Below are positions 1-64,000 of a stretch of DNA of 64,000 bases, in pieces (position 1 is the first letter of the stretch; every line of letters begins with the position of its first letter). The translations under genes and the position numbers were made by a program. The stretch comes from Thozetella sp. PMI_491 (taxonomy: Eukaryota > Ascomycota > Sordariomycetes > Chaetosphaeriales > Chaetosphaeriaceae). The notes beneath the pieces were generated by a model. It had not been told where the DNA came from. It was given only the letters and a program-made list of their open reading frames with translations, and did no database searches. The DNA is taken from positions 248,001-312,000 of the forward strand of contig MU270039.1 of assembly GCA_021432635.1 (NCBI GenBank), in the 5' to 3' direction.

Positions 1-445
1 ACTAGGTAGTAGGCGTTCGTGCGGCATGCGGGGAACTTCTTTGCTAAGGGCGACCTTTGCTGACGCTATCGGGCTAGCTGCATGTCCGTACCACGGAACT
101 CTATTTCTACCCGACGAAAATAGCCCTTTCTGGAATATAGTTGCTTACTTAACCGAAATGCATGAAACCTATAGTTATTGGGTCCTAGGAGAGGGGTTTA
201 CTGAATGTCGTCGTGCTGGCGCGTGGCAATGAAGGCACAGCGGCTGGCCGTCCTAATTACATGGTAATTCACCTACCCCTGACCACTCAAGTACCCCCAG
301 CTTGGATGGCTTATCCAATCCATTCCCGCACTAGATCCAAGAATAAGAGTAGCACTATATAGTAGAAAGTGTATCGCGGACATATTGATCTTTGCCGTTT
401 TATTTCTTGTCTATTATACCGATTTACTGTCCCGACCTAGACACT
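1..445 (+). other. Window edge, unassigned open frame
   Basis: One frame is open from base 2 to a TGA at 233-235. It could be the 3' end of a gene lying left of the window, or chance. I recognise no family in it. Bases 236-445 hold the probable promoter and leader of the SDR gene that starts at 446; I see no clear element in them. Confidence 0.15.
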
Positions 446-1933
446 ATGACGTCCAAGCACTTCCTGAAGCCTCCGGAGATGTTCTTGGGCCTGCCCGCCT
501 ATCCCCAGGGTCAGACTAAACACTCAGTCCTCATCGCGGGCGCCAATGGGATCACAGGTTCTCAACTGGTGGCTACATTGCGTGAAAGCCCCGACCGATG
601 GGATACCATTTATGCACTGAGCAGGAAGACGCCAGCTAATCCAATTGGAGGTAGTGTGAACTACTTGACGATTGATCTTCTAAGCTCCCCTGAAGAGATA
701 GCTGCCCAGCTCAGGGCGACCAAACCAATGTTTGTGATCACCGCTTGTGCCTCAGTAATATGAATGCAGAGTATAACTGACCGAGACAGTGATTTCGTTT
801 TCTTTGCAGCGTATATACAGCCGCCGCCGATGCCCGGAGAGGCTCTATGGTCGGACACCGCGGAGACGGAACGGGTCAATAGTGAGCTGATATACGCTCT
901 ATCTATCGCTTTCCTACAGTGCAGCTGACAATTTTCACAGTGCTCCTACTCTCAAACCTCTTGTCTGCACTGGTAATCAGCGAGAGGGTTCCAAAACGAT
1001 TCATCCTCCAGACCGGCGCTAAGCACTACGGAGTACATATCGGCCCGACGTTGTCGCCGATGGAGGAATCGGACCCTCGCTACTTGCGAAAAGCCAACTT
1101 TTACTTCCCCCAGGAAGACCTACTCTGGAAGTGGGCAGCAGAAAACCAAGTGTCGTGGAATGTAACACGCCCAGGATTTATCATTGGTGCCGTGCCTGAG
1201 ACAGCAATGAGCATAGCTCTTGGCTTGGCGCTCTACGCATCTGTACAGAAAGAGCTGGGCAAGCCACTTGAATTCTATGGCGACGGCGCTGCTTGGGCGA
1301 TCGACAAGCAGGTGACAAATGCTCACCTCATCTCCTATCACGCGGAGTGGCTCTTACTAACTCCTGGCACGGAAAATGAGATTCTTAATGTGGCAGATGG
1401 GGGGCAGTTTAGTTATGGAAAACTTTGGCCCATTCTTGCTGCCCTCTTCGGAGTGGACTACCAAGTTCCCGAGGAAGACAGCAAGGCATACCAAACCATA
1501 ACCATGCCAGAAGCCAACCCTCCGCGTGGCTTTGGGCCGGCGGGGGAGTTCAAAGTGAGAGCTACGTATGATGCCTGGAGTGTCCTGCCAGAAGTCAAGG
1601 AGAAATGGGCAGAGATCAAGTCAAAGTACGGCCTTCAGCACCGTACGGATCCATTTGAGAATCACCAAGATGTCTTCGGCCTGCTAGACGGCGAACTCCT
1701 AGGAAATTGGGGTCGAAGCATAAGGTAAGAGATGACCCACACCCGCACCTATAAGTCTCGTTCTCTAAGTTAACCGTGGATGAAGCATGAATAAGAATCG
1801 GAAGCTGGGTTGGCAGGGGTTTGTGGACTCGTATGATAGCTTTGTCGCAACATTCGAGAATCTTGCAAAACTCAAGATGATTCCTCCGATAGAACATACT
1901 AGTCCGTTGAGGGTCCAATATGTTGGATACTAG
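446..1933 (+). CDS. PRISE-like short-chain dehydrogenase/reductase
   Basis: An NAD(P)-dependent reductase of the PRISE group (progesterone 5-beta-reductase / iridoid-synthase-like SDRs), probably cytosolic; substrate unknown. Proposed exons are 446-729, 790-881, 941-1724 and 1786-1933, all GT-AG, and they give one uninterrupted protein. The N-terminal nucleotide-binding motif reads GANGITGS. Exon 2 supplies FVFFAAYIQ, the conserved strand before the active site. Exon 3 has TGAKHYG with the family lysine, then NFYFPQED and the RPGFIIG substrate-pocket strand. Related proteins usually have NFYY, so the second tyrosine is phenylalanine here, which may change catalysis. ATG 446 was chosen because the fold starts about 30 residues later; an upstream in-frame ATG at 392 is less likely. 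A dead MDR dehydrogenase follows on the same strand. Confidence 0.8.
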
Positions 1934-2089
1934 TGAGGCATGCTCTAAAAATTACGCTAATGTCACTATGTTCCAACGGCATCGCTTATGCTTGTGAATA
2001 GTAATCTATTTCTTTGACGATATTGCTGCTGATGATGGCCTCTTCCGATTTGATGAGTTGAGAGGCTATCCCGATACAACGTTCCAAAT

Positions 2090-2709
2090 CAAAGCGCCTA
2101 TCCCGGCTCCAAGATCAAGTAGTTTGGTTTTGCTAGAGCTACAATTCCAATTGAAAGAGGAGGCTCAAACTGTGGCAAGTTCGGCGCGCAACTCGCGCAG
2201 CTTGCTAGCATAGGCCACATCGTGGGGTTAGGCGGAAACGAAGAGGAGCTGCGGTGCTTTAGGGCCCGACCTGTGATTGATCGCCACGGTACCTTCGACT
2301 CAGTTCTTGGCCGCATTAGAGATGTAGTAGGAGACAATCTGATCTATGCCTACGATGCGATTAACCTGCCGGACAGCCTGATTCTTCAGCTGAATGCTCT
2401 ATCTAGCCATAAACGAGGCACCCTAGCGTGACTCCGAAGTGTTGGGACTGCTTACGAGTCTAAGGTAAAGAGGAAATGCCTTGTGTACGATATACAGGAT
2501 GTAGTGAGGACCTCATATGTTCATCCTGAGTTGGCCGCGGCGTTCTGGGCCCGGCTTCCTGGGTACATATCCCGTAACTGGAAAGATGACGCCTCTTCGA
2601 TATGTCATTAAGCAGTCATTAAGCACAAGCTAGATGCCGCGCGTGTTAATCAAGTATTCGGTGCTTATCTCGACGGCAATTCACTAGGTAAAACACACAT
2701 ACATCTGTA
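2090..2709 (+). pseudogene. Decayed zinc-type MDR dehydrogenase, 3' part
   Basis: Translation of three pieces recalls fungal zinc-binding alcohol dehydrogenase-like (MDR) proteins. Around 2150-2431 there is a nucleotide-binding segment (GGSNCGKFGAQLAQLA, then VGLGGNEEELRCF, VIDRHG and LSSHKRG). Around 2432-2560 there are weaker matches. At 2624-2709 there is the family C-terminus ending GKTHIHL and a stop. The pieces lie in order on one strand but in different frames, with in-frame stops at 2431 and near 2608. I see no convincing N-terminal GroES-like half. It is a host gene remnant, not a working enzyme. Confidence 0.65.
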
Positions 2710-3400
2710 AGGAGATAGGGGTAGGGATATCGTAGCTATCGGCGTATTCCTAAAAGAAGATTTAGCAGTTATGTCACTTAGATAGAGAGCAGCTATTGTG
2801 ATCAGCTATTTCATCTTCACTTGAGATTAAATGCCATAGCCCAACCGCTTTCCATTGCGCGTATAGAATATGTGTCCCAATACGAATTACTCAGATGAGC
2901 CGAATACTCTCCGTCGTCGGCGCGGGTTTCTCCCGAATTTACTTAGGCAACATTAAGACTTTTCACAGGACAGGTATATTAGAATTTGATGCCAGAGATG
3001 TCTGGGGTTTTGTTTTACCTTAGACTCGATTGAATAGAATTATCCTGAAGTAAAACCCCAAAGCACGGATTACGAGAAGAGATCCGTTTTATTGATAGCA
3101 ATCTATACATATCAAGACCTCTTTGTTACGAATTCAATGACTACATGAACTATGATATCGGTCTAATCGGTCTGATCGGCGCTAGATCGTTAATTGAATG
3201 TCTCGGCTAAACGTTTGCCGAGACAGTTTCGATCTGCAGTGGAAAATTAAATGTACCCAGGTCAGAAAATAACTTTAAGAACCATAACTTAACCTTAAGC
3301 ATGAGAGTAGATGCGGCTCAAGCTTGTAAAGTCTAGGAGCTAGAACCTATAAGGGAGGTGTTTTATTCTTTCACTTAGATCGAGACTCATAGCTTCATCA
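2710..3400. other. AT-rich gap without a recognised gene
   Basis: About 690 bases, AT-rich in its middle, with short frames only. It holds a near-inverted pair (TGGGGTTTT near 3003 and AAAACCCCA near 3053) and the palindrome listed separately at 3199-3225. Otherwise I see nothing in it. Confidence 0.4.
3199..3225. repeat. Perfect 9-bp-arm palindrome
   Basis: TGTCTCGGC and GCCGAGACA are exact reverse complements separated by nine bases. It lies about 200 bases before the first upstream ATG that could belong to the GGDEF gene. It could be a dimeric regulator site or a hairpin; the sequence alone does not decide. Confidence 0.5.
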
Positions 3401-3516
3401 ATGTCACCAATATACGCCCAAATACTGGTTTCCACTGCGAAAGCATATCGACTTATAAATGTGATAGCAGCTCTAAGGGAGGTAGAAAATAGAGGATGCA
3501 AACTTCTGAGGCTAAG
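3401..3516 (+). other. Candidate first coding exon of the GGDEF gene
   Basis: An ATG at 3401 opens a frame that is in phase with the GGDEF frame but meets TAA at 3560. A GT at 3517 (context AAG/GTATCA) and an AG ending at 3645 (context TTTCTCAG) would remove that stop in a 129-nt intron and join this stretch in phase to 3646-4804, giving 424 residues. This is a model from splice signals only; transcription is unknown. Confidence 0.3.
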
Positions 3517-3562
3517 GTATCAGTTCTTATTTGTTGATAAGCTATGGGTGCTAATGAGCTAA

Positions 3563-4804
3563 GAGACCGCGCGCCGGCGCATTCGCACTGGGGATGACCC
3601 TAACACTTTGGGGCTCCGACACAAAATTGCCCAAGAGTTTCTCAGAACGATATCTTCGAGATATACCAGTCCAAATTGCACCGAGAACATCGGGTCGCCA
3701 CGCCTAGGAGCTCCGTCCATAAATCAACCAAGGATTATTCCATTTCCGCTGGATAATATCTGTCCGACATGGCCACTGAGTTCCGTTGTTTCAGTTACAC
3801 GCGAGCAAAGTTTCACAGAGCGCTTGCATAAGGCTTGTCAGACCTTTGCCCCTGGTAGCACAGTAGACCAGGTGGCTGAATCGTTTATTATGGCCTCGCA
3901 ACAGATAATGGTGGCCCAGTATGCCTTGCTGTTTACTAACAGTGGCACTGACTTCCAAGTTACTGCGGCTCTGGAGGGAAAGATGTGGAAAAGCCATGTT
4001 GTAGCTGAGAATGGCGTGATAATGGCAACACGCAAGATAGTTGTTGAGATGGCAGCCGACAGCCCCAGGAGACTACGACTCAACCCATTCCGCATTGTCC
4101 CACTTACATGGCAGTCTTTCCCCATTGGTTACTGGGTGTTCAGCGGCCACTGTGTCACATCTCCCAGCGAGCACATGGTTGAGATAGCAACTGTACTAGC
4201 ATGTCAGGGTGAGGTCGCCATGTTTAACGCAATTTTGCTAGAACGACTGGAGTGCATCGCAAACACCGATCCTTTAACGGGACTTGCAAATCGGCGACAC
4301 CTTCACGATGCGCTTGATATTCACCTGAACAATGCAGTACAGAACGGAGAGCAAATCTCATTTATATTCATCGACATCGACCATTTTAAGGACATCAACG
4401 ACCGCCTCGGTCATCCAGTGGGCGATTCCGTATTGAAGCAGTTAGCAAGTATCTTGCAGCAGGCCGTCAGCAGTCAACATCCTGTAGCGCGGTACGGAGG
4501 CGAGGAATTCGCAGTCTTAATCGCAAGAGCGGATCGAAAACATGGGTGGGATGTTGCAGAGAGCATCCGAAAAGCTATTGCTGCTAACCTCTTTACCTAT
4601 GACGGAGGATGGCTCAAATGTACGGTTTCACTCGGAGTCGCATCATTCCCGGAAGATGCAGAAGAGAAGGCCCAACTCCTTGCATGCGCTGATCGGGCTC
4701 TTTACACTGCCAAGGGCGCAGGCCGAAACCGGACAGCAAGCTTATCATCTGCAGGGACGTGGCTCCTCTCGGATGACTCGACAGTGAAGCCCGAAATGGT
4801 ATAA
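3563..4804 (+). CDS. GAF-like + GGDEF diguanylate cyclase domain protein
   Basis: The C-terminal half is an unmistakable GGDEF domain, the bacterial fold that makes cyclic di-GMP from two GTP. In order it shows DPLTGLANRR (about 4268), FIDIDHFKDIN with the metal aspartates, LGHPVGD, the active-site GGEEF (4496-4510), SLGVASFP and ADRALYTAKGAGRNR. All key catalytic positions look intact. The inhibitory RxxD site before GGEEF is replaced by SSQH, so product inhibition is probably lost. About 140 residues before it look like a GAF sensor domain (about 3800-4255). The frame is open from 3563 but has no ATG until 3890, which would cut the GAF part, so an upstream exon (see 3401-3516) or a different start is needed. 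It has no obvious intron in the domain. Neighbours are ordinary fungal genes with introns, which argues for integration rather than contamination. Bacterial origin by transfer is inference. Confidence 0.8.
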   Translation, partial: ETARRRIRTGDDPNTLGLRHKIAQEFLRTISSRYTSPNCTENIGSPRLGAPSINQPRIIPFPLDNICPTWPLSSVVSVTREQSFTERLHKACQTFAPGSTVDQVAESFIMASQQIMVAQYALLFTNSGTDFQVTAALEGKMWKSHVVAENGVIMATRKIVVEMAADSPRRLRLNPFRIVPLTWQSFPIGYWVFSGHCVTSPSEHMVEIATVLACQGEVAMFNAILLERLECIANTDPLTGLANRRHLHDALDIHLNNAVQNGEQISFIFIDIDHFKDINDRLGHPVGDSVLKQLASILQQAVSSQHPVARYGGEEFAVLIARADRKHGWDVAESIRKAIAANLFTYDGGWLKCTVSLGVASFPEDAEEKAQLLACADRALYTAKGAGRNRTASLSSAGTWLLSDDSTVKPEMV

Positions 4805-5015
4805 CTTTCGGAAAGTCAAACCAAGCTCCTACAGAGCTATTTTGTAATTTATTAAATTTGTTTCAGTAATTATGACGGAAACAGATCGGGGTTCTTTTTG
4901 CTTGTCCCAGGCTTGTATGTCATTTGTGGTGGCACATTACGAAGGCCTTGGTGAACAACGAAATATAGTACATGGGATCCAGCGCCTAGAAATGATGAGC
5001 CTCGTAGTTGCAGGA

Positions 5016-5991
5016 TCACTTTCTCGCCTTCTTCCTTGGGCCCGAAGCTGCTGTCTTCCGAGGCTTCTCCTGGCTCTCCTCAGGCTCTTCTTCATCATCA
5101 GCCTTCCTCTTATTAGCCATCCGGGCCCTCTTGTCCTTACTGACTCCGTGCTCGAGAATGTCGAAAAACTCTTCCTCGCTGATCGTCTCCAGCTCGAGCT
5201 CATTGATGACCTGCAGCTTCTTCGGGCCAGCCCGCAGCCCCACGACAATGTAGTCGGTATCTTCCAGTTTGGTCACCACCTCAGCGCCGTACTTCTTGGC
5301 CGTGGCTAGAGACGTGACGCGGTCCATGGTCTCGAACGTGCCAGTGAACAAGATCTTGACGCCTTTCAGGCAGTTGGGGATGCCCGCCGGGATAGTCTTG
5401 CGGTAAGTAGCGGGGTTGACGGCCGTTTTAACCCCGGCTCCGGATTTCTTGCCTTTAGTCGCGACAGAGGATTTTGAAGGAGCCTTTTTCTTTGCTTGAG
5501 GACGCTCCGGCTCGTCGTTTTCGTCGTCCTCCTCCGCCTCCTCATCCTTATCGTCACCATCTTCATCCTCTTCTTCTTTGATGTTGTCCGGCCAGTTGCC
5601 TGGGCCATCCAAGGGCCGTTTGGCGGTCTTCCGGGTGCTACGCTGATTTAGATTGACCTTGTAGACACACATCTCCACCGCGCGATGCCCACCTGCACCC
5701 CCTTCTAGTGTACCTATTCCGGAGAGTTAGAGAAAAGATCTGACGGTTGAATCGGAATGGAAAACTCTCACCTCGGTAGAGGCCCTCATCGTCAAGGTTG
5801 TGAAGAAAATCGTACTCGTCACGGTCGCCGAATGGATTGAGCAAGTCGGCATAGCGGTTCATGAGTTTCTTAGCCGCCGCATTGGCAGCCGACTTAGTTA
5901 GGTAGACTTCAGGCTCCTGTACGCCTTCCTTTTTGTCATCGTCATCCCAGATGAAGGATGTGACCACATAGAGAGTGGTTGGCGTTGCCAT
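5016..5991 (-). CDS. BRCT-domain nuclear protein
   Basis: Two exons, 5991-5772 and 5704-5016, give 302 residues. The N-terminal 95 residues are a conserved fungal segment starting MATPTTLYVVTSFIWDDDD. Then comes a lysine-rich and strongly acidic linker with long Glu/Asp runs. A single BRCT domain follows at about residues 180-262 (GVKILFTGTF, AKKYGAEVV, DYIVVG, ISEEEFFDIL). The tail is rich in Lys and Arg and looks like a nuclear localisation signal. The BRCT resembles those of replication factor C large subunit and DNA ligases, so a role in DNA replication or repair is likely but the partner is unknown. An in-frame ATG at 6084 would add 31 residues; 5991 was preferred because homology-like sequence begins there. 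Confidence 0.8.
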
Positions 5992-6632
5992 CTTATCACT
6001 CGCTCGCGTCGGCCCAGTACGCTGATAACTCTCTGCCCGGTAGATTCTCGTTGACGATGGCGATATAAGTTCTTGGATGCGCAATAAATCAACCCTTCTC
6101 GCGCGTCAAGGACGTTGCAGATAAATACTGCAGCACAAATGTTTTGGCCTTGCGCGTGTTGTTGTGTTGTTGTAGGCTCTAATTTTCGCGTGCCAACGGC
6201 ACAGTCAGGCAACAGCCACCCCTGTCACCTGTAGTCCAAATTAGAATGTCACGTGCCGCCGTCTCCGTCCAAGACCACCACCCAAATGTATGAGTTACGA
6301 CGGTCTTGCCAAGATGACCCAAAAGTTTTATCATTTATTCCTATAAGAAAGAGAAAGGAAAAGATTCTATCCGGTATATTTTCTGTTCGAAGTGAGGTCC
6401 AGACTGAAAATTAGCTTTTATGGCGAGATGAACCGAGAGTGAGGAAGGGCTCAACAGGGGACTTGACAGCCCACCATAGGGTTGTTGGATAGAAACCATA
6501 AAGGCACCTTAGGTATTTTAAGGAAACCTGTCGTACACCGTAGCTTTCTTGCCGACCAAATGTTGCCACATAGTAAATGAATGTAGCACCAGGCCCAGTT
6601 CACCTGGGGCGTTTTTGTCCTAAATCGTCGCC
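5992..6632. other. Intergenic, BRCT gene promoter side
   Basis: This stretch separates the start of the BRCT gene from the stop codon of the membrane protein gene, both on the minus strand. Frames here are short and I recognise no gene, RNA or repeat. Confidence 0.4.
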
Positions 6633-7640
6633 TTATCCAAAGATCTCAGCCCAGGTTGATAGCCAGGTACCAGTAGGGTCGTAACAGGTAGAATACCAGA
6701 AGAGAGAAAGGGTAAAAGCTCTGCAGAAGAAGTCAAACGCCACTACAGTCTGCCAATTTCCATCCCCAGCGACAACGACCAGCTCCTTGCAATGCGGGCT
6801 CCAGAACAAGAGCCAGGAGCCCACTGCACTGATGATGGAAAAGAAAAGGTACATTTGCGTATACTTTCTGCCCAGAATATGTAAAAGGAGCATAAGGCCA
6901 AGGATAATAAGAATAAAAAGAACCGACAAGGCCTTCATGGCGTCGGGAGCCGGGTTGACCCCTCTCAGGTGGACTTTTGCAAACATGTAGTGGATACCTA
7001 TTGCAACTCCGAGACCACCAAGCCTGAAAAATTGATATGTGTACCGGAGGAGTAGGTCGGTGTCGGGGGAGATGGCGGCCAGATCCACCCAAGCGAAGAT
7101 GAGAATCTGCAGAACCAATGCGACATAACCCAGGCCTTCGTCGACTGCTTTCCTGGGGTATCTTTGCCACTGAGGCCTGCGCAGCGTCTCCTCTTCCTTA
7201 GCAAAAATCTTCAGGACACGCAGGGTCCATATTGCGAAATACGACACGATGTAGCACCACGCCCACACTTGGGTCCAGCCAATGTTGTGGGCCATGACCA
7301 ACTTTCCGAAGCAGTAGACCGGCCCGACAACGAAGATTATCAGCTTTAGCAGCAGCGGAGCACGAAAGCTCTCTTGTGGATCGGCGTCCTCGTCAGCGTT
7401 GCGATCTTCTAGAGTCCATTTCGCGGCCACGATGGGAGACCGGCTCTTTATCAGGTGGAGGAGAAAGCGGACGAGAATGGCGATCGAGTCGAAGGCGCAC
7501 ACAACCGGGGAGCTCCGCGCGTAGACGTGGAGGTTGGGATCGGATCCACAAACGCGGCCGCAAGGCTGGATCATCGTGTTGAGGGCAACCCCGACGAGAG
7601 GCCAATAGACGCCCTCCCAAGGGAGCTCATCGGGCGCCAT
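6633..7640 (-). CDS. Multi-pass membrane protein of unknown function
   Basis: A single-exon frame of 335 residues from ATG 7640 (an in-frame ATG at 7760 would add 40 basic, low-complexity residues). I do not recognise a named family. Seven or eight hydrophobic segments are visible, for example LLLKLIIFVVGPVYCFG, VALVLQILIFAWVDLAAI, ALSVLFILIILGLMLLLHIL and MYLFFSIISAVGSWLLFW, separated by short charged loops. The layout resembles fungal integral membrane proteins with a rhodopsin-like helix count, but no retinal or ligand motif is seen. There is no signal peptide. The protein ends with WAEIFG. Coding is supported by length, the hydrophobic periodicity and the absence of a competing frame. Confidence 0.6.
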   Translation of the reverse strand: MAPDELPWEGVYWPLVGVALNTMIQPCGRVCGSDPNLHVYARSSPVVCAFDSIAILVRFLLHLIKSRSPIVAAKWTLEDRNADEDADPQESFRAPLLLKLIIFVVGPVYCFGKLVMAHNIGWTQVWAWCYIVSYFAIWTLRVLKIFAKEEETLRRPQWQRYPRKAVDEGLGYVALVLQILIFAWVDLAAISPDTDLLLRYTYQFFRLGGLGVAIGIHYMFAKVHLRGVNPAPDAMKALSVLFILIILGLMLLLHILGRKYTQMYLFFSIISAVGSWLLFWSPHCKELVVVAGDGNWQTVVAFDFFCRAFTLSLFWYSTCYDPTGTWLSTWAEIFG

Positions 7641-7760
7641 TTTGCACTTAGCGGAGATAGACTGACGCTTCTGTTGCGGCTCTGGCCTTCTATAGGCGGG
7701 ATGTAGTGCTGGTGAGGGGTTCTTATGAGAAGCCAGTGCGGCTGAGCCCCTTCGCGCCAT

Positions 7761-9221
7761 GCATGCAGTCAGTCTGCCCGCTGGCCGAAAATAGGCATAG
7801 CGTCTCAGACATGCATACGCACAACGAATTAGATTTTGCTCTTGATCAAGACCATTCGATTGGGCGGTGGCTCACTTGGAGATCCCAAAGTTTGACTAGG
7901 CACTGAGGTTCCTGGGAGGTGCATCTTGGCAGCAAGAGCGAGAGATGGCCCTTTCCAGGGCTTAAGTCGTTTTAGAGCTGCGGTAAACCAAACACCTCCT
8001 TTCCCAGTGCGGACACTTAGCACGACGCAGAAGGATATTCACTAGAGACTCAATATTTTAAGATCCGAATATGTTTTGCCTTTCACTCATGCACTTTCCC
8101 CAGTCTTAAAGGCGTAGCATCACTGCTACCAGGATGATTACCCCTCGGTGCATGGCACCCCTTTAAAGGACGCCACTTGCGATAGTCAGTGCCTGCATTC
8201 TTGTCATAATCGCCTCGGATTAAAGTAAGTCGGTGTATTCAGTACAGATACCTCGCCTTCAACGCTCCCTTGCTATTATAGTCAGCCGCAGAGCTGGCGA
8301 GATCAGTGCTTGCAGGGCTCCAACAGAGACGGAACCAGCCTGTTAGTAGCACTACTGCCATCCAAGTATTGTGTGCCTCGTATATTGCAATGCCAAGACC
8401 ACAACAGATTCCTGGGTGCACTGTCAAAATTCACATGCAGGCATCGAACAGAGTATGTTTTCTGAGAGTCTTCGAGGCGTGGGGTAACTAGGTAGTGCCC
8501 TTGCTGCCCGGGATTACTGCGGCGTCTAGGGAGCATCTACATCCAAACGTCGCACTCAGCTAGATATTATTGCTATATAGTATCTTGTAGATCTATTTGT
8601 TCTATATATCTCTTTGGATGGAATTGCTGAATTGTTGTGGCGGATACGACCAGCTGGGGTTACCGGATCACCAAGGGTCCTTCTGGTGAAGACAGGTGGT
8701 GGGGCAGGGGACGCTGCTAACTCCGAGCCAGAGCGTCGGGCCAGTCCCGCGAGGGGTTAAAGACTGCATAGGCGGCATTCACATCTTTTTCCGTAGCGTC
8801 AATTCCTTTTGAATATATTGCGCGGTAGTCGGTCTGATTAGCAATCCGTGCTTTGCGGCTTCGATCCCCGCGATCATCTTTGCGTTCCGTTGTCTTCCGG
8901 AGCGCCTCATAGATGCTTACGTGGGGTGCATAGGCAGTGGGGCTTTGTATCGCTACCTTAATCATCCCGAGATTTATACCTGTGGGGCTGCCATGTCCCC
9001 TGTTTCTGCTGACGTTGCCAGCTAAAACGTCATTCTATTGGTCCATTGAGGAAGTCTACGGAGACTCCACTTAAGACGCTAGCCAGAACATGTACCGTTA
9101 CTTCCTAACTAGGCGTGTCGCGAAATCGAAACTGCTCACGTTGACTGCATTATTCCTTCTAGTAGTCTGTAACAAGACAAGAAGGCTCAGAATGGCCCTG
9201 TCAAGAGGGGAGGAGGAAAGG
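7761..9221. other. Intergenic, mostly empty
   Basis: Apart from the small minus-strand frame at 8717-8965, listed separately, I see no gene. Frames are below about 80 codons. The stretch near 8560-8620 is AT-rich. No repeat or RNA gene was recognised. Confidence 0.35.
8717..8965 (-). CDS. Possible small hypothetical protein, 82 residues
   Basis: ATG 8965 opens 82 codons with a natural-looking, charged composition (DATEKDVNAAYAVFNPSRDW near the end). I do not recognise it. It stands alone between two well supported genes and has no signal peptide or membrane segment. A chance frame is a real possibility. Confidence 0.22.
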   Translation of the reverse strand: MIKVAIQSPTAYAPHVSIYEALRKTTERKDDRGDRSRKARIANQTDYRAIYSKGIDATEKDVNAAYAVFNPSRDWPDALARS

Positions 9222-9227
9222 TATAAA
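9222..9227 (+). promoter_or_regulatory. TATA-like box of the SDR gene
   Basis: TATAAA about 220 bases before ATG 9444, followed by a CA- and TC-rich stretch typical of a fungal leader. Confidence 0.35.
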
Positions 9228-9443
9228 GAAGACCAGTCATTGTCACTCATCCAGTCTATTTTCCTTCACCACTCACAGCTTACCGAGTTCTACAACAACC
9301 TGCCTACGTCAACATCAACTTCCCTACATCAGTCACAGTTTGGCTGCAACGATCACAGCTTTGCCCGTATCCTTGCAAACATCAGTTTCTACCGATTTCA
9401 TCCCAAGCAAATACCTCGGAAAACCTACCTCCACGCGTACAAC

Positions 9444-10642
9444 ATGGTTGACACGGAGAAGCTGCGCAATTTGTGGGCTAGCTCTTTCCCCGGCTCCCCA
9501 CATCTCACCGAAAAGAACCTCCCGGATCTACGCGGAAAGGTAGGCGGACTAAGTCTCTCGGAGAAGCCAGCCAAAGAACACCTCCCACTAACGATTGCAC
9601 CCATCAGGTCTACATCGTCACCGGCGCCTCCGGCGGCTTGGGCAAGGAGCTCACCCAGATCCTCTACTCGAAGAATGCCAAAATCTACATTGCAGCACGG
9701 TCCGAGGCCAAGTCCATGGCAACCATCCAGGAGCTGAAGAAGAACCACCCTACGTCAAAGGGCCAGCTTGAGTTCATCAGCCTCGATCTCAATGATCTCA
9801 GCACCATTAAGAAGTCTGCTGAGACCTTCCTCGCCAAGGAGACGCGCCTCGATGTCCTCTGGAACAATGCCGGCGTTATGATCCCACCACAGGGATCTAC
9901 CACCGCCCAGGGCTACGAGCTGCAGCTTGGCGTCAACGGGCTAGGCGGCTTCCTATTCACCAAGTTCTTGCATCCCATTCTGGCTGCCACGGCCAAGAAG
10001 GCCCCGAAGAACTCGGTACGTGTGGTCTGGGTGTCTTCTAGCGTAGCACTCGCCGCCCCCGTCCCCGCGGTCGACTTCACCAACATGGACTACAAGAGGG
10101 ACGAGAGCGCTATGACAAAATACGGGCGAAGCAAGGCTGTCAACGTGATCCATGCCGCAGAGTTTGCGAGAAGGGCGGCCGAGGATGGCATCATCAGCAT
10201 GGTAAGCCCGTCTTCGAACGACTACGCGATGGCACCGTAGGCGCTAACCGACATAATCTAGAGCCTTGATCCCGGCGCCTTCATGACAGATCTTCAGCGG
10301 ACGACGCCTACGTGGATGAAGGCCATCTTGGTGAGTAACGAATGCGGCCTCGCGGTACAGGCACTGAGCTAATCTCCGCCCGTTTTAGCGAATGATCGCA
10401 AAGGAACCCAAATATGGCGGCTACACCGAGCTGTTTGCGGGTTTGAGCACTGAGATCACGGAGAAGAACAATGGTGGCTGGGGTACGTTGCCTACTCCTC
10501 TCGTCTTCGCGTGCAAAAGCTAACCGATGATATAGTTGCTCCATACGGCTATCTTGGGGCTGGTCGAAAGGATCTGAGGGAACCGGAGATTGGGAGGAAG
10601 CTCTGGGAGTGGACTGAGGAACAAGTCCGGCCCTTCCTCTAA
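9444..10642 (+). CDS. Short-chain dehydrogenase/reductase
   Basis: Five exons, 9444-9539, 9608-10201, 10262-10330, 10389-10482 and 10536-10642, with introns of 53-68 nt, give 319 residues. It is a classical SDR of the retinol-dehydrogenase / WW-domain-oxidoreductase-like type. It shows the cofactor motif TGASGGLG, NNAGV, the catalytic serine strand VVWVSSS and YGRSK with the catalytic Tyr and Lys. After it comes LDPGAFMTDL, which closes the substrate pocket. The C-terminal stretch is WVAPYGYLG and EPEIGRKLWEWTEEQ. It is probably NADP(H)-dependent; the substrate is unknown. Cytosolic, no signal peptide. All splice junctions restore phase and conserved sequence, so the model is firm. Confidence 0.87.
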
Positions 10643-10776
10643 TGCGCTGCTTTGCGATGGATTATCACAACTTCCTTTGGGTTTCTTTTGTCGGGGCCGG
10701 CGGAGCATAATAGACGGCGCGGTGTTTTAATACAATTAATTCGATAGATTGGTATCCCTAGGACGCCGATTGGATT

Positions 10777-12056
10777 TTACATATATTCCCACCTATCCGT
10801 CTCATCTCCATCGCCGTCACGCATGGCCCTCCACCAGGTGCTATTCCTGCTCACCTCCCCATCCTCATCTCCCACGAGGATTTTCCACTTTTCTAAAAAC
10901 CAAGGCAGTGCCTCCCAGCTGCGAGCGTCCCACGGCACGCCCTGGCCGTATCCGTGGGCCGAGCCATGCGAGGAGCCCCAGCACCGTAGCCCACCACCAA
11001 ACATGTCTAAGCAGAGATCTTCCTCGTCAATCAGCGGAGGATCGGCCGTCGCGGCGGAGATGATCTTGGAGCGAAATGAGGGCCATGGGATGAGGTCGAA
11101 GCATGGGTGGTGCGGGATGCTCCGCTGGACGACCGTCGGGACGAGGTCGGGCGCTAGACGAACGTTGGCGCGTCGCAAACTCTCCTCGAGCTTGCTCGTG
11201 GCGGCGCCTGCCGAGAAAAAGGCGGACTCAGCGTCGTCATCCAGCATGAGTTCTGTGGGCATCGTTATATGAGATGCGTTCGCGAACATAGCCGCGGCGA
11301 AGGACATGTGCTGTACTGTGATGGTATTCGGGACAAGCCTCGGGCACGGCGGCTGGAGCGGCTTCGGCGGCAGCCACTCTTCCGGCGGGCTCAGCTGGGC
11401 GAGGAATTCGACGCCGGCGAGCACCGCCATCCGAAGGTCGAGGCCGGCGTAATTTGCCTCGACAAGCTCTGCCCATCGGCGGAAGGGAAGCCTGGTGGCG
11501 CTCTGGAACAGCTCGGGGCTCATCGCGTAGCCCAAGATGATGAGGCCGCATTTCACAATGTCCCGGACGGAGAAGTCCTCGCGCACCACGACCCTGTAGT
11601 ACGTCTCCGCCGTCCGCCCGAAGAGCGGCCGCAGGGAATGGTATACATCCGTGCCAAAATGCCCAGTGGGGCCGAGGTCGGGAGACGACGCACCCGACCT
11701 AGTGCACGAACCTGTGCTTTCCGTCTCTGGAGGCGTGTGGGACAGGACCACGGGGCTGCTGCGTTCCACGAGGGCCATTGAGCCGGCGGGTGAGAAGGCA
11801 GACGCGGCCATCTGCTCCAATGCTTGGAGCCTCTGCTTCTGTCGTGCGCCTGCTGGCCGTTAACCGACTGGAGCAGGCAGCACTCGCCTGGGGAATGAGG
11901 CTTACGATACGCCCGCTGTGCCTCAGCGTTTTGGCGCCGGCGCCGCTCCGGGCCGTCCGGCAGGCGTCTCCGTGGCATGAGGACTGCTGCCGCTTTGGGG
12001 CCGTGTGCGGATGGTGCTAAGTAGGCAAGAGATTCGTTAGCATGTCGCGCGTGCAT
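10777..12056 (-). CDS. bZIP transcription factor with DUF3425
   Basis: Two exons, 12056-11906 and 11849-10777, give 407 residues. The intron of 56 nt splits the basic region; after splicing it reads RRRQNAEAQRAYRARQKQ, with the N-x7-R signature of bZIP proteins, followed by a short leucine-type region (RLQALEQM). The C-terminal half has the DUF3425 hallmark HHPCFDLIPWPSFRSKI followed by a tryptophan-rich tail. Fungal members of this group are nuclear regulators, often of stress or secondary metabolism. The zipper is short, so dimer formation may need other contacts. An alternative start at ATG 11978 (MPRRRLPDG) would drop 26 residues. The neighbouring SDR converges on it; only about 130 bases separate the two stops. 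Confidence 0.82.
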
Positions 12057-13292
12057 GCGGTGTGGGGAGCTGAGGTTCGACGGCTGTCGACTATCCGAAG
12101 GCCCGTGCGTCGAAGTCGGGTGGTCGGAACGGACAGGTTGAAGTAGTGAAAAAATATGGGGTTCGGCCGCTTACGGAATTGCGATGGGTTACAGCACCTG
12201 GCGTGGCTGCACACTAATCCCAATTGAAAATACAGAAAAGGGGGACAGGGATAAATGTTTTAAGCACTGCAATTTTAGGTCAACCTGAGCTAGGGCCTCA
12301 AGGTACAGCACTTGGAATACCATTGGGGCGGCCGTCTTAAGGGATGTGCGGTAGAACTAATGATAACTTTTACACCTAGGGATTGTCCAAGGCTAAATCA
12401 GTAGGAGAATTTCAGCACACCTACGGCATGCGGCCACCCGAGCGCCCAACCAATCGACTGTGCCCGCTTTCGGTAGCGATTACTCTATGAGATGCTCAGT
12501 GCAGTACATTATTGGCGTGTTTTAGAGCGGGGGAACCTAAAAACTACGGGCGAATTCTCGGTACATCGAACATCCAGCTACCGTTCACAATGGCGATGTC
12601 GTCATTCGACAACCGGAGGGGCAAGCGGTTGTATGGGAGTCGCTCGATGCTTGTTTGGGAGGGGAAAAAGGCGTGGGCTCCAGCGCCCGGGCTAACCGGG
12701 GTTTTTGCTGACTCTTGATGAACTGCTACGGCCGTTCCGCGTCATGAAATCGGTTCTGCTCTCTGCAACTGCTCTCTGCAACCGCGCTGCGCAACGCTGC
12801 CCTGCCGGCGGTAGTCTAGGATAAGTTTGTCGTTCATCCTCCTCGCAGCGTGGAGCAATTTGCCAGAGGCTTTCCATGGCGAGGATCCAGTGCCGGATGG
12901 ATCTATACTCACTGCCGGGTGATACGGTCGATCTGGCGATTACAGGAAGGGCAGATGATTGGCAAGTGTGTGTATGGTGTTCCATTGAAACTGCGAATTT
13001 AGTGAAACTGCCAAATTTCTCGTTAGAGCAAACCTCTTAGCTGGCTAACGGCGTATGACACGCGTGGCAGGGCGAAAAATTCGCTTATGATATCGTACCC
13101 AAAGTACAAGAGAGCTCCTAGGGTACCTTATCTACCCGGGTATTGGAAAACTCCCTAGGATGCCTACCTGTATGAGAGACAATTGCAACCTATCGCTAAG
13201 TAATGAGCTTTATAGTCGGCATATGGAATAAAACGATCAGTTGAGTGCCCGGCCTGACCAGCTGAACGAACGAGAGCGAGCTGCTCTGCGGC
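12057..13292. other. Intergenic, no recognised gene
   Basis: The left part is the promoter side of the bZIP gene. Frames are below 100 codons and none resembles a family known to me. No repeat was noticed. Confidence 0.35.
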
Positions 13293-13300
13293 TATAAATA
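13293..13300 (+). promoter_or_regulatory. TATA box before the secreted-protein remnant
   Basis: TATAAATA, followed about 50-100 bases later by the first coding-like sequence of the gene remnant at 13340-14133. Confidence 0.35.
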
Positions 13301-13339
13301 GTTATGTGTAAGCCCTCATGCCAATCCACCTTTAATCAG

Positions 13340-14133
13340 CTCGGTATGAAAAGGGGGTATGCTTAGCGATACAACCAAACTTTGTTAGTCTCCACGCAGA
13401 CGACGAGATCACTGGCCTGGATCACATTCACCATCGTTTTGCACAAAGTCTAGACATTGTCCACAACCTTCCCGCTGTTCGGCAACAGGGAAGCAACCGA
13501 TCCATTACATTCGTTGCCAACGCCCCCTTTCATCCCTCGCAGTGTGCGACATCCTGCAATGCCCAAACTGCATATAATGCCCAGAACAGCGCCTTCAACG
13601 GCTCGGCCGGTGCATTCTTTGATACCTATGTTAACCATCATGACAGCCTGAGCAGCGCATTCACCTGCTCTTATTTACAGCCTCGGCTACGACATCTCTT
13701 ACGCCACTAATGTTGGGCAGCCCGCCAAGTCTGACCATCGATACACAATTGGTAACAGTTACGCCTACTTCTTGGGCATGGACCTGCCATCGATTTGTTC
13801 CAGCCTATTTATTTCAACCACTACGGTTGCCAGCCTGTAAGTTTTACCAGCTTCCTGCCGCAGCAGCTTCACTTTTGCAGCATAGAGCGTCACAGACGTC
13901 GTTTCGCGTACATTTATCAGCCCAGAGGTCCACTCAATCAAGCCATCGCTGCTCCACGGTAATAGAATGGTATCGCAGCCCGGGCGCAGCCGGCAGCCTC
14001 TACCGCTTCCCCTACTGCTTACGCCTCGGCTTTCTCAACGATTGGCGTCACGCCAACTGTGGTGACGGATACCGCGACAGCGGCAGGCAAGGATCTCATG
14101 TACGGTCCAAATGTAATCATGGAGTTTACTTGA
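13340..14133 (+). pseudogene. Secreted cysteine-containing protein gene, frame-broken
   Basis: The translation of 13384-13680 (NFVSLHADDEITGLDHI, then ITFVANAPFHPSQCATSCNA, then AFFDTYV) recalls a family of secreted ascomycete proteins with an apple-like cysteine pattern. The next conserved block, YDISYATNVGQ with DHRYTIGNSYAYF, lies in another frame from about 13683. A one-base shift near 13681 would explain this better than an intron. A Ser/Thr/Ala-rich tail ending YGPNVIMEFT and TGA 14131-14133 follows after a likely intron from 13839. I found no ATG and signal peptide in phase at the front. It is either a young pseudogene, a gene with unusual splicing, or a sequencing error. Confidence 0.5.
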
Positions 14134-14327
14134 TCCTAAGTTATTAAACAGGTTTTGGTAAGACTAAGGAGTGAAAGAAAGTAAATGTCCTCGGGTAAGC
14201 AATTGTAATTAAGGGATGAGACTAACACCCCTGCAAAGCGCCCCTAAGACACCTTCGATTGTAGATCCTGCCTAGTAAGGAATGGGCGGTCCTCTACGTT
14301 ACTTGGGCGCCAGTAGTAGCCGCAGCC

Positions 14328-17300
14328 CTATGGCGTTGTAAAGCGTTCAGCCAGCTGAGAGGTTAGTCGCACAGTGTTGCAGGAGAGCTCCTGACTGTAA
14401 TGACCGTGACTGTAATAACCCTGACTGTAATGCATGAATTGACGTAGTCCCTCGAGTTGGGCATCGGCTTCGCTTGAGGCGTTGAACGGCTTTCCATCCT
14501 CATCGAATAGATAATAGGTCGCATACAGTCGGTTGCCTTTGTCAGTTTTGCAAAATGTCGGATAATAAACAAACTTCTTGTCATCCCGAGCAAGCAGTAC
14601 CCCGTAGAGATTCCGGCCATAGCCCTGACCCTCAAGCACGGCAAAAGCACTAGAGCCCATGGCGGTATGTTAGTATATGCCAGGAAGGCTAGGCAAAAGG
14701 GTGTTTCAGGCCGAGCATAGTATTTTATAAATACGTAGAACGGCGACAAAAGAGGAGTTTCCGATGCAATTGCTGTGAGGGGATAAAGACAAGGTGCTCA
14801 ATAAGACTTACGCTGCTTTTTCTCCGGGGGGCATCCAAGCCGGATCCCACAGCGTCACTTCGGCAGCCAGCCTCTCACTGTCGTCGGGCGTGTACGCCAT
14901 GATCCTACCAAAGACATCCAGATCGATGACAGTAGAATTCGGTTTAGCAGTTCCCCATGGGGCACTCAGGTCGTATTTTCCCCTGGTATCAACGAGGTAG
15001 ATATAACCGTCCTCGCCAGCGACAAGGATAGATTTTCTGGTCACATCCATAATGATCCGGAATCCAATCGTATTATTCTTTTGTTCAATTTTACTCGCAA
15101 TATCGGTGATCTGGAATGTCTCGTTGGCAATATCGTTTTTAAGCTCCTCGGTGACAGGTATGAAGACAGAGACATCAGGATTCACAGCACTAGTGTCGAA
15201 CCCGTCGGCGCTAATTTAAGGTGTTGTTAGTGGCTTCTCGTGAAGTGAATAAATATAATAGAGGTATCACTTCACACATCTCCCTCATTTCCACTTACGT
15301 GATGCAAGCAATCCCCTTCTCGTATAAGACATCCTCTCGGAGTTCTTTCTCTAAGACATCAAGAGCTTCGATAGCGATCTTATTCTTAACACCTAACCGA
15401 AGCTCTACTCCCTTGGAGCATTTGGACTCCTCGTTGGTGGTGATGGTGGCGGAAGCATATACCATAGGGGTATTTACAAACCCGGCTGTTGCCTTGAATT
15501 TGCCGTTAAGGACATCAAGTCCGACTTCGAGAGCAATAGGCAGGCCCAACTGGAGGGCCGCGGTAACCGTGCCGTCAAACTAGATATCAGAAAATCCAGA
15601 GTTAGCACACTTGAGTCTATTTAGAAATGGTGAGAGGGTTTGGGAAGCCGAAGCTAGCATTGACTAACTTTGGCTACTGGGGTGAAATTGGTTTCAAAAC
15701 CCCAGACGTGAGTACGAAAGCCTTGGACGAGGTCAACTACCGCTCCACCGGTATCAATGGAGAGGCTGCCGCCGATCACGGCCTCTGCCTCGCCGCTGAA
15801 CTCAAGCTCGACCAAACCACTAATGCTGAGTTGGGGCCCGAGAGTGATAATTCCCGGTATTGTGAGTGGGCTCAACGGCACCGCAGCAATTTGCTGGTTC
15901 ACAAGTTCGATACTATACTCTCCGTCCACTTTGATTCCGAAGACTGCATCGATTTCGAACGGATCATTGTTGTACAGAGATAATCGGCCCTCAGTGATAC
16001 CCTGTTTAAGGCTAAAGGCTAGGGTCCCCTCGACAGAGATGTCGACGTGGACGCCACACTTGAGACATTGGACGCTAGTCTCTCCCTTAACGCCGGCGAT
16101 TTCGAGGCCGTTTAAAAAGTCCAGAATTGCGGGTGGGCGCTTGCTTATTTCACCCTCGACTGTATAGTTGACCTTAAAGTCGTCGTGGTATGTATGACGG
16201 AATGGGACACCGAACTGGACCAGGATGAGCTTCACGGTAATAATCGCGAGTTGGGCGACAGCTTGGGCAATGGATGTAATAGTCTTGACGCTTTTTTTGA
16301 CGAAATTAACCACGCTCTGTGCCATTTGTTACGTTAATGAGTCACAGAGAGCAAGGGAGGGGCAGGATTGGGTAAAGGTCAACAACGACAGGAAATAGCA
16401 CACAGTGGAATACAACACACCTCGACGAAACCTTTAATTGCGTTCCAAAGGGATTTAAAAAGACCGCCTAAGAACCGACTCTTAAGACGGTTGGTTGGAG
16501 GTGGAAGCCTTGGCCGACTCTCAGCCACAGCCCGTCGCCGCACTGCTTCATCATTCGCTGTGTCAGTCGTCTCGGTTGTGCCGTCAGTATTAATGAAGCC
16601 ACTGTCTGGCAAAATCTCGTTTTCTCCGCTAAAGTCGGGGTTGATATCGCCGAAAAAACTTATTGCCGCTGCTTTGTCGTCGTTGAGATCGACGGTGCTA
16701 TTCCGATCCGGCCTCGTACTAGGTTTGTCAGAGTTCCGCTTGTGAGGCGAATCTCGCCGAGCCAAGAACGGGTCAACAGGTTCTGATAGACGGACATGAC
16801 CCTTGACAGGCATCGTCTTGTTCTTCTCAGGGTCATGGAAGGTTCCCCAGGAAATTTTGCCAGAGTCAACGGCATCTTCTTGTTCAATGGGCGCCGTGGC
16901 TAGGGTGATGCAAGCAGAGGTTGTGTCGAATTGGGGATGCTCGGCATGAAAATACGACCGCTTTCCTGAGAGTTCATCGCCGCAGCCAATGTGATAGGTA
17001 ACAAGAATAAACTGGCTGATGTTCCAAGCATTTTGAGCATGCCGAAATGCCTCGGGCTTTAGACAGATATCAATCCGCTGGTTGCCTCGGCACTTTATCG
17101 AACGAAGTCCGCTTGTATGATCGAGGATGACAGCAGGAAGGTTGAAGTTGGCGTTCATGCTGCCGTGCTTAGCGCCGTGAACAGCGGCTAGATTTTCATT
17201 TAAATTAGGTGCTATATTCAACTATCGGTGTTGCCCAGCTGACTCACGCCGATGGCCCTCTTGGGAATAGTAAAGCTCATTGCTCAGCTTCGGTGTCAAA

Positions 17301-17479
17301 TGCTCAAGATCGTCCAGATCGTGGTCAGGGTGAAGTCCAGGGAATAGGGAAATCCCTTCGCCAGTGAACGATGGATGGATCTGCAGGAGGCCATGAGTGG
17401 CCAAGTGTAGCCCTTGGTGGGATACAACACTGGTTGTCAATAAGGACAAGGCCAAATAGAGAGCCGGCTTTTGCATCAT
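14328..17479 (-). CDS. Large secreted protein, DUF7029/DUF7223-like
   Basis: Six exons, 17479-17248, 17211-16421, 16316-15669, 15579-15299, 15210-14812 and 14649-14328, give about 890 residues in phase. The signal peptide is MMQKPALYLALSLLTTSVVS. The first domain (SMNANFNLPAVILDHTSGL, FILVTYHIGCG, SYFHAE) matches what I remember of DUF7029. The middle (TYHDDFKVNYT, CLKCGVHVD, then glycine- and beta-rich sequence such as LGPQLSISGLVELEFSGEAE) matches DUF7223. Two cysteines sit in a C-x2-C pair. The C-terminal domain (FVYYPTFCKT, RLYATYYL) is less familiar. The family names are from memory. It is probably an extracellular or wall-associated protein of unknown role. Intron 1 is only 36 nt and intron 5 about 160 nt, so those two joints are the least certain. 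Confidence 0.75.
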
Positions 17480-17553
17480 GCTTACGAGCGGTCGTAGAGA
17501 AGTGTGGTGAGAGATGAGGCCCCCACAAGAATCTGATGCCAATTCCACGTTGC

Positions 17554-17561
17554 CTTATATA
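17554..17561 (-). promoter_or_regulatory. TATA box of the large secreted protein gene
   Basis: On the minus strand TATATAAG lies about 75 bases before ATG 17479. Confidence 0.45.
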
Positions 17562-19340
17562 CCGAGAAGATGCACGGGAACGATGCTACGAGTGATATTT
17601 CAAGACGGCCGAATGCGCCAACTTCCGAAAAGTATCCTCATTACCCCGGGTCTCGCGTGTATGACAGCGTACTCATCATGGAAAAGAAGAGAGGTGTATC
17701 ACAGCATGTATTTTTTTCGATTTGTTTGGTCGGAAGAAGGTAATTTTTACATTTAATTGATCGTATCTAAGCCTTGGGGGAGTACTTGCCTCTGGGGCTA
17801 GACATACACAAAGCAATTTCTGGGTTCGACGCGTCTTGAGCAGCGGACCTTATTTAAATATTCTGTAAAGCTAAAGAGGCGCCGAAAACGTTGTCTCTAA
17901 TCAGAACGGTGTCTGTCATGATATACGTATGTCTCATGGAATCCAACGATTTTGTCCCGCACTAGCTTTAGATACGTACATATGAAAGCCAGCAAGCGCA
18001 TAATAAAGAACCTTATCTGTGTTGCACCACGATCAGCACGACTCAACACTCACCAAACTCGTCCCGCAGGCCGTGCATCGACTCAATGCATTATACACTT
18101 GCGACGTTGACTCGCGAAGATAAGCTTAACCCGTCGATTTACCACGAAGTTGTTTCTCTCGGGGTGGCCATAGTTTGCGCCAATAACTCTTCAGGCATAA
18201 AGCGGTTATGGTTTAAAAAAGAAATCAGGTCTGCCGGATCTCTTACAAGACAATATTTTGAGCCGAATTTCCCTGTCTCACTATTAGTGGCCAGAAGACT
18301 CTGCTTACGTTCTTGTCATGGACTCATCTTCTCCACGATACGAGCTAGACACGAGACACGGAGCTCTTGTTCCGCATTGGATAACCCTATGGCGCTTTGT
18401 AAGGCATCGAGACGTGGCGGGATTTCAACCCCCACATTTAACCATCCAAGCCAGGAGCATCATGGCTACCATCAATGCCCTTGCCGTAGCGCTAGCGACC
18501 AGTCTTCATGGGAGAAATTGTTATTGGAACAATTGCTTCGGCGTTTCCAGGCCCACTCTAAGCATGTCAATTGTACATTGATGCAGCTTTCTTTTGATCT
18601 TAACTACCATATTCAACCCTCTTTACCGCGAATACTAGTGAGTACCCAGACAAATCTAAAGGTTTAGACTTAGATATTGGTAGCAATGGTAGCCAGAAGA
18701 TAAAATGTCGTGGTCTCCAAAAGCAGCTATGCCCGACTAGCCTAGCTTCGGCTGTGGTGATAATGGAGCGCAGAATCCTGCGATGTCACTTACCTCCTGC
18801 CCAAACTCCCTCTGGATACCCATGGCGGGAAATAGGCTTCCATTCCGGCGGCCAGACAGCCTCTCCTTGCCCCGTCTCGAGCTCGTCGGTGCAAGCTTTT
18901 GCCTCGCCATAACTGGCGAGAATACCATCCTCCAAATAATTCGCAAACAACTCTGTCTTCTACCTAAGGTACGGGCCACAAACGACTTTAAATCGTTCTC
19001 TTCATCTATGGAGTAAGTAGAAAGTTTGGTCAAGATGCGCTTGAATAGGAAGTGCTGGGCGTGAGCCGCGTCTAGTTGCTCGTCCCTCTCGAGCCTGGCC
19101 ACGACCCAGCCTGCAGCAGCAGCGGGAACCTCCCGCGAGATCGAGGCCATCTTGGCCGGGACCGGTGACCTGAGCTCATTCTCAATCGAGGTGCTGAATG
19201 ACACCAATTTTAGCTCGATCCTAGCCGAGCTGCCAAGGCCCTGCCTCCATGCCACGCCGGTATCCTGCCGTTCAGAGAAGGAGAGTTCCTAAGAGCCTTC
19301 TACTTTATCGGGCCAGCGGCGGGCTCCCTGCCTATTAGAA
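17562..19340. other. Intergenic with unassigned frames
   Basis: Two longer frames occur: 18086-18667 plus and 18737-19255 minus (172 codons, with a coding-like stretch near 18980-19150). I recognise neither, and they lack a clear start context or neighbour support, so I do not call them genes. The rest holds the promoter region of the genes on either side. Confidence 0.3.
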
Positions 19341-19500
19341 AGGTAGATTTAGGCTAACCATACCTGTACGCCTTGGGGGCTCCTTGCCCCTCCGCTTCTA
19401 CAATGGGAAATTTAGGCTGACCATACCTGTACGCCTTGGAGGCTGCCTACCCCTCCGCTTCTACAATAGGAAATTTAGGCTGATGACTTGTATGCCTTGT
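19341..19500 (+). repeat. 63-bp tandem repeat with GGCTRA motifs
   Basis: About two and a half copies of a 63-bp unit begin with TTTAGGCTRACCATACCTGT. GGCTAA lies at 19352-19357 and GGCTGA at 19415-19420 and 19478-19483, each exactly 63 bases apart. GGCTRA is the known binding core of XlnR/Xyr1, the activator of cellulase and xylanase genes. The array lies 163-294 bases before the endoglucanase ATG, so it is a likely upstream activating region; this role is inferred. Confidence 0.7.
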
Positions 19501-19645
19501 AGGAACCGTCACACCTGTACTTAAGGAGGAAGTGCAACTCGACTTAGCAACGATGCACAAACAATGGCTGTATGGTAAAAGCTACAAACGCCTCCAGCTT
19601 CGGTTTTTGGTCGATATAGAGCAAGCGTTAGCCAATCTCGTCACC

Positions 19646-20975
19646 ATGGGGTCCAAAGCAACCTTGGCAGTCGTCATTGCGCTGCTGGGACTCTCTGTCT
19701 CACAGCAGATTGGCACCAAGATCCCCGAAGTGCACCCAAAACTGACAACTTTCAAATGCACGAAAACCGGAGGCTGCAAGGCGCAAAATACCTCTGTTGT
19801 CCTTGACATCGACTGGCGTTTGGTGAGCGCTGTGGGTGGAAACGGCATCTGCAAGGAGCCCGGGCCCGGCGGGCTGAACAAGACGTTGTGTCCCGACGCC
19901 GTTGCTTGCGGCCACAACTGCGCGCTAGAAGGCGTCAACTACACAGCGATGGGTGTACACACGAACAATGCCGACTCTCTGACACTTAACATGTACGTTG
20001 GCGATCTTGCCGTGTCTCCCAGAGTGTATCTGCTCGATTCCAGTGGGAAGAACTACGAGGACCTAAGGCTGGTGAATGGAGAGTTTGCCTTTGACGTGGA
20101 CATGTCCAACTTGCCTTGCGGTATGAATGGAGCGTTATATCTCTCGGAAATGAGCATGACCGGGGCGCGCAGCGATTTGAATTCTGCCGGCGCGAGCATG
20201 GGCACAGGGTACTGCGACGCTCAGTGTCCCACCGGTTATACCTGGAACAACGGCGTGGTTCGTAACCATCTTCTATCTCGAGATTAGAATCTCTGAACAG
20301 TTACCCCACTCAAAGCATATTTAATGGCTGACACACAACCAGGCAAACCTCAACTCCACTGGCGCTTGCTGTAGCGAGATGGACCTCTGGGAGGCAAACA
20401 GCGCAGCAACAAAGTACACACCCCACGTATGCACTACCCCGGGGCCTTATACCTGCTCGGGCAAAGAATGCAGCGTTGATGGCGTCTGCTCCCACACGGG
20501 GTGCGGGTTTAATGCGTACGCGCAAGGCATCAAGAACTTTTACGCCAAAGGAGGCACCGTGGACACCAGCAAGCCGTTCACAGTAGTGACGCAATTCATC
20601 TCGGCCGACAACACATCTATTAGCGACTTAGTAGAGATCCGCCAACTGTATGTTCAGGGAGGAAAAGTGATTCATAGCCCCCAAGCGGTGTCAGGTAAAG
20701 GCAACTCGTTAACGGATGCCTTCTGTGCGAACAGTACCGCGTTTGCGACCCGCGGGGGCATAAAGCTCATGGGCGAGTCGCTCAAGCGTGGGATGGTTCT
20801 CATCTTCAGTATCTGGAATGCCGACGATGGCTTCATGGGCTGGCTTGACCAAGGGAACAATGGGCCGTGCAATGCAACGGAAGGAGACCCCAAAAACATC
20901 AAGGCTAACACCCCGGGCACCTCTGTTACGTTCTCCAACATCAAATGGGGAGATATTGATACGACCTACATGTAA
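19646..20975 (+). CDS. GH7 endo-beta-1,4-glucanase, secreted
   Basis: Two exons, 19646-20254 and 20343-20975, give 413 residues. It cuts internal beta-1,4 bonds of cellulose outside the cell. It starts with a signal peptide (MGSKATLAVVIALLGLSVS) and the mature N-terminus QQIGT typical of GH7. The catalytic motif CCSEMDLWEAN contains the nucleophile (about Glu215), Asp217 and the acid/base (about Glu220). The long tunnel-closing loops of cellobiohydrolases are absent and the ending SNIKWGDID is that of EG I type enzymes. Length equals the catalytic domain alone; there is no linker or CBM1. Many cysteines fit the family disulfides. The intron donor GTGGTT is weak but is the only one in phase before the conserved ANLNSTGACC. 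The tandem repeat upstream suggests XlnR control. Confidence 0.93.
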
Positions 20976-21173
20976 GGTTTAACTTTAAAAGATTTCGAGT
21001 ATAATTTTAATTTTTTTTTTGAGAAATGCGAGTCTTAGATATCTTATTGAAGTACAAATAAAGTCTTTGGGGACAAGCAGCACCGTGCGCTGTCGGACCC
21101 TCCAAGCGGAAATTGGGTAGATGGAGGAAGGGGGAGGGCGACAGCGTGGGGAAATTTTCGAAATAAAGAGGAG

Positions 21174-21427
21174 CAAAAAAAAACGTATTGTTTTCTTTTC
21201 AGGCCCAACCGACTGGCTGTATTGCGCCCCTACGCTCTTACTAACCACCCTTTCGGATGGCAGGAGCTGGTATTTATTTAGTTTAGTGACGCTCAATACA
21301 CCGACCGTATCACTGAAAATTCTTCCGCCGCCCGGGGGTCGAACTCAGGACTTAGGTGTACCGCCACAAACCACGGGAGGATGCTAGGTGGTAGTTTGGG
21401 AACTACCACCTGCGCCAAGCCACCCTG
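21174..21427 (-). mobile_element. tRNA-derived SINE-like element
   Basis: Read on the minus strand, it begins GGGTGGCTTGGCGCAGGTGG, with TGGCGCAGGTGG resembling a pol III box A. About 60 bases later GAGTTCGACCCCC resembles box B. The body then continues unlike a tRNA and ends in a run of T near 21180. The cloverleaf cannot be completed well and the box spacing is long, so a working tRNA is unlikely. Element ends are approximate and I see no clear target duplication. Confidence 0.45.
21386..21411. repeat. Perfect 11-bp hairpin inside the SINE head
   Basis: AGGTGGTAGTT and AACTACCACCT are exact reverse complements around the loop TGGG. It lies just after the box A-like sequence, where a tRNA would have its D and anticodon arms. 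Confidence 0.6.
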
Positions 21428-22478
21428 ATCCCTCCCCGTTGTTGAGAAGTGGTGGTCCAAAGTTACCTAATCTAACGCAAGCCGCATCCTCGTCACCGGC
21501 TTGTCACATTGCTAAATCGGCGACGAAGCAGCAAAACCTAAACGGCCTCAGTGTATCTTAAACGGTCTCAGACCGTCAGAGACTCTTGCGAGGTTCGGCT
21601 CTATTTACCGCCTTTGCCAACCCCGAGGATGTTCGGCACCTGAATGGGCCAAACTTTCGAGTGAGAGATGCTTTTTGCTCCTGAACGTCTTTGACCTTGG
21701 AGCATATTGGGTCATAACGACCAGTAGACAGATGAAGACTGAAGGTAGCAAACTCCAAGGCCTCATGAATTTTAGAGAATAGAGAAATGCCTTGACCTAG
21801 TCCCATAAACACGGACAGTAGAAACAGTGCTACCCACTTCCTACTTCTACCCTATTCAAGGTAAGGCTCCGAATTTCTTCGAATAACAAAAGCATAATTC
21901 ACTGAGGTTACAAAAGGCCTGCATTCGTAGGCGAGATGGGGTCTTGAAGGGACCAAAGGAGATAGAGGTATGACTCCCGCCCGGGACAAGCTCCTAGGAA
22001 GAGAGGCGTCTAGGATTTCAGACAGCCCGGGAGACAATTTCGGTGAAGATTAATCTTAAATAAGACAGTAGTTTACGTATAGCTTTAGAATATCTGGTCA
22101 ACCTCTTACAGATCGATTTACATGACGGACCGTGTTAGGATAGTGAAGATTTGCCTATCCGCCACGTCCCCATTCAGATGGTGAATGAGGAGCTGCAGAA
22201 CGAGTCTAGGCCAGGTCCGCACCAAAAGGACAGTGAGGATCATTCACTACGTCATCGAAGTGGAAGACACATTGATGTCAAATCGCAGAGTTATAGGTGC
22301 TTCAGATTCACCAGAATGCCATAGGGCAAGTGGTCAACTAGAGCGGTCCAAATCGGGTCAATCTACTGCCAAGCTATCAATGAGATTTATTGTATGGGTA
22401 CATTCCTCTCACACGACCAGTATTCCTTTTATTGTTGAAGATGAACCAAAGCTAATCTAAGCGAAAGGTGATAGAACT
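21428..22478. other. Intergenic, no recognised gene
   Basis: Only frames under 95 codons. Nothing recognised. It is the 3' side of both flanking genes, which converge. Confidence 0.35.
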
Positions 22479-23471
22479 TCAGCTCGCGTTCGTGGATATA
22501 TCTTGCACAACGGTCGTGATATCGGCAGGCGGATCCGTGAAGCTTGCCCAGCCCTTGGTGGTGAAATAGAGGCTGTGAACACCGCGCTCAATGACACTCT
22601 TGATAGAGTCGGATAAGGTAGCAGCATCAACTGGCTTGGTCGAGTCGCCGACCTGCGCGAACCCGTGAACAAGGATCGAGCTCTTCGGCCAAAGGGTCTT
22701 GTCAATCGGCAGAAACGGAGGCTGGTCCATACGCATCTTGTCCGCCGTGAAAGGGTTCCAGCTGATCATCGTATCTCCTGCTGCGCCACATTCTCCATCC
22801 GGGTAGATTCGGTCCGTGTAGCATGTCTCTGCAGTGATGACGGCGTCCCCAAAGGAGAACAAGTTCTTCATGGAATCCGCAGGCACGGAACCGGGGTTGA
22901 ACACGATTGACTGGAGTCCTGCCGGTCGGCTTGGATCCTTGAACTTGGTGTTGACATAGTCTGTGAGCTGCTGGTAGCAGCCGATGACGGTGCCCCCGGT
23001 GGTGGTATCCTGCGCCGCCGTCTCATCGAAGAAGATGCCGTTGATGCTGATGTTGTACTGATATCCAGGGGCATTCCACCCCGTAGCAGTCTTTGTCAAC
23101 GACCAGGTTGCCCAATTATCGATGTCTGATTGCATTTCTGCCATGGTGCGTGGCTCAGCAAGCGTGCACTGGCCCGTAGCCACATACCCGATTGCCTGAG
23201 CGTTATGACGCATGTTGAGCTTGTCCAGCTCCGTGACCCAATCCTCATTGAAGCCGTACGGCTCGGTCTGAGTACCTCCAGTCCCGGTCCGATTGGTGGG
23301 GCCATTATGTGGGTTTATGACGACGTAGAAGTGGAGGTCTTGGTGGGCGTCAATAGCGTCAAGGGCAGCCTGCCAGTCTGGGCTGGTAGGGTAACTGTAG
23401 AATGGAAGCATCACCGCTACTTTCGCAGTAGCGGCGGTGACGAGAGCTGTCCAAATTATGAGGAACCTCAT
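22479..23471 (-). CDS. Spherulin-4-like secreted protein (spherulation family 4)
   Basis: A single exon of 330 residues from ATG 23471, chosen because MRFLIIWTALVTAATA is a good signal peptide; an ATG eight codons upstream is less apt. Family marks are VAVMLPFYSYP, the FYVVINPHNGP strand, IGYVATGQC, then DIDNWATW and INGIFFDE with conserved acidic residues on a TIM-barrel-like fold. The family includes fungal Sph3 (GH135), which hydrolyses galactosaminogalactan, but this gene has none of the usual exopolysaccharide genes beside it. Its substrate is therefore open. It is extracellular or wall-bound. Neighbours give no operon-like hint. Confidence 0.82.
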   Translation of the reverse strand: MRFLIIWTALVTAATAKVAVMLPFYSYPTSPDWQAALDAIDAHQDLHFYVVINPHNGPTNRTGTGGTQTEPYGFNEDWVTELDKLNMRHNAQAIGYVATGQCTLAEPRTMAEMQSDIDNWATWSLTKTATGWNAPGYQYNISINGIFFDETAAQDTTTGGTVIGCYQQLTDYVNTKFKDPSRPAGLQSIVFNPGSVPADSMKNLFSFGDAVITAETCYTDRIYPDGECGAAGDTMISWNPFTADKMRMDQPPFLPIDKTLWPKSSILVHGFAQVGDSTKPVDAATLSDSIKSVIERGVHSLYFTTKGWASFTDPPADITTVVQDISTNAS

Positions 23472-23604
23472 TGTGTATACGTGTCTGGAAGACACAGAAT
23501 ATGGTAGACGAGTTGCGAGTTCAGAACCTCAATGCTTCTGCTTGCTTAGAAGCGCACAAGGCGGACGGGCGGACAAGGTCCTTCAAATACTTCTGATTTC
23601 GTCG

Positions 23605-23610
23605 TTTATA
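23605..23610 (-). promoter_or_regulatory. TATA-like box of the spherulin-4 gene
   Basis: TATAAA on the minus strand, about 135 bases before ATG 23471. Confidence 0.3.
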
Positions 23611-26600
23611 TTCCCCAGATCATACTTCTGCACGGTGGCTTACAGGGATATTGCTTAGCCATCAAGTTCTCTGCCATCCAGACGGTCGTTTGGGTCGTTG
23701 CCTCCGGCGTTTTTGTCCTACTTTCGGGCCACTGCCGAGCCATCCCGAGCTAGGGTTCACAAGCCACTCGACTCAACCCCCGCCAAGCTTTCTAGAAGTA
23801 GAATTCATGATTAATCAATAGCACCGTGTAACGTGACAAGAAAGTACAGTGCGATCATATGATCCTAGCGCTGACGTGATGTGCCTGTAACCACAGCGTG
23901 ATGCGAGCCCAGCTTGCGGCACAGACATGCCTTTAGCCTGATTACTGCGCGCCGAGACGGTGACCTTGGGTTCAGAATGTGAGAGTTAAAGCATGGAAAT
24001 GGGCGAAGACGGCCGAACTTCCCACGCCTCTGTATTAGCGCATGAAACGAGGCCGGCCGGCTACCGTAATAGAGGTGATTGGAAAACCAAACTTGTTCAA
24101 GTTTGTTCCTCGGGCCGTCAGGCGACTCCGCCTCACGGCCGTGTTGCCCGGTAAGCCGTAGTCTCGGCGTTAAGGAACCAATTCAGTCTTGTTGGGAGCC
24201 CCATGGAAACTATTTCCCAGATGACGTACTATCCATATTGCCCATTGGACCTAACGGTACTGCAGACTGACTACCTTAGAGAAGAGAAATCATCTATCCA
24301 TAGCAATTTCGTAAAAGATTTGGGACTGAGCTACCAATGCTGTCGTAAAGAAAAAAAAAAAAGGTCTTCAGCCACCAAGTAGAATCACGAAGTTCCCGAT
24401 CGGGCCAAACGTATAGCCAGCTTATCCGGATATCTGACAGTAGTTATACTGAGATCTTCGCTCTATAGTAGTTGATTTCCCCAATTCACTAGTAAACCAG
24501 ACATGAATGGCCGTGGCCCCGGACCTGGAGGCCTCGCCAAATGAATACTGACGTAACTTGTGAGCCAGGCACACCGATTCGGTCTTCGAAGCGATGCTTC
24601 CTAGAACCGCCGTCGCTCTGGTTTTTGTTTGCAGCCTGGCCAAGACGTGCAAGATCTCGCTGGTGGAGGGAACAATTGCGTGCATACCTAGCCAAGGCCC
24701 GCCCCTTCTTGTAGAGCCTAATGATAGTCGCTGGGAGTAGTGCTTGACTTGGCTATGTCGGGCCGACAAGAATGAACGAAGACGACCTGAAATGAAGGCA
24801 CTCGTTGCTACTAGAGTCTTCTACAGCATGGGGCTGCATATTAAAAGAGCGTACTACTTAGTACGGCAGCCGGGGCATGGAGTAGTCCTCATTACCAGTC
24901 TGACTAATCCCACAAGCCAGGCTAGTCCTGCCTTGTACCTTGCAGAACAGAATGTAACATGGTGTGATCCGCAAAAAAGAAATGCGGTTTAATAGATAGG
25001 GGCAACCAAGTGCCATCGTGTCTCCTTAGTGGCTAAGATTTGGACGAACGCCACAGTGTGGCTAGACACAGCATGCGCCTCGTAGTGCTTGGTCAAGTGA
25101 AGATGGATGACAATGACAAGCGGTACGCGACTAGGAAGATATAAGATGTTGGATAAATCACAAGCCACTTGGCGAATTTTTTGGTGCGAAGCACATCCGG
25201 CTGCATTGATGAGAAGTTTGAGGAAACAACAGGGCTTCCCGAGGTGGGCAGCCCTACCCTACACACTTAGCGCTGTCCGGGGGACCCGCGGCGCGCCTGC
25301 AATCGGCCATACAATCTTACCCATGGATCAAATGGCCATCAGGGCCGTTGGCCCTAATCTTCATGCGGACTGCATTATCGCCAGGCCACAGTAGCAACAC
25401 AGAAGGTTTCGAGGGGGCATGCTATAGGTAGTGGACGGACACCTCTCAGGCATTCCATCTATACACCTTCCTCAGAACGGATCCGAGATGCTCCCTAACC
25501 CGGAACTCGATGATGTGACTTCCTAATTGGGCGACGTAGCATTCTTCTCGGTGCGTCCTGTGACTATACTCGCGCACCTGCGCCTCGGTGGCATGGGCAT
25601 GGTGTCGCCGTACGAACCAAGCCTCTGCTTCAGGCACCTAGGGGTAGCAAGGCATATTCGGTTGCGTCTTTCGTTTCTGCAAAGTGAGCTATTACAGATG
25701 ATGGTCTATCGGAGGTCGGATGTCAAAGGGAAGGAGACCATTCTCGAGGAGGGCTCTCGCTACTCGTTTATAGGGCTGAAGCAGAGCGTCCTGTCGAAAG
25801 TACATCGAGAAGGGCCACGAAAGATCATGGAATTGGCTTCCAAAGTATCACTCTAGCTCAGTATTGAACGGTAGCATGCTCATTTATCTGCTACCCTGGT
25901 TAGCAAAGGATGCTTTGCAACGCCGGCGTGTGCAAGAACAAAACAGTTAATAATAATAGCTCATACGCGATTTATACATGCTCTGCCTGCCAAAAACTCC
26001 TCTTCGATGCATTGTGGCCTTGAGCGAAGGTACCGGGGGCTGGTGATAATATTTTACGACCGATTTCTTGCTGTTGAGGTTTAAGATGTCAAAACGGATT
26101 GCAGGGCTGTTGCAAGAGGGAAGTTGGCTCCAGGAAAAAAAAATAAAAATTTGATGACGTGGCTTGGGGATGGGTTGCCTCGCGGGGAGTGGATGGCGCT
26201 GGCCAGTTGGTTCGCGCGACCCAGCGTTGTCACGGAGGCCGCTTGCCGCGCGCCGTATCAGCCATGCGGACACAGCAGCCAACAAGTTTCAGGCCTGAGG
26301 CCAAGAGGACCGTAATTTTCTTTGCAGAACACCGTCAATGAAGAAATTCTCACCGCGCTGAGCTTCTTACGCCTCCTACCTGCAGCAACGGTCCCACATG
26401 GTCACCATCTAAGGTAGAGGTGTGGATTCTCCACGGAACGGGCCTTGCCATAGTGCGATCTACGAGGTGCGGCGGTCCGTTCATAATCCTGGTAATAGAA
26501 TACGCTTATCTTGCGAGCATGAAGCAGTCTCGACGCGTTGCGATACCCGGCCGAAGGTGGTGCGACCCGGGTCTTATTTGGTCCTTGAACCGGATCTGCG

Positions 26601-29600
26601 AAACTTTGCCATTGCTTTTCAGATCCTCAGGCTTGCGGCGAGAGACTTCAAAGCTGCCCAAAAAAAAACCCAAAAAAACCCAATGTACTGTTGATGACAC
26701 GAAAGAAATGCGAGTATGTGGGTTACAACGAGGCTACGAAACGGTGCCTTTCCGTCAGGGTATATTGGGTCGTAGCATTGGCGGTCACGACCAACTGGCG
26801 TTGCAAGCAGGGGTTGCCCAATACAAGGCCTCATAGGTGCCCGGAGCAGCTGGAAGCTTTAGGCAGAGCTACGGACCATTCTCGCCACGTTACCGTCGCA
26901 GCTATGTATCCACCGACCAACCTTAGGCGCAGCGAGTCGTGGCCGTTGGAGGAAGAGCGGGAAGAGTAGCCGCCAGATAAGCGTTTAAGCTTTTGAAAAT
27001 TTCTACTATGGATGAAAGTAGCGTCCCGGGTCGAGACTAAGATATTTGCGCGGTAGACTGGTTCTCTCTGGTTGTTGAGTGCACAAGCAGGGCTTCGCTC
27101 CGTCGCAAAACTGTTACCTCATGTGCCCCAAGATTAGAAACGGTAGCCGCTTCTGGGAAAACTGCCTCCTTCCCTGGAAGCTTGGGGCGACGGGGCGAGG
27201 GGCTTAAAAACTTGCCCTGGTTGGATGACCGAAGGTACAACCGCTCGCCAGGGCGCCACGGTGTGTGTGTGGGGAGGGGAGGGGAGGGGATGAGCTTTCG
27301 CCAAAGCATAACCCCCGCCCCCCGTTCGCCTCCCCCTGTCCCTCTTGGCCGTCCTCCTGTCCCTCCTGCCTTCCCAATGCTCCCAATTGCACCAGGAAGC
27401 TTTTGCTGGCGTTGGAAAGCTGAACCCGGAACGCGTGTGATCGAATCGAAGGGAATTATCCGTAGATGACGACAATGCCTAGGAGAGGATGACTGGGTAA
27501 GCAGCAGGACGACGCTTTGTCCCGGGCTACGCTTTCAAGGCGTTCTATCAGTTCTACGAAGCCTAAGGCTGTTGCTTTCCGGAGCTTCAGGAGAGATTTT
27601 CTCACTAGAACGCCGGCCCTCCGTAGCTAGAACGGTTCTCGCCGCATGCATCAACTGCCCCTTCCCCTAATTTGCCACTCCCAGCTGAAGTGGGAGCTTT
27701 CAAGATCCTGGCAGGGTCTCTACGAGTTCAACAGAGCCACTACCAGCCAGAAGACTTTGTTGAATCCATGATCTGAGTCAGTAATCGCACGCCACTCGGA
27801 CTCGCGTCTCGGCCGGCGGGCTGTACCGGCTGTCGCGATACTTCTGCAGCCCAGCGACGATGGATTTGGGGGATGCCATTGCCCTCCTCACAGAGAATGA
27901 CCGCTTTTGACGGCCAGACTCTCGACTTCAGAGCTCGTTGCTTCTGCTGCGAAAAATGTTAAAGCTGTCCTTTCCCTCGACCATGACAACAGCGCTGTCG
28001 GTATCCTGAGCACCTCTCCCTGCTACACTCAATTGTCTTTCCTCTTACTCTGTCAGCATCATAATGGGTCTGGAAATGCCTGAACGCAGGGCCTCCGGCT
28101 GTAGCGCCACCTGGGGTAAGACGACAATCCAGTCACAAGCTTCAAAGGGCACGGTCATTTCGGCCAGAGCATGTGCCGGCTCGTTTGCGGGCTCCTTTTC
28201 CAGGTACGGAGTCTCTGGTGGTGCCCTTGCCCTAATTCTGTGGCCCTTCGCCCTCCAATCATTTTTGGCGTGGCGCTGATGATGCCCTTCAGTACGGAGG
28301 CCGAGAGCAAGGAACCGCCATCTCCATCACACTTCTGCAATATTGCCGAGGGCCCAATTCAGACCTTCCTTGACCAGCCAACACTCATTGATAGCACCCC
28401 GCACGCCCGGCACCAGGTTCCTAATTTAGTCACGAAGCATGGACACCCAGCCGTAGCGTGGGTGGATCACGCTATCCAGGCGGTTGAGCTAGTTGACCTC
28501 TTATTCTCATGGGTGCCTGGTCGAGGCTCTGCGCAGGGGCCGATAAGGACGCCGACAGCGCCAGCCTTGTATGGAGTAGGCAGCCAATTCTCCTGGGTTT
28601 GGAGCACACACAGCCAAAATGGGGAGGTTGGCGAGGATACAGCGACCGGCCCGCAAACGGTGGCAATTATGCCCAGCTTATCTTGGTCGGGTCCTCGACC
28701 GGCCTATCCTCTAGCCAGCGACATAGATGGCTCGCTGCTTCGTGACGGCCAGTGAAGCGTCGATACTAGGGTCATGTGGGAAATTGGACGGCACGGGGTT
28801 TTTATGTTTGCTGGAGGGGTTCAAGCTAGGAATGCTGTCATGTGCCCCCCCTTCTCCCCTTTTTCTTAGCAGGCCTCCATGTGGTGGGGGAGAACAATTG
28901 AGAGGAAGCTCAGGTCGGGCACTGCGCCGGATCTAGCGAGCCTCGGCGGCTAAATAGACTACATTTGAACGTGTTGGCACTAAATGCTGCTAAAAGTCTT
29001 CCTTCGGTGACCTCGGTCAGGCTAGGGACGCGTAGTGTTGATGCGGCGGAATGCTGTGCCAATGGGGGATGTTGACTTCGACCAACAACAGACACTATGT
29101 AACTTAGCGGCAGACGGGATGGTGGGCCGGCTTGGCCGGTAACGAATGGCCGACACTAGCGCGGCTGGTAACCAACGTGCGACGTGCGTCCTCCGGTAAG
29201 ATGTACATCAGTAATGGTGTCTACGCCGCGAGGTCGCCTCGTATCACTAAACAGCGCTTCACTAGGGGGTCCCTGATTCTATCGTGATTTCGTTGCTCTT
29301 CTTACCACGAGACAGGTGTGAGTGGAGATAGGCCAGCGCATTCTGTTGAAATGGCATTTACGGCAAGGCAGGGACACCCCCACTACGAGTGGCCCAAGTC
29401 CCAGGGAGAAAGATAAAATACACTGTATCGCCCCTCGATTCGGCGGGCTAGATTCGGTTTCCAGATCGCATGCCTTCACAGGGGTTGGGTAGGGAACAAA
29501 CCGAGTCCGCCATGCTGTCGTCGTTGCCGCCCCTGTGGTGAATCCGCCGCGAAGTGTCTGGGGGTGCAGGTCTGCGACGCACTGTGAGCGGCTTTGAGTC

Positions 29601-32209
29601 GCCCCGAATAGAGGTAGGTAGGTGCTGTGCTCGGCCACTAGGAGGCCCGGAGTCTTTGGTCGGGCGCGTGCGACAAGGCACGGGGCCTGGCAAGTTGGCA
29701 AGCGGCTACCTACAGGGTCGTTCAGTGAGAATGCAGTGGCTGGCTGCTCTGTAGGCCATCAGGGGCGTGGCCAGTGCTAGCCTTCCCTGCCGCAAAGCCA
29801 TCAAATTCTACTCGCCGAATCATCCAACCTAATAGGGACAGTCTGCAGCGTGTGGCAGCCCTCATTCCTTGCATGTTATAGTGGTCTCTCTTCCTCGCCT
29901 TCGAGCTCCAAGGCCAGATCCAGTGCGCCATTTCTCCATCTCCGATTTCCCGTCTATTAGAGCCTTCCCTTCACACAAGGCACTTGATAGCTGGCACAGC
30001 CTTCATTTGCCCCTTCTATCCACCCAAATGGACACGTTAGGACGCCCAACAGTTTCCCGGCAGCACGCAAGTGCAGTGCCCGCGGGCAAGATGACTGTGG
30101 CCAACAGCGCTTGCAGCAAGGCGAGCCAGATCCACGAGAAGACGAATTCCTGACCTGAACGAACGCGCATTCTCCCTTTCGCGACTAGTACTGAGCAGGA
30201 ATACGCGTCCGAGTTCTCGAGATAAACAGGAGGATGAAGCAGACCCGGCGACGCGAGTTGGAGATGTCCGAAGGTATCCACTGCATGCCACGACGACAAC
30301 GACACTGGCAGCAAGAAGACTTGTCGATATCGGCTGGGACTGGACGTTAGTCGCGATACAAGCTGTAGGGAGAAGAGAGGAGGAGATACACAGCATCAAG
30401 GCTAGTGGCTTCGATGTCGACAACAAAAAGCGGACGACGGCGACTGTGACGGCGTGAACTGAAGCACTGGGAGCCTCTACCAGATCATCACATGGCTTTC
30501 TAGGCTTCATCCCTCCCTTGTTTCGATGTCTGACGCTAGTCGCAGTGGACGATGCCAGCTGCCCTTGCAGCGGCCCGCCAGACGATATCCTGCTTTCTAC
30601 CTCAATCGATGTCGAGCCGAAGCCTTCGAGTACCTCCTGGCGAGATATAGCCTGCACCTGACGACGATGTCAAGCCGCGGCGAACCGGCTAGCTTTATTA
30701 CGGTACTGCCTGCCGACAAACCAAAATAGCGGTAGTCTTGGGCGATGGGGAGATGAGGTCCACTAGACTCCGAGCCGATCGTGACTGTATACCCACCGAG
30801 GGCCCCATCTTCCGAATGCTACTTAGCTAATGGCCGATTCTCTCGAGCAGACCTGGCCTGTCTCTGTGCTCACCGCGCCATGGACACCATTAAGTCTTGC
30901 CACAACATGCTGCCAAGGGCCCCAGGCAATATTGAACAATGGAGTAAGGCGCAATTCGCGGACACTGCTGGACAAGAGCTCGCGGAACAGGAGCTGTCAG
31001 CGCTTCTGGCAACATCTGAGCCCCTGCCAGCGGACGCGGCTAAACATGGGAAATTGGACCGATTCCAGAAGGGGGACACAACGGAATTATGGGAGAGGCG
31101 GGTGTTGCATCGAATCACCAAACCTGTAGCTGGGCCAGGCAGCCTCAGATCGAGGTGCTTTCTTCGCCCGGAGTTGTTAACGCAAGATAAGAAGATGTGT
31201 GGCCAAGGCTATTGTAGCTCTCTATCTGGAGACCTCTCCTCTTCCCACTTTCCAAGCCAAGACTGCCTTTGGCTAGGACAACCCATCACGCCTCTCCTTC
31301 CGTCTCGTACATGGCGCTTCTCGATTAGCACCACGCCCAACCCGCCACACGCAGTGCAACGGCCCACCTACCAACTCAGGTGTTATCAACTACCTATGTA
31401 CGATGCCTCGCACAACTTCCTGTGCCAGTCCTTGGGCCATTGCTTCCATGTCAGGCCGCCTGGTTTGTCATCGCTGCCGGAAGGGCCGCGATAATGGGCG
31501 CATCGGCTGTTAGCTGTGTCCAACGTGGCCTTGAGGCCTAACTAAAGGTATACAGGGTAGTGCTGCTAAGTTCAATTGACACTTTTCATCACGGATAATT
31601 GTCCCATCAATAAACTAAGACGCGGGCCCGTTCACTATTAGCGCTCTTCGCAGCCTCTTCACTGGGACTCAAGTGGCTTAAGCTGCTTAGGTAATTAAGC
31701 GTAAAGTGCCCGCCACAAGATCACCGCCACACCCCCCATCGCACACTGCACTGCAATTTTAGCTTAACCAGGGGATGGAGCAACAGAGCTAAAGGCAGCC
31801 GGGTTACTCTGGTGCCTTGAATTTTAAAAGCCTACCTAGGTATGCAGCGTTCAGCCCTGCTGTTACGGAAAAGGCGACTTCTCAAGACCACGCTACGGAA
31901 AACTGTTGCCCTGCTTTTCTTTACGGCAATTCTTGGTGCCTAGCTTCTAGAATAATACTGGAGAGTAATTGCGCAGACAAGATTCGGGTTTAACATTCGA
32001 TGCTTTCGATACACTGTAATAGTGTGTGAAACAGTGCTGAAACAAGCAAATAGCTCTCGACACTCTTTCCTAATATAATTAGTTTGGATGTGAGATTGTA
32101 TAAATAAATATGCTGTATTTACACAACGGGGGATCATGATCATTGGTTTTGTGCTATATAGTACTTAGTAGAGGTCTATATGTACCTCGGCCCGAACTTA
32201 CCTTGTGGA
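23611..32209. other. Gene-poor stretch of about 8.6 kb
   Basis: I find no recognised domain on either strand. Frames of 190-237 codons at 28171-28755 plus, 30037-30657 minus and 30781-31494 plus lack ATG starts in good context, family likeness or neighbours. Simple-sequence patches occur: A-runs near 24347 and 26661, GGGGA repeats near 27275 and a pyrimidine tract near 27310-27370. Base composition is mostly moderate, so it is not simply a heavily mutated AT-rich island. Lineage-specific genes with many introns could be missed. Confidence 0.35.
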
Positions 32210-33499
32210 TCACCATTCTCGGAGCTCGCCGCCCGGACCAATGAAACCAGGGCTAACCCACGGCTTGCAGTCCTTGCTAAGTCTCCGAACCTGTTCCTCG
32301 TCGATCTCAATGCCCAGACCGGGCCCCTTCAGCAGGTCGATATATCCGTCCGTCACGTTCCAGACCTCGGGGTTGTGGGTGTAGCTGGTGAGGTCCTGCT
32401 GGCTCCCCTCGGCCGTGTTATAGTGAATCCCTAGGCTCATTTCTTGGATGGTAAAGTTCGCACTACATGCGTCCACCTGGATGTTCGCGGCGAGGGCGAT
32501 AGGACCTAGCGGACAGTGCGGAGCGAGCGCCACATCGTACGTCTCTGCCATGGCCGCAATGCGCCGCATCTCCGAGATGCCGCCTACATGTGAGATATCA
32601 GGCTGCAGGATGTCAACGCAACCAGCCTCCAGGAACGGACGCACATCCCATCGGCTGTGTAGCCGCTCGCCGAGGGCGATCGGGCACTTGATCAGCGTAG
32701 CCAGGGTCTTGATGCCGACGATGTGCTCTGACAGCAGCGGCTCTTCAAGGAACATGGGGCGGTGTGGCTCGAGAGCCGCAGCGAGCTGCTTCGCCATTGG
32801 CTGGTGGACACGTCCATGGAAGTCTAAACCGGCATCCATGCCCAGTGCCTTCACAGTCTTCAGACGCTCAACGCAGCTGTCTAAGGCACCGGGAGAGTCC
32901 ATCCAGCCAAGATCCTCTGTTGCATTCATCTTGACGGCGTGGAAACCTTGTGCCTTCCTCGCAAGCCTTGATGTTCACCTCGATCAGTTCTTTTCGTATC
33001 TAAATGGATAGACGTACTTACGCCTGTTTTTTTACGTCATCTGGCCGGTCGCCTCCTATCCAGGCGTACACCTTGATCTTATCCCTCAATTTCCCACCAA
33101 GGAGCTGGTAAATAGGGACCCCGAACTTTCGCGCTAGTGAAATCTGTTAGCAAGATTTAGATCTCCAGACCAGTGCTGCAAAATGATGGAACTCTCGGCC
33201 GAGGAGCCCTTGCCTTTGAGATCCCATAAAGCGATATCAATGCCTGCCAAGGCACTCATGAATACGGGACCACCCCGGTAGAATCCCGCGCGCCATGACA
33301 TCTGCCATATATGCTCGATGTCGTCGGCCTCGAAGCCGTTGTAGCGGTCGAACCAGGCGTCCAAGCATCCCTCGACCGCCTGAGTGTGGCCCTCGAGTGA
33401 AGCCTCGCCCCAACCTACATTACCGTCCTCATCGGTAATCTTGACAAAGAGCCACCTGGGTGGTACCCTAAAATACTCCATCGTCGCAATTTTCCCCAT
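32210..33499 (-). CDS. Galactonate-dehydratase-like enolase-superfamily enzyme
   Basis: Three exons, 33499-33214, 33133-33022 and 32966-32210, give 384 residues, close to the 382 of bacterial DgoD. Mandelate-racemase family members remove water from sugar acids using Mg2+. Marks are [28 protein letters not shown] and [18 protein letters not shown]. Metal and acid/base positions follow: GLDFHGR (about Asp181, His183), FLEEP (about Glu207-208), LGER (about Glu233) and APHCPLGP. Likeness to DgoD is strong along the length, so D-galactonate or a related sugar acid is the likely substrate in the cytosol. The first intron appears to start with GC (AAAG/GCAAGG) and end TAG; no GT donor would keep the conserved WDLKA joint. 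A Zn2Cys6 regulator lies 595 bases upstream on the same strand. Confidence 0.87.
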
Positions 33500-34093
33500 G
33501 ATTCCTCTATCGGCGGCCTGCCGTCTGCGAATATTTGGTTGTCAGCTGAGTGTGCCCGAAGTATGTGTAGAGCTTGCCTCGGGACGGGCTCCGGTAAGGG
33601 AACCGGGATATATCTGATTTAAGCTTTTGGCCGGCAATTCTATAACGGACCGATGCGGGTTTGTTGACATTGTAGCTCCGCCCTTGACTAGCGGCGTCGG
33701 CCGGGCCCCGGAAAAATGTCCGCGCGCGGAAACAGCCGCTTAAATGGTCGGATAAGCGAGGAAACCATGACCCCGAATTCATGTCACAAGGGGAGCAAAT
33801 TCTTCAGTTATGGGGCACGGGATAGCCCTAGAGCTTGCCAATGCTACTGGGAGACATGAACCTGGGATGGTGTGTGCTGGGAAGCCCATTTGGGGAAACC
33901 GCCCTAAATCAACTACCGCGCAATCCTAGCATCGAGCTGCGGCTAGACACAATCGATCTGAGACAGCCAATCCCAAGTCAAGCTTACGTAGAATAGCGGT
34001 TTACTATCTAATCTCTACTGCATGCCCAGCAAGTGTGAGGATTATACATATATTACAACGCCTCCATTCTGAGGCCCCATCCAGCTACGGCAG
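33500..34093. other. Promoter region of the dehydratase gene
   Basis: It holds GC-rich CGG/CCG-containing sequence near 33640-33740, the sort of triplet that Zn2Cys6 proteins bind, but I cannot define a site. No other gene was recognised. Confidence 0.3.
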
Positions 34094-36576
34094 CTAAAAG
34101 GCGAAAGTCTCGCCACCATGGAGCAGTGCGTCAAGGTGGCCGAAGCCAGACGTAACCTAGGCCACCATTAGTTAGGAGAGATAAACCAGACGGAACATGC
34201 ACGCTCACCATCGAGTCAAAATTACCCCAGCTCGTGATATCAGCTAGGGAGCTGCTAGGGCTGGCGTTCAAATCAGCGATGGGAGACAGGTGATCGAAGT
34301 TTCCATCGCCATGGAGTAAACCGTTCACTTCCTGGCCGATTGGCAGCGGGCCATGTGCCTCGGAGGCCTCTTGAAAAGCCACCCCCTTTGTCCTCTGGGC
34401 GTTCTCGACATGCCGCACAGCCTCGAGCCGGAGTTCTTCTAGAACTAGGCAATATCGTTGTGCGAGCGATTCTTTCTCGGCTAAGGCCGCAACCTGCGAT
34501 TGGCAGTTCGCTGCTGCGTCTAAGTAGGCCTGGAACTTCTCGGGCGGGGATGAGCTTTGCTGGATCACATAGACATAGAGCACTACTACGGCACAGAAAG
34601 CGAAGTAGGACGTGAACTGAACCCGTATTAGCGCTTATAAGAAGGTATTGATTGCAATAGGACTCACCCAAAAGGCCCGGAACATTTGTTGGGTCTGGAC
34701 CAGCTCGTCTACGGCTTGGACAATGTTCATTGCTGCATTGAGACACTCCCGGCTGCTTGACTCGGCTTGGCTGCCGTGAGACAATGCGCGTCCGAGGCTG
34801 TCGCTCTGCTGGAGCCGAGCAAAGTTGCTTAGCAAGAATGGGCGGTGTGTTAGAATTGTGGCATGCCAATATGCCAGGTTCAGCACATTCCGCTGCCGCT
34901 GATACAGAGGGAGAAGAAGGGCAGTGTTGACGCCGTCAACATCTAGGAATCTCGCCATCTCGCCATACCAATTCTGCAGGTCAGCCGAGCACTTCGCAGT
35001 GAGCGCGATTCGCGAGGAGGTGGACAAAGGTCGGATGGGGTATAGGTCTCTCAGGATAACCCCCACTATTCGCGAGAGCTTGACGTGTGCCACTGGAGCG
35101 AACATGATAGTCTGACCTCTCTTCAGAAACGGAGGTGCAACAGGAGGGGAAGTCATTAGGTCAAGGTCATCCACACAGGATGGTAGCTCAGCGTCGATGT
35201 CCGGGTCATGAAACGTCCTCGGCCGTCCTAGGGCTGCGCTGAGGTAGTTGTCTAGGGTATAGGCGCACCAAAAGACGCGCCTTCTGCATTCGATGTCGAT
35301 GTTGTTAAAACCGCCGGCTGGGTCTGCGCGCCTGTTCCTATTCAGGCCGATAGCTAGCGCCAGGTGTGCCATTGTGCCAAACAGGGTCCAGCAGTGATTC
35401 ATACGCGAGAGAGACAGAAGGTAGAAACACTGGCAGAGGCGGGCCTGGACACTGGTGAGACGAACAGTTCCTCGCTCCTTGGATAGCTGATGCTCTGCCA
35501 TGAGAAAATACCGCGCACTTAGAGACGATCTCATGTTAGCAACCAAACTTTCAGGGGGTCAGAGACGACCGCGGACATACCTGTTATCGTCTGCAGGGCC
35601 GGTGGAAGGCATGTACTCCCGAGCCTGAGCAAACACCATGAACAGCAAGGCGGTCCGAGCGGGTGCATCATCCCTACCGCCCATCGTGCCCAGCGTGTTG
35701 AAAAACTCATCAAGCCATGCATTGATGGTGGGACGGTGTAGAAATCGATGTGTCGGTACGGCAAAGTCAAAGTATCGGTCGACAAGCCGCTGCGCCTCAT
35801 CTCGGGGCGGCATCACAAAAAAGGACGGGTCAATCTCGGGCAAAGGGGCGTCTCCAAACGTAAAAATAGACGCGTTTTGGGAAAAGGTCAGGGTCTGGTG
35901 CAGTCGCTTCTGCACCCGTAACAGGAAGGAGACGCCCGAGGCCGGCCCGACATAATGCCCCTGCCGGTCCGTCTGCGAGGGCTCCGGCGAGGTCCTGGAG
36001 GACGGAACAGTCTGTGCCAAGCCCGAGCCAAGCACGCGATTCGGGAGCTCCTGTGGCGGCTGGTGTCCATTACCGGGCACGGCGGGCGGCTGCATCGAAG
36101 AGGCTTGGTCGACCGTTCGAGAGTGGGGATGCTCGAAGATCTCTCCCATCACATCAGAAGCATCAAGGATCTCGGTGTCTTGGTCGATAGTGAATCCCTG
36201 GTCGTCTCCGACTGATGGGTCTCTTGCGCCAGAGTTTGCTGTCACCACAGATGGGATCCGGCCCCGCGAATACGACGCGTTGTATGTGCAGGAGCCCCCT
36301 GCCCGAATGCATATCTCACAAGGCTGCGCTCCGGTGCAGCGTATCTTCTTCCTGGCATCCTCGTAGTTAGCGCCGACCGTCCACAGACGAGCACACAACG
36401 GCCACCGCGGAGCTTGCAAGTCCGCCTGGGCTAAGGAGCATCAGGGCCACCTACCTCTTGCAACGATCGCAGGCCCGAGTGACTCGCAATCGAACCAAAC
36501 CTCTTTTCCGACGCCTCGACCCCAGCTCCGTGCCATCGGACCCGGGTCGGTCATGGCGATCCGGAGTCGCTTCCAT
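34094..36576 (-). CDS. Zn2Cys6 transcription factor with fungal TF domain
   Basis: Five exons, 36576-36455, 36351-35581, 35529-34668, 34616-34209 and 34156-34094, give 741 residues. Splicing of intron 1 completes the zinc cluster ACDRCKRKKIRC plus CEICIRAGGSC, with Cx2Cx6Cx5Cx2Cx6C spacing, at about residues 35-62. The middle-homology region is clear: QARLCQCFYLLSLSRMNHCW, HLALAIGLNR, RRRVFWCAYTLDNYLSAALG and RPRTFHDPDID. The C-terminus ends ALLHGGETFAF. It is a nuclear DNA-binding regulator; the target is unknown, though the sugar-acid dehydratase next to it is an obvious candidate. Exon 3 could equally start at 35517, a 12-base difference in phase. There is no ATG in phase upstream of 36576 within the frame. 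Confidence 0.87.
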
Positions 36577-39500
36577 CCCGGTGGCTACCAACAGCGTCTT
36601 CTCGGTCCCTTCCGGCCGGAGTGGGGAGTAGTCGGATGAAGGAAATGTTGCAGATCCTCTTAAACATGGAAAAGGCACGGAAAAGCCAAGAGGTAGGGGT
36701 TGAGTGCGGGGAACCTTGCCCCGCTGGTGAGGTGGCCAAAGAGGGGGTTGCTTTTCCGGATCTTCCTGTGGGGTCTAAGGTCCCTAGTGCCCGAACGGAT
36801 GGACCAATCTCCTACGGGCAGTGCTGCTGCTGGCAGCGAGAGAGACCCCCAGATCCTCCTTTATCAGCTACAAAGCAAGCTTGCTCCCTATGCAGGTAGC
36901 CGGCGTTCGTTTCACTATACTCGTAACTACGCTAGCCGGCAAGCTTTTAAGCTGGTAAAGAGTAGATAAAAAGAGAGGAAGAAGTGGAGGAAAGCGGGCA
37001 AAACGGAGGATATATCTCTAGATTTAGCGAGATTAGCCTGCAGTAGGCAAGCTTGAACTACTTATATGTAGCTGTAATCAAGCACCATCTAGGTGCGCGT
37101 TGCTTTTAAGACCTACTGGCCCTCGACCAATTGCGCGTCGATTTAGCGGCAAGAAACTCGAACCGGATGAGCCGGGCAGGGCCAGCATTACGAGCAAGCC
37201 GGCCACAACCGTGACCGATCTGTAGATGATAAAGATTTACTGAGTTCTGTATTGGTACACCTTTAGTTTGCTGTGGTCGATCGCAGTCTACGTACCTTCC
37301 CTATAGCCAGGCGGGACGGACCTTGTAAAAGAAATCTAAGCCTATGGTGATGGTGACAAGAGGCATGAGGACAAGGTCGGTACTAAATACGACCTCCTTA
37401 TACTGGGCAGTGGCGAGATCTTTGCCCACAGTTTCCACCTCAGCCTTGTCCAGGACACGCGACACGCCTTCCATCTGACATCGCTGCCAAGGATGGACTC
37501 TGCCACCGGTGTAAGTCCATGGCTACTGGAGTCCATGACTGTTCAATCTGATGACCGGATACTGGACGAAGATAAAAAGAATCAAAGTCGGCATAGTGGG
37601 TAGACCACGAAGTTCACTTCATCCCATATGACCACTGACACTGATGATAGATCTCCTTCTGGTTCTCGTGCGTCAAAGGATGGTTTCCACTCCTGTGAGG
37701 TGTCGGCCGTCGACTGGCTTGCTTGACCGGCGTCCCGAAGGGTGTCTTGTCGACGCTGCGCGTTTGCGTGTATATCAAACCGCCTAGAAGGAGTATGCTC
37801 CGCCTAGCAAGAAGGTCAATTATACTAGCCACTTACCAGGTGCGTCTCTGCACACTCCCATGCCCAGCAGGGCCCAACCCCCGCCAGAATCCTATCCTGA
37901 CTTAAGGGTCGAGGGTTGGAGCCGCTCCAGATGGGGGGGTCCCGCCTCTTGCTATCGATGAAGGCAGAAATATACCCTACTACAAATTTGTTATGGGATA
38001 GCTGAATCCGCAGGATTTCGTAAACTACATTAAGTCCACTGATGGAGGAGGGGCTTTGCGGCGCGGCTTGTGCTAATGGACAATACACGCTTCCACCAAC
38101 CCGGTGATTTTCACAAGCCTATCCCGAGAAACAGTCGGCTTTGGAGCTACTTTCAATAGTGTTCGTTTCCTCCTCGGCGGTATAGCAACCCCGGCTTCCG
38201 ACATTAGGGCGTGTGGAACTCTCACATCACTGGGTCTTATAACGTATACACTTGAATCTGGGACACGGCAGAATCGTTCTGTCGCCTTTCTTGACTCAAC
38301 GATCTAGTACGGTCAGGCCATGTGCTTTTCGTTCGGCTCGAACAGTCTTGGCATGTTTTTCCGCGGGATATGTAGCTCTTTGTCAAATGCGCGCGCTATT
38401 ACCCATTCAGTTCGACAACCTAACCCTTCATAGCCCTATAGATGACCAGTAGTACTCTCAAAGAGTGAGCGGCAGTATCCTGGGAAATAAGGATGTTTTT
38501 TCCACTGGGAGCGTGAGTGGGCCTAATAGTACTTTTGAGATGTAAGAAACTCCCCATTAGTACTCAGGATCAAAAACAGTAAATACTATCTTGTAAAATA
38601 TATCTACGACGGTCATAAAACCACTGCCACGCTGGATATTCCAAGCGACATATATGTGCTGTCGCTCCCGGGCTTTCAATAGTTCGACGCCGCTGCTAAA
38701 GGTACGACTCAACATCGGCATTCATACATGCGCTCTTATAGGAAAAGGGCAGATGTTTTTTGCAGCCAGGCTACCTGCCTTCAAAGGTGGTAACGATTTA
38801 GACACTTCGCTAGTATATCTTTGAGGAAAAGGAAATAGACATAGCTATGGGCGTGGCTAAAGAAGAGGAGTAGATACGGCCACAGATTCTGGGTCTTGGT
38901 CATTTTCAGACATCACATGTCTGGCTTAACCACCGCGACTCAATGCCCGAGGGTTTAGGGTCCTTCGGCGGGTTTGAATGGGCTAATGTCCATGAGAGAC
39001 AGATTATACCGGCTTTTCCCCGTGGAGCAAGTATAGATAAGATAGTTATCGCCAAGAGGATAGTAATCTAGGGTAAGCTAAAAAGTCCAGTGGCGGCTCC
39101 TACGATCCTATTCCTACGAGATATGAACCTTAATTCTGTCTAAACCCAGGTTGAGCTGTGCCGCCCCCTTCCCTGTTTCAATGTCCTCGTCCCTCTAGGC
39201 ATCCTTGTCGAGACCAATTACGCTGGTCGCGCGCCTCACAATAATAGCCTGATCCAGCTACGTCAAATACGAGCCGCCGACTCAGACGAACGAATGCCGC
39301 AAGGCTAGCCCGATGTTACATCAGACCGCTTCTTGCATGTATCGCACCGGACTCTCGAACTGGACGGCGATGCTCCGAGGAGCCTGTATGTCTGCAGTGA
39401 CACAGCTATCTGCACTATCGCGGAGCAGGCAATTGACAACCCTCAGAAAGCTGGGTTGCCTTTAAGCGACATAGTTGCCTGGACAGGATGCTCCCATGCA

Positions 39501-39669
39501 CAACCCTTTGATTTGGTGATACCACTGCCCATGAAGCAGTATTCTTCCTGGCGATCTTATCGCCGAGTCTTCCCAGGAAACGACCATGCCACTACAGCGG
39601 CTGTCTCTAAATCCCCTCCATCAACTCAACCAATAGATATTTTTATCTCTTTGAATGATAGAAAAGGTC
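36577..39669. other. Long intergenic region, one possible gene scrap
   Basis: On the minus strand at about 37310-37740, pieces such as VVIWDEVNFVVYPL and DLVLMPLVTITIGLDFFYK look coding-like but sit in different frames with stops; I do not recognise the family. Around 36940-37060 there is purine-rich sequence. From 38440 to 39120 the DNA is AT-rich. I see no intact gene. Confidence 0.3.
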
Positions 39670-39679
39670 TATATAAAAG
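39670..39679 (+). promoter_or_regulatory. TATA box of the secreted cysteine-rich protein gene
   Basis: TATATAAAAG about 145 bases before ATG 39820, followed by a TC-rich leader. Confidence 0.5.
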
Positions 39680-39819
39680 GCAAGTTTCATCCTCGAAGAG
39701 CCATCTCTTGGTTCACTACCCTACCTGTCTTCACACAAACGTTCGAAGTATTAAGCAGCATCGATACACGGTTCTTGACCCGCACCGTCTTCTTTCAGAA
39801 ACAAGAAATAACTCCTACA

Positions 39820-40836
39820 ATGTACCATAAACTTACTGCTGTGTTCAGCCTGGTCATGTCCGCCTATGCGGTAGCCCCTCCGCAGTTTTCCCAGATCATG
39901 GGGGATCTGCAGCCGAGGATTGACGACCCTTGCGCTACCCCAGGTTATGACGCGGTCACTCGCTTCGACTGCATGCAAAAGCCAGGCCATGTTCTAAATC
40001 CAGATGGCACCTGTGGATCGCTCACGACAGCCGTCCACTGTGAAATGTACTGCGAGGTCCGACGAACCTACTTCCTTGGCATAGAAAACCGCGCTCCCGA
40101 CAAGTACGGCGATTCCCACCCACCGGGAATTACTGTTAGTCTCCAGGAAGGAGAGGAGACCTCAATCACCTACGGATTCGGGATCGGCGTGGATGGGACA
40201 TTCAAGGATGTCGTTGGCGCAGGAGTCACTTTTGAATGTAAGAACCACACTTATTACTCATTGAACCTCCCTTGAAACGTCGGAAAATCTCACCGAATAA
40301 AAAAGACTCTGTCACCCAGAGCAAGAGCAAGACCATTGCAATAGAGGCAGAGCCTAGCGACAAATATTACTCACGCTGGGTGTTCTGGCCTAAGATGCTC
40401 GAGACATGCGGATCAGTCTCGAAGCTAAATTACATTGATATCCCCGTCTGCCGTCGTGGTGGCCAGGGCAGGTCTGTGTGTCCCCCATCAGCGCCGAGGT
40501 GTGGAGGCGACATGAAAACATTTGGAAATGTTTGCTCGAGCAACCCGGAGGTGATGGGTGGCGAGTCACTTGTGATGTGGGCGCTCCGTATGTGGTCCTT
40601 TCCAAGCCTGCACAATCAGGATACTGACTACGATAAATAGGTTATGAAGATGAGCATGGTTTCCCTGTGCCCTTGGATGAGCAGACACCGTCATACCGTG
40701 CGGTGTGCACACAGAATAAGGGTTACGGTGGTGTAAATGTGTGCTCGACGCCGAGCAGTAAGCTTGCGGTAAGTGAATAAAACGAACCTCTCCCGTTGAA
40801 ACCGACATGCGCTGATTTGTAAACCAGGGCAATTGA
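39820..40836 (+). CDS. Secreted cysteine-rich protein of unknown function
   Basis: Exons 39820-40237, 40306-40587 and 40641-40768 are supported by phase. A fourth tiny exon (40828-40836) follows a strong GTAAGT donor and CAG acceptor; without it the protein ends at 40780. The length is about 278 residues. The signal peptide is MYHKLTAVFSLVMSAYAVA. Conserved-looking blocks are DCMQKPGHVLNPDGTCG, HCEMYCEVRR, the junction VTFEYSVTQSK, FWPKMLETCGSVSK and a tail FPVPLDEQTPSYRAVCTQ. I recall similar unnamed secreted proteins in Aspergillus and Penicillium but no function. The cysteine content fits an extracellular, disulfide-bonded protein; an effector-like role would be speculation. Confidence 0.7.
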
Positions 40837-41778
40837 GCCATCTTAGCAGTTTACTAGCATAGATTAGCAGTCGCTTGTTGTTTTATGCAGCAACGTGAGT
40901 TTTATTCAGCCAGGGGAGTGAAATATTAAGAGGACCATATACAAATAAGCTAGACGTTGCATTCCAAGTGAGGAAAGAAGACCCATACCAATCGTAGGGA
41001 GGAAGGATGGCGCATCCTAGCCCTTGTCTCCAATGAAAGCCTCTCTTAGTTCCGATCTGACCCCGATTGGGACGGACCCCGACGAGCTCCTCGCCTCGAC
41101 GCCGCCAACCCCAGACCCATATGAACGCGAGCAACCATCGGAGAGAAATCTATTTGTCCTCGCTTGGGTCTATTGGTCACCGCTTAGGGAGACTTGTACT
41201 ACGCCTGATTCGGGTCGTCAGCAGAGAAGCGGATGGCAACACGCACGTCACGGCGATTCTTGGTTCAGCAAGGGGAAGCCTGGATGACGGCGCGTGCTGC
41301 TCGAGGACTGCATTAAAAGGATAGATCGGGTCAAGAAGGAGCGATTCTGCTTTCTGATGCTGGCATGGCAGCATCGTAGGCTCTGATGGTCCTGCCAAGG
41401 CCACACAGGAACCGGATCGGTTTGGGAAGTGGGTGGCTATTGTTGCCATAACAAGCATGGCCAAATGTAGAGCGGGTCCGTTCCCAGAGCATTCATGGGC
41501 CCAATCTAGCGGCGCGACAAAGGGGCTCCAGCTTTGGAAGGCATCCTAACCTCCGCTTAGGTCCCTGACTCGGTTTTAGACGGCGTGGTGGGGCTCGGTG
41601 CCTGTCGCCCGACCATCTGCGGGGCATTATTCCGCGAGCACGGATCGAGGCAAGATATGCACTGTCTTATAACTCCTCTTCCCGAGGAATAGCATCGGCT
41701 ACTTTCGTTCTTGCTTGACTTCTCAGGATCCATGCCCGGATTAACAATTCATAAGAACGGAACCTTCAGAGCCGTAAA
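40837..41778. other. Promoter region of the beta-xylosidase gene
   Basis: No gene recognised. GCGGGG at 41619-41624 fits the CreA consensus SYGGRG for glucose repression, 155 bases before the xylosidase ATG. I found no full GGCTAA here, only GGCTAC at about 41696. A single hexamer match can be chance. Confidence 0.35.
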
Positions 41779-44503
41779 ATGACTTGGAAAGTTCTTCTAA
41801 TCCTCGCTGCAGTACCGGCGGCGCTGGCTGACTTCCCGGACTGCAAAAAAGGCCCTTTGGCAGGTACCACAGTGTGCGATGTTAACGCTGGTGAGTTTCT
41901 CGATATGGGGGGAATTTAGAAGGCTCGAGTTTATTCGCTATATTTCTCTTTCCGGGAAGCTTACGCAAGGGTAATTGCTGCGTAGATCCGGCTCATCGTG
42001 CTGCGGCATTGGTGAAGCTTTTGACGACGAAGGAAAAGATCCGAAATTCGGGAAACTTCAACCCGGCACTCCCCCGTTTGGGCCTACCATCATACGACTG
42101 GCTGGCAGAAGCACTCCATGGGTTGGCAGTATGCCCAGGCGTCAATTTTTCCGACGAGGGCCAGTTTAGCTACTCGACTTCCTTTCCGATGCCCATCAAC
42201 CTTGGCGCGACGTTCGACGATGTGCTCGTCCATGACGTAGCAACAGTCATCAGCACCGAGGCTCGTGCCTTCAACAATGGTAATAGAACAGGATTGGACT
42301 TCTGGTCGCCAAATATCAACCCATTCAAGGACCCGAGATGGGGCCGCGGACCAGGTAAGCTCTGTAGCAGACCTCCGGTGCTGTCGAAGCGCGAATTGCT
42401 AAATTGCATAACTCTATGCAGAGGTACCTGGAGAGGACACTTACCACATATCTTCATATACGGCTGCTCTCATTGAGGGTCTCCAGGGCAAGCGAACAGA
42501 CAAGTACAAACGGATTGCGGCGACATGCAAGCACTTTGCCGGTAAGCGCATCGCTAGCTACGGCAAACCTTGCTGAGATGAGATGTGTTCTGAGAGCAGT
42601 TCTGATGAGTTACCAGGGTACGACTTGGAAGACTGGCACGGAAACTACCGCTTCCAGTTCGACGCCAAGATCTCGGTCCAGGACCTTGCGGAATACTACA
42701 CGCTGCCGTTCCGGAGCTGTGTTAGGGACTCAAACGTCGCTGGTGTGATGTGTACTTATAGTGAGCTCGCCCCTCTTGCGATGGTGCTGACAGAGCGGCT
42801 GATTCTCAGAAGACGCCGTCAACGGGGTGCCGACCTGCGCCGATCCATATCTCCTACAGACCATATTGCGAGAGCACTGGGGTTGGACGAACGAGGAGCA
42901 GTGGGTCGTTGCCGATTGCGACTCGGTACAGAACATCTACTACCCCCATGAATATTCGAACACGCGCGAGGAGGCGGTTGCTGCTGCCTTGAACGCTGGA
43001 ACCGACATTGACTGCGGCGAGTACTACCCGGACTACTTGGGCGGCGCTCTAGCTCAGCGTCTGATCAATGAATCCACCTTGGACCGCGCCTTGATCCGGC
43101 GCTACTCGACTCTTGTTCGTGTGGGATGGTTCGACCCACCGGAATTGAACCCCTACCGAGCTATCGGCTGGTCCGATGTTGACACACCCTATGCCCGCCA
43201 GCTCGCGCACAAAGCCGCCGTAGAGTCCATTGTTCTCCTTAAGAACGACGGCGTGCTGCCGCTGAGGAAGAAAAAAGTCAAGTCGATCGCCATCCTGGGT
43301 GATTGGGCCAACGCGACGCAGCAGATGCAGGGGGCTTACTTTGGTCCTGCGCCGTATCTCAAGAGCCCGCTTTGGGCAGCTCAACAGCTGGGTCTGGAGG
43401 TCAACTACGGCGTGGGGGCCTACTCCCCAATCAACTGGCTCACGGATCACTGGCTGGAGTCGAAGGCGGCGGCAGAGAAGTCGGACGTCATCGTGTTCAT
43501 CGGCGGTATCGACGAGACGATTGAGTGGGAGGGCAGAGACCGTACCCGGATCAACTGGGCGGGGCACCAGCTCGACATGATTGAGAAACTTGCCGCCCTC
43601 GGCAAGCCAATGATTGTGTATCAGATGGGCGGCGGCCAGATCGACTCAAGCCCTATTGTCAAGAATAAGAACATCGAAGCGCTCCTCTGGGGAGGCTACC
43701 CCGGGCAGGAGGGTGGCCCTGCCCTCATGGACGTGTTGTTCGGCAACGCCGCCCCGGCCGCCCGCCTACCTGTCACACAATATCCATCTAACTATATCAC
43801 ACAGATTCCCATGACTGAGATGAGCCTCCGACCCAGTGCGAATAGCCCAGGACGCACCTACCGTTGGTATGAAGGCAATCCTGTCTTCGAGTTCGGCACG
43901 GGCAAGCATTACACTACATTCACTGCTCACGTGAACTCTCCCCAGGATGGCCAGAGTAAGGAGAAAGCGAAAGAATTCAGTAGTACAGCACCCTGGGAGA
44001 TTAAGGATTTGCTGGATGGATGCGACAAGGATCTGTACAAATTTCCCGACCTCTGCCCGTTCACATCGTTCCATGTCGAAGTAAAGAATACCGGCACCGT
44101 TACCTCTGACTATGTGACACTTGGCTTCGTGGCCGGCGAATTTGGACCGGAACCACGGCCTAAGAAGACTTTGGTCAGCTACCAGCGCCTTCACGACATC
44201 AAGCCGGGAAAGACTGCGACGGCTCAGCTCAACCTGACCCTGGCCTCAATTTCCCGCGTTGACATTCACGGAAACACGGCCATCTACCCCGGCGAATACT
44301 CGCTGCTGGTCGATTTGGAACCACTCACGCAAATTTCATTTTCGATCAAGGGAGAGCCGGTAGTGCTAGATGAGTGGCCACAGATTCCAACTCGCCCGAC
44401 CAAAGAGAAGTCGGGATACTTTGTAAACGATTATTTGGGGGAGAAGGCGTTCGCTGCGATTACTCAAGAGGGTCTCCAGTACAACTTTGGCGAAGTTTTC
44501 TGA
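41779..44503 (+). CDS. xlnD: GH3 exo-1,4-beta-xylosidase, secreted
   Basis: Five exons, 41779-41890, 41986-42354, 42422-42541, 42617-42760 and 42813-44503, give 811 residues, the usual size for fungal XlnD/Bxl1. The enzyme releases xylose from xylo-oligosaccharides. It begins with a signal peptide (MTWKVLLILAAVPAALA). Family marks are GLPSYDWLAEALHG, FPMPINLGATFDD, LDFWSPNINPFKDPRWGRG, then EVPGED and TCKHFAG. The catalytic aspartate lies in VVADCDSVQNIYY (about Asp283). The second domain has SIVLLKNDGVLPL and GGYPGQEGG, and a fibronectin-III-like domain closes the protein. For the last intron the acceptor CAGAAG/AC restores MCTYNAVNGVPTCAD exactly. It faces a sugar transporter that converges from the other strand. 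Confidence 0.93.
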
Positions 44504-44918
44504 TACAGCTGCCATCCCCTGCTGCACTCTTGTTTCTCGAGCTGTTTAAGACTAGGCGGTCGAAAATCCAAAATTCATATACATCTTGCTATACACGCTG
44601 TGCCGTTTCCGAACCCCTGAGACAATATGCACCCAATAAGCGAACCGGGGGTAATTCTCGCTAATCTTAGACCGAACTCTAAAACAAGATCGAACTCTAG
44701 AACAAGATCGAACTCCTATCACAACGATGCAATGAACTAATGTCTGGGCTGGCTATTCGATTTCTCTGAATAAAATGGTGGCTACCTGTAAGCGACAATA
44801 TTTAACAACTAGGTGGCAAGCCTGGCACACAGCGCTCGCCCGTAATGTACATGGAGACTTTGTAAAAGCCACTCCTATATATCTCATCCAAGTAGCCGAT
44901 GTATTTGCATATTTGTAA
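44504..44918. other. Short gap between converging genes
   Basis: Holds the 3' ends of the xylosidase and transporter genes. It includes an 18-bp tandem repeat, listed separately. Nothing else is seen. Confidence 0.35.
44673..44720. repeat. 18-bp tandem repeat
   Basis: CGAACTCTARAACAAGAT occurs twice (44673 and 44691) and a third, partial copy starts at 44709. It is downstream of both genes. Confidence 0.6.
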
Positions 44919-46693
44919 CTAATTTAGCGCCTGTTGCTGCCTAACTAGCTCGCTCTGGCTCTCAGCATCTGTTTTGTAGCCTTTGAACTGGCGGGCCGGA
45001 ACGCGCTTCATGAAAAGCTCATCAAGTTCCTCGAAGGAGCGACCTGCGGTCTCTGGTTGGTAGAACCAAATGTAAAGCATGCATAACACGGAAATACCGC
45101 CAAAAATGAAGGCTGTCTTGGCACCGAGATTCGCCTGGTCCGGGTTGAAGATGTAGGGGAGGACAAAAGACCACATGGTGAAGACGGCGTTCTGCAACGC
45201 GACGCCCAGAGCGATGGACTTGCCACGGAGACGGGTTGTCGCGGTCTCGGCAAGTAGCGTGTACGCGGTCGCGGCAATGGAAGCATTGTACCACAGAGTG
45301 TAGAGAAGCTCAAACGCAATCACGCCCTTCACGGCAGCAGGATTCTCCGTCTGCGTGCCGAGGCCACCAGCAAGCATGAGTAAGATAGTCAACCCCACGA
45401 GAGACCAGAAGGTCAGACTCCGACGCCCCATACGGTCGATGAGGAAAAGGGAGGTACAGCTGCCCGTGAGGCTCAGAATCTGCTGCCCGATGGTAATATG
45501 AAACGACTCTTGGGTCTCATAGCCGGCCAGCTGGACGTAGTAGGTGAAATAGCTGCCAATGAAGCCAATGCCGCAAAGAGCTTGGATGGTGAGAGGGGCT
45601 ACCGTGATGATGGTCCTCCGCAGATTGCTCGCGCGGAAGCACTCGAGGTACGTAACTCCTTCGGTCTCATTGCGGATTTTGGCGAGCGTGAGTCGGATGT
45701 AAGCCATGCGCTTGGGCATCTCTTCCTCGGAGACTCCAAGCTTTCGCAGCGACCTTTGCGCCTGCTCCTCCTTATTCTTGGTCATGAGCCACCAAGGAGA
45801 CTCGGGAAGGAAGAACCAGAAGATCGTCACGATAGCGAGAAAACCGTACTGGGACGCGAAGATTGCTCGGTAAGCCCACTGGTCGTCTTTAGATGAGGTG
45901 AAGTTCATGATGATCGTCGCGAGAAGGGGGCCGATGGAGTACGACACGGCGGAGAGGGACACCATGACTCCGCGAAGAGCGAGAGGAGCGAACTAGACGA
46001 GTCATGTCAGCTCCCGAGCAATTCAAAAAGTAATAGTGGGAAGTCCCTCATACCTCGCCAAGGAGTGTGACGCTAAGGTTGAGATACAAACCTATGGCGA
46101 AACCATTGATGAGCTTCCCCGCAAAGAACATAGCAATCGTGTTGGCGGTGATCTCGAGCGTGATACCGGCGTACCCAATGAGGCAGCCGAACATCAAGAG
46201 CCACTTGCGACCAAAAACGTCGGCCCAGTAGGCGGTTATCAAGCTGCCAATCGCAACACTATTATGGTCTGTCAGCCAAAGCTGGTGTTTATCGACAAGG
46301 CGGAGGACTCTGAAACGAAGGAACTAGTACGTACGATGCATTGGGGCCACCATTGATGGCGCTTTGCCAGTTGCCGTCCAGGACGTAGTCTCCGTTGAAA
46401 GGCTTGCCAAAGTCTTTGCGAAACTGAGGAATGCCTATCACGTTGCCTCCAGCAAGGCCCTCGAAACTAGCGAGGATGACGATCCACGCGGCGTAGAGGC
46501 ACCACACGACCTGCCATGGGTGCTTTTTGGCAGCTTCTAGCTTGGTGAGTTGGTGGTCCTCGAAATTGGCAAGATGACCAAGATGCTCATTGTTGACGAT
46601 GACCGTTTCGATCTTGCCGGTGACTACGGCGTGGTCTTCTGCCTTGATGTCGTTTAGCGCAGGAGTAAACGCATTCTTCTCAGGGTCGGACAT
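44919..46693 (-). CDS. MFS sugar transporter
   Basis: Three exons, 46693-46335, 46258-46054 and 45992-44919, give 545 residues. It belongs to the sugar porter branch of the major facilitator superfamily, close to fungal maltose/alpha-glucoside and hexose permeases, and sits in the plasma membrane. Marks are ADVFGRKW after TM2, GKLINGFAIG, PESPWWLMTKNKEEQA with a following central loop, LIDRMGRRSL and the terminal signature WFYQPETAGRSFEELDELF. About twelve hydrophobic segments are visible. The N-terminus is a soluble tail of about 70 residues. Next to the xylosidase it may import xylose or short oligosaccharides, which is inference. Two CACGTG boxes lie upstream. Confidence 0.9.
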
Positions 46694-47632
46694 TTTGGAG
46701 GTTGTATATGGTTTTGTCTTGGAGGCAGGTGGGAAGGTAGATGACAGGCGTGACAAGAGATGCGCCAGAGCCAGATTCGAGGAGCAAGACGGGTCTTATT
46801 TGAACAATCGGCACCCTTGGCGCAAAAATCGAGACCGAAGAGGTGTCCCCGGACTCGACGTGCCTTTAGTCTCTCCTTTGTTTACCCACCGGGCATGGAC
46901 CAATCTTGCCAGCCACGTCAGGTCGATTTCTTTCCCCATGGAGTCCAACCCAGCTCCTGGGGTCCGGGGGTGGGGAAAGGGGCAAGAAATGGTTAGAACG
47001 ATTGCATGACGGCCCCCTAGAAAGGGCCACTTCTATCCGGCTCTCTCCGGCGAGATCACTAAGATGCTGCTAGCCCCCATCACGTGAGAGTACTCCACCG
47101 ACCATCTTACCATCGGGCGACAGTGCCCCGACAGTAGTCGCTCGTTACGGTCACGTGAGACCTTCCATCGTGTTATAAGCTTCTGGTCCGACAGTGGTGC
47201 TTTGATGGCCCTTGCACGCTCCCATCGGCCAAGGAATGGTCGGAGGACAGTGATCCGACCCTTGCCCGAGGCTATGGATGGTGAAACCGCCTGAGGGGTC
47301 AGCGTAGTCGTCTTGCGGCGGTAAATATTTCTTCTTTCGTCGAGTTTTTTTCCCTCGCCGTCGTAACAGTAAGAAGCATCCCTGTATGCATAGTGAGCGG
47401 CAAGTGTGTAGGGATATGTGGGTAGTTTACACGACGGACGGTACACTAGCACCGACGCCAAGACTGTCCCAGGCTGATACGTCCCAAGGGAGTTCGCATC
47501 GATTAGCGATGCTTTCCAGGCCACTTCAGTAGATATTCCAAATGATCGAATTTTCGAATAGGCAATTCATTGAATGTTCTAATATGTATGTTGGAGCTTA
47601 AGTGAGGAGACACGGTGCCCTTGCAGCGTATG
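46694..47632. other. Promoter region of the sugar transporter gene
   Basis: CACGTG palindromes lie at 47081-47086 and 47152-47157, each inside TCACGTGAGA, 71 bases apart. They are E-box-like sites for basic helix-loop-helix factors. Nearby there are several CCGACAG-type words. A 163-codon minus frame at 47033-47524 covers this area but lacks family likeness, so I leave it out. Confidence 0.35.
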
Positions 47633-49081
47633 TTAAAACCCATTGAGTGCCGGTTGCAGGATGGTCTGCACAACGACTCGCTTATAGGTCGTCATAGATG
47701 GGGTGCCATCATCTGAGACCTCCAGTATAAGATGCATGACTTGGCCTTCGGGCTTCGGCAAACCGGCAGAAGGATCCACGGCGCATTTTTCTGGAAGTAT
47801 CGCTCTCACATGCCTTCCTGGCTTTACTAAATCCAAATCCTCAAATTCAACTGGCTTTACCTCGTTGTCAATGATCCACTGCGTAGCCGTCACATCTTTG
47901 TAGTGAAACCACTTGAAGGAAAGTGCATCGCCATCAGGGTCGTACGAGTCGGATGCGTCCAAATCAATGGTGCTTCCGGCCTCCGCTTCGAGGAAGAGCG
48001 GCTCGGGTCCTACGGCACCATTGACAACGACGACAGGAGAGTGGTTAGCCGCAGAGATGTTTTCGTGGAGTGTCCACTGTATTCTCGCTGCAAAATCGGT
48101 TTGGAAAGCCTCTCTCCATCTCCAAATAGTCGCGTGATTGCTCCTGAACTCCAGGCCATTTTGGCCGACCACTCTGTCCACGGCATCGTGAAAGTGCCTG
48201 AATGCACTATCCCTTGAACTATCCACTGGTAGATACCGACCACCCCAGCTTCCCCAGTTTGGATGCTCTGGGGAGCCTAGTCCGTTCTGTATCAGGTAAA
48301 GGAAGGTTGGGGTATCACCTTCTGGGATGAACATGAAGTCGGGATACGCTTTGCCGAGGGGCCCGATTTGTATGTTCCGCCGAATCCACTCGCCAGAGAC
48401 CAGGTCAAAGTCAGGCCCGCCTTGGTCGAAACCGTAGAACTTGTCTCCCGAAATTCCAGTCCAGAGTGCGTTGCCGTATTGGTTCCAGCCGTGGATAGAC
48501 GTGATATAGAAGATGTCCGGGAAGCTATGCCGTATCCAGATGCCAGTGTCGTCCTGGTCCGAGATTGCGTAGACTCGCATCTTCGCACGGAGACGTCGGT
48601 GGTCTTCCGCTGCCATGCTCTCTGCAGTATGTCGCAAGGTCTGCGCAAGAACGTTGGTGCCTCCCCAGCAGAGGATCCACAGAGGCTCCTCAGATTCGGC
48701 GAGACGCTCGATCAACAGGTTTGCACCGTCACTGATGGCGACGTTATTATCCAGAGCTTCCTTTCCGTAGAGACAAGGTCCGGTTCTGAGCATGTCGAGG
48801 AAATACTGGCCGCTAGAGTACTGATTGTTCGCATGGACATGTTTGTTCAGATTCGGTACAACTTGATCGTATGCCTTGATGACCTTCTCCATGTCCTCCG
48901 GGTGCACCGCTCGTTTCATCCATGTTGACGTGCAAGCTACCAATCCTCTAGTGTCAAACTCGTTGGAATACAGGAGGTATCGAACTAAGGATTCAGCGTC
49001 GTCAGGCTCGTTGGAGATATCCGAGATGATGAAGACGCGCGGCTTGGTTGTACAAGCCCTCAGTCGAGACGGAGGTGCCAT
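47633..49081 (-). CDS. DUF1593 protein (Sde182-type, nucleoside-hydrolase-like)
   Basis: A single exon of 482 residues from ATG 49081. The N-terminal two thirds is a nucleoside-hydrolase-like domain: RVFIISDISNEPDDAESLVR carries the acidic, metal-binding type of motif. Later come WILCWGGTNVLAQTL, YAISDQDDTGIWIRH and PNWGSWGGRYLPV. The last third is an immunoglobulin-like domain with DLDASDSYDPDGD and a VSDDGTPSMTTY ending. Bacterial relatives include the cellulose-binding Sde182 protein, so a role with plant polysaccharide is plausible but its activity is not known. No signal peptide follows this ATG; an upstream exon could supply one. It lies between the sugar transporter and a Zn2Cys6 regulator on the same strand. 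Confidence 0.85.
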   Translation of the reverse strand: MAPPSRLRACTTKPRVFIISDISNEPDDAESLVRYLLYSNEFDTRGLVACTSTWMKRAVHPEDMEKVIKAYDQVVPNLNKHVHANNQYSSGQYFLDMLRTGPCLYGKEALDNNVAISDGANLLIERLAESEEPLWILCWGGTNVLAQTLRHTAESMAAEDHRRLRAKMRVYAISDQDDTGIWIRHSFPDIFYITSIHGWNQYGNALWTGISGDKFYGFDQGGPDFDLVSGEWIRRNIQIGPLGKAYPDFMFIPEGDTPTFLYLIQNGLGSPEHPNWGSWGGRYLPVDSSRDSAFRHFHDAVDRVVGQNGLEFRSNHATIWRWREAFQTDFAARIQWTLHENISAANHSPVVVVNGAVGPEPLFLEAEAGSTIDLDASDSYDPDGDALSFKWFHYKDVTATQWIIDNEVKPVEFEDLDLVKPGRHVRAILPEKCAVDPSAGLPKPEGQVMHLILEVSDDGTPSMTTYKRVVVQTILQPALNGF

Positions 49082-49888
49082 TGCTAACTGGCGTGATGAC
49101 GAGCGACGAGACTGGTCGTGAGGCACTGGCCGTCGCTTTGCTGGTCCGGTCTATTACTGAGGAGCTTCTTCTAGAAAGATCCGATGTTAATGCTGAGCTC
49201 CGACTGTTGACATGATGGCAAAGTTGGGGAGTTGTGTCGAGGCAGCCGTGTTGCCACGAAAATAGTACAATTTCATCAGTGCTTTCTTCACCGATGATGC
49301 GCTGTTGAAGCAAAAGGGTCCATAGAGCTAATTTTGACCAGCCGACCGAATCCATCTCTTCCCCCACACGGCACTCTGGACAGCTGTGGCTGGACGGGCA
49401 ATTCTAAGCGAGCGGCTACGACTACCAGCTCGAGCAGCCTTAATCTACCCTGTGCTTTCGATTGGTACCAGCAAATAGCGCGCCCTAATGAGTGAGTCAA
49501 TGTTCATAGTGTCGTGTTTTACTGGCCTTACGTTGTGGGGAAGGACGGGTTATTCTAGCGTCCGTATTCGGACTGCTGCAGGCCGACGCTAAGATTCACA
49601 GTCATGCGATGTTATTCCTAATCCAATCCTGTACTTTACGCAGTTAACGCTCGGCCATGGTCAACATCGATGTTTCAAGTGTTGCGGAAAGCGAGCTACC
49701 AACTCCTTTTATCCAGCCACACTATACCCGGGCAGTTGCCACTGTGACGCCAGTTCTCGATGTTGGCTAGCTTCTTAGACTGGTGAAGTACTTGTAGTAA
49801 CTTGATCGCTACAAGGTGTTCACCAAAAAACGGATTTTGTTCAGCAAGATATTATGTTTAAAACAGCTGGCTGCTGCTGTAGTGTGTC
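49082..49888. other. Intergenic, no recognised gene
   Basis: Lies upstream of the DUF1593 gene and after the stop of the regulator gene. Frames are short. A hidden first exon of the DUF1593 gene could be here, but I cannot point to one. Confidence 0.3.
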
Positions 49889-52029
49889 TCATAGCCCAAA
49901 GAGGGAGTCTAGATCTCTTTGGTCGAACATAAGCTGCAGGGCAGGATCTGCCATCATCTGACTAAATGTTTGACCGGAAGCACCATTTGTATAAGGATTG
50001 TTCCCTTGCAAGATATCAAATGAAGACTCTGGTACGTCACACCCTCGCTGGGCATTTCCGATAGCAGGGGTTCCGGCCGGGGTCACAGCAACTGTTTGGT
50101 GAATGCGACCGAGAACCCCCAAACACTGACTTGCTGAGCTGTTATTGTGTGCTAGAACTTCCAAGCATGACTTTGCTTTCTCGACGGAGAGCCTGCATGC
50201 CGTATCGTCGTCTTCCAGGGCTGGAATTTGGGAACAATTTCGAAGCCGGTATGCTTCCAGGACCAGAGTGGCCTGGAACAAAAAGTAGGTAGCGTACCAG
50301 TTGATACCAAGATGCAAAATTCCTTCGTATTCCTTGCAGAATGTGGTAATATCACGAACGGTCTCCATCGCAACGTCAACGCAGCGGCGTTCGGCGTCGA
50401 TCTTGCTGGGCAAGAAGCTATGGTGTCGCTTGCTTCCACGCCAGACCAGGATACGCACGCTCTGTTGTTTCCAGAGCACGACAGCACGCGGCCCTAAGAA
50501 CCAAGCCGGAATATCGAGAGAGGTAAAGTAGCTCGGAAGATTTTCTCTCCATGCAACTAAACTTCGATCCATGATCTCCGCACTCTGGTATTCAACTTTG
50601 CTCTTCGCCATCTTGGCGAGAAGAAAATCGTTGTACGCAACGAATGCGAGCTTGGTCAATTGAGCCTGTGCAATCAAGGCAGAGTATGTCGTGGGGTAGT
50701 GGGCAGGAGGTGGCACGGGCGACGAAAGGGAGCAAGCCTATCTGGTCAGTGTCTGTACGTACCAATGGGGTGTCTATTCTTACTATGTCGTCGATGTTGC
50801 GAGGGAGATGGCAATCCATGAATCCTTCCGTAATCGATGGAGGGCGTCCTGTTGTGATATTGAAGCCGCTCTCGAATCCGATCATGGTCCAAAAGAGCTG
50901 TCTTCGTCTCTCGTGCAGCATATCATCCTCGGCACCAGGTACTTCCGCATGGAGACCCATCCCGATAGCCATCCTATACGCAATGCCAATGACATTGTAA
51001 GCAGTATTTTGCCAATCTCTTTTCTGAAGATAGTTCCCCATAAGGCACAGTGCCTGCACCGTCTCCATTGTACCGGATTCGAGCAATTGCATTGATAGGC
51101 GGGACCTTGCGGCATGATAATAGGGGCACTGTATGTCTGGCTTGTTTGCGGTTGAGATCCAATACCCAAGAGCTAGCACCATGTAGCAGACGATATCCCA
51201 TGCCGAACCGGCGGGCGTCTCTTTGCTGAGCATTTTGTCTCGAAAAGTCTTTTCGTGTAGCACAGGATAGAACGAATTGTAGAAGAGAAAATACGCATCA
51301 ATGAGCCGACTCCTGACGGCTGAGGAAGCGAGAGAAGGCGGGTCGAGAGAGCTGGCCGCAACATCATCAGGAGTCGGCGGGGAGGGGCGGCCGAGACTCG
51401 CGAATGTCTCACCTAGTCCTGGCGGAGAATTGACTTGGGGAAGCAGCGAGGCAATCTCCTGGAGGATTTCCGAACCAGAGCTGCTGCCTGTAGATGTTAG
51501 GGAAACCCGATGTCGACGCGGTTGCAATGAAAAGACGCATCTCACCGAGGTAACCAGCATGTCGCGCGCAGAGCATCGCCATGCCATCTCTTTCGGGGCG
51601 AGGATCGTCTACGGGTGTATCGGTCGCCGGCGATGCGGCCACCTCATGCCACTCGTATTTGTCCCTAGTATCACAATTCTCCTCCTCCCTCGGCGGAGCA
51701 GCGGCATTTGTATCCGCAGAGTGCTGGTTGCCGAGCTTCTGCAGCGCAGCGTCTATGTCCAGACCAGGGTGTAACGTGCGAAGTAGGAGCCGAAGTTGCA
51801 GGCATTGGCTTTCTGCCGCGTCTAGATTCTCTCGCGTGAGCGACGTGCGGACAGGAGGGTCCTTGAAGCTGCAAGACTTGGACACCCTAGTGCAGTAGGA
51901 ACATGCACCTCCGAGCTCGCTGGCGCCAGAACAGCGCGTCTTCCGCTTCTGACAGTTTGTACAGGCCCGTATGGGCTGGACTCTGCCTGCCCCCTCCTGC
52001 GGCGGTTCATTTCGCGCGAGGCGTAACAT
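49889..52029 (-). CDS. Zn2Cys6 transcription factor
   Basis: Exons 52029-51546, 51487-50784 and 50737-49889 give 678 residues. The zinc cluster starts at about residue 23: RACTNCQKRKTRC then GGACSYCTRVSKSC, with a long third loop. The fungal TF domain follows with RSRLIDAYFLFYNSFYPVLH, TVQALCLMGNYLQKR, YRMAIGMGLH, RRRQLFWTMIGFESGF and TTGRPPSI. It is a nuclear regulator; its target may be the transporter/xylosidase block beside it, which is inference from position. For the last intron I chose donor GTAAGA at 50783, giving 46 nt; the other GT at 50762 would give an impossibly short 25-nt intron. Coding phase agrees at all joints. Confidence 0.85.
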
Positions 52030-52879
52030 TAGGATTCAACCCTCTCGTCTTTGATACAGTGCTGGAAAACCTACGCGTCTCACTTCGCAAGGAGCGCAAC
52101 GACATAACCGGCCCACTCCGGCAGTGGAAGCGAGCTGTGAGGCCGCTGAGGCGGCGCTAGCGTAGCGTCGGAGCACTGTCGGCCGATTCCAAGCTACAGT
52201 GGGCCGTCAAAAAAAAACGCCAAAAGTTGTTCTAACATATGGGATTTACGATTATTTCCAGCATCCCTGCATCGGAAGAACCACAGTATAAATAAACATA
52301 TAAAAAATACCATAAGATATAGAACTAAGTGAGAGATCTCACATGAGCAGTTGGAGTATTTTCTATTTGTTATTGTTGAATAATAGATGCTTAAAGTCAT
52401 GATTTTTCTACAATTTTGAATCAAGATTTGCTTTAGTAGCTGTTATAGTGGGTTATAGTGGGTAATAATTGTTAGTGCAGAAAAAAAACTATTTTTTAAA
52501 CACGAATTAATATTATTTAAAAAAATTCTGTAATATTGAGCTGCTCTCTAGATATATAGTTTTTTCGAAGATTTTAAAAATACTATTTTGAAAGGTTACT
52601 GAAATATAAATTTCTCGAGATACGCTGGTTCTGATTTAGTGGATTTTCCCATACAAATTCGGAAAATTGGCTTTTTTTTTTGCACAGGGGCTGTAAGTGC
52701 CACAGGGGGTTCTACAGTCTTCGTGCATAACAACTAAATGTTTAATTTGCTACTTATCTATATCCACGCCCTAGTTCTTGATAAATCCACCCTTGGCATG
52801 ATTACAGCCTCCACCCTCTTCTTCATCAATCTTGCACAGGCCCTCAGCATTTCCATCAGGACTACCTCCCACGCTTCCT
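52030..52879. other. AT-rich block
   Basis: 52200-52735 is strongly AT-rich with homopolymer runs of A and T and no gene. This is the kind of sequence left by repeat-induced mutation in ascomycetes, but I could not measure dinucleotide bias. 52030-52195 is the promoter side of the regulator gene. Confidence 0.45.
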
Positions 52880-53540
52880 CAATTACCTATCTCTTGAATT
52901 ATGCGCAAGTCAACGTCGTCGTGGGTCTGTTCGTTGGCTTGCTGAGAAGAGGAGGTAGATTTGAAAGGGGTGTCGAGGGGGGGGTTGTCGAATACAGTGG
53001 GAGGGATGGACTCGGTAACAGCACCGTAAACTTGATCCCAGACAAGCTCGTCGGGCTCGTTATTAAGCACTGCCCTAAGAGCGGTTTGATACGATCGAAG
53101 TCGAAGTCGCGAGAAATGATGGCGGAGTTAAGCTCAAAAGGTCGCTGAAAATAGGGGTTTGGCCGGACTTGGAGCGAAGCAGGCGGGAGGCCAGAAGGCT
53201 TTGTAATGCTGAGAGAAGATCAAGGGCGAGGTTTTGGAAATCTGCACAATAATTAGAATAACACTCCAACGAAGCTACGTCGTATTACCTTCTTGGTTAA
53301 GCTGATCTAGCACGGCCGTAGCACGGGAGATGCTCTGGTTTTCACAGATTGTGTTGAATGAAACGCGGAAGGCATCAAGGCCTTTCCAGATAGGGTTTTC
53401 TTCAATGATTGACTGGAATTGATCCTACATAGCGACAACCCTGCCTGCGCGGTCGTGATGTTCCAAGACTTCGTCTGGATTATTATTGAGAACCGCGGTC
53501 AAGAGAGGTCGAAGTTGCAGATACCAGTCCCTAGAGTAAG
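52880..53540 (-). pseudogene. FunK1-type fungal kinase gene fragments
   Basis: Translations on the minus strand match the N-terminal part of proteins annotated as fungal-type (FunK1-like) protein kinases. Going 5' to 3', 53423-53290 encodes QFQSIIEENPIWKGLDAFRV and ISRATAVLDQLNQEG, then comes a likely intron. Next are DFQNLALDLLSALQSLL, and then AVLNNEPDELVWDQVYGAVT at about 53064-53005 in a shifted frame. Before this, at about 53525-53440, a second copy of the last motif occurs (PLLTAVLNNNPDEV), which suggests partial duplication. The kinase domain itself is missing. Family recognition is from memory. Confidence 0.5.
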
Positions 53541-55258
53541 ATCGACGACACTCGCGTGGCACGCGCCAAACGAGGCACTACCAGTAGCTTGCCGGACAAG
53601 GCTGGAAAACCCCCCAAGAGAGTAGCCACGGCACTGCCAGGCAAACACACTCGACAGCAGTACGACCAGTGTGTAGGGAAAGAAGCTACAGTGCTTGCTC
53701 AGTTGAGGACAGGGGTAGCGCGACTGAGTTCGTACTTAGTCCTCATCAAAGCGACACCCTCAGATCAATGCGATTCCGGGGAAGCAAGAGAGACTTTCTC
53801 TTTCGATGCAGAAGATGGACATAACATCGAACAGAGATGCTCCAATGTACAGAGACTCACAGAAGCAACATTTCATTCTACCTGGGAGGAAAATCACCGT
53901 CTGATGACAAGAACTGGACCCCCAACATGAAAGCCGTCCGGGCAACGATACGTTTCGCAGTAGTCACAGGCTGACTTAACGCAGACACCCGGCAAGGAAA
54001 CAGCCAGTAAACCCTACTACTGGCAATCATCTCTCGACACCCAAAAAAAATTACCTCGTGCCAGAACAGTAGGCGCCGCTTCAGTTTCCGAGGATAGGAT
54101 GCTGACCATTGGAGAAGAGCCTTCAAGCTAGCCAACCAAAACCACTAACCTACGAGAATCCGTAAAGTTGGACTGGAAAATACTAGATAGAAGCTACAAA
54201 AAGCTTACGCAAGGGCTTAAGGAGGCAAGAATTCACTTTAGAAATGTATTAATAGAGTAGTTATAGCTGCCCTATCGGGTTAGCAGCCGGGCGTTAATTG
54301 ATTATATATGTGTGTAGGTTCGAGACAACTATTTCGTATATTCCATGAGAGCAATAGCCTCCGTGCGAGACAATCAGCATTAGCCTGACAGAGAATGAAT
54401 GGAGGCTATCCAAATGGTATCCTTCTTTTGGATAAAAGTCCCACACAAGCTATTATGTGCCTGACCATTGCTGGCTTTGGCTTTGGATGCTGAAGGCCAA
54501 ATGGGTTCGTTAGGAGTTACCAACTGGTGCCACAGCTACATGACTGATACTGTGATCGCCGAGGGTTCATCTTTCCTGGTTTTTTGTAAGCTCGCCGCTC
54601 ACGGGACGTGTAAGAACCTTGTAGCCATCTGCTTCACCAAGAATCAGAGCATCTAACACCTCCTCATTTACATTGGGCTTTGCAAGCGATAAGCATCCTA
54701 TGATGGCAGATGCGGAATATAAACTCAATCTATAATATCACGGCCAGAGATGGCTTTTGGCCAGGGTCCTTGGAACATTCGCAATATAGGGTAAACCTAA
54801 GAAGTCAGCCGCATCAAAGAATAGCTTGGCGATGCTGCGTGGTAATTGATGCTGTTTCTGGCCTTATCCGAGACTGCCTAGGCGGGTGGGATTTGTGTTG
54901 TATGGACTAGGCTCTTGTGGAGGGATAAGCGTTCTTAACATATATCAGCTGCTCTGTCAATATATTGACCAGGAATTCAGTCTAGTGTATTCTCAGACCG
55001 GTTTAGGCTGGGGAAAGTGTGTATTTTGCCTCGTTATCAGTATCTGTAGCAAAGAATGGGGAATATTTAAAAGCTAAATTACCTATGGCTCAGGGTATCA
55101 TCCTCAGTCGCCTGTTTCCCGTTCAAATCTACAGTGGCGTTTTGAGGCCTAAAGCTCTTTAGGTATTCTTCTCTGCTTATAATCCGGGGTTTATCTAAAA
55201 CATGCTAACATGTAACAGTCGTCCTGGCACTAATTACCACTCATTTGAACCTTCATAA
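53541..55258. other. AT-leaning repeat-rich gap
   Basis: No intact gene recognised. A 124-codon plus frame at 53556-53930 has no family likeness. From 54150 on the DNA is AT-leaning with short frames. Confidence 0.3.
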
Positions 55259-55917
55259 CGATCCGATCTCTCGCGTTCTTAGCCGGTGTAGTAGCCACTA
55301 CGATCACCCCAGCTGCTTCAATCATTACCATCACGAAAGCTATTGTCACTACCACTGTGACGGTCCGTAGTGAGAATCCGACGCCGCACGAATTTGTCAA
55401 CTACAAGCTCTCTGGACTTGACCGCCATGCGAACAAGACACGCTTTCATCAAGCGGGATGGAAAGACCGTTGAGCTGAATCTCACCACGCCTGATCTGAA
55501 ACGCGACCGTGGCATCATCATGAAATCTTGGCCTCGGACGCGTACTTACGTGCTCACCAAGGTTCCAGTAGTGGTGAATTTTCAGGCGGCTCGTCGCATA
55601 AATGACAGGACCAGCAGTGCTCTATGTTTTACGTATGTCGAAACATGTATGCCCTGATTCCGGCAGGACTCGAGCTCTGGTCCCAGCTCGTGATCCCGTG
55701 TGAACGGGGTAGCACAAACGGAGGGTTAACTGGACCCCTGAATATCATCCTACCAGCCAACGGTGGAATGTTCAACTGCCTCGGTGCGGGCTGTTTTGCC
55801 TTTTCCGCCTCTAATGTTCGGCAAGGCTATCATCAATACTTCGGCACACCAGGCTGCGAGTTTGATATTTACGGTTTCTTGGGGTCGTACAGCTGTTTTG
55901 GATGGGATGAATGATCC
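55259..55917 (+). pseudogene. Possible decayed secreted-protein gene
   Basis: A frame from 55259 reads as a signal-peptide-like start (TIRSLAFLAGVVATTITPA) followed by threonine/valine-rich sequence and PTPHEFVNYKL, and stops at about 55471. The codon before it is ATA where a start ATG would be expected. Another frame further on contains ANGGMFNCLGAGCFAFS and GCEFDIYGFLGSYSC, with several cysteines. I cannot assign a family, and the two parts may be unrelated. Confidence 0.25.
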
Positions 55918-56130
55918 CGAAACGAATTGCTATCCTGGTTTCGCGAGAGGTACGAGTTGTTTGCTTACACACCTGACGCGATTGGCGGGTTCGTCAGATG
56001 TCATGCTAACTTCAGGCACGGATTCAGTCAGTCCCATCCGAGGGAGCCACCCGTATGTTGGATATTGAAGTAGGTTTACTATAGGGGAAAGGATGACCTT
56101 AGTGTCAAGAGCTCTGTTGGGTAATTGACA

Positions 56131-56180
56131 CTCGCCTGCCAACGCTTGCCAGAGCTTGCCAGAGCTTACCAGAGCTTGCT
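56131..56180. repeat. 10-bp tandem repeat, five units
   Basis: Five consecutive ten-base units of the form AGAGCTTGCC (with changes in the first two and the fourth) end where the transposon remnant's target duplication begins. Confidence 0.6.
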
Positions 56181-56184
56181 ATGG

Positions 56185-56810
56185 ACCACCAGCGTATTCG
56201 GACCCGCTAAATCGGGTATTCGGACCCCCCACCCACAATGCTAGACCAGATGCAGTTAGACTGACTCCCAGCCATTTTACTCACAAAATATTTGATCGCA
56301 TATATCGCTGGTGGCAAGTTTACACTAATAGCATAAACAGTATAATTTATGGTGTTTTGAATAGAAACAGCATACTAGAGTGAATTTAGCTGTAAGGAGA
56401 TATTTCTAAATCAAGTGATAAAAAAACGGCCGTTGAGCGCCAGATTGCCAGCTCTAGGGAGAGGATCTACAGTAATAGCTATATTGAGAGAGCATACAGC
56501 TGGTAAACAGTATGATATCAAGGAAAACACCATATAAGTTTTTTCCTTTACTGAAAACTATCCCATTATAGCTTCGTTTCCACGGCAGCCAGCGCGCTTG
56601 GCGCGCCGCTGGCCCCGAGCGCAGCTGTTCATACGCGTTTTCACTGGCATAAAACGATTACATTATGAGCACAAGCGATACATTGGATCTATTATTTTGT
56701 AACAGAAGTGGCTGATAACATGGCTGGGAGCCAGTCCAGCTGCATCTGGTCTAGCATTGTGGGGGGGGAGTCCGAATACCTGATTTAGTGGGTCCGAATA
56801 CGCTGGTGGT
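56185..56810. mobile_element. Non-autonomous inverted-repeat DNA transposon (MITE-like)
   Basis: The first 91 bases (56185-56275) match the reverse complement of the last 91 (56720-56810) without gaps, at 84 of 91 positions by hand alignment; weaker likeness runs on. The ends read ACCACCAGCGTATTCGGACC. GCTATGG flanks both sides (56178-56184 and 56811-56817) and looks like the target duplication, 7 bp, or 8 bp if the preceding T is counted. The TIR contains the word TATTCGGAC twice. There is no transposase frame inside, so it must have been moved by another element; the superfamily is undecided. Six of the seven differences between the ends are transitions. Confidence 0.8.
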
Positions 56811-56817
56811 GCTATGG

Positions 56818-57267
56818 AGCTTCGCTGTGAGTTGCATACCTCGCTTAGCCTTAATTCACTTTAGACTAAAAGGATTAGATGCTTCTATGAAACGGCCACC
56901 GCCTAATGTTAGGGCTGGTGATCTTGTTAGTTAATGGACATCCGTCTTATTCACACTGCATCTTTTATACATTTCGTAAGGGTATCTATCTAGGTGGCTA
57001 TCATTAATAAATTCAACTGCTTTAATGCATATCGTCGTAAAGAGTATTGTGCACACCAATGTAGAAACTGCATATCACAGCTGAGGCAACCAGGGACCAC
57101 GTGATAGCACCGCCACCACCTCTTCATTGCGATGGTCAGGCTTCGTATCACTCCTCTCAAGGCTTCCAACCTCTCACCTTGCGCACCCAAGTTTCCAAAA
57201 ATTCGTATCCCATTTTACTAACTCCCTACTACCCAACCCTTGAGGCACCTGGCCTCCAACTAGCGCC
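56818..57267. other. Upstream region of the NLR gene
   Basis: No gene seen. AT-leaning sequence with short frames; presumably the promoter and leader of the HET-NLR gene. Confidence 0.3.
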
Positions 57268-60200
57268 ATGCGACTATTATCGGTCGACAGTAATGGCAAA
57301 CTCAGCCTTTCTGTGGACATGTCCGACAGCCAACTCCCTCCGTACGCTATCCTATCACATACTTGGGGAGCAGACGAGGTTCTGCTCCAAGATATAGCCG
57401 CCGGCAACGCCGAGAGCAAAGCAGGCTATCGTAAAATTCATTTCTGCGCGGAACAAGCGCGACGTGATGGCCTGGACTATTTCTGGGTCGACACCTGCTG
57501 CATCGATAAGACGAATAGTGCCGAGCTGTCCGAAGCTATTAATTCCATGTTCCGCTGGTACCGAAACTCTGTTAGATGCTACGTATACCTATCAGATGTC
57601 TCATCATCGACCAATCCACCATGCGATCTTGCCTGCCAGCCTTGGGAGGCTGGATTCCGCACCAGTAGGTGGTTTACCCGTGGCTGGACACTTCAGGAGC
57701 TCATTGCCCCGCCGAATGTACATTTCTTCTCAAGTGATGGCGTGGCTTTGGGAGACAAAGCTTCTCTACACCAACAACTCAACGAAATCACTACGATCCC
57801 CATTCTAGCGCTTCGCGGCGCTGCCATTGATCGCTTTGACATTAAGGAGCGCTTCAGGTGGGTAGAGGGCCGAGAGACGACCCGGGCGGAGGATTTAGCG
57901 TACTGTCTCCTAGGCATCTTCGACGTTTTTATCCCGCCTATATATGGTGAGGGTAAACTGAGCGCAATGCACCGACTGAAAAGGGAGATTGAGAACCCGC
58001 GCCCCAAAGCACACAACTTGCCAGCTTGTAAGTAACTTTGCGATGCGCTCAAAAGCACGCTAACCGAATGGTAGTCATTGTGCCGTATACCAGGAACCCG
58101 GGGTTCATTGGACGTTCTGACGTGCTCGGACAGCTACAAATTCGACTTAGCCATGGGCAAAACCAGGGAAGCATGGTACAGTCAAGGGTGTCACTGTATG
58201 GCCTTGGTGGAGTCGGGTACGGACTTGTTATCTACCCTCTGCCACATTTGCTAAGTCTAACCAGGAAAACGCAAATTGCGTTAGCCTACGCATATTGGCT
58301 GTACGATACACAACCTGATGTGTCAGTGTTCTGGGTCCATGCGAGTACCTCTGAGAGGTTTCGGCAGGCATACGCTTCTATCGCACAGGCATGCCAGATC
58401 CCTGGTCATGACAATCCCAAAACTGACGTGCTGGCGGCGGTGAAAAACTGGCTTGCGTACCAAAGTATTGGTCGATGGCTTATGGTTATTGACAATGCCG
58501 ACGACACCGAAGTCTTCTTTGACACAAGATCAAAGCCATTCGCTGCCAATTCATCTGGCCAGGAAAAGAAAGCGGCGTTCTATGTCCCCGAGTGTGCTCA
58601 CGGATCAATTCTCGTCACAACGAGGAACAAACAGACAGGATCGCGGCTAGCAAAGGGAGATCACCTTGTCGAAATCGAGAAAATGGACGAAAATGAGTCA
58701 TACGACCTCCTCCGGACCGTAATGGGGAACTGCAACCTTGACCCAGAAGATATAGCGAATGTTGTTTCGCGGTTGGAATATCTCCCTCTTGCTCTTATCC
58801 AAGCAGCATCATTTATGAGGGAGAACGAGATATCAATTTGCGAGTATCTCGACTATCTAAACAAGAACGACCAAAACCTCGTGGATTTGCTCAGCGAGGA
58901 CTTTGAGACGGTTGGCAGAGATTCAGAGACTCCCCACGCCATTGCGGAGACATGGATCGTCTCATTTGAACAGATCCAACGACAGCAAAACTTAGCTAGT
59001 GATCTTCTCTCATTTATGAGCCTATTGGATCGTCAGGCCATACCACGAGACTTCTTAACGTACTACGTCGAGAATTATAAGCACATACAGGCTGGAGGAG
59101 AAATGGAGCTTATCAAGGCACTCGGGGTTCTCAAGGCATTCTCCTTCATCACAGAGAATAAGGACTACAGCCTAGACATTCATCGTCTCGTTCAGTTCGT
59201 TACGCAAAAATGGCTGGTCCGGAATCACACAATTCGACAATTCGGAAGCCAGGCACTTTTGTCCGTTACGCATCATTACCCATACGGCACCTATGAGAAC
59301 TGGGCAGTTTGCAGCAAGTATCTTCCGCATGTGTACGCTGTATTAAAGATTAAGGAAATGCAGTCTAAGTATGACACACTAGCGAAGGCGACGCTCCTCC
59401 AAAAGATTGCGACCTTCTTCCATTACCAGGGTCAATGGATCAAGGCAGGCGAGTTACAAGCACAGGGAGATGGGCTACAAAGCGAAATATTGGGGCCGGA
59501 CCACCCCTATGCACTCGATAATATGGCTAACTTATCAACGGCATACAGCCGGCAAGGTCGGTCCGCAGAGGCGGAGCAACTAGGGCTGCAGGCACTAGAA
59601 GCTCAGAAAAGAGTGCTAGGGCCTGAGCATCCTCACACGCTNNNNNNNNNNNNNNNNNNNNNNNNNNNNNNNNNNNNNNNNNNNNNNNNNNNNNNNNNNN
59701 NNNNNNNNNNNNNNNNNNNNNNNNNNNNNNNNNNNNNNNNNNNNNNNNNNNNNNNNNNNNNNNNNNNNNNNNNNNNNNNNNNNNNNNNNNNNNNNNNNNN
59801 NNNNNNNNNNNNNNNNNNNNNNNNNNNNNNNNNNNNNNNNNNNNNNNNNNNNNNNNNNNNNNNNNNNNNNNNNNNNNNNNNNNNNNNNNNNNNNNNNNNN
59901 NNNNNNNNNNNNNNNNNNNNNNNNNNNNNNNNNNNNNNNNNNNNNNNNNNNNNNNNNNNNNNNNNNNNNNNNNNNNNNNNNNNNNNNNNNNNNNNNNNNN
60001 NNNNNNNNNNNNNNNNNNNNNNNNNNNNNNNNNNNNNNNNNNNNNNNNNNNNNNNNNNNNNNNNNNNNNNNNNNNNNNNNNNNNNNNNNNNNNNNNNNNN
60101 NNNNNNNNNNNNNNNNNNNNNNNNNNNNNNNNNNNNNNNNNNNNNNNNNNNNNNNNNNNNNNNNNNNNNNNNNNNNNNNNNNNNNNNNNNNNNNNNNNNN

Positions 60201-60701
60201 NNNNNNNNNNNNNNNNNNNNNNNNNNNNNNNNNNNNNNNNNNNNNNNNNNNNNNNNNNNNNNNNNNNNNNNNNNNNNNNNNNNNNNNNNNNNNNNNNNNN
60301 NNNNNNNNNNNNNNNNNNNNNNNNNNNNNNNNNNNNNNNNNNNNNNNNNNNNNNNNNNNNNNNNNNNNNNNNNNNNNNNNNNNNNNNNNNNNNNNNNNNN
60401 NNNNNNNNNNNNNNNNNNNNNNNNNNNNNNNNNNNNNNNNNNNNNNNNNNNNNNNNNNNNNNNNNNNNNNNNNNNNNNNNNNNNNNNNNNNNNNNNNNNN
60501 NNNNNNNNNNNNNNNNNNNNGTCGCTATACCAGCAACAAGATCGATTAGCAGAGGCAGAGCCACTAGGGCTACAGGTACTAGAAGCTCAGAAAAGAGTGC
60601 TAGGGCCAGAGCATCCTCACACGCTAGCCAGTAAGGCCAGGCTAGTGTGGTTATACAAGCTCCAGGGTAGGCTGTTGGAGGCAGCGGAGCTAGAGTTGTA
60701 A
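57268..60701 (+). CDS. HET-NB-ARC-TPR fungal NLR receptor
   Basis: Exons 57268-58027, 58075-58216 and 58265-60701. The N-terminal HET domain has YAILSHTWG, YFWVDTCCIDK and SRWFTRGWTLQELIAP. The NB-ARC ATPase follows with FIGRSDVL, the P-loop GLGGVGKTQIALAYA, Walker B RWLMVIDNADD, ILVTTRN and LPLALIQAASFM. The C-terminal part is a TPR array of 42-residue units containing LGLQALEAQKRVLGPEHPHT. Proteins of this layout act in cytosolic self/non-self recognition and cell death on fusion of unlike hyphae. A 48-nt intron (58217-58264) cuts the P-loop; it has no stop and keeps frame if retained. The array is interrupted by 879 N, so repeat number and about 293 residues are unknown. It ends in a degenerate repeat and TAA at 60699-60701. 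Confidence 0.9.
59642..60520. other. Assembly gap (879 N) inside the TPR array
   Basis: The bases on both sides belong to almost identical TPR units, so the gap is a collapsed or unresolved tandem repeat. Equivalent points on either side are 984 bases apart, which is not a multiple of the 126-bp unit (eight units would be 1008), so the N count is probably an estimate. Confidence 0.9.
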
Positions 60702-61023
60702 ACGATATTAATACGAAAGCGACTTAAAAGCGAACAGTTGAATGAAACGAATTGCACAATATAACATGAATCAACACATTGAGATCGTAGTCTGCGTAGT
60801 AGAGGTAGTCAGCTGTTGTTGCTTCCCGACACGAACTTGGCGCTTTATGGTTTAGTGTAGTCACGCCAGCCTAGTGGCACTACAATCATAGCACATGAAA
60901 GGGCAAGTGCACAGGTAATATATTTTATGTATATTGAGTATACCATGGGCTATTAAGTGCTTATAGTGCAGTGAAGCGCGGCAAACTTCCCGGCCCCCGA
61001 TGATGGTTGCAGCGGGCTTGGGT
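60702..61023. other. Gap between converging genes
   Basis: No gene, repeat or RNA recognised. Confidence 0.35.
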
Positions 61024-62135
61024 CTAGAACATCGCCAGGGCATTGGGTGGGCTTGCAACCCCGCCAGGTACCCTGAGTGGCGCACTACTAAGGAAGAAAG
61101 TCCAGCGGTTGAGCTCTTGGCACTTCGCAGCCAGCGCTTCGAGGTCGAACATCTCTCCGATCGGCATGCCCCAGCCCCCGAGCAGCCATTGGTGCAGCAG
61201 CCCGCCGGACTGCATCTCGTCCTCCCACGGTTCGCCGGCCCACGCCCCGCCGAGTGCCGTGTGCGGGCCGGCAATTGGCGCCCGCTCGAAGCTCGGCGCG
61301 TCGCTGGCCACGGCGGCAAATCCGCTCTCCCAGAGCCACTGGAGCATCGCAGCCGACGACTCGACGCCGAGGAAGTCGGGTGATTCACGCTCAGGCAGGG
61401 CCTGCTGCCCTTCGCTGTCGAGAGCATCGTAGGCCGCTGTGAAGCCGGCACGGATGAACAAGATGTCGCCAGGGCGGAATGTCACCCCGATCTCTTTCAC
61501 AATCTCTTTCAGATGGTCAAGGGGGATGGTGGAGCTCGACAAGGCGTCAATCGAGATCCCTCTCTTCTCGCAGAAGGCTAGGTAGTCAAGCAACACCCCC
61601 CGTCCTACAATTCCCCCCTTCTCTAACCAAGCTGCCATGGTTTATAATCAGCAAGTTTCTATGCGGTGGGACGTCAGCAGGGCAGCAAACCATCAATGCC
61701 GATGACACCCGTGCTCTCAATGTCGGCTTGGGTGCGGCCGCCATAGTACCTCTTCGCCTTCTGATATCCGTAGTGCCGAAAGCCGTCCCACTGAGAACTG
61801 CACTGCGTGTTGAAGTGTAGAATGTCGTCATTGACGTTCCTGTGGGGCTGTCCTGGTTTCGTCTTGTTCGAAAGAGTCTGCTTGAATGGAGCGCGGTCGA
61901 AGCTGGGGAACGCAGGCTTGTTCAGTGCCCAGTCGAGGGACACGCGCTCGCCGGTGCGTATCTCTTTGGCTGCCTCTGCAACCACCTCTGGGGTCAGGAG
62001 GTTCAGCGCACCAAGGACGTCATTATCCCCGTAGAGTCCCCATGCATTGCCCGGCGGGCCAGACTTGTCCAATGGTAGAGACTGGAATGGCGGCCGTTGC
62101 GATAGCTTGCTCTGCGTTCCTTTTTCGGAACTCAT
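61024..62135 (-). CDS. Cyclase-family metal-dependent hydrolase
   Basis: Two exons, 62135-61691 and 61631-61024, give 350 residues. It belongs to the cyclase family (PF04199, kynurenine-formamidase-like fold). Fungal-type marks are GDNDVLGALNLLTPEVVAEA, ISLDW-like GERVSLDWALN, HFNTQCSSQWDGFRHYGYQ (carrying the metal-site histidines), then GIVGRGVLLDY, FRPGDILFIRAGF, VASDAPSFE and LHQWLLGGWGMPIGEMFDLE. The joint at intron 1 reads IGIDAWLEKGG, as in relatives. The substrate is unknown; homologues open ring amides or lactones. No signal peptide. The start ATG 62135 (MSSEKG) is the only ATG in the frame's front. A Dal5-type permease lies just upstream on the same strand, perhaps supplying the substrate. 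Confidence 0.85.
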
Positions 62136-62637
62136 CTTCTCAGATATTTCGTGGTCTGCCAAGCTTGATAGCTGAAGAAGGGCACATTTTAAACTCGGCT
62201 AGACTAGACTGCCCAGGCCAAAGCATCATTCTGAGCGGTGTTTAGCGCCGGATAAGCCAAGTCGCACACCCCGCCTTTTCGGGCCCAGTTTTACCGAGAT
62301 ACACAAGTAGGAGTAGGTGCATTGGGTGGCTACCTAAGTAGGTACATACCTAAGACAGTTGTGCGAAGCCGCACCGACAGAAGGATGCAAAGAGGCCCAA
62401 CTGCTAGCTGTTGGGCCCACCCAGCTTCCTGTGGCGGAGAGCTACGTAGATAACAGTTATGCGATTGATGGCTACACAAGGCAGCGCTTCCTTCAAATTG
62501 TCACGGCTTCAAAGGGTGGCCGTGCGCCTTTATAGCACGTTACCTATTGTCCAATACCTTGCTTTGCCTCCGTAGCATCCCGTTACGCTCCACCATCTTA
62601 GACTGTCTAGCTATTCGGACCCGTTTGCTTAGTTTGC
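62136..62637. other. Promoter region of the cyclase gene
   Basis: No gene. TATTCGGACCCG at 62612-62623 equals part of the inverted repeat of the element at 56185-56810; over 12 bases this may be chance. Confidence 0.3.
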
Positions 62638-64000
62638 TTACAGAAGGAATCGGAACCCACGATTAACGGCTTCGGCCGGTAATCCACTTTCCTCCCGTGA
62701 CGCTGGCGTAGTAGGCGACACATCAACCACCGCCTCACCGCGGTCAAGTTTCTTGTTGAGGTGGGCTAGATAAAAGCGTAAGATTGTCGCGAAGATGATG
62801 GTCATCGCCGACATGCCAATATTCACGGCGAAAGCAGTCGTGTACTGTGGAGCAGCAGAACCTGCAAAGAGGTTAGGTGTGTACACTGGAAAGAAGTCCT
62901 AGCTGAACGGGTACGCACTGGGATAGAGGTAGGGAGAATAGATTTGGCAGACATTGCTGAGCGAATTGATGAGTGCGAGTGCCGCGGCACGCTTGGCGGC
63001 TGGACGCGGAAGGACTAGGTCGTTTTTGTTAGCTCCCTCGCGCTGCTGCAAGGCCTGGAAGGGATAGAATGAATCGCATGCGGAGCCTTACCGTTGGATA
63101 TGTAGCCTAGAGCCACAACATAGCCAGAGTACGTGCCTCCGACCATCAGGCACATGGCGAAATAACGGGAGCCAAATGACGTGGTAGAAACGGCGACGAT
63201 GTACATGACCATGGCCAGAATCGGAGGGCAGGCAATGTGCAGGTAACGCTCAGACGTCTTGTCTGCGTGCCAGGCGACAGTGAGGGACATGCAGACTGCG
63301 ATTATGTACGGCGGCGTGGTGAGAAGGAGAGTGATCACGTTGCTCTTTCCCAAGCCTCCAACCACTCTGCGGTAAGTTTAGTAAAGCCGGCATGGCTGGT
63401 GGGGCCTGGAAACCTACGTTGGGAAGAAGGTGGTCATAGAACCACTAGCTGTGGATCCATAAATGACGATAAGCAGCATCCAGGTCTTGATGTCCCTAGA
63501 TACCAAGAAATGTTAGTCGCCTAGACTGACGGAGTGTCGCGGGATAGACGCACGTGATTGCTAGCCTGAATCCGTGAAGAGGATGTTGGTGCTTCATGTC
63601 GATCCAATCGTCTTCACCAATATCTGCCTCCAGCCTCCAAGCTGCAATGACCTTCTCTTCTTCCGTGAGCCATGTTGTGGTCCTGGGAAGGTCGGGAAGC
63701 ACGAAGGTAGCAATAGCCGCCACAACGACCTAGGCACGAGTTGTGAGAACCCAGCATCAACGCGTGGTGGGAGTGGCACAGCAACCTTACCGTCAAACAG
63801 CCTTCAATGATGAATAGCCACCGCCAGGCCGAGAGACCCCTCACGCCGTCCATTCCAGATGTGATGCCCGCAGCAATAAGCCCTCCAAATGCTCCAGATA
63901 GCAGCGATCCGCTGTATAAGAGCCCCGTCCGCAGGGCAAGCTCCTTGCGCGTGTACCAGCACGATAAGAAGTAGAGACACCCAGGGAAGTAGGCAGCCTC
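62638..64000 (-). CDS. Dal5-type MFS permease, 5' end outside the window
   Basis: Exons 64000 (open)-63791, 63729-63554, 63495-63418, 63366-63092, 63014-62919 and 62861-62638 stay in phase and give 352 residues; the first part is missing. It is an anion:cation symporter-family transporter like yeast allantoate permease Dal5. Marks are FPGCLYFLSCWYTRKELALR, GLLYSGSLLSGAFGGLIA, the WRWLFIIEG signature, FVLPDLPRTTTWLTEEEK, HADKTSERY, YVVALGYISN, then LPRPAAKRAAALALINSL and YSPYLYPSSAAPQY. The membrane protein probably carries a small organic acid or vitamin-like compound. Introns are about 50-77 nt. Confidence 0.9.

Follow-up and report, generated by a model that had tools for sequence, protein, structure and literature searches.

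Does the chromosome of a filamentous ascomycete carry a gene for a bacterial type of diguanylate cyclase, and if so, can the fungus make the enzyme? The question is raised by a single uninterrupted frame of 413 codons on the forward strand (3563 to 4801, with the TAA stop ending at 4804) in a 64,000-nucleotide stretch of contig MU270039.1 of Thozetella sp. PMI_491, hereafter the window, which an initial annotation had read as an integrated bacterial gene for a GGDEF protein with a GAF-like sensor. A 2023 paper calls Dictyostelium the sole eukaryote known to synthesise cyclic di-GMP (PMC10399225), and PMC4686194 presents its cyclase as the first putative enzyme of this type to be found in a eukaryote. 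The relevant passages of PMC3287990 and PMC4738358 concern bacterial domains. A literature search by title and abstract start found no report of a fungal diguanylate cyclase; print or protein databases may hold one. The features discussed below are collected in the table.

Table. Features at and around the GGDEF frame, in window coordinates
Feature	Position	Strand	Basis
PRISE/epimerase-type gene for an NAD(P)-dependent reductase, left flank, two pieces	389..1728	+	PF22917 2.4e-15
Decayed, stop-rich stretch immediately 5′ of the GGDEF frame	~1790..2700	+	Six-frame reading
Whole open frame with GAF-GGDEF coding sequence	3563..4804	+	413 codons, stop TAA
Predicted GAF-fold sensor and long helix into the GGDEF domain, residues ~86-234	3818..4264	+	AlphaFold2, profile match
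First in-frame ATG, residue 110, in the second GAF helix	3890..3892	+	Reading of the frame
GGDEF (diguanylate cyclase) domain, residues 233-390	4259..4732	+	Pfam, NCBIfam, pLDDT 95-98 per block
Position of the RxxD inhibitory (I) site; here S303-S-Q-H306, site absent	4469..4480	+	Alignment with relatives
GGEEF motif, inside the GGDEF domain	4496-4510	+	
Gene with RFC1-like BRCT domain, right flank, converging, two pieces	5016..6105	-	PF00533 3.3e-5

The GGDEF domain was matched by Pfam PF00990 over model positions 1 to 161 of 161 (E 2.5e-46), a score that rules out a chance motif match, and by the general GGDEF model of NCBIfam, TIGR00254, at E 3.1e-50. All the motifs on which the initial annotation relied (DPLTGLANRR, FIDIDHFK, GGEEF, SLGVA and AKGAGRNR) lie in frame, and its reading of a complete GGDEF domain is borne out. 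Solved sequences (PDB) gave 57 matches at E 0.001, the top ones being GGDEF proteins, and seven PHROGs families matched, all of them of unknown function.

The sensor half was less readily recognised, and Pfam returned no GAF domain match on the window protein. An AlphaFold2 run on the whole frame with 41 bacterial relatives predicted helices at residues 80-94 and 101-116, five strands (118-195) and a helix at 203-234 leading into the GGDEF domain; the GGDEF block had the high pLDDT given in the table, and residues 30-79 and 149-172 were unreliable. In a profile built from the same 41 relatives, residues 71-232 alone scored 18.4 bits, whereas 1000 shuffles of those residues reached no more than 7.4 bits, with the alignment starting at residue 86 (about position 3818) and its envelope at residue 75; one bacterial locus, L111, aligns from residue 81. 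The top solved match in Foldseek was 4zmu (Dcsbis), which we take to be a GAF-GGDEF protein, at E 1.7e-18 over 350 alignment columns including gaps, with 24% identity and most of the chain covered. Its TM-score was low (0.38, on the model's length) and its rmsd high (13.9), in our reading because the two domains sit differently. Since the predicted fold, the Foldseek match and the profile score above shuffles all point the same way, the sensor appears to be a genuine, strongly diverged GAF domain, with a helix linking it to the GGDEF domain in the predicted GAF-GGDEF architecture; the sensor annotated ahead of the GGDEF domain is thus upheld, though Pfam is silent.

For residue-by-residue comparison, the 41 relatives had been chosen from 136 matching loci by score and by length across the sensor. 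In these relatives 29 columns are at least 95% conserved, and the window protein keeps 27 of them; the two lost are the R and the D of the RxxD product-inhibition site, where S303 and H306 stand. Both RxxD residues occur in 39 of the 41 relatives in the GAF-GGDEF alignment, and the site is present in 115 of 132 bacterial GGDEFs of a wider set in which close kin were counted separately. When each relative was left out in turn, those deviating at least as much as the window protein numbered 3 of 41 at the 95% columns, 2 of 41 at 90%, 15 of 41 at 80% and 9 of 41 at 70%. At the strictest columns, the window protein is therefore among the more deviant rows, at the 95% threshold wholly because the I-site is lost, and elsewhere it behaves like an ordinary bacterial member. 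Residues D271, D273, N279, G313, E315, F316 and K384 are each the commonest residue at their position (in 131 or 132 of the 132 bacterial GGDEFs) and, by analogy with PleD, presumably serve in metal or GTP binding. In the Hybrid (Hypr) GGDEFs that make cGAMP, a serine replaces the specificity aspartate; the window protein has D288 at that place, as 126 of the 132 bacterial relatives have D, and so lacks the Hypr mark. Judged by sequence, the catalytic residues are complete.

The surroundings of this frame are fungal in content. The left-flank reductase also matched PF01370 at 9.1e-4, under that model's cut-off. The decayed stretch that follows is, we presume, the relic of a fungal zinc-dependent dehydrogenase, a reading left unconfirmed by one 102-codon piece of it, which had no Pfam or PDB match; no match to 1729-3562 was found in plasmid records. 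The converging BRCT gene has replication factor C subunit 1 as its best PDB match (9.7e-15), and its second piece had no Pfam match and no relative in viral contigs; between the stops of the GGDEF and BRCT frames lie 211 bases. Elsewhere in the window, Pfam identified Fungal_trans, Zn_clus, HET, DUF3425, GH7 and GH3 genes, and four consensus introns of the usual fungal kind interrupt a gene at 9.5-10.5 kb. The flanks had been described as intron-bearing fungal genes, which is right as to fungal domains on both sides and introns at 9.5-10.5 kb, but not for the immediate 5′ neighbour, which is decayed. The window contains a single assembly gap, 879 N at 59642-60520, far from the GGDEF frame. Searches of the window for RNA families and tRNAs were empty, as was a Pfam scan of 20 window frames for other parts of a cyclic di-GMP pathway.

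Two further loci in the window merit record. At 57244-60701 on the forward strand, a HET domain is followed by NB-ARC and TPR repeats, and the 879-N gap falls within the repeats. At 47636-49150 on the reverse strand, a complete protein with PF07632 and PF21027 (Sde182 nucleoside-hydrolase-like, named after a cellulose-binding protein) lies near GH3 and sugar-transporter genes.

In base composition the GGDEF frame resembles its host: of 304 overlapping stretches of equal size, 82%, 74% and 73% lie farther from the window mean than it does in 2-, 3- and 4-base make-up, respectively. Its codon usage fits less well. Against the window's fungal codon table it had the lowest fit of the frames compared (z 1.7, versus 2.7-9.5 in 18 frames), and its third-position GC was 0.51, versus 0.53-0.76 in the same 18. 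The table was built from those 18 frames with the GGDEF frame excluded, and it also includes codons of an 'SDR' row in the wrong frame (6 stops), a row that was dropped from the comparison. The region 5′ of the GGDEF frame, 2700-3560, departs strongly from the window mean, with a 4-base distance of 0.51, compared with an average distance of 0.29 and with 0.27 for the GGDEF frame; this region is shorter than the stretches behind that average, and its shortness inflates the 0.51. A search for an insertion signature turned up two short direct-repeat pairs and a single inverted repeat in the vicinity, but no repeat that flanks the gene. The direct-repeat pairs, of 19-20 bases, lie within 2769-3483, and the inverted repeat (3199-3225, upstream of the GGDEF frame) has 12-base arms, 92% complementary, around a 3-base loop.

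Relatives of the protein are numerous in bacteria, and none of those recovered is close. A species-wide bacterial scan gave identities of up to 45% among the best 80 of 581 relatives (588 matching stretches), a selection beyond which nearer relatives may exist, and the best BLAST identity among the bacterial loci gathered was 47%. The highest score, 149.8 bits, belonged to locus L121 from an Actinomycetota genome. Matches at E 1e-36 or better were found in 7 of 299 genomes of Pseudomonadota, 23 of 201 of Chloroflexota and 37 of 246 of Actinomycetota; these rates are rough, since no more than 7, 10 and 8 candidates, respectively, were scored in each genome. Viral contigs gave two matches (38% and 42%). 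At the protein level, 4073 plasmid records and 79 phage records matched, none of either at 60% identity or more; at the DNA level, 14 plasmid records matched short pieces at 60-90% identity, none covering 80% of the query, and five rows among the matches listed cover 12% of it. The window protein (P0001) had N-terminal matches to Sinorhizobium plasmids from residue 18; in one such record, L083, a residue-by-residue reading made the match outside the GGDEF domain unconvincing, and it was set aside. A donor search with the sensor alone returned one weak match (E 2.8e-4) in 299 Pseudomonadota and none in 246 Actinomycetota, an empty result that says nothing. In a maximum-likelihood tree of 133 GGDEF domains whose bootstrap had not settled, no supported set includes the window protein; its end branch measures 0.8, compared with a median of 0.43, and the nearest rows by path, which are Actinomycetota, are unsupported. 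The gene is therefore bacterial in kind, with no close donor among the collections searched.

These observations are best accommodated if a bacterial GAF-GGDEF cyclase gene passed into a chromosome of a filamentous ascomycete (of the Pezizomycotina, to judge from the neighbouring genes) and was retained there, a reading to which we assign a probability of about 0.62. Against it count the absence of an ATG before 3890, a best one-intron 5′ model no better than shuffled sequence, the poor codon fit, the decayed upstream stretch, the long and unplaced branch in the tree and the existence of short DNA matches in plasmids; its weak step is translation. A related account, which overlaps with it and which we regard as a plausible though not favoured alternative, holds that the gene belongs to an old fungal family, which an ancestor shared by several fungi acquired once and selection has maintained, with members perhaps already in databases but undiscussed. 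The lack of a close bacterial relative in the collections searched (among the matches listed), the host-like base make-up and the long end branch would all suit such an age; the start codon problem and the weak codon adaptation do not. Transfers of this kind have been counted in a strict survey of Pezizomycotina, which started from 246 candidates in 421 proteomes together with 275 published ones and kept eight interkingdom transfers, none annotated as GGDEF; seven of the eight came from the published candidates and one from the survey's proteomes (PMC11898892).

Whether the protein is made turns on the 5′ end of the frame. The start at 3563 given by the initial annotation is wrong: this codon directly follows a stop and is not a start codon, and the first in-frame ATG is at 3890, downstream of the point near residue 86 (about 3818) where homology begins. 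A product started at 3890 would contain the whole GGDEF domain, predicted at pLDDT 94-98, and would be without the first helix of the GAF fold and some of its second. Its first four blocks had pLDDT values of 69, 79, 73 and 49, against 88, 80, 78 and 62 for approximately the same residues in the full frame, a drop on truncation that seems modest, AlphaFold being no test of stability. We also scored models in which one intron joins an upstream ATG to the frame, using approximate scoring frequencies. The best model reached 2.5 with introns shorter than 300 bases and 6.0 with introns of up to 700 bases and ATGs from 1731 on; the four introns of the neighbour gene at 9.5-10.5 kb score 10.9-13.1. 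With shuffled upstream sequence the median best score was 7.4, above the 6.0 of the real sequence, and 75% of 60 shuffles did equally well or better. A one-intron spliced start upstream was rejected on this basis, and neither an ATG-started nor a one-intron-spliced frame spanning the whole GAF-GGDEF protein was found at the locus. The whole frame, taken as the gene in the initial annotation, is thus open for 413 codons, yet its first ATG comes at 3890 and no one-intron model supplies a convincing start further 5′, so the complete GAF-GGDEF protein may not be made. Translation may begin at 3890 with a cut sensor, the start may be of a kind not found here, or it may have been lost recently; the product from 3890, if made, may be an unregulated cyclase.

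The last of these possibilities leads to a different account, that the transferred gene, after perhaps working for some time, was recently silenced, its fungal start lost or never formed, and that the frame is open for lack of time and functionless today. This is possible but, in our view, somewhat doubtful. It would explain why the GAF domain has no ATG ahead of it and no convincing one-intron spliced start, and it fits the decayed stretch immediately upstream and the lowest codon fit among the frames compared. Set against these are the 27 of 29 near-invariant columns kept and the ATG at 3890, which could still yield a full GGDEF domain with predicted pLDDT of 94-98. Set against them too is the openness of the frame itself, since under neutral drift a frame this long would stay stop-free with a chance of about 5% at 7% divergence and of 1.1-1.5% at 10%. 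Beyond about 7% drift a neutral frame of this length would probably have acquired a stop; that this one is still stop-free means that it is still useful, was only lately released or lately arrived.

An assembly artefact or contamination, in which a bacterial fragment was joined into a fungal contig, is highly improbable. The frame is known from one genome only, the scaffold record does have a gap elsewhere (59642-60520), and 101 candidates without fungal homologues in the survey cited above were found to lie on bacterial-origin contigs (PMC11898892). Yet such an origin would need two joins close to fungal sequence and without a gap, with only 211 bases left before the BRCT-frame stop, and the base make-up of the frame is host-like. 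When open frames of at least 150 codons from 137 of the loci gathered were compared with the window by tblastn, no bacterial neighbour gene was found, the strong matches being to the GGDEF region. Beyond these, single matches fell on the SDR gene (60.5 bits) and on an enolase-like gene (35.4 bits), and 11 others ran antisense to the GGDEF region, the best of them scoring 53.9 bits. Recent bacterial contamination was rejected in view of the identity of at most 47% among the loci gathered, the host-like base make-up and the shortness of the plasmid DNA matches. With fungal flanks and no nearby gap in addition, the integrated bacterial gene first proposed for this locus is a better explanation than a chimeric join. 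Least probable of all is that a protein is made whose GGDEF domain is degenerate and binds cyclic di-GMP or GTP instead of making the former: many bacterial GGDEF domains are indeed non-catalytic receptors, but such receptors usually bind through the RxxD site, and here that site is absent and GGEEF is intact.

Returning to a transferred and retained cyclase gene, we can outline how its product would work if translated. Two copies would pair via the helix at 203-234, each GGDEF half-site would bind one GTP, and the paired halves would form cyclic di-GMP. Because the I-site is gone, the cyclase would probably be free of product inhibition, and the GAF domain would have gated its activity by binding a small ligand. 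As the full GAF domain has neither an ATG nor a convincing 5′ exon, the product today would be either a sensor-cut, possibly always-on cyclase starting at 3890 or, if the start was recently lost, nothing. That the fungus makes this captured, feedback-free cyclase as its own source of cyclic di-GMP, be it a second messenger or a signal secreted to neighbouring bacteria, we consider unlikely. Were it true, a second eukaryotic lineage would join the known makers of cyclic di-GMP, and fungi would have their first example. With the gene in a fungal chromosome and its catalytic site intact, whether fungi make cyclic di-GMP can be tested directly on a single protein and a single transcript, and the gene also matters for the debate on the rarity of transfer into Pezizomycotina.

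Among known systems, the eukaryotic counterpart is DgcA of Dictyostelium, likewise a gene for a prokaryote-type diguanylate cyclase in a eukaryote; as reported in PMC4686194 and PMC10399225, DgcA has a knockout phenotype and a cyclic di-GMP product, whereas the window cyclase is known from its sequence alone. Among the relatives recovered, Actinomycetota and Chloroflexota supply the highest scores to the window protein, with GAF-GGDEF proteins (L121, L107, L111 and others) of which L111 aligns across both GAF and GGDEF with 31% identity over residues 81-390; the window protein nevertheless shares at most 47% identity with the loci gathered and is not joined to this group in the tree. Compared with bacterial GAF-GGDEF cyclases such as Dcsbis of Pseudomonas aeruginosa (PDB 4zmu), it differs in lying in a fungal chromosome, in lacking RxxD, in having a sensor beyond the reach of Pfam and in having no ATG ahead of that sensor. 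Fungal cyclic di-GMP signalling is a hypothesis; the enzyme itself is of a known kind in a new host group, with Dcsbis as its best Foldseek match, a domain order that we take to be the same and the catalytic columns conserved.
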